From contig NC_049982.1 of NCBI RefSeq assembly GCF_000003815.2, positions 9,695,349 through 9,759,348 on the forward strand: a stretch of DNA of 64,000 bases, given 5' to 3'. Below are positions 1 to 64,000 of the stretch, piece by piece. Within the stretch, counting starts at the first letter, position 1. The number at the start of each line of letters is the position of its first letter. The stretch is from Branchiostoma floridae. Its lineage: Eukaryota > Chordata > Leptocardii > Amphioxiformes > Branchiostomatidae. The notes below the pieces were generated by a model. The model saw nothing but the letters and a program-made list of their open reading frames with translations, was not told where the DNA came from and ran no database searches. A program made the position numbers and the translations under genes.

Positions 1-3000
1 GTGAGCTGCCTGAGTTGAGTGCTAAGGAGCGCCTGCGGGACAACCTGCAGTATTTCGGCATCCTCCCACAATGTAACGGCAGGAGCAGTCCCAATACCAA
101 CATGTTCCCTTCTGGAAATTACAGTGGAAGGTAGGTCACCAGTTCCCAACGTTATTTGCTGATATGACGTAAGAGTCTTAATGGCATGCAGTGCATGTGT
201 TGCAAATTTACAATCATGGTACATTTTATACCTGATTCGATAATATTCCTTATTCCAACATGCTTCGCAATAAATTAAATACTATATATGATACAACTTA
301 AGCTTCAGTATTCTATCAACAATAGTAGACAAAAAAGCATCTCATACATTAATGACATTAGTTTTTCAATCTTCCTCATTTTTGGTGAGCATTGTAGTGT
401 GCTTTCAAACACTTCCCAACTCAACTCCTGAATTCTTAAAAGAATCTTACTATTTACTAAATAGTCTGGTGTGTCTGGTATTTTGTCTGCTTTTGTATTT
501 TGTGTGCTTTTGTTGACTTAATGAAAAAGAGAATTTCTCTGTATGATCTACTTATCTTCCCCCAGACTCAGCCCAGGACACAACAGCCCGTCCAGAAGTC
601 GGAGCCCATCAGGACGACACAGCCCGTCCGGACGCCGTTCCCCGTCAGGGCGGCGCAGCCCGCTCAGCAGCCGGAACCACCTGGCCGTCAGTCCCGGGTA
701 CGCAGGTCATGTGACTGAGGAGATGGAGCAGATGGAGAAGGCTTTTGAGGAAAGAATCACCTGCATCAAAGGTATGGTCATATACTTAGTGATGTTAACT
801 ATGTAAGGTTGATGGTAGACCTCTAGATGGACATTCAAGGAAAAATGTCAACGACTTCAGGAAAGGTAAATTATCTTGACAGTGCATATTCATTGTTGTG
901 TACAGGTATGTTTAATACACCATTATCATAATTCATTTTATCCTGGTATTGAATCACTTTGAAAGAATTATTGTCACTCATCGTAACTTGTAACTGTTCC
1001 TCCCTGTTAGGTGATGTTTCCCTGATGAACCTGGGCATGAGTGATGAGGACTACAACTTCCTCAGCCATGAGGTCAGTGCAGCAGCATCACATTAACTTG
1101 TACTTACTCCTGTGGGGAATCAATTCTAGTCCAGTCACATCGTTCATAAAACATTTCCCAATGAACAAGCCTGACATTGACTTCATCTATTGTTGAAAAG
1201 TGTGGTTGCAACATTCACAAGTAGTTATCAATCCTACTATGATCTTGTGACTTTTCAGATTGACTTCATCGTCCATGCTGCTGCACATGTCAACCTTATC
1301 TATCCATATGAGGTGAGCTTGCAATAGATACAGTTTCTGTTGTGATTATTCTCATCGTTTTTTATGAGCAACATTAGTTATATTATTTTTTTATGCCGTA
1401 CACTACCAGTTGACCTGTGTAATATACATATACATGTATTTACAGGCCCTACATGGCCCTAATGTCCTGGGGACCCAGAACGTGGTGCTCTTTGCCTGTA
1501 CCAACAAGATCAAACCTCTTCACTACATCAGGTAAAGATGTTCGCTGTTACTCTAAATTACATGTACATGTAACAACCTTATTGTAAGTTTCTCGGGGAG
1601 ACAATTCAATATTTTCTATTTTGATAATTTGGATGATCATCATATACCAGGATTAATTTAATGCTAGTTCACCTGTTATTTATCTGGGAGGTAATCTGCA
1701 TTCATTGTTTTTAACAACAGTTTACTAAAATGAATAGGGATATCAAATTGATGGACGGTGGTTTAATCTTGTAGTAAATTAGAAATGATTGCAGTTTGAA
1801 ACCACCGTGGGTTTTATACCCCTAATTATAAATACTCTATTTATATATACAAACAACAGTATATGTTACCCCATGGATAAAGGTGACCTAGCATTAATGT
1901 TATGTTGGTAGCTTTGTAACAGTGGTGTTTAAGTACTGCCTATCGTCCTTGCCCAAGGGCACTAGTGCTTTTGTGGCGACGGTGATAGCAGTCGTGATTT
2001 GTGATCCGGCTGCCCGGGTTCGGCGCGGGTTCGAATCCCGGGAGTCGTGATGTTGTTTCTTTCTGTTCTACTCGCCCCTCTGGTTGTTTCAGCTTGAGTA
2101 GATGTCCTATTGAATACTTTTCTCTGAGGAAGGTTTCACATGTTTCTCCGCAGCACCAATGCCGTGTTCCCCCACGGCTGCCGGCAGTGTGGGGAGGAGG
2201 AGGACATGCTGCAATACGCCTCTCAGCTGACAGATGGCTACGGGCAGACCAAGTGGGTGGCAGAGCAGCTGGTGCTGAGGGCCAAGGCTAGGGGCTTGCC
2301 TGTCACAGTCTACAGACTGGGTAAGGATCGGTACTGTATTAACTGCTACTACTAGCCTGTCACTGTCTATAGACTGGGTAAGGATCCATACTGTATTAAC
2401 TGCTACTACTATAACTTAAGGCTGTTACTGTCTACAAAATGAGTACTAGTAAAGATTGGTACTGTTAGTAATAAGTTTACTCCTACTACTAGGCTGTCAC
2501 TGTGTACAGACTGGGTAAGGATCAGTACTGTATTAACTGCTACTACTAGCCTGTCACTGTTCATAGACTGGGTAAGGACTGTATTAACTGCTAGGCTTTT
2601 ATTTTCTTCTTGTTGGGTATTAACTATAAGTATTTGTTTTGAATAGGGATATTGTGGACATTATAAAAGACTGAATTGGACTGATTGTTTTAGTTAAGAT
2701 TAGGTTAAGACACGACTCTGTATCATCAAGGTAGCCATTGATATTTTTTATAGAACAACTTCACTGGTTGTAGCAAAACAAAGTAATGAAAAGGACAATG
2801 ATTATGTACAAAATTAAGCAACTGAAAATGATTAAATCTTCTACAAGTGAGTCAAATGAACAGATGTCTTAATATGCATACATTGATGATGCTTCAGATG
2901 ACTGACATAAATCCACCTCCCACCCCCTGCAGGTAACCTGTCAGGAGACAGCCATCTGGCCTACTGGAACCCTGCAGACTTCATCCTGCTGACCCTGCAG

Positions 3001-6000
3001 GCCTGTGTGGACACCATGGCTGCACCTGACATAGACTGGCAGGTAGGAGAACTACATGTATATGGAGACTATGTGTACATGTACATCATTTGTATCAGTT
3101 AAGAAGCATGTACATTTGTATCAGCTTTTCTCAGGAGCATGAAAGCTTATGTGTACATCATAACAAACTTGAAATTTTGTTTTAACACAAAGCATTATGA
3201 ACTCAAAATTTCTAATAATAGTCAAACCTGTACAAATGTGACCACTTTTTAGGGATCCCTAAGGTAATTTTCCCCATTGACACAAACATTAAGAATCCTG
3301 TGTGTAGTGACCACCTGTCCATATAGACCTGATTTTATTGGTCCCTTATAAATGGTATTCCTTGTTTCACTATAACTCCATCATCTTCATCAGGATGGCT
3401 GACACACTGCTTTATGGATATTAATGAAGTGCTGAATCAGATATTATAAAGTATTCACAGATGTTTCAAATGTTGGTCAATGGTTTGTCTCTGCCCCACA
3501 GATTGAGATGACTCCAGTAGACTTTGTGAGTGAGACCATCGTGATGCTGTCACAGAACATCATGCTGGCGGCAGGAAAGATCTTCCACCTCATCAACCCA
3601 CAGCCCATCAAGTCACAGTAAGGAGCTTTCAGACTCATGACACATCAGTTCAAGTAAACTGTTGCTAGTTCACCTTTATTTTTTTTAACATGGAATATTA
3701 GGGATGTCAAGTTGCCAGACTGTGGTTTCAAATTGTAATATTTTCAAATTATGCAGTTTGAAACCTTTGTCCGTCGATCCGATCCCTAAATACCCCGTCT
3801 TTAAAACCAACAGATATATGTTACCCCACAGATAAAGGTGAACTAGCGTTACATCTTCTGTGCTTGCAAACTTATGATGAATGCATCCAAGTTTACATAT
3901 CTTCTGTCACTTGGAGAAGATATTTTGCATACAATCTGATGGCACAAGACCCAGTCGCATTGAACTGTCCACTTGTTTTCACCACAGGACCCTGTTTGAT
4001 TGGATGCGTGTGAATGGATACCCCCTGAAGTTACTTCCACACAAGGACTGGTGCACAAGGTATGGGGAACACTATAATCAGACAGGCAAGACAGTTTAGG
4101 GCTGATAAAAAAAACAGTGTGCCTGAATAGGAGCAAGGACCTTCTTGATATGAGGTAGCACCCACCAGATGAATTCCGGTCTAAAATTCAGAAAAATTTA
4201 ATGTCAAGTCCTGTTTGTATAAAACCTTACACAACCATAGATCAATTGCCAGTTTGTGTGTTTGATTCTTATCAGATAAAAGATGTTCTGAATAATAACT
4301 GTTGTTCCCTTTTGTGTGCTTCAGGGTGGAACAACACAGTCGAGAGCAGGGGGAGGAGTCAGGCCTTGGCACCATGATCAGGTCCTTAGAACATTTACTA
4401 CATTTTTCTATAAGCTTTCTCTGCAATGGAGGTTATCTTTTCACTAGCCTTAGTTCATTGGTCAGTAAAAATAATCGCGGGGAAGGTTTGAGGGAATTGG
4501 CAGGTGCCTAGTCCTTCCCATCTCAGCATTGTCTTAATTTTACAGTGAACTTCACAGTAACTTTGGCAGGTACCTTCCTTTCAATCTTGGCATTGTCTAG
4601 GTTTTAGACAGGAACTTTGACAGTCTATAACAGTCTTCTGTTTCATGATCTTCACAGGGACCCCACAGTTTTCACAGCTAGAAGCACCTACAATATGCAC
4701 AACTTCAACTTCGTGATGTCGGCACTGGGGCTAGCGTACCCAGAGATCACCAGGGAACTTCTCAGGACATACTTCCACAACCTCACCCAGCGAGGGGTGC
4801 TCACCTGTAACAAGAAACTGCGTGCAGGTAACTTACTGTCAACACAATCCATGTTCAGATGTCTATCATATGAAAGGTAAACTACTCAGATAATGATTTA
4901 GATAATAGCTATGTTGGAAAGAAGAATTTGTTTTGAAGTGTGGTTTTGTTCAGGTGCAAATTCCCAGACTAGATGAATAATTTAAAGTATATAACATATT
5001 GGCATTAGCTGGTAATTTTTATTAAGAAATACTTTGATCCATCAATTTGTATTCTGCCCATGCCACGGCAGTAGACTTGGTGTTGCTCGCTATGAATTCT
5101 TACAAAATGTAACCCAGTGTGGCTCTGTTGGTTCTCCCTTGTGCTAAAGTTTAGCACTTTTAATTTGCGGTGATTCAGACATGTTCATATTTCTTGATTT
5201 AATCGTCTGGTCCGCTGGCTGGGAAGGTATTGAATTCTCACAAAATGTAACCCAATGTGGCTCTGTTGGTTCCCACTTGTTATACTGATGCATGTAAAAG
5301 AGTGCTAAAGTTTGTATAATAAGCACTTCTCATTTCCGGTAATTTAGATGTGTTTGTATTTCTTGATTTAAGCGTCTGGTCCGCTAGCTGGGAAGGTAGC
5401 CGTGGTGACAGGTGCGTCCAGCGGTATCGGAGCCAGCACGGCGCTGTACCTGGCGCGTGCGGGTGCGCAGGTGGTGCTGGTGGCACGCCGGGTGGACCGG
5501 CTGCAGCAGCTGCAGAAGGACGTGGAGGCAGAAGGGGGCGTCGCCATCGTGGGCAAGGCTGACGTGGTCAACAGGAAAGAGGTGGGTTACCTGTTTGTTG
5601 GCAGCTGTTGTTTTCAAGAGGAAGTTTTGTCCAAGAACTGTAGATTCCATTTGCATGTACATGATACAAGTAATGAATTTTTAGGCCTTTAGACATTAGA
5701 ACTCCTTATGACATTTTCCTGTTCTTTTCTAGGCTACATTGTGGATACACGTACATCCTTCTTCCTTTGTTTGTCTGTTTGAGAAGGACTATCAATGATA
5801 TCTTCAAGTTGTTTGGTCTGCATCATAAGAACACCATCTAGATATTCAGGGCTCGAAATACCACCTGCATATGCAGGGAAGTGTATGTGGATTGTTATTA
5901 GCTGTATTGAATGTCTACCTATAAAGTACCAAAGAAAAAAAGAGCAGTGGTTCCTGAACAATTTTAGTATGCATGTCAGGACGGCGGAGACTGAAGTGTA

Positions 6001-8223
6001 TTCTCAACTACTTTATTCCATGAAATCCTACTAGTAGTACTACAGACACAGGGCTGGTCACTTGACACATTACTATGTTGCTAGGGTTCAGGTAACTTGT
6101 AGTGATGTTATGTGTCCAGGTGAAGGACATGATGAAGCATGTAGAGACGACGCTGGGCGGGGTGGATGTGCTGGTGAACTGTGCCGGTGTGATGTACTAC
6201 ACCATGATGTGTTGTTTGTGTTCAGGTGTGATGTATTACACCATGATGTGTTGTTTGTGTTCAGGTGAAGGACATGATGAAGCATGTGGAGACTACACTA
6301 GGTGGGGTGGATGTGCTGGTGAACTGTGCCGGTGTGATGTACTACACCATGATGAAGAACATGCAGGAAGAGCAGTGGGAGAGACAGGTCGACCTCAACT
6401 GTAAGGTAAGAGTATCATCACCATCATTGTTTCTCAACTTCAAATAAGGTGGCTCTTGTTACTTAATTAACCCTCTTTTCCTGAGTCATCTGGCTACTGC
6501 ATGATAGAGATACATGTGGAGTGGTGCTTGTCTCATTTAAAAAGTACAAAGCTCAACTTGTATTCGAGCTATGGAACTACTGGATCTCCAAGGATTTCCA
6601 AGATAAATATTTTGTACTTGATCATGTGTGCTTTATATCATTCTGTACATTTCCAGGGTGTGCTGAACTGTATAGGAGCTGTCCTGCCAGGCATGGTGGA
6701 GAAACAAACAGGCCACATCATAAACATGTCTTCTGATGCTGGAAGGAGGGTGAGTTCTTGTTTTGCCCTTTTAAGTTTTAACATATCCCAGTGGTGGCAG
6801 CAAAACTAGAGCAGAGGAGCTGTAGCCAAAGTGCAGTTTTAACATCTTGTTTATTCAGACTTGCTGCTAGGTGAAAGTAGGGAGCTAACTTTTATTTTAT
6901 TTATTTATTTATTTATCTTTAGGGTAGTCCCTTCAGTTAACGTAGTAACTGATTTCCAAGGGAGCCCTATATACATGTTCGCCCATGTTCACACAACGAC
7001 GGGTTATACCGCCCTACGGGGTGACACACCCGTCCGGGTGAATGATGTAGATCACCATGTGGCTGATACGAGACAGAGGTCGCCAGGCCTCCATCCGGGT
7101 GATTTGAAGTGAATCACCAACTTCCGACAGAAGGATTTGCACCAATGCACACCGCACCATCGCACGTGTGGGGGTTCTTTAACGTGCATGGGGTATGGCT
7201 CTCCCCATACACGGGACCTCCATTTAACGTCCTATCCGAGGGACGACTCATTTTTCACTTGAGTAAAGTGAGGAAAGTCGTGTAAAGTGCCTTTCCCAAG
7301 GGCACAAGACCGGCAACACGGCAGGCGGATTCAAACCGGCGACCTCTCGGTCACGGGCCGAATACACTACCACAGTGCTACACGGCCCTAACAGTGTCAA
7401 TTTCCATATTTCTGTGCAAATATGATGAGAACCTTTTCTGTAGAGCAAATCAAAGGCTAATTTGAAACTTAAATGACTCTTTAGTTGTCTACTACAACCA
7501 GTTAGATTTCTATTAAAGGTGAAAGATGACGTTGACAGTACAACATATGTGTCATAACATAAACAATATGTTTGTCTGTTCCACCAGGGTTTTGCAGGTC
7601 TTTCTGTGTACTCAGGCACAAAGTTCTTCATCGAGGGTCTGTCTCAGGGGATGAGGCACGAGCTGTCAGGGTCAGGGATCAGGGTCACCTGTATCCAGCC
7701 AGGGGACGTCAAAACAGAACTCCTGGGCCATACAACAGACATGGAGGTAATGTGGGGCTGCGCTTGTATCCTCAGGTGTAATGCAGATTGTTCTAGTAGT
7801 ATACTGCGGAGCAATGCAATTCTATAAGTATCCTTAATTGATTCTGTCTGATAAGACCCTTAAACCAACACAGCAACCCTCACAGTTATGAGAAATAGAA
7901 ATCATAATAAGGTATCAAAAATAAGTTTCGTCATGTCATTCTTGAGTTGGCACAATTGTTGCACCAAAAATCTTTAGTGGAGCAGTCACTATTTAGCACT
8001 GGTCAAAGTAGAACATGACTTTTTCAGGTTAAGTCCCAGGCATTTACAATCTGTATCATCTTGACTTCCTCCTTCACAGGCTAAGGAACAGTTTGATGGC
8101 AGTGGACAGTGCACCATCCTCAACCCTGAAGATGTTGCCAATGCTGTGGTGTACGCAGCCAGTCAGCCGCCCCATGTTGGTGTGAACGAGATTCTCATTG
8201 AGCCAAGGGAGGCACCAATCTAG
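1..8223 (+). CDS. NRPS-like enzyme, C-terminal thioester reductase fused to short-chain dehydrogenase (5' part outside window)
   Basis: Exons read: <1-130, 566-771, 1011-1072, 1259-1312, 1446-1531, 2154-2320, 2933-3042, 3502-3617, 3988-4059, 4325-4381, 4658-4827, 5373-5581, 6265-6405, 6657-6749, 7588-7746, 8080-8223 (stop). Every junction keeps phase. The first eleven exons match a carrier-protein thioester reductase: GDVSLMNLG, VHAAAHVNLIYPYEAL, NVLGTQNV, then YGQTKWVAE with the YxxxK pair. The last five form a classical SDR: TGASSGIG cofactor loop, NCAG, serine in INMSSDAG, and YSGTK. Such reductases release a carrier-bound acyl chain as an aldehyde; a fused SDR could reduce it on to an alcohol (inference). 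Adenylation and carrier domains would lie upstream of base 1 and are not seen. The donor after 4381 (GTCCTT) is weak but phase-consistent. Product is unknown; annotation pipelines would probably name it linear gramicidin synthase-like. Confidence 0.85.
566..771 (+). other. Exon encoding an SR-type low-complexity insert in the reductase domain
   Basis: This exon codes for a run of repeated serine-proline-arginine units (SPSGRRSP-like, at least four copies) followed by an acidic helix (EEMEQMEKAFEERI). It lies between the segment RLRDNLQYFGI and the segment GDVSLMNLG. In typical thioester reductases these two are separated by a short stretch. The insert is thus an extension of a surface loop inside the Rossmann domain, by position; its role is unknown. 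Confidence 0.75.
1659..1896. mobile_element. MITE with TIR TAACGCTAGTTCACC family, intronic copy 1
   Basis: Left end TAATGCTAGTTCACC and right end GGTGACCTAGCATTA are imperfect inverted repeats. Inside, GGACGGTGGTTT and AAACCACCGT continue the symmetry around the centre. Further copies lie at 3661-3851 and, as two separated halves, at 19571 and 26787. Confidence 0.65.
1925..2090 (+). mobile_element. tRNA-derived SINE fragment
   Basis: Contains a B-box-like GGTTCGAATCCCGG at about 2028-2041 followed by ATGTTGTTTCTTTCTGTT. The same tail follows the B-box of the element near 30.7 kb, so both belong to one SINE family. It is not a functional tRNA gene: no complete cloverleaf was found. Confidence 0.55.
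2295..2600. repeat. Tandem copies of an exon-intron boundary (5' splice site)
   Basis: The real exon end CTACAGACTGG with donor GTAAGGATC at 2321 is followed by about four degenerate copies of the same roughly 60-bp block (exon tail, GTAAGG donor, TACTGTATTAACTGCTACTAC). Three copies retain an intact GACTGGGTAAGGA. Confidence 0.85.
3225..3400. mobile_element. Diverged Tc1/mariner-type MITE fragment
   Basis: GTCAAACCTGTACAAATGTGACCAC, then CCCCATTGACACAAACATTAAGAATCC and TAGTGACCACCTGTCC. The same order of blocks occurs inverted at about 30.13-30.32 kb; the end and the GACCACCTG blocks recur in the intact 456-bp element at 57.8 kb. Confidence 0.5.
3661..3851. mobile_element. MITE with TIR TAACGCTAGTTCACC family, intronic copy 2
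   Basis: Left end GCTAGTTCACCTTTATT and right end AAAGGTGAACTAGCGTTA are inverted repeats. The centre has the family's inverted GTGGTTTCAAATTG / CAGTTTGAAAC arms. It lies in the intron before the exon starting at 3988. Confidence 0.65.
5091..5398. repeat. Tandem duplication spanning an intron-exon junction
   Basis: Two copies (about 5091-5229 and 5230-5398) share AAATGTAACCCA, GGCTCTGTTGGTT, TTTCTTGATTTAA and CGTCTGGTCCGCT-GCTGGGAAGGT. The second copy holds the functional acceptor and start of the SDR exon (5373). The first copy has AATCG where the AAGCG acceptor should be, so it is probably not spliced. Confidence 0.8.
6120..6405 (+). repeat. Partial tandem duplication of an SDR exon
   Basis: The functional exon 6265-6405 is preceded by a truncated copy from 6120. 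That copy breaks off after the codons for VMYYTMM and is followed by a 37-bp unit (GTGATGTA...TGTTCAG) repeated once more. The two exon starts are 145 bp apart, so using the upstream acceptor at 6118-6119 would shift the frame. The copies differ at a few mostly synonymous positions. Confidence 0.85.
6905..7395 (-). mobile_element. tRNA-derived SINE, full-length-like, minus strand
   Basis: Read on the minus strand it begins GGGCCGTGTAGCACTGTGGT (A-box-like TGTGGTAGTGTATTCGG), has the B-box GGTTTGAATCC, then the central block GGGAAAGGCACTTTACACGA and further on the TTAAAGAACCCCCACACGTG block. The central block is shared with the element at 51.9 kb. It lies in an intron of the reductase-SDR gene, antisense to it. 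Confidence 0.75.
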
Positions 8224-9537
8224 AAATCTGGTGAACCACGATGTACTTTGCCCTGTCTTTCATGGAGAATGATATGAAGAACCAATTGCAAGAAAATATC
8301 TCTCTCTGCAGTTCTTGTAGCAAACAGGTTTAGAATGATACTGAAGCAATGTTGAACAGTGATTCCTAATACAAAAATTGGACTTACCTAAAGTTTTGAC
8401 AGACCAACTCTGGTCTTTGCCAAGGAACGAGCAATCCACTGCTTCTGTGACATCACGTTATACAGATAGAACATGTGACTCAGTGAACAGCAGATCAACC
8501 AACACAGATAAAGTTTCAAGCTAAGGTTTAAAATGATGTCTTTCAAATCTCTTTATCACAACAAGGCTACTGAAAGCATTCCCTGTAAAGCCCATGTACT
8601 GAAGAAAGAAAGCAATTCAGCTTGATTCTTATACATGTTTATTATTAGATAGAAGTATTGCTGACTCTTGTTGCCAAACAGGAAATGTTCAATGTTGCCA
8701 AATGTTACACTCAAACTTGTTGGCAGATGTGTGCTGAAAAATTATTTTATTCTTCTTGTCAAATGGGTTGCAAATGTGGGAAATACTAATATTATTATTA
8801 TTGTTATACTAGATTATTTATCAATTTAAGTGGCAATAAACTATTTAATTTCATGGTGAAAGGACCACATATATGTCTACATAAAAGTAACAAATATAAA
8901 TAACTGAGCAATATGTACAACAATTTGTACTGAGGGTTTGAGTAACCTTTGTATGGTTTGTCACATCTACTTTCAATTTCAAAAAAAATTTTAAACAATC
9001 ATCTTTTACTTTCCACCATGAATTGAACACCTATTAAACACAAGAATGAGGTGATGTGAAATCAGTTACAGTCTGCATTTTGTTAACTGTAACGTTAGCT
9101 ACCCTTTGCAAAAGTTTTTACCTTGTACTGTGGTGTCATGTATTTTCATTGCCATACTATTTTTTCATTTGTACTATCTCAATGATAACAATCATTTATT
9201 TTTATGGTAATATGTCTGTTCTGATTTTACACTGTCTCAAATTGTACTGTATTTGATAGGAGTTGAGTGGTTACAATCTCAAATGTACAATTATACATTC
9301 AACATTTATTGTTTGTCTTCTGATGAAACATCTTTGCAAGCACAGGTATGGATGTCTGGCAATTGTAACATAGTCATATCAAAGATTGATATCACAGTAG
9401 TGAAGACACTACTTTCAGAAGGTAAAAAAGTGCTTTCTGCAAAATAACTAGGTAGAAAATGTATCAGTATTATGCAATAATATCTCAGTTGAGAAATTGA
9501 GGGTAGAAAATATGATGTGTTGTAGCAGCCAATAAAG
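8224..9537. other. 3' UTR and intergenic, no gene seen
   Basis: AT-rich sequence after the SDR stop. A possible polyadenylation signal AATAAA lies at 8835-8840. The short ORFs here have no family features or splice context. Confidence 0.6.
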
Positions 9538-9693
9538 GGCTCATTCTCAGTGAAACGTGCAAAATAGAAATTTTTAGATCAACTTATCTTTCAAACACTC
9601 AAACACCTTACACCATGTCAGTTGACTAGTAGCTTAATTATCCAGTCATAAAAAACGGCGACATCATTTTGCACATTTCAATGAGAACGAGCC
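9538..9693. mobile_element. 156-bp MITE with TIR GGCTCRTTCTCAKTGAAAYG
   Basis: Ends GGCTCATTCTCAGTGAAACG and (reverse complement of the right end) GGCTCGTTCTCATTGAAATG are imperfect inverted repeats of about 28 bp with four mismatches. The same ends bound a larger element at 12100-13026. No clear target duplication was found. Confidence 0.65.
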
Positions 9694-9837
9694 AGAGATA
9701 TCAGTGTGGAATATATAAAATACAGATTGAATCTAACTTTAGGTAGGTGCAGTGATGACAAGGTAATAAAATCTGTGTCTTCCTCTGATCTTTGTGCAGT
9801 GTTCACTCATGTGTGGGTATCAGTGGGTGGGTTCATG

Positions 9838-9898
9838 GTTGTGAGTGAGTGAGTTAGTGAGTGCGTGAGTGAGTGAGTGAGTGAGTGAGTGAGTGAGC
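9838..9898 (+). repeat. (GTGA)n microsatellite
   Basis: About 15 units of GTGA/GAGT with two interruptions, followed by looser GTGG/GTTG-rich sequence to about 9960. Confidence 0.9.
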
Positions 9899-10019
9899 AA
9901 GTGGATGGTTAGGTGGGTTTGATGAGAGTGAGTGGTTGGTTGGTTGAGTTTGGGGTAAGTGGATGTCACTGATTTAATCGAAAATATAATGTTACGACCT
10001 ACTTTGAGTAGTCTCTACC

Positions 10020-10500
10020 AGACTCCGGGTTGCTGGAAAACCATAGAAATGGAGCAAATAGAGGAGTAAGCCGGGCAGAGAAGTATAGCTGCAAAATTCT
10101 ACAGACTTCGCTGTTCCCTAGCCGGCTATACTTCTCTTAAACTATCCAAATACCAAAAATCATGACGTTACGTCAATCCCCTCTTGAGTTATTCCCTTTT
10201 AAAGTCTGACACTAAATTAGTCCCTGCAGTTCCAAAACAAGCCGCTAGGCGACCCAAACCTACATCACTTACTCTCAACAGCTACTACTCTCTACTACTC
10301 AAAAATCATAACCACACTATGTTCAGAACTCGAGATTTCAAACCCGGAACCCGCTGCAGTAACTATTAAACAAGCCGCTAGGGAGCCCAAAATCTAATCG
10401 TTTCCAGGTCTCATCAAGACCTCAGGGGCCTACATACGAAATATCAATACAATCCATCCGTTCACGAGTTATGCTGGTATTCTACAAACATAGGCTACTA
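10020..10500. repeat. Dispersed repeat with small fold-back, unclassified
   Basis: Holds an inverted pair AGAAGTATAGC (about 10079) / GCTATACTTCT (about 10124) and two copies of AAGCCGCTAGG-GACCCAAA (about 10240 and 10371). No coding feature was seen. This is probably an interspersed repeat, but its family is not recognised. Confidence 0.4.
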
Positions 10501-10854
10501 CAGGCAAGGAGGTTGAAAAAAAAAACTTTTTGAAAGACTTTATCGTACATCGACTTTAAAAAGGAAATCAAGAGGCCTGGGCAGGAAACTTTATTTTTGA
10601 TATGTAAAAAGCTTTATGTGGTTGCGTGGAAAGCGTGTTTATGTCCTAATATTATATTGTAAAGTCTTGCGAGCGGATGTCTAACGTTAATGGCACAAAG
10701 TTTAATACTTAGTTATTATCTGCAAAATGTTTGAAAGTTTTAAAAACTTTTATCCGTCTATCAGTAGCAAGTGTAATTTTGACACCCCTAGAGGACAACT
10801 CGGATGGCATGGCCCGTCTCACAAAGGCTGCTGGGATACCATTTTAGGCCCAAG

Positions 10855-13800
10855 ATGGCGTATTTGGGTGTCCATCAAAGGAGTCTGTTTTGGTTGGCGA
10901 CAGTTTTGGCGTTTAGCAGTAGCACTGGTGAGTCCTTGTACCACATGTCTTCTGTTATGTATTCTTGTGGTTGTAACCGAACATTCTGTGACAGTAGACT
11001 GTCGTCCATGGCTGCGTTTTAGCGGCAGTTTTGTGCAAGTCGCGCGCTGCACAGGGAGGGATTAGTGTAAGCGATACCTTAAGTCTCGCCCATCGCTCAA
11101 ATCTGTCAAAACTTTCGGCCAGAAATCTTCCATTTCGCGACCAGGGGCCATATTATCACGTCTTTCGTGCTCAAAAACCATTTAAACGTGTATACCCGAT
11201 GCTGTGGACATAGTCGGTAGTGGCAGAATGCTTTTACTTGCTAATTTCCGCACCCGGCCAGGATAATGGGTCTTTTCTTGGTTCCGCCCGTAAACAAAAT
11301 AAACAACATGTCTTGATTTAAGACGGATGTTGTAGGATTCTTGTCTGACTTTCGCCGAAAACATGACGATAGATCTCAACATGAATTCTTATTTAAAGAA
11401 GACGGGAATTTACTTACTCATACAACCCTTTCCTGTAGAATTACCAAGGCCCATACTAGAAATTTCTCCTTCGCTCATTTTCTAAATCATGCCTGCCCCC
11501 GAATTTCTTCAAACCATTTTGCAGGTCTCTTTACTGTATGCTATAGTTAGAACAATTAACACCTTAACACTACGTTTAAAGGTTTACCAGAAGTTGACTT
11601 ATTGATATTTGCATCTGCCGATTAGCATTGCTGAGTATTTCTGTCCCATTATTTATTATTACTGCAGCAATGCAGTCAGTGTTCTCATGGTCTGATAATG
11701 CATGGGTAATAGTATCATATATAAAGACGTTAGTGTGTGCTTTATAGAACTATTACTATATGGGATGGGAAGAATATAAATGCTTGCTTCAATGATGACA
11801 TGAAAAGATACCTAATGTGAATGAATCTTATTTTCTAAAATTTCTTTTAGATGGAGAAGAGAACACAACATGGCCATTGCCAACGGTCCCGGTGCCGACC
11901 AGATGTAAGCCAATCGAGTTTGAGTGTGCCAACGGGCTGTGCATCCCCGGCAGCCGGTACTGTGACAGCTGGAACGACTGTCTGGATGGTTCGGATGAAA
12001 GAAATTGCCGTAAGCTTAACTTGAGATCTCCTCTGTGTGGGGATAGTCACAGTGTGTCGTGTATTCAGGGGCTTGACAAATGTTGCAAGAATCGCATGAG
12101 GCTCGTTCTCATTTAAATGTCGAAATGGTGTTGCCTGACTTTACGGCTTGATATGGAGAAAATTACAGACAACATCACTGGTTCCTTCATCTTTCCATAA
12201 CCCTTGTAATGTCTTACAAAAGATGCACAACAACATTCGTATTGGTTGATGGCTTAGACGGTTATTATAGCCACTGATCGGATTTCACACCCTAAAAAAT
12301 GGCTGTCGCCTGAGAAGAAACGAAGAATTCAAATAGTAGCCAAAAATGTAACAATTCAGTTCCCAGAATAATTGTTCGGCAGGTGAAACCAGCTACCAAG
12401 GCCCTCTGCACGATCACGTCAGATTGCTCCTGTCAATGATCTTGGAGGCTGTGTGAGGTGGTTTATGTCTGTCGCCAGATTCTGTAACAAACGTTACTAC
12501 CACGAGTACGATGGTTGCCACGGTTTTATTATCCATGTATAAGACTAGAAATGACCGTTTTTGTGACGCTGCACAGTTTTTCTGGCTTCCTAAAGAAACA
12601 AGAAAGGGTTGTTGACTGTTATTTGTATCCCACCTTGCTTAACAAAATGTTGTACAGAAATGACTGTAACAAACGTTACCATTGTTCGATGCTATCTAAG
12701 CTTTCTATTTGACTTGGTGTAAAAAAGGTACCCACTTTTCAAATGTCCCTTGGGACATCCACGTATACCTAAATGATGTCGTCAATAAGGTAAGTCCTTT
12801 AGAAGAAAATAGGGTAAAGTTTACTATTGTAACAAACGTTACCAGTAACGTTTGTTACCTGCCCTGTAATGTATTACCAATGGGACCGAAAATAATAAGT
12901 TGCCATTTTTTGGCTATGGTTAAAAGAGGAATTTTCCTAAACAACCAGGTAGTTTTCACTGAAAATAAAGCCGATTTATTTTTCGACCAAAAAAATGCCA
13001 TTTTCGACATTTCAATGAGAACGAGTGATGAACGTGTGTGATCTGAAATTCGAAGCAAGGTTATGTATCTTCAGTTACAGTTCGTGGACACGTGGACATG
13101 CTCTGGGCTACAAAGAGACTTAATACTAGTAGTGACTACAATTTACAAACTGAGTTTATGTTCAGAAGGGGTTATGCAGGCAAACTCTCCAAGTCATTTG
13201 TTTTTTTGGTTAGCCTTTGACCTTCTTTTCACTTGTTTTATTGCTTAAGACACTTTATGACCAATGAACCTCCTGTCAAAAATGAAATGGGCTAAACTGG
13301 GCTAGAATGTATGACCATTACACTAACAGTGTATAATCACACATTTCCTCCTCCACAGCTCGACCACCCACCACACAGTGCTCACGGCTGCAGTTTCCCT
13401 GCAATGACGGACATTGTATCATCCTGCGCTTCCGCTGTAACGGCTTTGAAGACTGTCCGGATGGGAGCGATGAGATTAACTGTCGTAAGTTGGTGAAGAT
13501 GGCCTTGGTTGGTGATAATAATCCAATCAATTTACATGTAAAGTTAAACCATTGGGCAAATAAGGAAGATTTATTGAAAAGGTATGTTCAGGGTATTGCG
13601 ACAAAACCTGAGCCTCAAAAATTGTAAATTCAATTCCTCTCTTTGGGTGTGGGTTGCAGGCTGTTGCTGTGTTCTGGATTCTATATCACAATAGACATAC
13701 AAAGAAGACATATTCAAACAGTTATGAATTTTCAATGGAAAGGTCACTGCAAGAATAAAGCTACCACAAAAGTTTCTAGATTTATTGTATATGTAGGTCA

Positions 13801-15446
13801 AAGAAGACTTCTTTTTTGTAATTTTATTATCAGAAAACCATGTACAACATAATTAGAAGGCTTTATTGTAGTTTCCTGTGTTAATGCACTTCTCTGTCCA
13901 CACAGCGCTCTACCCTATGGTGTGCCTGAACCCACTGTTCCGCTGTGAAAATGGAAGGTGCATCGACAAGAGCTTTGTGTGTGATGGGAAGGACAACTGT
14001 AAGGACCTGAGTGATGAGGTGCACTGTGATGTCCCCTCAGGTAAGGCTGTCTGTACCACACCATGAAGACTGGTCTTGCAGTGGCTCAGTGTATCAGATA
14101 TACATATATATGCAAAGTCAAACGGCTATGTGCTGCTGCACCCATGCTGAAAGTGAAAGAAAGCCACCTATATCCATGGAAAGCTGAAGTAAAGCTTCAT
14201 GAAAGAAAATGGCAAATTTCCTTTTTTTAATTTAGGCAATGACACTACTACTTGCTTATAAAAGCATTACATTTGAAATGGTTTTGTTTGTCAATTATTA
14301 ATTTTTCATGTGCTTTCTTGCCCTTACATGCTAACATTGAAATAAGTTTGAGGGCTCTGGTATATCCAGGTCAAACAAGAAACTTTTTTCATGCCAATCA
14401 TCCCAGGCTCCCCCCAGAACAGTGGCCCCAGTAGTACGTCCCACCTCCTGTACCATGATGCTCGGTACCAGGCCGCGACCTACACCATCATCGGCTGCAC
14501 AGTTGCGTTCGTCGCAGTGGTGGTGTGTTTCGTCATCACTGTCCACCGGATCAAGCGGAGACAGGAGGCCCTGCGTGCGCCGCCCCGCCAGCGACAGGAT
14601 ATCGCCAGGGACTACAGGAGAGGACTATTTCCCTCACAGAACCAGGTAGAGTTATCTCCACAATGACCAAGTAAAAAATTGTTTTCTTCAGGAACATTAC
14701 AGATTTTGTTTATGAAATTTTTGGACCATAGATTAATGGGAGCAACCATTAGTTCATAGATTTATTTCAGTTACAGTTTTTGACAGCTGTCTGATGATTG
14801 ATGTAAAGCTCCTTAAAACTTATAGCTGAGATGTCTGTAGCTTAGAACTGGTGAAATCACTTAAACATTGTTTCCTCATGCATGTAAATGAAATGTCTGT
14901 CTGCAGATGCCGTACTTCATCGAGAGCAGTGGATACAGGAGAGCCGCAGGTAACTACCTGGTGACGTACAACATCAACAACGGGGTGCAGATCATATCCA
15001 ACGGGCTGGTCAAGCCTTACGATGCACCACCCAAGTACTCCGACATCGTGGGGGAACTAGCGGAGGAGTCTCCAGACTCTCCAGGATCACCACCTCCCCC
15101 CTACAGCGAAGTGGAGCAGCCCTTGCTGATGAGACTGGATGCTGGGGAACACCAGGAGGGAGAGGCTGGCGGAAACCTGCAGGTTCTCCTGGTCTCTGGG
15201 AGGGGGGATAGAGACTTTACTGTGACCCCGGGTCAAAGTGGAGAGGTTGTATGTCAAAGGACAGAGGAAGCAGTACCAATGTTAGCAGAGGAAGGAAGGG
15301 AAGGAGAGTCAAATGTGGGTGTCAGGACAACAGACAGCAGTGGTAGCGCTATGACAGTGAGATCGGAAGAGCCATCTAGTGATCAGCATGGGGACTGCAT
15401 CAGAAGAACCCAGTCTGAGCCAGAGGGTGTTACCGAAGTTCAGTGA
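10855..15446 (+). CDS. LDLRAD3: LDLRAD3-like single-pass receptor: signal peptide, three LDL-A modules, TM, PPxY tail
   Basis: Exons 10855-10927, 11851-12009, 13359-13484, 13906-14040, 14407-14645, 14907-15446 join in phase to 423 residues. Exon 1 is a signal peptide (hydrophobic [14 protein letters not shown]). Exons 2-4 each give one LDL-receptor class A repeat with six cysteines and the calcium-binding acidic cluster ([24 protein letters not shown]). Exon 5 carries the membrane segment ([20 protein letters not shown]) and a basic stop-transfer (RIKRR). The tail has PPKY and PPPPY motifs, which in LDLRAD3 recruit NEDD4/ITCH-type ubiquitin ligases (known for the vertebrate protein). Three LDL-A repeats, one TM and paired PPxY support LDLRAD3; the tail is longer than in the human protein (345 residues). 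Another LDL-A/PPxY membrane protein is possible. Confidence 0.82.
12100..13026. mobile_element. About 930-bp non-autonomous DNA element, same TIR family as 9538-9693
   Basis: Ends GGCTCGTTCTCATTTAAATG and (reverse complement) CTCGTTCTCATTGAAATG are inverted. The interior has GTAACAAACGTTAC at least three times (near 12484, 12665, 12830), the last followed at once by its reverse complement GTAACGTTTGTTAC. No transposase ORF is visible. It lies in LDLRAD3-like intron 2. Confidence 0.6.
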
Positions 15447-16802
15447 AAGAGTTTTCATTATATTCTCACATTTTGTGTTGTCTCAAAGATGAGTATTCAT
15501 CTCGGAAAAGAAATATTAGAGGCACAGGAACAATCTGGCTAATCACAGATTCTAACATGGACGTTTGTGCCAACTCTGTGCCTGGTAGCTTCCATACAGC
15601 TTAAAAAGTGCTGTACAAGTCTTAGCAGAAAATATAAGCAGAAACAAGAGGTCTGATTGAAGACAGCAAGAGCATGCAGCAAAGTGAGGGCAACAATTAA
15701 AAGTGATGTTAAGTTTTTGTGAAAGAGTACTAAAACTAAGGCAAGTTTGTACTTTTAGACTGGCTAAGTATTAACCATGACAGTCACTGTTCAAGTGCAA
15801 CCTTAACAGAATTTGGTTGGTTAAGCTTCACACTGTGGACTACAGCAATGTAAGTGTTGAGAACACTTAGAAAACATATTGCAATACAAGAGTCTATGCT
15901 GTCATAGAAACTTAACTAGAATGGCAGAGATGTTTTGAACATTATGATCACTTGTTTGTAGCATTGAACAATCATCAAATAGTGTGGATACTCCCTGTAC
16001 AGTTCCCATGTTTGTACAGTTATGAAGAAGATTTTTGGTGTATATTTTCTATATCATACTGTTGCAAAGCTAATGTTGGCATTCTACATAAGCATACTTA
16101 CATACATTCCACTTATTATGCCATTAATGTTGGCAAGAAAAGGCTGTTCCAGAAATTGATTGGTTTGACATGCCCTTGTCAGCTGTGCTTATCAGAAACA
16201 GCACCAGAACTTTATTGTGCTTAACTTAATGCGTAACATTTGCATATGAAACATTTGTTGCCTTCTCTTATTTAAACATTGTAAATTGACTGCCATAAGC
16301 AATAGTTTGTTAACGTCAGTCAAAGAGATGTCAAATTTCCATTTAGTGGTACGTACCAAGTCACCTCAATATCTGTGAGATGCATTTGCTTGGTTTGTAA
16401 AACAATAATAACATGATTTATGTGCAGTCCATTATGCAACATTGCTTAGCCAGGCCTTTGCTTAGTAGAACCAGTGTTGACTTACAATCAATGTAAGTTG
16501 TATCCTGTAATCTTCTTAATGCCATGTTCAGACAGATGTATGTTTGATGTTTAGCTATTTAGATGTATTAGACAAGAGCTATTGTTATATGACGAATATA
16601 ACCTGTTAGCCATATATTTTCATATTATTTTTGTACCATCACGTGATTATATCTTACCTGCATCATAACTTGTATGGGGTAGTAGTAGGGGGAGAGTGTA
16701 GTGACTCATTGTACCTATACCACCAATGTATGCTGTACAGAGTAGGGCAGCTATATGTATGTCAGAAGGATTATCATGTTGTTAGACAAAAGGGACAATA
16801 AA
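15447..16802 (+). other. 3' UTR of the LDLRAD3-like gene
   Basis: A 1.35-kb stretch without coding signal runs to a polyadenylation signal AATAAA at 16797-16802. This is the first well-placed signal before the minisatellite, so it is a reasonable transcript end (inference). Confidence 0.5.
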
Positions 16803-16943
16803 AGTACACGGCTATTTGTATCTGGAATTGGATCTGATCCTGGCATGTGTAAGGGGAATTTCAACTCATTTTCCCAAGTTATGACAGTTGGTTGATTTGG
16901 TCTGATCCCACCATTAATTTGCAGTCATGTTTTGAAAACATTT

Positions 16944-17440
16944 GGTACAGCCACTGTTCAGGGTTGTCCATAGATCCACCAGTGGTACAGCCATTGTTCA
17001 AGGTTGTCCATAGATCCACCAGTGGTACAGCCATTGTTCAAGTTTGTCCATAGATACACCATTGGAACAGCCACTGTTCAAGGTTGTCCATAGATACACC
17101 AGTGGTACAGCTGCTGTTAAAGGTTGTCCATAGATACACCAGTGGTACAGCTGCTGTTAAAGGTTGTCCATAGATACACCAGTGGTACAGCCACTATTCA
17201 GGGTTGTCCATAGATACACCAGTGGTACAGTCATTGTTCAAGGTTGTCCATAGATACACCAGTGGTACAGCTGCTGTTAAAGGTTGTCCATAGATACACC
17301 AGTGGTACAGCTGCTGTTAAAGGTTGTCCATAGATACACCAGTGGTACAGCCACTATTCAGGGTTGTCCATAGATACACCAGTGGTACAGCCATTGTTCA
17401 GGGTTGTCCATAGATACACCAGTGGTACAGCTGCTGCAAA
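16944..17440. repeat. 40-bp minisatellite, about 12.5 units with higher-order structure
   Basis: The unit TTGTCCATAGATACACCAGTGGTACAG plus a variable 13-bp end repeats every 40 bp. From 17111 the variable ends run ctgctgttaa, ctgctgttaa, ccactattca, then t/ccattgttca, and that order recurs, giving a 160-bp higher-order period seen a little over twice. Confidence 0.92.
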
Positions 17441-17617
17441 GTGCCCGAGTCTGCATCTGAAAGGTACAACAATAGTTCATCGTGCTGGAGGTTAACTTTA
17501 CCTTCTTATCTTACAGGTCATGTAATAACAGGCATGTCTACAATGATATTGATAGTGCATATGACTTAGTCATGCAACTGTTTTTTGTTTTTTTCAACTT
17601 AAATCTAATACATTAGT

Positions 17618-17828
17618 TACTGTAAATGCAGAAATGTTAGCGGTGGATTAATGTTTGCGGTTTTCGTAGTGACTACTTCCCCGTGAACTTAAACCACCGC
17701 GAACATTTTTCTATTATGGTATTAGACTGCAGTCTATGGTGTTACCGCGAATTTAAATCTACTGCGAAAAGTCCCTTTTCCCGCTACCGCGAAATTAAAT
17801 CCCCGCGAACTTAAATGCATTTACAGTA
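17618..17828. mobile_element. 211-bp MITE, TA-flanked, TIR CTGTAAATGCA
   Basis: Begins TACTGTAAATGCA and ends TGCATTTACAGTA, a perfect 13-bp inverted pair if the terminal TA is counted; TA is the target duplicated by Tc1/mariner elements. The interior repeats CCGCGAA-TTAAAT blocks. Confidence 0.75.
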
Positions 17829-17949
17829 TTCTGACAGTTTATTCTGGTGACTTTGGAGAAGATTGATGGATGTCACTTAAAACATCAAGAAATCTTAAGT
17901 TATCCAGTTGTAGAGACTAATTTGCCAAAAGAAGGCAAGTATATTATTT

Positions 17950-20900
17950 TCAGCTTTTGATATAGACCTCTCCCTCACCTTGCAGGTTGAGTTTTTGCAA
18001 CAGTTGTGTCACCCTCTCCTTATCTGCTAACACATCAGTAAGTGTTGTTGGGAGCAGACATGGCAGGGTAGTGTTGAAGTGCAGCGTGATGTTGTTGTGG
18101 AAGGTGGCATACACCAGACAGGGGACATTCTTTCCTGGCGCCACTGCATACAGACCTGATGGAAAAAATTGTCAAACAATTGACTGGTGTGTCAACTGTG
18201 GGCCCAGGATCATAAGACCCTCTCTCTGTGCCAAGATGTAATTTCAGAAGTAGATGAACTGAAGTACTCATTGATGAAGACTAACAAAAGGTCTGCTTTT
18301 TCCCAAATGCTTTAAAATGCGTCTTATAATTGGCTAACTGCCACTGCAGGCCTGCCAAACTGCTATGTTAGTCCAAAAGGCAGGTATACTGGTTGTCCAG
18401 TGCAGATGATATAAAGACAAACTGCCAATGTTAGCCAATGCCTCTCTCCATGATGCAGAAGCGCCCCCTACCTGCACAGAAGGCATTGACAGGCTGGTCG
18501 AACTGGAAGCGGACCATGTTGCGCAAGTGGTCCATGATGTACGTCTGTCCGTCCCACCCACAGGCCACGATCTCGTCTTTTCCATCCATCTGTGTGGGAA
18601 AAAGAGGTTCCTGTCATTGTATATCAAGTCTTGTAACAGCATTATTTCAAATGGTAGTTATGTTTTGTATGATGTCAGCTTTTAGATCATTTCCTTCTGC
18701 CTGTGTTCCTCTATTAAAGAGGACTTCTCTGGTATCATAACACATTTCCTTGCCCCACTAGCTTTACAAGAAAATACATGTCTTGGAGAGGAAAGGCCAC
18801 ACAAAAGCAACTCGAAATTGTAAGCTGTGAACAAGATATCCAAAAACGTTATCAGACATCATTGTACATGTACATACACAAACAAACTTAAGAGATAAAA
18901 TGCGTATTTCTTGACATTGTGTCAATCATCCTTATTCACTACTCACCGTGACATCCAGTTTTGTAAGAGAGAACAGGTGGTGGTCCACCTGAAGTGACCA
19001 AACAATCTCCTCCCCCTGACCCAGCATCAAGGTACCTGAATAAAACAAACAAACAGTTGCCAAATTCTGCCTGACTTTGTGAGTCAAAAGAAGGATCGGT
19101 ATACTTGTCAGTGTTTTGAATTTTTTTTAAAAATAATCTGTGATGACTTTGCTTCTTTTCTATTGAATTCTTTGGTAAGCAATATCAATTTTGGGTACAT
19201 AGAAGATACAACACGGGATATTCATAATATTATTAAGAAAGAAAATATGGATTTGGTCATTTAGAAAGGCCAACAGGATGGAACGTTAGTAAGTGTAAGT
19301 AAGTAACCACCTACCATCAAGGGTGCACATGGCATACAGCCCCCGCCCTGGGCAGTCACCTGCATCATCTGAGGGCCCTACAAACAAATCAATAAACAAC
19401 AACAAAAGGTATCTCTGAACAATCATTACAATTCGAACAAACTTCTGTGGGTAAGGCTGAGTGTGTGGAAAGTGTGGATCTGCATTTTATATACTGTATA
19501 GGGATTTCTGACATTTGCAATAATGGGCTATTTTTCCTTGTTGAATGACCACTCTCTGTAGTGCTGTATGTAACGCTAGTTCACCTTTATTCGCGGGGAA
19601 ACCTATATCCGTTGTATTTAAATCCAGGCTACTTAGGGGTATCAAGTTGACGGACAGTACGTACTTTCCAACTGCAATGAATATTTTGAAGAAAACAAGA
19701 AATCTTTTTAAAAAAGCTGTGCCTTGCCGCGTATTTTATGTTATTTTGGTAAGTTAGACTAGATTCTACGCTTAAAAATCCCGAATTCCACATGTCGCCC
19801 CCCTCCCCCTCATTATCATAATTTATGTCAGATGAATTATTGGCACATTAAACAGGTTTTGTAAAACTTTTTGACCCACAATGAATATGCATTATTTTTT
19901 ATTACAAACTAAGTTCCTTCTGATGCGATTTGTGATATATATTTATATAAACATGGTGAGTTAAAGCGTAGATTTATTACGCTGGACCACATACAGTAAC
20001 ATGCGTCTAGAAGAGCGTTTTAATACTCGTCTGGAATGTACCATTGTCTAACTAAGCCATGAAACTCGGCACGTTGATCACTTCATTGTGACAATGTGTT
20101 TTTGCCCGTATGTGGTTCGAAAGTCGGTCGAACTCTGGGCTTTGATGAGTTGATCTATTGGTTTGAAAGTCGGTTGAACTCTGGGCTTATTGAGTTGATC
20201 TAATGGTTTGCAAGTCGGTTGAACTCTGGGCTTTAATGAGTTGATCTAAAACTGCAGAATCTAGTTGCAGCATTGTGGTTTACTTCTGCCCCCCGCCCAT
20301 TGCGTTGACTGGGCTGAGAGGGGCAGAGGTGGTTCATCCATTGTGGGGCGTTCGCCCTGTTTCGCATCTGCAAAATCTAGTTGCAGCATTGTAGTTTCTG
20401 CTGTCCCCCGCCCATTATATAGACTGGGCTGAGAGGGGGCAGAGGTCATCCATTGTAGGACGCTGCTCTGTTTTGCATTTCAAGGGTTGAGACAGACAGT
20501 GGTGTCCATTTTGTCTGAGTGGAAATTTCCACTTGGGCTTGCTCCTTGGCAAATTTAGCAATTTAGTTTGAGAACCAGTAGCGCCCGGAGAGGCTGCCTA
20601 GTCTATTGGTTCGTACTTGGTTGTTCTTTAAGCGTGTCAGTTTGGTTACACGCCTTCAGTTACGTTACGTTTTCAACCCTTGCTGCCCGTGGAGGCTGTC
20701 TGATTTACAGGTAGTGTTTTTCAGGGTCTCTGGCAGCTCTGTCTGCTCATATTTTGGTTCCTTTTTAGTTTTATTTGGTTCTAGTTAAAGCTGCATTATG
20801 AAGCGTCCTCTTTCAATAAAAGTTGCCGTGTACCGTGATCGGTTAACGTATGAACAAGTGTTTACTTTGCTGAGCGAGGTTTCGGCTCCCATGAGCAGCA

Positions 20901-23900
20901 TTCAGGCTGTTCAGTCTCTGGGACCAAACTCATTCGACGTGTCATTTTCCTCGGTACACGAGCGTACATTGTATGCGGGGAAACTGTCTGGTTTAGACGC
21001 CGTGGATGTGTCATCTTACGCGGCGGCGGAGATAATTGTCACGGCCACAAGAATTCCGTATGAGCTCGATGACAACTATGTCAGGAACTGGTTAAATCAA
21101 TACTGTGCCGTCATCACGTCCCGTATGGTAACATACCGGGACAGACCGACCATCAAAAATGGGAACCGGCAATACAAAGTAGTTTTAAAGCCGGGATGCA
21201 ATATCCCATCAGCATGGAAAATGTATGACGGGAGGATGGTTTTCTTTAGGTATGTGGGGCAGCCCCGTACCTGCTTGAGATGCAACCAGGAAGGGCATGA
21301 GTCGGCAAATTGTGCAGTAACATTTTGCAACAAATGCCAGTCCATTGGGCATTTGGCCATGGATTGTACCAACGATGTTGTGTGCCTCAGTTGCAGGGCA
21401 GAGGGACATACGGCTCGCCGTTGTCCCCTGTCCTTCGCAAACAGGATTAAGATGGGAGCCAGTTGGGCTAAGAGCCAAGAGCTCCCGGCAGGTGTGAGTC
21501 AGGTCCGTGAACACCATGATGGAGGGGTTCCTCAGGCTGCAAATAAGCCTGATCGGTCGGAACTGGCCCATGTTTCTGACGCAGAGTCTGGTGTATCTGA
21601 TCCTGTTTCGCCTCCAGGTCACCCTGGCAGTGTGGACCCGGGTACTTCTTCGGCTGTGAAGTCGGATGTTTCTTCTCCGGTCGCGGAGTCGGAGGCTTCT
21701 CCTCCGGTCGCGGTGGTTGAGCCGTCTGAGGACGTGCTGTCGGAGGCCGCTCCTTCGCTGACCAAGTTTTCTCCGGTCGCGGTGGTTGAGCCGTCTGAGG
21801 ACTTGCTGTCGGGGGCCGCTCCTTCTCTGACCAAGTTTTCTCCGGTCGCGGTGGTTGAGCCGTCTGAGGACGTGCTGTCGGAGGCCGCTCCTTCTCTGGC
21901 CAAGCCTGGCCTTTCTTCCTCTTCTAGCGAGCAGGTACCCTCAACATCTGCTGCTCTGGTACCGGCCCCTCGCGCCCGGTCCCAGAGAAGGAGGCGTAAG
22001 GCGGCCAGTCCAATCCGACCTGTTACTCGTCGGTACATGTGTCAGGGTTGTGAGTTGGATTACACAATCACTCTGGAGGTGGTGTCTTGTCATCAGTGCA
22101 AGGCAGACATAACTCCAGAATCTGCTCTCCTTGCTTTCTGTGAGGGCCCAGTTTGTCAAAGCGATAATCGCCTCTTTCTTTGTCAGAGCTGCCATGATGG
22201 CAACTCTGATATTGCTGACAAAGATTCCAGGAAAAGGTGTAGGGGCGATTCCAGTGAGGGATCTGCCTCTGCAAAGACTTTGTCGAAAGGAAAAAAGATT
22301 CGTAAGGAGCCGGATTCCGACTCCAGTCTTGTTATCGAGGAGTTTCCCTCGGAGAGTCTTCGTTCTGTGGACGGTAACGAGTCTGACTCTACTGTTGGCT
22401 CCAGAAGCCTCATCATTGATGAGGATACTTCGGATGCCTCTCAGGCTCCAAGTCCCGATTTGGTAGCAAAGGCGAGAGCCATTGTCATCTCCTCTGACTT
22501 GTACAAGAATAAGGCTGTCTTTGTGTGCAACCAGTTTATTTCTCATGGTTGTGACGAACTCTTGCATAGTTTTAGGTCTTTGAAATCCCACCTTGCAAAG
22601 GCGCATGGCATCTCCGGGGACGTTGTGCCTTGTAAGGTTGGTAATTGTTCGAGGTTTTTTAAAACCACGATGTTATGTCTCAAGCACCTCTACAATGTCC
22701 ACCCCCAATTTGTTAACCGAATTGGTGTGGAAGGAATTGATGATCTGTACCACTAATTCCTCACATTCCGATGTTGTTTGACATTCCTTCTCTATGTAGC
22801 CTCATGGTTCTTATTGCTACACTCAATGTCTGTGGGCTCCGTAGTCCGCAGAAGAGGAGGCAGGTTTTCGGCTTTTGCCGTCAACATAAATTTGACGTTG
22901 TTTGCCTCCAAGAGTGCCATGTTTCGTCAACATCTGAAGCGGTGCTCTGGGAGAAGGAATGGGGAGGCCAAGCGTTTTGGGCATTGGGCTCCTCCCAATC
23001 TAGAGGTGTGGGTATTTTACTCTCTCCATCTTTCAATTTTGATGTGGTTAAAAAGTCTTGTGACGATAGTGGGCGTGTTGTCTGTGTCGTCTTGTCCGAT
23101 GGTGTGCGTAATTTCAAAGTTTGTAACATGTATGCTCCTAACATTTCTGCGGAGCGTACTGGATTTTTTAAAAATTTGTATAAGTTTCTGTCGGGGGCTG
23201 AGCCCCTTATTTTGTGCGGTGATTTTAACTGCGTTGAAGATGTTGATATTGATAAGAGGGGCGGGAACCCGGCTCATGGTAGTGGCGGTTCCACCATTTT
23301 AAAAGACATTTGCGCCGATTTTAATGTGCATGACTCTTGGAGACATGAGAATCCTTCTAAAAAGGTCTTCACTTGGAGACAGCCGACCAAAGGTATTGCC
23401 TGTCGGCTGGACCGATTTTATTCGTCTAAATGCCTCGTCGTTTCAAACTACTGTTTTTTACCCGCATATTTTACAGACCATGACTGTGTGTCCTTGTCAA
23501 TTTTACCGGATGTGAAGAAGAAGCCTGGCTTGTGGAAATGTAATGTATCGATTTTAAAAAGAGACAAAGTTTTAAATGATTTTAAACTCGCTTTTAACAA
23601 TTGGAAGACTTTGAAACCAGGTTTTCCTTCTTTGCGAGCCTGGTGGGATGATGTAAAGGCTAGAACTCGCTCTCTCCTGATCAGAATTTCTTGTGAACTG
23701 GCTAGGGAGAGACGGGAGTCCATGTTTACCTTGAATAATGAACTTGTCGATCTCACCAACAAGATGAACGACGGGGCCTCTTCGGCGGACATCTTGCGTA
23801 GGTATGAATGTACTAAGTCTTCCTTGTCCGAGTTGTCCGCTGAGGAGGCTCGCGGTGCTTTTGTTCGGTCCAGAGTCAAGCAATTTGTCGAGGGGGAAAA

Positions 23901-26900
23901 ATGTACCTCGTATTTTGTAAGCCAGGCCTCTTCCCGAAGTAGGCAGCGACGCATTTCTTCGGTCAGAGATTCTACTGGACGTATTGTCCAAGATGACGAG
24001 GAGATTTTAGATGTTTTTAAGCTATTTTATGAAGACCTTTTTAGTGCTGAGCCTATTGATAAGTGTGAGGCGAATAACCTTTGTAACAATTTAGAAGGGT
24101 CTTTGGATCCTGATGAAGTCTCTTCATTAGAAGGTCCTCTTTCATTGGATGAGCTTTGGGCTGCATTGCGCAGTATGGAGAATAATAAGTCCCCTGGCAG
24201 TGACGGTCTCCCGAAGGAATTTTATGTCGCTTTCTGGGACGTCATTGCCGGGGATCTCCTCTCAGTTTATGAGGAAGTTTTTTCGTCTGGCGAGCTCTCT
24301 CAGAGCCAGAGTTTTGGTGTTATTACTCTCCTTCCAAAAAAAGGGGACCCTCTGGACCCGAAGAACCGTCGCCCAATCTCTTTGTTAAATTGCGATTATA
24401 AGATTCTTGCAAAGGTTCTTAACAATAGGCTTAAGATGGTTGCCGCCTCGGTCATCAGTCCTGACCAGACATGCGGTATACCAGGCCGGTCGATACAATG
24501 TAACCTACTTTTGATGAGAGATATCGTTACATATGTTAATATGAATAACTTTGACTGTGCGATCATTTCTCTGGATCAGGCCAAGGCCTTTGATAGAGTG
24601 AATATTGATTTTCTTCACTTGACTCTTGCGAAGATGGGTTTTGGCCCGGTTTTTCGCAAATGGGTTGCTATATTGTACCACAACATTACCAGTGCTGTTT
24701 CCGTCAATGGGTCGCTATCATCTTCTTTTTCTCTCTCAAGAGGTGTTCGGCAGGGGTGCCCTATGTCACCCCTGCTGTACGCAATTTCTTTGGAGCCATT
24801 TGCCGCTACAGTAAGGGCCGACGCTGCGATTCACGGCCTCAGGTTGCCTGGTGGCCGTGAAGTTAAGATCTCGCAGTATGCGGACGATAACTCGGCTATT
24901 GTTACAACCGATGAGTCGATCCGCCGGCTCTTTGCTGTTATTGACATGTATAACAGAGGTTCCGGGTCTCTTTTAAATCTTGACAAATGTATGGGTCTCT
25001 GGCTAGGTAGTTGGAGGAAAAGACTCGATTGTCCGAAGAATTTTAAATGGACATCTGTATCCATACGTTTATTGGGAGGTACTTTTGGAAGTGTTAATAT
25101 GCCTTTAGTCAACTGGAGGGAGAGGCAAGCTAAGTTTGAAGCGGTTCTGCGAAAGTGGGACAGCTTCTCTTTATCCTTCGCTGGCAAGGTTGTCGTCGTT
25201 AATAACCTTGCTTTCTCTACTTTGTGGTATATTGCTCCTGTATTTTCTCCTCCCGAGTCAGTCGTCAAGGACATTACGAGAGCCGTCTTTAAGTTTTTCT
25301 GGAGTTCTCGTGCAGAAATGGTCTCTAGACAGACAGTTATGCTACCTTTGGACAAAGGTGGATGGGATCTCATTGATTTTGGAGTGAAGGCCAATTGTTT
25401 TTATTGTCGGCCGTTTACCAATATTCTTGACCGGCCGGATCTTCCATGGGTCCAGTTGGCAAAATATTGGCTGGGTTTTTTTGCCCGTCGTTTTGAACCA
25501 TCGTCGTGGTCTAACAGTTCCCCCCACTCTCCTGAGGCTCCACCTCACTATTCTTTGATGCGGAAGCTCACCTTGGAATTTGTTAATGCTTCTGCTTCGA
25601 AGACTTGGGACAAGATATGCACCGTGCAGTCTTTGTACAAAGCTGCCATTTTAGCTCGTTCTCATACCCCTTCCGCTTGTTTTTTAGAGCGGGGTGTTGA
25701 TTGGTCGCTTGTTTTTTCAACGGTGCATAACACTCTCCTTGAGAATAACCTAAAGGAGCTTTCCTGGAAGGTCGCACATGGGGCTCTCAAAACCAACTAC
25801 TTGACTTGTTCGATTTGGCACAGAACTCCTTCCCCTCTTTGTCCGAGGAGAAACTGTAGAGCTACGGAGACCGTTACCCATGCCATCTGGTCTTGTGGCG
25901 AGGTGCTCCTGACCTGGACTTGGGTCGAAGGATTCATTAGGCGATGGGTGGTCTCTAGTTTTCGTGTTTCTCGCGCGGTCGCTCTCTATGGTGTTATGTC
26001 GTCTACCCTGAAGAAGTGTAAGAGAGATGTCTGCACCTACATTTTGGCCGTCGCTCGGTCTAAGATTTGGTGGTCCAGGTGTCAGGCTCTCTTTGACAAT
26101 AATTTCGTATTTCACATTGAGCTGGTGTCTCTAATCAAGGAGGCTCTTAGGTTTAAACTCAAGATGGAGTTTGTTCGACTTGGTTCTGAAAGTTTCTTGG
26201 CTGAGTGGTGCCAATCTGTTAGATGGGCAAGTGTGCGGACGGGAGTTTTGGTTCTACGTTTTTAGAAGTCCTTGTCGTAGTAGTCTTTGTTTGGTGCTAC
26301 AGTCTGTCTTTGCTATTGGTGGATTGTCTGTTAGATGTTCAGTGTGTGTGCTCAGTCCTTCACTATGGTGTTCCCCTTCTACTCTCTAGTCCTCTTTATA
26401 ATTTCCAGTTTGCTTTGATGTGTCGTTTCTTGGCAGAAGGTTGGGCGGGTGCAAGTCTGCCTCGGGTGGAATGGCACATCATTTTTCTTTGTTTCCATTC
26501 ATGAGTTGTTTCTTCTTATATTATGATGGTTTTCAGTTTGGTCTCTGTCTGTATTACTAAAACTGTTTGTATACCCAAAATAACAAAGGGCCTTTGGAAG
26601 GGGCTTTGGAAGGGCTGGGTTAAAAGGTCCGTCCATTGATCCATGGAAAAAAGCTGGCGTAAAGCCTTGCCTGGCGGCAAGGCAAAAAGCCACTTGAAAC
26701 CACCGTCTATTGACTTGATATGCCTAAATACCGTTTTTAGATACAACGGATATAGGTTACCCCGCGAATAAAAGTGAGCTAGCGTTAGGTCTTTATATAC
26801 CAAACAGCCTCTGCAGGCAGACTCTTCTTGAGATTGTACCTGTTGCCAAGTTTCCAATGATCTCTGTTGACACATCGGGGTTCCTGGCCCGGGAGGACAC

Positions 26901-29900
26901 CAGGGGGTGGAAGATCACAGTCTCACCACTGAAACAGAAACAGTCATGGATACTTCAATAGGCCAGGTCTTTGTGGATTGATTTTGTAATCCCAAAATAA
27001 AAATTATCATTTCCTAAAAAAACTTATGCCACTGCAAAATTATGCCACTAACACAGATCATGATGTCAATGGATTTTGTAATGCCAAAATAAGCACAATT
27101 TCCTATAATCATTAATCAAAAGAAATTAGTTCAATACTATGAGAAAAAATCTGCAAAATATGAGAAAGTCTGCGGAACAGATTTATTGAAAAAGAAATAT
27201 TTTTGTAAACCTTGCTTGTTGCCTTTCCTCCTCCTCCTCCTCATCTTCATTATTCTCTTTGTCGCCCCCCTCCCCCTTCCCAGTGTCCTTCATGAGCAGT
27301 GTGGTGTACGTACAGCCTGGCTGGGAGGCTAACAGCTCTGTCTGGCCGTCTACTCCTGTGGTCACAACTATGGAACCAACCTGGAAATACACGCCCAACA
27401 TTAGTCTATCTGTGGTAGATCTATGATCTCTAGAACTTAAATGCTCATGGTAGTTATGACCACATTTTAGGTCAGACTTAGTGTGTATATGGGTTAAGGG
27501 CTGATTTAGTGGGCCCTGTTACACTTCAAGGCTTAAGAGGTAGCTTAACAGTTGGTTCCGATGAAGGTTAGACATCCAGGTAATATATGCCAAAGAGGTG
27601 CTTATCTGATACGTCAAAGAGGTGCTTACCTGGCCAACCAACTCCCATGTCTGAAGCAGCACAAATTTACCACTCAGCACATCTTGGCCCTGCATGAAAG
27701 GGAAAAGATTAGAAGAAAAATAAATCACATTCATTGCTTATTTTTCTATCATTGCTTGTTCAGATAATTTGTATAATTGATCATTAAGTATGTAACATTT
27801 ACATAATTAATGATCAGTTCTTCAGTTGTTTTGATTTCTACAGCCATTACAGAAAAACAAGCTGAAATGCGTATCACCTTGCATGGACTGATATACGGCA
27901 ATACCTATGATCTTTTACTTATTCAGTACATGTAACACATAGAACGTAAAAATAACTCACTGTGGTGGCTGATGTACTTTCCACCCAGCTGTAAGCACGG
28001 ACCACACGGTCTGTGTACCCAATTACTATCTCGTTCTTCCCATCTTTATCTGTGGACATGATAAGAGGGGTTACTTCACATTCAAGTCATTGCGAGGAGT
28101 TCACAGTACACTTCAAATGCACAGGACTTCAAATGCAAAATTCTTAGCCCAATGTCCAGCCATTGAGAAGCAGGCCTCTAATCTATACAAGGCTGGACAT
28201 CAGAGTCTTCAGACTACAAACTTTTCAAACTATGCAAAACAAACAATGATAGTCCTGATATTTACCTTAATAATAATATGAATGTCACTTAAGGAACATT
28301 TGTGATTGTATAGCCAGTATTACTGCCCTTTGACATAACACACCATGGACCTGCTGTATTCTATCTAACTTCTAAGTTGACATTACAGAAATGTGACATT
28401 TTTGTAATCCTAAGTTGAAGAAAAATTGTACAGCAATGGTGTCTTGGACAAAAGTAAAGGTCCTTCACACATAGTATACTTGACATGGCCCTACCAATAT
28501 CAGCTATGACAATAGCTTGCCCATTAGCAGCTAACAGTTGTTGATAGACAGGTGTCATTTCTTCTGGCCCTCCTTTCGCCTGTGCCACAGTTGCCTCCTT
28601 GTCCTTTTCATCATCTTTGTTCTGCACAAACAGATATCAAGTGCAACATTAACTAGATACACGCTTCTATTTCAAACATACAGTGAATTGTCTTGTCTCT
28701 TGGTCAAATACATTGTCTTGTGTGATTAAATGGATATCATCACAATTTGCTGGAATGTATTCACAAAAAGCAGCCATTTTGAAAAGCAGTGCAGTTCACC
28801 TACATTACTTCCAGTCCTGAAGTCAAGCCCTATGGTACATGTGTACAAGTAGAGACCATCTGCTGATAATGTGTTACTTAGTACCTGTTTCTCATCATGA
28901 TATGACTGCTATCNNNNNNNNNNNNNNNNNNNNNNNNNNNNNNNNNNNNNNNNNNNNNNNNNNNNNNNNNNNNNNNNNNNNNNNNNNNNNNNNNNNNNNN
29001 NNNNNNNNNNNNNCCGACAAGAGAACAGTAAAAAATAGAGGACCCGAAAAAAAACGCCTAAAAATGTCAAAACAGCCGGAGCCGGAACTTACTTGTATAG
29101 TAAGATATGACGAAAACACCATCAAAATGCGTCAGCATCAAAGGAGGGTTATTATTGAGGGCGTCTATCCTTAAGTGGAAGAAAAAATTGTACAGCAATG
29201 GTGTCTTGGACAAAAGTAAAGGTCCTTCACACATAGTATACTTGACATGGCCCTACCAATATCAGCTATGACAATAGCTTGCCCATTAGCAGCTAACAGT
29301 TGTTGATAGACAGGTGTCATTTCTTCTGGCCCTCCTTTCGCCTGTGCCACAGTTGCCTCCTTGTCCTTTTCATCATCTTTGTTCTGCACAAACAGATATC
29401 AAGTGCAACATTAACTAGATACACGCTTCTATTTCAAACATACAGTGAATTGTCTTGTCTCTTGGTCAAATACATTGTCTTGTGTGATTAAATGGATATC
29501 ATCACAATTTGCTGGAATGTATTCACAAAAAGCAGCCATTTTGAAAAGCAGTGCAGTTCACCTACATTACTTCCAGTCCTGAAGTCAAGCCCTATGGTAC
29601 ATGTGTACAAGTAGAGACCATCTGCTGATAATGTGTTACTTAGTACCTGTTTCTCATTAGGCGATACGGAGAAGACATGGCACCAGCCTTCAGCACTCAG
29701 CGTCATTATCACATTCTGAAACAGAATAAAAGTAAAAAAGTTGTTGGTGTGCTAAAACTTAAATGGGAGTTAAGTATAGTACATCAGACAGCTACATCAT
29801 GATTGAATATCATAACATAGAATGCCAGTAATTTCACATGTTTCATGGATTTTTCTTAAACCTTTGCAGATTTGAATTGTTTTTCACAGGTTGGTTTGAC

Positions 29901-31057
29901 AGTTCCACAATTTGCTTTTCACAGGGTGGTTTGTACTTATGTTAAAGGTTAACTCACCTTGCCAGTATTGCACACATCTCCCACAGCAGCACATGAAGTC
30001 TGTAGGGAGACAAGAAGCTAGGCTGTTATTTCATTTTTTTGAAAGCTGAAATCTGGGACTTAAATTCATGGCAACTATATGTGCCACCTCACTCTCCAGA
30101 GACAATAATATTTAAATAATAGGAAGGTACAGTATCAGAATACAATCAAAGCTGGCCAAGAATAAGAGGACTGACAAAATCTAGTCTATGTGTACAGGTG
30201 GTCATCACTATAGACAGAATTCTTAATCATTGTGTCAATAGGAAAAATTACCAACAAGTGGTCCAACAGGTGGTCTTTACGTAGAGGTTGTAATGATCAT
30301 GATCACTTGTACAGGGTTGACTGCCTGTACACATTGTGTACATTTGTTTCACTTTATTTTCTAATACTGACCATCCCCAGTCCTGAAGCCATCCTCCATG
30401 GAGTTGTGTCAGTACCCTTGAACACCATCAGCTGTCCATTCACATTACCAGCCACCAACTCATTATCCTACAGATGTAGAAAATAATGAGTTGAAGTTGT
30501 ATGATGACACTCGAATCATCCACAAGTCCTCAAGACTATCTTTCTGTGTCATCCTTGAGTACTGGGGCATTTGGAATGGTACACTTTGTGCTTCAGCTAA
30601 ATAAGTTAATGTCAAACATACATCTAAATTCAAAATTGATAATGTACGAGTTGTAACAGTGGGGGATTTAAGTACTGTAGTGCCAAACAACTATACAAAA
30701 TGGCTGGTCAGCCTTTTGTTGCGTAGTGGTTAGCGCTGATGGCTTTGTGATCTGCCAGCCCGAGTTCAATCCCGGGTATAGGCATGTTGTTTCTTTCTGT
30801 TTCTACTCCTTTCTTACATTGGTTCCTGGTATTCTTCAATATGCATGTTGTCATCCCCCAGGGAGACTGTACTAGTAGTAGTAGAAGTCCAGCTTCCCTG
30901 CAATGGTTTGTACAGTACTTTGTTCGGGGAATTTTGACATTACATCATATGAAGGTTTTACCTGATCATTGTCCACATCCCCCAGCACCATGGCCTGAGG
31001 CATGAGGTTCCCTGAGAACTCCAGCTGCAGATGCTCCACAAATGACACGTACCTCAT
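17950..31057 (-). CDS. ITFG2: ITFG2, FG-GAP beta-propeller subunit of KICSTOR
   Basis: Thirteen exons, all phase-consistent: 31057-30962, 30467-30372, 29999-29958, 29715-29566, 29383-29257, 28049-27961, 27689-27630, 27380-27211, 26928-26840, 19377-19315, 19035-18947, 18589-18472, 18155-17950, giving 464 residues (human about 447). The N terminus [18 protein letters not shown] and GDVDNDQDNELV match ITFG2. FG-GAP-type loops recur ([26 protein letters not shown]). An acidic low-complexity loop ([10 protein letters not shown]) follows residue 290 or so. ITFG2 acts with KPTN, C12orf66 and SZT2 to hold GATOR1 on lysosomes (known for the family). Intron 9 (26839-19378) carries a full LINE in antisense. 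The start codon is 565 bp from that of RUVBL2 on the other strand. Exon 5 is duplicated at 28621-28495 next to an assembly gap. Confidence 0.93.
20105..20475 (+). repeat. Tandem repeats in the LINE 5' region
   Basis: Three copies of a roughly 52-bp unit (AAGTCGGT[C/T]GAACTCTGGGCTT...GAGTTGATCT) at about 20117-20245 are followed by two copies of a roughly 115-bp unit (AATCTAGTTGCAGCATTGT, CCCCCGCCCATT, GACTGGGCTGAGAGGGG, CATCCATTGT). Such arrays in LINE 5' UTRs often act as promoter monomers. Confidence 0.75.
20798..22756 (+). CDS. LINE ORF1: CCHC zinc-knuckle protein with extra C-terminal zinc-finger segments
   Basis: 652 residues, start ATG 20798. Residues 1-150 may be an RRM-like fold (weak). 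Three zinc knuckles of form CX2CX4HX4C lie at about 159-172, 177-190 and 196-209, as in ORF1 of Tx1-type LINEs, where they bind RNA. A serine/proline-rich middle includes three tandem 24-residue repeats ([12 protein letters not shown]..., DNA 21697-21906). About 413-470 is a cysteine-rich segment (CQGC, CHQC, CQSCH) like a PHD/RING-type finger. About 575-640 holds two C2H2-like fingers, the second CKVGNC-X12-HLYNVH. The knuckles are family-typical; the later fingers are unusual and may steer chromatin or target choice (inference). Confidence 0.85.
   Translation: MKRPLSIKVAVYRDRLTYEQVFTLLSEVSAPMSSIQAVQSLGPNSFDVSFSSVHERTLYAGKLSGLDAVDVSSYAAAEIIVTATRIPYELDDNYVRNWLNQYCAVITSRMVTYRDRPTIKNGNRQYKVVLKPGCNIPSAWKMYDGRMVFFRYVGQPRTCLRCNQEGHESANCAVTFCNKCQSIGHLAMDCTNDVVCLSCRAEGHTARRCPLSFANRIKMGASWAKSQELPAGVSQVREHHDGGVPQAANKPDRSELAHVSDAESGVSDPVSPPGHPGSVDPGTSSAVKSDVSSPVAESEASPPVAVVEPSEDVLSEAAPSLTKFSPVAVVEPSEDLLSGAAPSLTKFSPVAVVEPSEDVLSEAAPSLAKPGLSSSSSEQVPSTSAALVPAPRARSQRRRRKAASPIRPVTRRYMCQGCELDYTITLEVVSCHQCKADITPESALLAFCEGPVCQSDNRLFLCQSCHDGNSDIADKDSRKRCRGDSSEGSASAKTLSKGKKIRKEPDSDSSLVIEEFPSESLRSVDGNESDSTVGSRSLIIDEDTSDASQAPSPDLVAKARAIVISSDLYKNKAVFVCNQFISHGCDELLHSFRSLKSHLAKAHGISGDVVPCKVGNCSRFFKTTMLCLKHLYNVHPQFVNRIGVEGIDDLYH
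22771..26265 (+). CDS. LINE ORF2: APE endonuclease - reverse transcriptase
   Basis: 1164 residues without a break. The first residues may not be used: the second Met, at 22804, directly precedes the endonuclease strand IATLNVCGL. Endonuclease landmarks: N in LNVCGL, E in [22 protein letters not shown], and FTDHD. Reverse transcriptase landmarks: [27 protein letters not shown], motif [21 protein letters not shown], motif C YADD near residue 704, and LLGGTF. A C-terminal CCHC-like cluster CPRRNC...THAIWSC lies near 1024-1042. All expected catalytic residues seem present, so the copy could be competent. ORF1 and ORF2 are in different frames 14 bp apart. Confidence 0.92.
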   Translation: MLFDIPSLCSLMVLIATLNVCGLRSPQKRRQVFGFCRQHKFDVVCLQECHVSSTSEAVLWEKEWGGQAFWALGSSQSRGVGILLSPSFNFDVVKKSCDDSGRVVCVVLSDGVRNFKVCNMYAPNISAERTGFFKNLYKFLSGAEPLILCGDFNCVEDVDIDKRGGNPAHGSGGSTILKDICADFNVHDSWRHENPSKKVFTWRQPTKGIACRLDRFYSSKCLVVSNYCFLPAYFTDHDCVSLSILPDVKKKPGLWKCNVSILKRDKVLNDFKLAFNNWKTLKPGFPSLRAWWDDVKARTRSLLIRISCELARERRESMFTLNNELVDLTNKMNDGASSADILRRYECTKSSLSELSAEEARGAFVRSRVKQFVEGEKCTSYFVSQASSRSRQRRISSVRDSTGRIVQDDEEILDVFKLFYEDLFSAEPIDKCEANNLCNNLEGSLDPDEVSSLEGPLSLDELWAALRSMENNKSPGSDGLPKEFYVAFWDVIAGDLLSVYEEVFSSGELSQSQSFGVITLLPKKGDPLDPKNRRPISLLNCDYKILAKVLNNRLKMVAASVISPDQTCGIPGRSIQCNLLLMRDIVTYVNMNNFDCAIISLDQAKAFDRVNIDFLHLTLAKMGFGPVFRKWVAILYHNITSAVSVNGSLSSSFSLSRGVRQGCPMSPLLYAISLEPFAATVRADAAIHGLRLPGGREVKISQYADDNSAIVTTDESIRRLFAVIDMYNRGSGSLLNLDKCMGLWLGSWRKRLDCPKNFKWTSVSIRLLGGTFGSVNMPLVNWRERQAKFEAVLRKWDSFSLSFAGKVVVVNNLAFSTLWYIAPVFSPPESVVKDITRAVFKFFWSSRAEMVSRQTVMLPLDKGGWDLIDFGVKANCFYCRPFTNILDRPDLPWVQLAKYWLGFFARRFEPSSWSNSSPHSPEAPPHYSLMRKLTLEFVNASASKTWDKICTVQSLYKAAILARSHTPSACFLERGVDWSLVFSTVHNTLLENNLKELSWKVAHGALKTNYLTCSIWHRTPSPLCPRRNCRATETVTHAIWSCGEVLLTWTWVEGFIRRWVVSSFRVSRAVALYGVMSSTLKKCKRDVCTYILAVARSKIWWSRCQALFDNNFVFHIELVSLIKEALRFKLKMEFVRLGSESFLAEWCQSVRWASVRTGVLVLRF
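27550..27600 (+). repeat. Dispersed repeat end GAAGGTTAGACATCCAGG
   Basis: The motif GATGAAGGTTAGACATCCAGG recurs inverted at about 35030-35054 and, diverged, at 62543-62563. It looks like the conserved end of an interspersed repeat; family unknown. Confidence 0.4.
28495..28621 (-). pseudogene. Duplicate copy of ITFG2 exon 5
   Basis: Same 127-bp exon as 29257-29383, with intact splice sites. Including both would insert a second 42-residue block and break phase, because the exon ends in phase 1. Most likely an assembly artefact rather than a true second exon. Confidence 0.8.
28914..29013. other. Assembly gap of exactly 100 N
   Basis: A run of 100 Ns, the usual placeholder for a gap of unknown size. 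The sequence just to its right (29014-29169) matches nothing else noticed in the window. Confidence 0.98.
30120..30325. mobile_element. Diverged Tc1/mariner-type MITE
   Basis: Read on the minus strand it starts CAGTCAACCCTGTACAAGTG and contains AGACCACCTG, CTATTGACACAATGATTAAG and GATGACCACCTGTACAC. These blocks follow in the same order in the fragment at 3225-3400. It lies in an ITFG2 intron. Confidence 0.55.
30700..30830 (+). mobile_element. tRNA-derived SINE
   Basis: A-box-like TGCGTAGTGGTTAGCGC at about 30719 and B-box GAGTTCAATCCCGGG at about 30763, followed by GGCATGTTGTTTCTTTCTGTTTCTACT, the tail also seen at 2.05 kb. Confidence 0.7.
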
Positions 31058-31621
31058 CTTTCATACACAACAGGTGGGAACTGTACAATCAACAACAAAC
31101 TGAGTCCAGCTAGCTGAAATTCAACATCACTCACATGTGCCCTCTTGAACTTGAAGGGTATTGACAAAGCTATGCGTATCTGTCTACTCATATATTACAT
31201 TTTGCAGTTCATAGACATGGTGAATGTATCTTTAACGTCACATAGTTGGGAGTTAGCTGAAAAATCTAAATTTTTCTGCCAGTGATCATCCTCCTGACCG
31301 GTTTTTCCGATAACCCCTCCTGCTAGATATCTCTCATGTTGTGTCCCTGGAGGAAGAGCTTGATCCCAGAGTACCAGGGTCTATACCATTATATCTAGGG
31401 GAAGATAGTCAACCAAGTGAATTATTTTTATCATTCACAGACAACAATAAGATAAATTGTTACTCTTAGACAATGTTTCATAAAGATTTTATGCGTAAAA
31501 TTTTAATGAATTTATTCTATGCTTGTCATATGAGAAGATAAAGGTAGTGATTCCCGTAGATTTGTGTCGTCTCGTCTGAAAGTCTGGGAACGAGAGTGGT
31601 TGCCGTGAGACTTGTGGGAAA
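31058..31621. promoter_or_regulatory. Shared divergent promoter region, ITFG2 / RUVBL2
   Basis: Only 564 bp separate the two start codons, on opposite strands. No TATA box was seen close to either gene. The segment must carry both 5' ends unless one gene has a further upstream exon. Confidence 0.6.
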
Positions 31622-44811
<13,190 letters not shown>

Positions 44812-46086
44812 TGCAGCCAGACTAGCCTGACTTGTGTCTGTGTTGGAATGACTATCACCAATGGCCCACAAGACCAGGGATAAGCACTGCACAGGGGAAA
44901 TGTTGATATGTGTCCTACCAGCTTTCCTGGAGCTGTTCCATACAGCATGTTATTGGGGAAGAACCCACATTTCCTTCTGTATCTGAGAGTTTATGTCCTT
45001 AGTAACCTTGCTTTAACCTTTCAAAAGTATTTGAAAAAAGTTCTGTGCAAGCTGTATGATGCCACTATATGCCATCAGACCTAAGGTACAATGGTAGCTA
45101 CCAGTAAGATGTACATGTATGTATGTAACCTATACTTAGTATAGTTATCACATATAGAGAATTAAATAGTAACAGTTTCTAAACAGTGACTTTTGTTCAA
45201 AGCAACTCATCCTATTTTGTAGTTTTATTTGTGTTTTTTTTTTACATTTGTGTATTGAAGAATACAGATGTTTTGTGTGGATTGCAAATAAGCAGATAGG
45301 GGGAGATATGTTACATGTAAGACTGTTTTAAAGGTGTCATTTTCTATAAAAAGTGAAATTATATTTTGCCCTTGTGAAATTGTGTTGATTGGTCCTGTAG
45401 TTTATGCACTGTAAAATGATATTGAACTTGCTTATGCATCTACTCTTTGACTGTGATTTGATTTGAAACTACACACTTGTAATGTAGGAACTCTATTCCT
45501 GAATTATTTTGCCACTTGAGTAGCTAGCTTATGACTTATGTTTTGTTCAGCAGTGTACAAGTATGCTAATGTGTCGATTTATTTGGAGAGGGGTGAAAAA
45601 AATAAATCTGATCCTATCATCAACTGATGCTTGCTGGATTTTATGCATGGAGTAGAAATCTTTTTGAATACTTTGTATATTTAAGGTGTTGCAAACCTAT
45701 GACTGAGAGATGCCCATCTTCTGGGTGAAAGTAATGCAATTCAGACAATGTATAGTACTGAATAATTTTTATTCTCTTGTGATACCTCTTGGGTGGCCGT
45801 TTCTTCGGTTCCATTCTTAAGAACTACATGTAGGGCGCAGACAATGCCTCTCATTCACAGCACCATGTGGCTGTGAACATCACTGATAGCATGCTACCCT
45901 TTTCAATGACTCAGCAATTCTCACGCTGACTGAACAATGCCTTTCTGGCCTACTCTTAATTCTACCGCTGTCCGCCAGCGGGTCGTTATGTACGGTACTT
46001 ATCCCGTAAAAGCAAACACCTGCGATGCTTTCGGGCTCTAGCTAGAAATTCTATTGTCCATCTCAGGATCAAAACTTCGAATCCTT
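44812..46086. other. Convergent 3' ends of RUVBL2 and the secreted-protein gene
   Basis: Plus-strand AATAAA near 45600 and minus-strand AATAAA (TTTATT near 45768) face each other about 170 bp apart. They could end RUVBL2 and the gene at 46.1-50.6 kb. No coding exon was seen. Confidence 0.5.
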
Positions 46087-49000
46087 CTACCCGAAGAACG
46101 GGATCTTGGTCCAGTCTGGTTGAAGCGTTGGTCGGGCGTTTGGCGGGTAGACTCGCGGGTCGGGCGTCCGTTTGTGGGAGGCGGCGGCGTCGCCGCCGGT
46201 CTGTTTGACCTGCCGCTCCTCGATGGACCGCTGCTTGTCCGTCTGGTCCCCGAATGGCGTAAGGAAGAAGGCCGGGTTGACCGAGGACGAGCGGACCGGG
46301 CTGCCGTCTCGGGTCCTCTCCGGGATCCTGTCGGCGGCCGAGCGCCGCCCGAAGGAGCTCCACATGTTGAGGTTGGCCGCTGCCTTGGGTGGCATCTCCG
46401 CCAGGACTGGCATCCCCGGGACGCCCGGCTCGTCATCCTGCTCGGGCGGAGCCGGAGACGCTTGCGGGGACACCATCCTGCCGAACACCGACCACGAGTT
46501 GGGGTTGTACTCGGGCGGCTCGTTCTCGTACTCCCACCCCGACCTGGCGGTGTGCGACGTGGAGACCTCGGTCTCCGTGGTCTGCCTGGCGGTGCTGGTG
46601 CTGTTTTGCTCGGTGGTGGCGATGTTGGACGTGAGGATGCCATGCAGCGTGGACGCCTCCTCACCCTGCCGCCGCCCCTGCTGCAGCCCCCGCCGGCTGG
46701 ACCCGTCCAGACCCGGCACCTTCCCGTGCATCATCTTGTACATCCAGCCAGTTGCCACCAGGACCGTTGTCATGGTGGACCGCACCAGCGCCTCGATGGT
46801 GGGCCCGTGCGTCAACACTTCCCGCAGCAGGACGGCGTCGTGCACCGCCCGACCGTCACCGCTCTTCGCCGTGTCTTCACGAGCACCTACACAGACAAAC
46901 AAAACAAAACAAACATTTATAAACTCCATCATCCGCAAAATATGAGCTATGCATTATATGCACCTGACAAGTGTGACTTTTTTCCGAAAGAGTTGAAATT
47001 CTTTCTTCTGGAGTCATTATGATAATGATAGCGCAGTCGCTTGTTTAATTGTGGCAATGGTTGATGTCAATCTCTAGGTAGATTTACCGGTGCCATAAAA
47101 TAGTATCAGAGTTGACCAAGGAGTATAACCGGCCAAAGGGAATCAGTCGGGCACCGATAGTATCTTATAGCACCGGAAAATCTGCCTGCTGGGCATTAGG
47201 TTGACATAAAGATGATATGATCATAGGGACCATGGCTTGTAAAAGTTTCAGGCAAGTACCGTGTGTCGGTGTGAAGTGCTTTAATTGAAAAAAATGAAAA
47301 TAAAAACGCGTATGCATAGAGTTACACACACTTATGTCAAATTCTAAGAGTCGTGCAAAAAAACACGTTTCCCCCGAGCCTGAGCATCGATCCAAAGATT
47401 TCTGTTATTGTCAGGTCAGCTTCCTGCCTCTCGTGTTAATCAGTTTCCGGAGGAGTGTGCGTCTGGGGGGATCAGAACTTTCGTCACCTCTAACACCACC
47501 GAGTGGTTAATACTTAGAGGTAAGACGCCTCCATTAATGTTTCCTGTAGCCCGTCTTAATTCGTTCTCGAAGCAAAGCCGAAAGAGAGAGCTCCTCTGAC
47601 CGCTTCCTGTCCGAGGAATCAATGGTGGATTTAGAGTGCGTCAAAAGCCTGGATTTGGTGCTGGAGCTAATTAATAGCTTAGCTAAACCCGGTCTCGGTT
47701 GCACTTATTCGAATCTGTAAAGCGCTTACTGGCCGGGGAGGATGTAGGGGTGTGTAAAGCCTCAGAAACATTCGTAAATACCGAGCATGGTCCTACATCT
47801 TTTTGGACGGGGTAGAGAAGATTGAAACATGAAGCTTGAGGCTCACGATCACAGAAACGGTATTGATGTACCCACAATTTAAAGGTGTATAGTAAAGCAA
47901 AGGCGAATAATCAATTAACTTGCGTGGACTGTTCAGTAGAGAAGAGTTTTACTGACACGTTTAATCAGTCATTTTAAGCTCTTTGCAAAAAAGATCATGC
48001 GACAAAACAAACAAAAATTAAACGCTACCTAGCTAAACAAAGTCGATGTCATTTGAAATAAATGTATCTGATTAAGTTGCATGTTACGTTCTGATTTGAG
48101 ACGTACTTCGTCAATTCCAACTACTGCACAATCGAAAACGCTTGCGCCAAGTGTTTTGATGTCGTTTTTTGTGTAATCTCTTCTACTAAGATGGTTCAAT
48201 AAACATGAATAGCCAGATCGAAACGATGGCATGAAGCTGCATGTTGCTGGAGATAAAAAAAACGGCATGTTCAGAAGTCGGTCAATCGCGCCTACTGACG
48301 ACTGAAGCTGGCTTTTCCCAGCAGTGGATATCATATTCTGGTAATCAGGTAATCAAGCAAAGTGCAATTGTTTTAGTAGAAATCTTCTTTGATGCAGGTC
48401 ATAAGTCGGGTATCTATAAGCAATCGCCCCTGTTTTCTGATCACATTACTAACGGGCTTGTAGAAAAGCCCATTGGGAGAGGAACATGAAAAGGTAGGTT
48501 GATTTTTAAAAAGGCGTGGATAGGATTTTGCATAAAAGCAAAAGCAAATCGTTCACAATAATTGCCATAAACAAGCGTTGCGAGGCTCAACAAATATTTC
48601 AATACATGGCGGCGGCGAAATCCCCGCCCCCAGGCTTAAGTTCCAGAAAGCCGGAAAACCTGCACTGCCGTCAGCGTTCAAAAGGAGGATGGACTAGTAC
48701 GGAGTGCAATAAGTACGGAGATCGCCTTTTCACATATTTCCTACGTAACACTTCCTGGTGTTTTGTTTTAACAAATCGCGTACAAATGAGGAATCGATAG
48801 ACAGAACAAGGCTCAAAGCTTATGTACAATGGATACTTTCGACCAGAATCTACCTCTAATGTACGACTAACAGGTGCTGGTGTAGACGTTTAGCCTCAGG
48901 TGCTAAATTAACGCCACAGAGCGTGGGGATTTTCTTGTCCAAGCCGGTGACTGCCTTTTGAACCCGGCGGCAACGAATAATTTTGTCACTGATACAACTT

Positions 49001-49736
49001 CAAGTATGATTTCAAATTAGTTTTTGAAGTATGAAGTGAAATGTTCTGCGCTAGGAAGTCAGATTTTCATTAGTAATTGATTAGATCAATTAACCATTTA
49101 CCAATACGCTTGGAATGGTGATTTGGAATACATGTGCACGCTATGAAAGATACCGGTCCAACGCTTTTAGTTTCAACAGACATGAAACAGTCTCTTAATA
49201 ATGTGCAGCACGGAAACGAATTCTGGAGTTTGAAGAGAAGAGATGCCCAATTTTCCAAACAAAACATTAACAGTTTCAATATTCTTCATATACACCATGT
49301 GCTGCTGAAGGGATTCAGTTTCAAACAGTGTTTTCCCCTTAACGGTTCTTGGTACTAATAATGTCCGTAGCGACAATACAATTAGGCGTTTTAGGGTTTA
49401 TAATGTGCTTTTTATCTGATGGAACAGAAGTCCGTACTTGGTTTCTCGTGGGCCGTCTTCTCTACGGATGAACGCATTATAAGTCACGAAAAAGCCCGGC
49501 TTGTAGAGCTTACTAAACAATCTGAATCAAACCTACCTATTGACACTCACTCACGATAAAAGGTATGCTTTCGTGATGTGACAGTGTAGTACATTTGTCA
49601 TAGTCTGTTTAATACTACCTGTACAGAACGAATAAAACTCACCATGTGGAAGGAGAATGTCTCTCTGTGTGCCCCTGCACCCCATACTACATGCTACGAG
49701 TAGCAGCACGGCAACCAGTAACCTTCGTTTCATCAT
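46087..49736 (-). CDS. Secreted protein of unknown family, candidate precursor of amidated peptides
   Basis: Coding exons 49736-49643 and 46886-46087 join in phase to 297 residues. Residues 1-22 are a strong signal peptide (MMKRRLLVAVLLLVACSMGC); no membrane segment is clear later. From about residue 145 four similar motifs occur: YNPNSWSVFGR (158-168), NLNMWSSFGRR (203-213), NPAFFLTPFG (235-244) and PDWTKIPFFG at the very C terminus (288-297). F-G followed by R or RR, or by the stop, is the classical signal for peptide C-terminal amidation. Basic candidates for cleavage lie before or between them (RR 96-97, RR 103-104, KR 270-271). The third motif is followed by D, not a basic residue. The region between is low in complexity and polar. 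I recognise no family; a neuropeptide-like precursor is inference, a linear-motif-bearing secreted protein is the alternative. Confidence 0.75.
46887..49642 (-). other. Intron 2 of the secreted-protein gene, no other gene seen
   Basis: 2.76-kb intron between the signal-peptide exon and the main exon. ORFs here are short and lack splice or family support. Confidence 0.5.
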
Positions 49737-50545
49737 TCCTGGTATAGAACAGACAAACGCTCAGTTAGTATCGAACATAAACGCGACATTAGATGATTAG
49801 CCTATTCAAAGGACTCGTGATCGGTGCAAATCAAGTCTACAATGGGACATTATATCTACTAAGGGTAGGACAAGCATTCCGGGAGAGAGAAACGGTACTT
49901 AAGTTACTGCGACAGAATATCAGCACCTTGGACAGGGCGCTCTTGTTATTCTTAACGAATTTCAGCACCAGGGACAGCGCCCATAGGCAAGCGTTTGAAT
50001 CGAATTTCCGCGACAGATTTAGAGCCTTACCAATTAACAGCGTTAATTAGGGAGACACCTGTGTTGCAAACACATACCGGTGTTTCCCACCGTGGCTACT
50101 AGCAGTGTAGACGTAAAATCTTTAACTAGAGGACTAGCGTTTGAACGGGAACGGCGCACCAATAAGCGCTCCAAGAACTTGCGGTTGTGGGGTAGGTCCC
50201 GGAGGGGTTACACACAAGCTGAAATCCGTCTTGAGATTTTAACCATTGTTACCTTTCTATCAAACAATCATTTCCCATTCATGGCCAGTCTACTCGATTT
50301 TTTCTCCTTCTGGATATAGTTTCAGTAAAGCAAATGCAAGGAGTGAACGATGCAAACCGGGGTGACTTTTCAAGAATTGATTTAACAAACGAAAGAAAAC
50401 ATGTAGACCTCAGGAAACGCCAGAAGTATTGACCAAATTTCTTTCAAGAAACGAATAAAACTAAGTGGCATAAAATGAAGCCAGAAATACGGGGACAAAA
50501 CGCACACTGAGAGAAAGAAAATATCATACAAAGGATTTGACTCAC

Positions 50546-50606
50546 CTGTACCAAGCCGCTGAAAATCTTTCTCTGAATCTACTCAACAACTCACTTCTCT
50601 TATAAA
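50546..50606 (-). promoter_or_regulatory. TATA box and short 5' UTR exon of the secreted-protein gene
   Basis: Minus-strand TTTATAAG at 50606-50599 is followed about 50 bp later by CTTGGTACAG with donor GTGAGT (exon end 50546). An acceptor ATACCAG sits just before the coding exon (exon start 49738). A TATA-driven short leader exon fits a regulated, tissue-specific gene (inference). Confidence 0.6.
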
Positions 50607-51149
50607 CCCGCGTTAATTAGGCTGAAGGGCTGTGTGGACGCATCGCCCCTTCCTCCTGTCAATCAAAAGTGGCACTCCCACGTCAGAGAGGCTGAGTTTC
50701 CCGCGCCAGTGGGGGGAAATGCCGCACGGCGGCTTTGTCGCGGGGTGGCGAACTGGTCATTAAGCAAACTGCGATTTGGTCCTCCTGCGTAAGTGGCTGC
50801 CGACTCGCGGAGGGTTATTGACACGGCGATTACTGGAGCCGGAGGGGAATCAGCAAGGAGTTATCCGAACACGTGTGCCGTGAGCCTCGGTAAATGGCAC
50901 TTTAGAAAGGGCTTAATGCAAATTAAAGCCTTTTCTTGTCGCCTTGGCGAAGCTGTAAACATTCAGTTTCTGTTTCATCGTTGCTAGCAAGTTAAGAAAT
51001 ATTATTTCATTCTTTTTTTCAACTTTGTGCCATAAATAACGCACGTATGTCTTGGTGATGTAAACGGGAAAAACGACGGACTTTAGATGGAATTTAGATA
51101 AGTTCGATCGTGTTAACGCTGGAATATTGTCAGATTCTATCGTATAGCT

Positions 51150-51340
51150 ATAATTTGCTAGCCTGGGTACCATCCGGAAAGTAGTTCGCTCCGGCGTTTA
51201 TCATACACTATATACAGTCACTTCTCGCTCTAACATATACTATATACTGTCGCTTCTCTGCTGTTCGGTGTCTAGAAGGGTAGCAGAAGTGAACATAGGA
51301 GCGAACTACTACCCGGATGGTACCCAGGCTAATAATTTGC
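51150..51340. mobile_element. 173-bp MITE with 9-bp target duplication, copy 1
   Basis: The element 51159-51331 starts TAGCCTGGGTACCATCCGG and ends with its exact reverse complement (19 bp). It is flanked by a perfect 9-bp direct repeat ATAATTTGC (51150-51158 and 51332-51340). A second inverted block (TAGTTCGCTCC / GGAGCGAACTA) lies inside. A 9-bp duplication is typical of Mutator-like elements. Confidence 0.9.
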
Positions 51341-51904
51341 AACATTTCGCAGACAGACAAGTCTATTTTCCAAAACCTGAGAAACCTTGGAAGAATTCCG
51401 AAGAGCCTTGAGTTAGCGCCCGACATTTGCCCGTCTGACAGAAAAAAAAGTTTAACTACATCGATCTCGCCTCCGCCCGGGATTTCGGCTCTAGCGGGGA
51501 TTCTGCAGAAAGTGGTGCCTTCAGGCGTCTAATGCTTAAGTAAATGTCAGGACGCGCAAACTTTGCGGGAAACCTGGGCTTTCTCGATCAAGGGATCACC
51601 TGTAATTCACACTTTCCGGGGGACACCCCGACAAATTGGCATTGGGGGAACAATACAGGCATGAGTATTGCTGTGTATGGCAAAGCCATCTGACATAAGG
51701 ACTGTATAAAATAACTGGCCGCTACAAAGAAACCCATTTTTAAAACCACATTTACTTAAGCCAGGGTCATAATTCCAAACGGCCAAGCAGTTTTAAAGAT
51801 CAAAAGTTTAATATCAAAGAACAAAACGTAGAAGAAAAATGATCATGCGTATAATGTGTGTTACGTTATATTTTGGATTCACAATTCTAATTGTTGTTCC
51901 CGTA

Positions 51905-52165
51905 GACAGTCCGGTCGGGCTCCGGTTTGTAAATGTGAGTGGCGCAACTAGTAGAGTATCAGGCTCGGAACCTAGGGGTCCAAAGTTCGATACCCGCCGC
52001 ACCCCCGAAGTTGTGCCCTTCGGTAAAGCACTTAACACAACCATCCTCACCCTATCCAGGTGTACAGATGGGTACCTGGCTTCTGTCGGGGAGGTAAAGA
52101 CTACTAGTACCTTTACCATCTGTCTTCAGGTTGTATGTGGCACTGTAAAGATAAGCTAATAAGTT
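51905..52165 (+). mobile_element. tRNA-derived SINE
   Basis: A-box-like GAGTGGCGCAACTAGTAGAGT and B-box AAAGTTCGATACCC, then TTCGGTAAAGCACTTAACACAACC and GGTGTACAGATGGGTACCTGG. The central block corresponds to that of the minus-strand SINE at 6.9-7.4 kb. Confidence 0.75.
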
Positions 52166-52463
52166 GAGTGCAGTGCCACATGGTCCTCGTCTGTCCCAAA
52201 GCAAATGATACTATTTATGATGGTTTGGTGCAGACGGCATGTACCTTTTCCACTTAGTTCGTACACTGTGGTGTACGTAGTGCTAGTCACGGTGTCACTG
52301 TAGTTTCTAAAGCCTCGTGGGCCAGGAATAACGGGTGCATTTCTATAAAACTAACGGCTGATGACAATCCCATAGGATATTGTTTAGTTTCTTCGTATCT
52401 ACATGAAAAGCATAAGCCGCTCTTAATGTTCAACCTGTTCTTTTATTTGTTACCGGCTATACA

Positions 52464-52634
52464 TGATAATAGTAGCTGGGTACCATCAGGAAAGTAGTTC
52501 GCTCTGGTGTTTATTATATATACAGTCGATTGTCGCTCTGACATTAATTATACACTGCATAAAGTCGCTTCTCTGATGTTCTGTGTAGCGAACTACTACC
52601 CGGATCATCATCGGTACCCAGGCTATGATAATAC
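52464..52634. mobile_element. 153-bp MITE with 9-bp target duplication, copy 2
   Basis: The element 52473-52625 starts TAGCTGGGTACCAT and ends CGGTACCCAGGCTA, a diverged relative of copy 1, with the TAGTTCGCT / AGCGAACTA inner block kept. It is flanked by TGATAATAG and TGATAATAC (8 of 9 identical). Confidence 0.85.
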
Positions 52635-52789
52635 CATTCATTAGTGATCGATTTTCAGTAAGGTTTGTCTGTACATTTATTTCTACCTGGTAAACGTCCC
52701 ATGGAAGCGTAACCCACCAGATTAGTAGTGAATAGTACAAACTGCACATCCGTACAGAATTATTTGATCCACTCACTCCGGGAAGGGCC

Positions 52790-53020
52790 GGGCCTAATCT
52801 TTTCGACTAGCGTCGTCAGTTCAATGTGATCTCCTCAAGGATGGGACCTCCATCATCCTATCAGTCCCTAACATCCCTAGCTGTACCCATGTACCGGACT
52901 TGAGTTGGGAATTGGCTTCAGAGGGGCACATCGTAACCTGTCAGGAATTCGAACTCAGTGCCTCCAAGTTCTGAGCCAAAAACCCTAACCACAAGCTTAA
53001 GGGCAAAGTGCCACTGAAGG
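52790..53020 (-). mobile_element. tRNA-derived SINE, minus strand
   Basis: On the minus strand: A-box-like TTGTGGTTAGGGTTTTTGG and B-box GAGTTCGAATTCC with about the spacing of a tRNA, followed by a tail of about 150 bp unlike the other SINEs in the window. Confidence 0.55.
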
Positions 53021-54415
53021 AAGAATACAAGCCTGCGTAAGATACCAAAATCTGTTAGGATTAGACAGTTGAACACGCGTTTTTGTTTGGGATGACGAGG
53101 GTACACAAACTCCCACTGGGACTCTATTAGGTAAAGTTCAATGTCGAAGTAGTTAATCTCTACTCCTACTTACTTTCATTTCGAGACAAAGACTTAACTT
53201 CTTAAGGACGTGCATGTCTGGAATCTAATGCTTAAGGGTTTGACATTGAACTTCTTGTGCCCGCCCACTCCCTCGTTAAAATCCCAACACGTGGACTGCA
53301 AATGTCACATCACCTAGAACTGTCCAGCCTTATCTTCTATATTTTAAGTATTTGTGTCCGTCTTTTTGGACTTACACTTGGACTATACGTTTTTGTATGT
53401 AGTCTACAATGCAAAGAACTTGTGAAAGTCTGCCCTTGACAGCTGGTACATGATACACACAGAAGTTTCTACTTGAAATATAAATAGATCAAAATCAAAC
53501 AGAATGATAGATTTCAAGTAGAACTCTGTCCAAGACTATGCACAAGCACCCGTATCATGCAACAGCCAGAACAATGGTTGTACTCATTAAAGCCTTTTGT
53601 CAAGTCTCTTGATAGATTTTCATCATTCAAATCCGGAAATGTAGAGAATGTTAAGGTAAAGTAGACTTATTCTGATGCCTGAAAGGTACTGTAAATACCC
53701 GCTTGATTCTTGGAAAGGAAACTTGAAGTTGCATATCAAAACTGTGACACATATTTCAACACAACACAAACAAGCATTTAATCAGGCCAGATATCTACAT
53801 CCTCTTAAGAAAAAATACTGACTGGTCACTCAAAGCTTTTGTCAGTGCACTGCACGAACTTAACTGCTAAGAGTTCAACATAAATGTAAAATAGTATAGA
53901 TTTCTTTCCACATCTGTGTCTATGGCACACAAAGCCTTTGTATACAGAAGCCCTTTGTTATTTTTTTACTAAGAACTATGCTACAACTAAAGGGCTACTC
54001 CATCTAGGAGGAATAACTATGAATATAAAAAAGAAAGATACATCTTGATATAAAGAAAGCAAAAAGTACATTTGCTAATAATACATTTCATGTATATAAA
54101 TTAATCAACAACACATTGCTATGCATTTTCTACAATAACATTACAGGATAAAGACAGATCAACAGATTTGAAATCTAGAAAGTTCTTTGAAACATTGAAC
54201 TCAACTTAAAAATTCACAACAGGATATTTGGCAAGTTTTACATTTCTTATTATTGTACAATTGGAAGTATGCTCATGGCATAGTAAGGAAGACAGTTGGA
54301 AAATAATTTTTCCATTTTCTATGACATACACAAAATAAAGACCCTCATTCTGGGTTGCTTCCAACCCTCCATTTGCCACTATGACATGATATATTGATAT
54401 TTTGTGCAGTAAGTA
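53021..54415. other. FOXM1 3' UTR and intergenic, no gene seen
   Basis: AT-rich; only short ORFs without family or splice features. Confidence 0.5.
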
Positions 54416-57400
54416 TTACTGAATAGCTGAGAAGCTTATGTTTCCAACATCTAACTCTGCAATAGTGTCCAACCCGAGTTCCTCCAGCAACTTTCCAAAG
54501 CTGAGGTTCTGTGCCACCGGTTCGTTATCGCTGTCCTTCCCCTCGTACACTTCCTTCAGGGGCGTGAGGCCAGGCAGACCAAACTCCCGCAGGGACCCCA
54601 GCTGCCCAGGAGAGGTCTTTGACCTTTGAACCCTCCCCAGTAGAGGTGCGAAGCCGTCCTTGATGGGACTACCGTGCTGTGTTAGGCTGTTGCTGCTGTG
54701 TAAGCCACTGTCTGGGGTCCTGGGAATGGAAAAGTCTTGGATGGGAGAGAAGAGTCCTGGACTACGCGACTTAGGAGGCGTCACCGCGGCTTTCCTCGGC
54801 GTGGAGGTCGTGACGTTGCGTCCGATCACAGGAGTCCTGAGGACAGATCTGAGAGGAGAGATCTCCAGATCCAGACTGTTCAACAAGTCGCTGAAGCCCT
54901 TGTCTGGAGAGAAGAGCAGATTGCTGTCTGGTGACCACAGGAGCTGGCTTCTCCCTACAACATCCTCCTCCTTAACACACTCCTTTGTAGGCGTGAGGTT
55001 AGTGGTCTCTTTCAGTGGTGATGAGGACAATGGCCGGTAAAACGTTGGGACGGGCCTGCGCTGAGAAGAGGTGGGAGAAATGATGGACTTCCGTTTGCGT
55101 GGCGGAAGGTCGAACTCGCCTGGTCTCTTGATGCCCTGTGTGGCAGGCTTGGGGAAGATTGTCCTGCCAGTTACACCACTGGGCCTCAGGGAGGGGCTGG
55201 GAGGAACAGGCAGGTGGCCCTGGCATGGCAAAACAAAACAAAAAACAATTAATGATTGCTTGCAATGTCGACTTACACTCTTGATATCACATAATTAGGG
55301 CTGTGTACCTAAATACCCGTACCTGTATCGTACCTAAAACAATGTTTAGGTACAGGTCCGGACCTAAACATCTGTGTACCTGTACCTGTACCTAAACAAA
55401 CTAAATCACTATTAACCACTACTTTTTAAGACTGATGGACAAGTAAATCTCGAATCAACAATGACAATGTTGATAATCTTGCAGTTGAAACTTAAGAAAA
55501 CTTCCAGAAGAAATTGGTTTGAGACTCAAACATGTAATTCCAAATACAAAGATGACAATTTATCACTAGAAAAGACAGTTAGCTACATGTTTATCTTACA
55601 TATACTTGGTTAAACTTTTTTAGGTACAGGTGCAGGTCCAGACCTGTACCTAAACCTGTGTACCTGTACCTGTACCTGTACCTGAAATTTGTTTAGGTAC
55701 ACAGCCCTACACATAATGCACATGTGGTCTGAGACAGTTGGACTTAAAGATTTAGTCCTAAAATCTCCCTTACTTTGATGCTGGGAAATGTTATATATGC
55801 TCCTCTCTGTCAATCCCAGGCACATGAAACAGCCCTACATCTGCAAGGTCACTCACCTTGGGTTGAATCCTGACCACCCCACCAGATCTGCGTCCCGGGG
55901 TGGGGATACTGGCCACTGGCGCTGGGGTCGGTAACACCATGGGGACCACTGTGTAAGCACTGGGTTTAGGTGGGCAGGGCAGGAGAGGGGGTGGGCCTGG
56001 TGCATGGAAGAGGCAAAACACGAGTGATCAGTTTCTTTGATCAAATTTTTCCCTTTGTTGTTCTTCTACACAGGATTTGATTTCTGTGTACAACTTGTAT
56101 TTAAGACATCTTATTAAAGGCATAAAGAAGACAAACAGCAGTTAACCCACCAGAAGGATATATCTGCGTGTTGGTCGTGCATCTTAGTCGCGCTTCTCTT
56201 CGCTCCATCTGGTCTATTGTCAAACAGCGCTCCTGAAACGATTTGTATATGTCAAACATGAGTTCATCCTTTCTTTGCTTAATGGGTCTTGTACAGTTAA
56301 ATCTGAACTGTACAGTACTGTGTGGCTGTCAAAACCTTACAACCAAGCTGTAAGCACAGTACATTTCATTTTGTCCCAGCAGGAAATTTGGGTTATACAG
56401 TTGATCTGAATCTCACTTCTATGACTGATGAAACATGAAGTAGTGTACTGGTGTTTCACATAACCGTCTTTGTCCCATCACATACCTTAGCCTCATGACA
56501 TAGAGTCCAGTATGACAGTGCCCTGCCGCTCTCACATTTTGTTGTCTCACGTATGAAGATGTCGTGAAGTGACAGATTGTGCCGGATGGAGTTCTGAAAG
56601 ATATCATTATCAGTGAAAGATGTCAGATGTCACTAGTATTAATCAAACTAATGGGTCAGAAAAATTAAACCAAAGTATATGGGCCATTCTTAAAACTGCT
56701 AACTGCAGTATGGATTGCGTGCCCTCCCAGAACATGGGGAGGGGTGGAGCATATTAGATATACATTATACTGACCTTCCATCCTTGTTTGGCAGTCTTGA
56801 AATACGGGAAGCGACCTTCGATCCACGTGTAGATTTCCTTCAGTGTCATGCGGCGTGCGGGACTGCTGTTGATGGCAAACTGTATGAGCGCCATGTAGGA
56901 GTAGGGCGGACGGTTGCTGTCGTGGGACTTCCTCTGGGGCTGCGCACAGAAGTAACATATTATTGTGATGTTCTCAGACATAAACTTTTTGGTATAATGC
57001 TAGTCGAAAAGAATATTCAGGACCTGGTCTAGCAATGCTAGACCAGGTCCTGAATATTCTTTTCTGTGGTAAGTGTCTTGATAATATTGAATGTGTTAGC
57101 CAGACAAATGTATAGCAAAATTTTTGTTTTTCTTTTGCAATCTAAAACAGAATTTTATTCAAACTGCAGTACCGGTATTGTAGTTGTGATTTGAATATCA
57201 TTATCAAAAGATTGTATAGGTGGCAGAATGAAAGAGATTTTTGTCTACAGATACAGTCTTATTTTATAGTTTTAATAATTTTACTCATCCCTTACAGAGC
57301 AATGGTACAGTCCTTACCTTGCCTATCCTGTCATATTTCCTGTCCTGTTTGTCCAACAGTGTGTTGGCTCCCATCTTCCCCAGCCAGTGGATATTGGTCA

Positions 57401-59219
57401 GGCTGTCATCCATCTGCAGCAAAGTATCCTGGGACTGACGACCTGGTCATAGGCCATAGGAAAATGTTAGCCTGAATTATGCTAGTAGTTTTTATTAGAT
57501 ATAAACAGTATGTAGAACAGAAAGGCCAGCAGGACCCACAAGTGAAAAGAAAGTGAAGTTAGATAGCAGTTCCATATGTCCTTCATTTGGCTTGTCAATT
57601 TAACAATGCCCTTGTCAAACAAATAACCAGTTGTGTAGTGTTCATACTCATAGAACGTGTAGAAATACTAATGTGTTCACACTCATACATAGGAAGAATA
57701 CATTGCAGGTCTGGAGAAGTGAAGTATATTGGTACCGTAGAGACCAAATTATGGGAGAGCGAAAAGTACCAACAGCAAGAGTGAAGATTGGCAGCCCACA
57801 GGCAGATCGCCTTCATCCTGAAGATGGTATCCAGGTACAGTCAAACCTGCCCGAGCGACCACCTCTTCTCAGCGACCACCTGGCCATTTCGACCGCTTTT
57901 TCTCGGTCCCGATTTATTTTCCCATTGACGTAAGCATTAGGCGACCTTTTCTCAACGACCACCTGGCCAACGCGACCGCGACCGGCCCAAATTGGGAGGT
58001 TTTCATCGATTTTTGATGATAACTAGCAGTTTTGTGCCGAAATCGACCAGTTTGACTCGGATTTTCGGGTTAAATTTACAGTTTACAGTGTTCGTGTTGT
58101 ATTTGACATTAAAAACCTCGCTTCTTTGCGTGCGTGCAGTGTGCTTGCTATTTGCCATTAAGCACAACGGAAACCATTTATACTTTGCATCGGGCATGTT
58201 TTGAGTCGATACTCTTCTCAGCGACCACCTGTTCAAATCGACCGCTTTTCCCCGGTCCCCCAAGTGGTCGTCTTGGGCAGGTTTGACTGTAGTAGTAGTA
58301 GCCCTCCCATGGCACTCTGAATCAATCTGAGTGATTTTTGTTACACTTGCACATTTCTCACTCTATCTATGCACAACTTTATTATATTGTACTACCAATA
58401 TACCATGAAAGTCTATAGAAGTTAACAATAAATCTTTTTGTGCAACTCACCAGAAATAGCTGCCTGCTGCTGTCCTCTCATTAGACTAGAACTTGGGTTC
58501 CTTCCTGGCACCAGAGGCACAGCAAAGTTCCCCTGCTCTGTGGCTTGTCTGTCTGTGGTGCTCGCATCACCCTGCAGAGTTGTCTGTACGAGACCTTGAA
58601 CTGCCCGACTGGTCTCATCCTGAGGAACCTGTTCGGACCAGTTCTGCACTGGAAAACTCTCAGTTTTCACCACTGTCTGTCGCACATGCTGGGTAGGTGC
58701 AGATGCAGTTGTGTTCGCTGAATTTCCCAAATACACGACATTAGACCTTCCAGTATTGTTCAGATTTGTTCCTGGGTTTGGTTGGATAGACCTGGGAGCT
58801 TGGAAATTTGTCAACCATTTAGGGTTGGCAACTTTTTCTGTGTTTGTGCCTGCATTTTGCGGGTTGGTCAGGATCTGGATATTTTGCGGTACCTTGCCGG
58901 GTTTTGTAGCAGGTGCAGGACGGATAATGATGATCTTTCGAACTTTGGATAAATCAGTTTGCTGATTGTTGGCAGAGTTTGCAGCCAGACCCAAGACAGG
59001 TACGGCTGTTATGCTCGGTCTCATAACCCCTGGCATTTTCTGTACATAAGGTACAGTCTGTGCTTCAATGGTTTTATTGGTGATGTTGTTTGCTACATGA
59101 TTGAGGAGAAGTCCAGCTGACTGTGGCACTGGGACCCCGAGAAGGGATGTCTGTGGTGTCAGTCCTGGGTTGTCTGCACTGGAACCACCACAGGCAGCCA
59201 GGGCAGGACGAGATCCCAT
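54416..59219 (-). CDS. FOXM1: FOXM1, forkhead cell-cycle transcription factor
   Basis: Coding exons in phase: 59219-58451, 57442-57318, 56939-56775, 56593-56486, 56232-56151, 55996-55857, 55219-54416, giving 730 residues. The forkhead domain spans exons 4-6: RPPYSYMALIQFAINSS, MTLKEIYTWIEGRFPYFK, then NSIRHNLSLHDIFIRET. QFAINS and IYTWIE with SYWTL are FOXM1-like. The long N-terminal exon is poor in known motifs. The last exon is rich in S/T-P sites (TPRKAAVTPPKSRSPGLFSP), as expected of a CDK-activated factor, and ends in an acidic-hydrophobic tail (LLEELGLDTIAELDVGNISF) where vertebrate FOXM1 has its activation domain. ATG 59219 follows an acceptor at 59256, so exon 1 is non-coding and its end is near 59959. 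A hAT MITE, a Tc1-type MITE and a 57-bp palindrome lie in its introns. Confidence 0.95.
55288..55717. mobile_element. hAT-type MITE, 414 bp, with 8-bp target duplication
   Basis: The element 55296-55709 starts TAGGGCTGTGTACCTAAA and ends with the exact reverse complement (18 bp). It is flanked by a perfect 8-bp direct repeat CACATAAT (55288-55295, 55710-55717), the hAT hallmark. Subterminal clusters of GTACCT/AGGTAC flank an AT-rich core, possibly transposase binding sites. It lies in the last FOXM1 intron. Confidence 0.92.
57007..57063. repeat. 57-bp near-perfect palindrome (28-bp arms, 1-base spacer)
   Basis: Left arm 57007-57034 (AAAAGAATATTCAGG...TAGCA), a single A at 57035, and an exactly complementary right arm 57036-57063. 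It lies in FOXM1 intron 3. The loop is too small for a microRNA hairpin. Confidence 0.97.
57836..58291. mobile_element. Tc1/mariner-type MITE, 456 bp, TA-flanked
   Basis: Starts TACAGTCAAACCTGCCCGAG and ends CTTGGGCAGGTTTGACTGTA, inverted with one mismatch in 20. The outer TA fits a Tc1/mariner target. The interior repeats GCGACCACCTG and CGACCGC blocks. It lies in FOXM1 intron 2. Diverged relatives are at 3.2 and 30.1 kb. Confidence 0.85.
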
Positions 59220-59959
59220 GTTTATCACACTCTCCTTGTGGAAAATAGGCAAACACTGGGAAGACTTTCACATAACAAATGGTGTGATTGTTGTCTATTC
59301 TGTGAAAATAGAAAGGAACAAATTAGTTGTGAATGAATTGTATGTTGGATTGCATATTTGTTCATAAAGTGGAATTGAGAATATTCATATCCTTCTCAAT
59401 AACATAGGGAATATCATATATTGTTCTGGCAATAATTAAAAAAAATATCGTAAAATAAAACACCATCTACTATGATCTAGTTAAAGTGCTTTCAGTTGCA
59501 TCAAAAAAGATGACATCATGTTTTCATCAAGACAGAATTCAGATAAATCATATACTTGTAGGGCAGTTGTAGTTTACCCTACATTCCATGTTCATAATTT
59601 TATTAGTACAAAAAATGTACGTGCATATGAAGTTGAGCCTCGTGATTGGTAGATTTTCTGACATATATATAATTTTATGTCAGCATATTTGGCAGACTAG
59701 ACATGTACACAGTACAGTTGATTGATATATGCAAACAAAGGAAACATACCGTGTTACGAACGCATGATACAATATTATGGCACTTATATTGTACTAATGT
59801 TCACAAAGATATTGACCTCATGAAGACAAGACTTCATCTCTCATTATATGCATGAAATATAATTTTTTCACAAAAAAAAAAGCTGCAGTGCCTCTATCGA
59901 TGCAAAATGGTTGACAACAAAAACATGTAAAGCTCTAGCTAACTTCAAACTCTTTTACC

Positions 59960-60366
59960 TTCAAGAGCACGTAAAGTCCAGTACGTAGTGCAGTACTTCA
60001 GAAGTAGCTACGGTGTATTTGGCTGTTGATCTGGAGAAACGGCAAGAAAATCTCCACAAACGTGGACCACATCCAAACTAAAACAGCTGCACATCGAGCT
60101 AAATTCTTCTCAACTTCCGGTTTCGGCGAATTTCAAATATTGAGACCAGCAGGTGGTAACCAATCAAATGCACGCTTAGCAGTCACGTGATAGCAAGGGC
60201 AAATCAGCTTACACATAAAGTCTCGCGGGAAGTTAGGGGTGAACGAGAAACTCCGAGACTTGAGACAGAGGGAGATTTGAAACTTTGTTTTGCGGGAGGA
60301 GGCGACAAGAAATCACGAAGAAATCGCTTCTTACCCCTGATAGCTATCAATAAAAGGAGTTTGCAG
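59960..60366. promoter_or_regulatory. Bidirectional promoter and leader exons, FOXM1 / RHNO1
   Basis: FOXM1's leader exon (minus) ends near 59959 with donor GTAAAAG; RHNO1's leader exon (plus) ends at 60366 with donor GTAATT. Between them are CCAAT (60160-60164), an E-box CACGTG (60183-60188) and an E2F-type GCGGGAA (60225-60231). E2F control would fit both genes' S/G2 role. No TATA box was seen. Sites are matched by eye and not tested. Confidence 0.6.
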
Positions 60367-60518
60367 GTAATTTTATTACTTAACAAAAGAGACACAGATA
60401 TATTTGCTATGCAATAGAGTGTGATCCATTGGCCCTTTTTTGTACAGTTTATAGGGAATGCATATGGGGAGGGGGGCTGTATAGAATCTCGACCTGGCCT
60501 GGTAGTACTAGACTAGCC

Positions 60519-60744
60519 CTCTCACAGAGATCAGAACACATGTGCGGCGACAGGAATTCTAGGTGATACGTGAAAGGTAAAGGCCCCGAATAAGAAAACA
60601 AAACTCGTCTGGAAATTGTTATGCAAATCAAAACAATGGTCGAGTCAAGGACTGTTCTCTTTTACGGGGCCTTTACCTTTGACATATCAGTCCTAGAAAT
60701 TAGTAGAATTCCTGTCACCACTTGCATTCTGATCTCTGTGAGAA
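60519..60744. mobile_element. Fold-back MITE with about 80-bp inverted repeats
   Basis: Left arm TCTCACAGAGATCAGAA, GACAGGAATTCT, AAAGGTAAAGGCCCCG is matched in reverse complement on the right (CGGGGCCTTTACCTTT, AGAATTCCTGTC, TTCTGATCTCTGTGAGA). It lies in the intron between the RHNO1 leader and first coding exon. Target duplication not clear. Confidence 0.8.
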
Positions 60745-60829
60745 GGCTTATAAGTAGGCCATGAAAGCAGCATTTGCTGGAACGGCAGTTCTGTTTTCTT
60801 TTACTTTGACTGCTTCTGTTTCAGAAACC

Positions 60830-61979
60830 ATGCCACGTCGCCGGAAGAAAACAGGCGACCAGAAGCATCCACTGATGTTTACGGAGAGCCCATGTGAGGG
60901 ACCCCGGCATGACAGCACGCTGGTGTTTGCCGCACACAGCCCTGTCACAGCTGATATCGTCATGGTGGACCCGAATGACACATCATCATGGGTAAAAACA
61001 GCGTTCCAGAGTAGTATTCTAATATATACCCTCCTCCACTAATGCATGGAGGTACAGTAAATTCCTTGGCTTTTGCAGTGGTCATATTTAGCAGTTTTTT
61101 TCCCAGTGTTTTACTTTTTGATTTAAACAAGGTTGAAACAATTCTGTAGTACAATTACATGTACAATAGTCATACAAGGGAGACATATGCCCCAGTGTCA
61201 CAAAAATGCAGTGGAGAGGAAATGAAACAACTGCAAAAGTTTCAAGATTTACAGGTCATTATTGAATAAAAAGCCTGCAGATCCACACAGAGTCTTACAG
61301 CTGAGGGCAGAATACTTGTCTTGGGTCCATCAGTTCTACCTGTGGAAAGGGGCCAGTGGAAAATACTGATAAGTTCAACATTTTCAATAAAAAGACAAGA
61401 ATTTGTAGTAAATGCATTGCTATTTACATTTCGGTGGAATCCCCAACACACATTTCTGCCTCATTGTTTTAGGTTTCCCCCCAGTTTCGAGCCAGCCAGA
61501 TGGCCTGCAGTGAACCCAAACGTAGGAGGCGGGGAGCCAAGAAGACGTCCAACAATCAAAGTGCTGTGGTCGGCAGGCGGAAACAAAATCCAACTGGACA
61601 AGAAAACATCAGCACTGTACAAACAAATGATGTCCGGACGAAGTTAAAGTATGGGATTCTGAAGTTTGAAGGAGAACAAACGTACACTGACTTTTCTTCA
61701 AGTAACGACAGTACGCTAGAAGAACTGGACATATCAGAGGAAGAGGATGACCCAAAATGTCAAGAAGAAGAACAAGTTACACCAAACAGAAGGCATGATG
61801 AAAAAAACAGAACTAACAGAGAGCCTCTCCTTCCCCCCAAAGACTGGACTGACAAACTGAACACAGCTGCCAGGGATATTTTGGTACAAGACACTCCTGT
61901 TGGTTGTTATGGCATGAAAGCTAGTGCGCAGAGAAGACAGGAACTACTACGCGCAAAGACATTCCAAACCATAGAATAA
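60830..61979 (+). CDS. RHNO1: RHNO1, 9-1-1 interacting checkpoint protein
   Basis: Two coding exons, 60830-60991 and 61473-61979, join in phase to 222 residues (human 238). The start MPRRRKK follows an acceptor TTTCAG at about 60820, so there is a non-coding first exon. The motif S-W-V-S-P-Q-F, formed exactly across the intron, corresponds to the RAD1-binding motif of RHNO1, by which it docks on the 9-1-1 clamp and promotes ATR signalling with TOPBP1 (known in mammals). The basic segment (KRRRRGAKK), acidic middle and C-terminal VQDTPVGCYGMK...RRQELL also match the family. Head-to-head with FOXM1 as in mammals, which strengthens the call. Confidence 0.9.
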
Positions 61980-64000
61980 ATCTGAGATTGCTCAATAGAT
62001 TGTCAGATGAGGAAAGTATTGATAACAACCATATTTTGTGAAAAATATTGTAATTACGAGTAATAAATTATAAAGAGGGCAAAGTGTGTAATCAGCAATG
62101 AATTTTAAAAGTGATGATTTTGTATTACTGGGTTCAATTTAATGAGCATGTATTAAATCTGATATTTGATTGTGTCTGTGATTGTGTCTGTTATCTTAAA
62201 TAACAGTGGACTTGATGTAATTTCATACAGGGCAGGATATAAAAGCAAAATAAACCATGCCTTCAGGTCACACAATAAAAGTCCATTAAACTGACTGTAG
62301 AGAGGAAGGCTACTGAGTACATTATTATCAGATTTAACACTTCTTGGAACAAGAAGATCTCAATAGTTTATGTCCTGGAATTTGACTTATTGATCAGTAC
62401 TGTCACACATGAAAACAATAATGGTAATCAATGTAAATTTAGAAGTCCTACACTCTGATGCGCTTTTCTTCTTTACATTAATATATTGTCTCGTCTGTCT
62501 GTTCATATGAGGCAAAATAAACCATAAGGGAATATACTTTTATGAAGGTTAGATGTCCAAGTAAACAACAACAAAACACAATCCAAATTCAAGTAACCGT
62601 TTTTATCTAGTTGTAGTGAATGAGTTGTATTTGTACATAAGACGACTCCAGGAACATGTGCACATACTGTAGTCATTGGGGACACCTGTCGTTCAAGATT
62701 ATTTCTGCAGCACCGTTGCCATTTTTTCGCAGTAGTAGTTTGTGTCATGACGACGGAGCTTTTGAGCTGTCGAGTATTGGGGATATCTCACCTTCCATCG
62801 TAACAGAATTTGGGAACGTTATTGTATTAGATCTATGAAACAAATGAATGTGTCAGATTAGACGACTTACATCGTCACGCAGTGGCATTTAACTTTGCCA
62901 GATTAAGCGGAATTCATTTGGTGCCTAATTAACGTGGCTGCGCTTATAGTATACTGGGCAAATGGTTACAAACCCTTCAGTGTTCAGTTTTTTTTGTAGG
63001 TCGTTCAGTCGTGAACATGTTTCCAAGGATAACCTTAGAACGTAAACTCGGCAAATGCGTGATCGATAAAGCTTCAGGGGTAAATTTAGTTTTAACGGCT
63101 GTTGTCTTGTCTACGTCTATAGATATATCTGTCTATGTATATTCACCTATTTATATCCATCAATCTCTTTATAGATATAGATATGATTAATATAGATAGC
63201 ATTTCATCCTGATTGTCAATCCCTCGTAGTAAGATATTTGATAAGCTTCATTTGATTTCGGTACAAATGTATTATAAGATTCCTTAGCTTTTGCACTGAG
63301 CGAGAAAGTTCCCCCCTAAAATTTTGCATGTTCGTTGTGACAAATTTATGGCATATTGTCAGATGTTTGTAGTTGTACATGGAGACAGTGAAGTAGAGCA
63401 GAGTCGATGGAAACAATAGTGATTTAATCACATTGTCAGTCAGTATACCCTTCAATGGTTTATCCAGATCGTCATGGTGCCAATATCACCCGAATCACAT
63501 GTACACATCGTCATTGAGATAAATAGCATATTAGGAAGTTTAAAACTGAAAGTGTCAATAAATAAATAATCCATCATCAAGTACCAGCAAGAATTTCATA
63601 TATATATAGAAGTTCTTGTTCTCATGACTGCTGGAGAAGAATGTTCCTTAGTCAAGAACGTTGATTTACTTTCTTAGTCTTATTCGCTTACATTACATCT
63701 GGTGAAATATCTCAAAACAATTTTAACTGTTGGTCGTTTGATCGTCGTGAAAGCAGATATCGATTAGAGATCTTCAGACAAAAATGGACAAGGCTTAAGA
63801 AAGTGATAATTAAGGCACAGTTTCGTGAGATTGTGCAGGAGTTTGGGGTTGTTACAGTAGGCCCCTGACTGTATTAAAGGACGTCTTTGGATGTCACAGT
63901 TTCGTCACGAGAAGAAGTATAGTCTCATCTCCATCGCTGCCGATTTTCTGATTACACCAAAGTCACATTGTTCTTGTCATTAGTTAGATCTTCCATTGAC
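61980..64000. other. 3' UTR of RHNO1 and intergenic, no gene seen
   Basis: AATAAA signals occur near 62060 and 62246. Beyond them the sequence is AT-rich with a diverged copy of the GAAGGTTAGACATCCAGG repeat at 62543-62563. No exon or RNA gene was recognised. Confidence 0.55.

Follow-up and report, generated by a model that had tools for sequence, protein, structure and literature searches.

Whether a minus-strand gene in amphioxus (Branchiostoma floridae) encodes a precursor of amidated peptides, and of which kind, is the question raised by the 64-kb stretch of DNA analyzed here, which is referred to as the window. A preliminary description had proposed a two-exon peptide-hormone gene, and its gene coordinates, spliced 297-residue product, four motifs and TATA box were all recovered in place. 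The product (297 aa) is a secreted protein, judged by a hydropathic signal peptide, and its last residues are DWTKIPFFG. Two coding exons, at 49736-49643 and 46886-46087 (minus strand) with the stop codon at 46089-46087, were confirmed, but with a predicted non-coding 5′UTR exon the gene probably has three exons in total. The elements of the gene are as follows.

50599..50606, minus strand: TATA box TTTATAAG, position and orientation suiting the gene, and the sole TTTATAAG on the minus strand between 45500 and 50800
50546..50575, minus strand: predicted non-coding 5′UTR exon 1, inferred from the sequence, with the donor CAG/GTGAGT at its end
49764..49770, minus strand: branch point TACTAAC of intron 1, from the sequence
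49643..49738, minus strand: exon 2, containing two leader bases, the ATG at 49736, a signal peptide starting MMKRRLLVAVLLLVACSMG and a phase-1 donor
46087..46886, minus strand: coding part of exon 3, containing a helical N-terminal spacer, the motif-bearing region and the stop codon
45768..45773, minus strand: polyadenylation signal AATAAA, ~315 bp downstream of the stop

To place the start of exon 1, transcription was assumed to begin ~25-30 bp downstream of the TATA box. The last base of exon 1 is 50546 and the donor GT is at 50545-50544, while the intron 1 acceptor AG is at 49740-49739 and the first base of exon 2 is 49738 (all minus strand).

The frame lies in a stretch with 68% GC and CpG at expectation, where an open frame could arise in the place of a functional gene. 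Because the plus strand of the same stretch is also open (326 aa) and the frame stays open in 49 of 2000 shuffles, ORF length by itself is weak evidence for a gene. Coding evidence for the 297-aa frame is nevertheless strong: GC at the three codon positions is 0.62/0.55/0.88, this profile holds in 7/7 sub-windows, and the periodicity was matched by 0/2000 shuffles. The plus-strand frame that also reaches 0.88 at the third position contains 2 stops and has 0.55/0.61 at the first two. With a signal-peptide exon in the correct phase, a TATA box, donors, acceptors, a branch point and a poly(A) signal, the chance that there is no functional gene here is negligible. When the 513-Mb genome was searched with the protein, the gene was present in one copy. 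A second genome match (L003) was rejected as noise (E 0.331, 25% identity, 6 stops).

The signal peptide of the preliminary description was borne out by hydropathy, the measure used for it (residues 6-16, mean 3.43); no further membrane segment was found by the same measure, the best later 19-mer scoring 1.01. Dibasic sites past the signal peptide are at residues 96-97, 103-104, 212-213 and 270-271. Searches against Pfam returned no family over its cut-off, the sole listed match being Mucin (E 0.63, 10.5 bits vs 34.7 required), no PDB sequence matched at E ≤ 10, and NCBIfam and Rfam gave no match; together with the motif tests given below, the Pfam and PDB results agree with the earlier statement that the protein belongs to no described family. 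A globular domain, named earlier as contrary evidence, is not seen in the motif-bearing half, which has no predicted fold in a single-sequence AlphaFold2 model (mean pLDDT 54.8), but the N-terminal half is helical in the same model (exon 3 residues 11-53 and 63-100). The hormone-precursor reading does not explain this helical half, which counts against it.

The motif-bearing region contains four F-G motifs.

46483..46542, minus strand: core of candidate peptide 1, residues 147-166 (SGWEYENEPPEYNPNSWSVF), followed by G and one R; processing predicted
46351..46377, minus strand: C-terminus of candidate peptide 2, residues 202-210 (ANLNMWSSF), then G-RR; processing predicted
46252..46278, minus strand: motif 3, residues 235-243 (NPAFFLTPF), then G-D, without a basic residue
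46093..46167, minus strand: candidate peptide 4, residues 272-296 (TPDPRVYPPNARPTLQPDWTKIPFF), between KR and the terminal G; the cleanest predicted product

In three of the four motifs, the Gly that would serve as amidation donor is followed by basic residues or by the protein end (FG-R, FG-RR and C-terminal FG), as proposed earlier. Using statistics picked post hoc, three FG before K/R or the end were reached by 7/200000 composition shuffles, four FG by 181/200000 and two WxxFG by 5/200000. Among the 68 stop-to-stop ORFs of at least 100 aa in the window, this is the sole one with at least two amidatable FG and the sole one with WxxFG. The motifs had been described as four related copies. When ungapped 9-mers were compared, motifs 1 and 2 were alike (score reached by 59/100000 shuffles for that pair; 312/100000 for the best of six pairs), but the sum over the six pairs was ordinary (43642/100000) and motifs 3 and 4 resembled the others no more than chance would give. 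The proposed consensus N/P-x-x-[W/F]-x-x-F-G fits motifs 1 and 2 only, and in motif 4 the W sits elsewhere. Two weak points raised earlier were seen again: motif 3, with FG-D, is not amidatable by the usual route, and the spacers are long. Predicted peptides 1 and 2 would be long (peptide 2, 42 residues) unless single basic residues are cut. Processing of motif 1 would rely on one Arg.

The first intron contains two RE1/NRSE sites, 42 bp apart, which are new relative to the preliminary description.

49961..49981, plus strand: RE1/NRSE site TTCAGCACCAGGGACAGCGCC, 19/19 half-site positions and 20/21 vs the canonical site
49919..49939, plus strand: second, RE1-like site ATCAGCACCTTGGACAGGGCG, 3 mismatches of 19

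For comparison, the canonical 21-bp site was taken from passages of PMC3529185. The site at 49961..49981 has 0 mismatches in 19, and shuffles (n = 100) gave a mean of 0.00. The locus carries the 21-bp site that characterizes REST/NRSF-regulated neural genes, and a putative amphioxus REST protein would bind there; none is mentioned in the passages of the literature searched.

Genome-wide, RE1 at ≤1 mismatch was found at 196 places, vs 0 for the reversed pattern and ~0.2 expected with uniform bases, and the motif is strongly non-random in the genome. Nine zero-mismatch places were among those listed, including 49961..49981. ORFs were scanned at 17 of 29 other places, comprising 8/8 with zero mismatches and 9/21 with one mismatch, the latter chosen by a rough coding score with 12 left out. 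A neural or neuroendocrine neighbor was found at 4/17 and none at 13/17, counts that have no matched control. The four were:

complexin exon, ~6.9 kb from an RE1 place
Cys-loop receptor exon, ~2 kb from an RE1 place
voltage-gated (calcium) channel exon, ~240 bp from an RE1 place
prohormone convertase 1-like gene, RE1 502 bp before the ATG, sole PDB match prohormone convertase 1

Neighbors at other places were non-neural (e.g., ZIP transporter, ROK family, methyltransferase, mucin-like). Tandem repeats contain some of the RE1 places (L029). PHM/DBH-type monooxygenase domains are present in the genome, a match that does not tell PAM from DBH.

Since every kind of neural gene may be marked by RE1, the product could instead be neural and secreted (granin-like or extracellular), with FG strings that are not processed to hormones. 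Its long, acidic, Thr/Ser-rich spacers, the helical first half of the model, the dead FG motif and its size, large for so few peptides, would suit such a protein. Against this, all seven Phe residues lie inside the four FG motifs, three of which have processing signals, and the protein ends exactly at FFG, downstream of a KR site; this explanation is unlikely, although it is the least unlikely of the alternatives to a hormone precursor. That the gene encodes a secreted protein from which amidated peptides are cut has good support: it has a signal peptide, basic sites and Gly donors, its motif-bearing half is without a predicted fold, and its first intron contains RE1 sites.

The locus is best read as a neuronal or neuroendocrine gene, likely encoding a secreted prohormone for W-x-x-F-amide and FF-amide peptides of an undescribed family and silenced in REST fashion via RE1; transcription and neuronal expression are what we infer from these sequence features. 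REST-type repression through the first-intron sites would prevent its expression in non-neural tissue. The signal peptide would send the protein into the secretory granules of peptidergic cells, where prohormone convertases would cleave at KR, RR and single R, a carboxypeptidase would remove the basic residues, and an amidating enzyme would then convert the bared Gly. The predicted products are Phe-amides, two ending in W-S-V-F-amide and W-S-S-F-amide and one in I-P-F-F-amide, which may act on a G-protein-coupled receptor.

More tentatively, and at somewhat less than even chances, the gene may be the first known member of an undescribed family of chordate neuropeptides (W-x-x-F-amide plus terminal FF-amide), with an RE1 network that already exists in a cephalochordate silencing it outside the nervous system. 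“Undescribed” refers to the literature searched: the gene was not named in the titles and passages of the amphioxus-neuropeptide literature, whose supplements were beyond the reach of the search, and a search with the motif letters gave no neuropeptide paper by title. Amphioxus is a chordate outgroup of vertebrates. Its peptide receptors are numerous and its known ligands fewer, and a new precursor gives directly synthesizable ones; if the reading is true, the peptides of the gene could be ligands of amphioxus receptors for which no peptide is known, and the same RE1 sites could lead to other neuropeptide genes not yet recognized. RE1 is non-random in the genome and occurs both in this gene and before a prohormone convertase 1-like gene, so it becomes possible to test how old the control of neuroendocrine genes by REST is.

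Vertebrate cholecystokinin (CCK) and gastrin have W fourth from the amidated Phe, in the string W-x-x-F-G-R-R-S-A. The same spacing, with FGRRSA after peptide 2, is found here, and motif 1 is preceded by acidic, Tyr-containing sequence, as might be expected of a missing, much diverged amphioxus member of the CCK/gastrin/sulfakinin family. Such a member would have no competition from a canonical one, because a genome search for sequence coding exactly for GWMDFG-[K/R] gave 0 matches (control, 0; an intron-split copy would escape). The human neighbors of CCK and gastrin are TRAK1 and HAP1, whereas RUVBL2 and FOXM1 are the flanking genes that were identified at this locus. Pfam includes a Gastrin family, but the scan listed Mucin only, with filters that drop most matches above E ~0.1. 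IPFF-amide resembles LFF-amide, the ending of an SK/CCK peptide from starfish, but GWMDF-amide, the hallmark of chordate members according to passages of the same source (PMC8428848), is replaced by WSSF and WSVF. In motif 1 the closest Tyr is at position nine, counted from the C-terminus, where the family has it at six or seven, and motifs 2 and 4 have no Tyr nearby. The precursor is a 297-aa multi-peptide one, a further difference from CCK/gastrin/cionin. Passages of PMC4772807 describe CCK-type peptides and receptors as apparently lost from B. floridae, and CCK receptors A and B are reported missing in those of PMC2246102. On the GWMDF and Tyr results and the reported loss of ligand and receptors, filing under CCK/gastrin was rejected; a much diverged member of the family is very improbable.

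The string NSWSV of the gene was also compared with the bombesin-like NHWAV. A bombesin-like reading was dropped, as the known amphioxus peptide ends in GHWY-amide (passages of PMC12002301) and F-G is outside that pattern.

As passages of PMC9400282 give 16 kisspeptin-type receptors in B. floridae vs four identified kisspeptin precursors, the gene could instead be a diverged kisspeptin/SALMFamide-type precursor, an unmatched ligand of this expanded set. Echinoderm SALMFamides were aligned there with kisspeptins and tried as candidate ligands for receptors of the kisspeptin type, NPNSWSVF-amide of peptide 1 has Asn-Ser and an aromatic residue ahead of the C-terminal Phe-amide (an Asn-rich aromatic core, N-x-W...F, as in kisspeptin), and the LPF-amide ending of sea-cucumber kisspeptins (passages of PMC7282810) is slightly like LTPF of motif 3. 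The likeness amounts to two or three residues, however, and this assignment is improbable, if not to the degree of the CCK one. By the definitions in passages of PMC9400282 and PMC7282810, Gly-Leu-x-Phe/Tyr-amide or Leu-x-Phe-amide is in 0/4 motifs, as is the vertebrate Gly-Leu-Arg-Phe/Tyr-amide (PMC7282810), and F-G itself is the predicted amidation site of the gene. Arg before Phe, as in RFamides (GnIH/NPFF and others), is in 0/4, with V, S, P and F there instead. The amphioxus PQRFamide (GnIH/NPFF) precursor is similar in being 208 aa long with three Phe-amide peptides (passages of PMC4077772), but these end in RF-amide, whereas the Phe of the FG motifs never follows Arg in the gene. With deuterostome precursors of amidated Phe peptides, such as echinoderm SALMFamide, the gene shares a signal peptide, several Phe-Gly motifs and basic sites. 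Where SALMFamides end in Leu-x-Phe-amide or Phe-x-Phe-amide (definition in passages of PMC9400282; 0/4 motifs, which have SVF, SSF, TPF and PFF), its predicted peptides, few in copies and set among long spacers, end in W-S-V-F, W-S-S-F and I-P-F-F.

The candidate gene lies on the minus strand between the RUVBL2 and FOXM1 genes (window location G000:C4:9695349-9759348, on contig C4 of the 513-Mb genome), and its features were read from the sequence as follows.

Features of the candidate gene
50606-50599, minus strand: TATA box
end at 50546, minus strand: predicted non-coding exon 1, donor GTGAGT
49740-49739, minus strand: AG at the 3′ end of intron 1, with a TACTAAC branch point
49736 (ATG) to 49643, minus strand: first coding exon, ending in phase 1
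46886 to 46089-46087 (stop), minus strand: second coding exon
45773-45768, minus strand: AATAAA

After splicing, the protein contains 297 residues. RUVBL2 is on the plus strand (PDB match RuvB-like 2, 5.9e-18) and FOXM1 on the minus strand (forkhead exon 56757-56999, PDB match 3.1e-21). The forkhead exon has as a near neighbour, in divergent orientation, a weak RHNO1-like ORF (61473-61976, plus; RHINO at 16.1 bits, cut-off 25). FOXM1 and RHNO1 are likewise adjacent and divergently oriented in man. A CRE-like TGACGTGG is present at 50678-50685 (minus), ~70-80 bp upstream of the TATA box, and immediately upstream of the gene a pair of imperfect inverted repeats of 41 bp, with GCCTGGGTACCATCCGG, lies at 51152-51338 and resembles a small transposable element. 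A long, open LINE-type element at 20789-26262 (plus) contains two ORFs, encoding a zinc-knuckle protein of 655 aa and an endonuclease/reverse transcriptase of 1173 aa.

Because the opposite strand of the GC-rich candidate stretch is also open (326 aa) and the candidate frame stayed open in 49 of 2000 shuffles, long open frames are cheap here, and open-frame length alone is weak evidence. The codon-position signal does not come so easily by chance: GC at codon positions 1, 2 and 3 was 0.62, 0.55 and 0.88, the third-position excess was seen in 7/7 sub-windows, and the signal was matched by 0/2000 shuffles.

All seven Phe and all four FG dipeptides of the protein fall inside the four motifs. Using statistics picked post hoc, with the sequence already seen, the candidate sequence after the signal peptide was shuffled 200,000 times; FG occurred four times in 181 shuffles, FG followed by K/R or the end three times in 7, and WxxFG twice in 5. 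Among 68 window ORFs of at least 100 aa, the candidate alone has at least two amidatable FG. The preliminary description had proposed four related motifs. For motifs 1 and 2 this held, their likeness being reached in 59/100,000 shuffles (best of six motif pairs, 312/100,000), but it did not extend to all four: the six pairs summed were ordinary (43,642/100,000), in motif 3 the Gly is followed by Asp, and in motif 4 the Trp is at a different place. Cleavage at KR 270-271, with the terminal Gly, would yield peptide 4, TPDPRVYPPNARPTLQPDWTKIPFF-amide; G-RR 211-213 would yield peptide 2, ending AANLNMWSSF-amide, and G-R 167-168 peptide 1, ending SGWEYENEPPEYNPNSWSVF-amide. Peptides 1 and 2 would be long unless cut at single basic residues.

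The Pfam scan of the protein listed Mucin alone (E 0.63, 10.5 bits, cut-off 34.7), no PDB sequence was found at E<=10, and no NCBIfam model matched. The exon-3 part was modelled from a single sequence using AlphaFold2 (mean pLDDT 54.8, pTM 0.20), giving helices at residues 11-53, 63-100 and 214-227 of that part; in this model the motif half lacks a globular fold. A known globular domain, which had been named among the findings that would speak against a hormone precursor, did not appear, a weak point in favour. The protein is single copy in its own genome, where the sole other match had E 0.331 and six stops.

In the first intron, TTCAGCACCAGGGACAGCGCC at 49961-49981 equals the canonical NRSE (PMC3529185) at all 19 half-site positions; a second RE1 site (49919-49939) has 3 mismatches. 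These two are the only sites at <=3 mismatches in the 64-kb window, with 0 in 100 shuffles. Genome-wide, 196 RE1 sites were found at <=1 mismatch versus 0 for the reversed control (~0.2 expected under uniform bases), and nine places had zero mismatches among the matches listed. From these counts, a REST-type network seems to be present in the genome. The candidate flanks and 29 other fetched RE1 loci share only stretches of 14-30 bp, nearly all RE1 core; therefore, the candidate sites are not in a repeat common to those loci. RE1 cores also occur in tandem repeats of many consecutive copies, in the G000:C2:18106294-18113710 cluster and at fetched locus L029:1017-2012, where they might be decoys or an expanded silencer.

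ORFs were ranked by a rough coding score within 10 kb each side of the 8 other zero-mismatch places and within 1.5 kb each side of 21 one-mismatch places, and 20 ORFs from 17 of the 29 (8/8 and 9/21, respectively) were scanned with Pfam. A neural or neuroendocrine neighbour was present at 4/17 scanned places in this survey, which was neither blind nor control-matched. A complexin ORF lies ~6.9 kb from RE1 (Synaphin 6.6e-17; PDB synaphin 2.8e-7), and a neurotransmitter-gated channel ORF (1.5e-8) ~2 kb from a place that also has pectinacetylesterase and kringle exons. An ion channel ORF ~240 bp from RE1 scored 21.3 bits for Ion_trans, below the cut-off of 25, with a T-type calcium channel as best PDB match (2.5e-10). 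At locus L025 (307-1104, minus; G000:C1:23759841-23760542), a gene codes for a secreted protein that is signal-peptide-like and carries an S8 pro-domain (9.1e-16), and a one-mismatch site is 502 bp upstream of its ATG. The sole PDB match of this protein is prohormone convertase 1 (8.1e-4), and the exon matches itself alone in the genome. For the other 13 places, Pfam gave domains whose function is not obviously neural (ZIP transporter, EF-hand, mucin-like, cadherin-like repeats, C2, ROK, methyltransferase, fn3) or, in the case of five ORFs from five of them, no family. The motif adjoins some neural genes and is not shown to be exclusive to them or commoner there than elsewhere.

Of known families, CCK/gastrin is marked by GWMDF and a Tyr position (PMC8428848), and the candidate has neither. 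CCK-type peptides and receptors are reported as apparently lost in B. floridae (PMC4772807), and CCK receptors A and B as missing (PMC2246102); a genome search for an uninterrupted coding sequence of GWMDFG plus a basic residue gave nothing. Unlike in an RFamide, no Arg precedes Phe. The motif endings fit neither kisspeptin nor SALMFamide. Peptide 1 has an Asn-Ser/aromatic core, and 16 receptors stand against four identified kisspeptin precursors (PMC9400282), which leaves room for a diverged kisspeptin/SALMFamide-type precursor, an origin that we regard as improbable. The candidate belongs to none of the families tested; it behaves like an amidated neuropeptide precursor, and probably is one.
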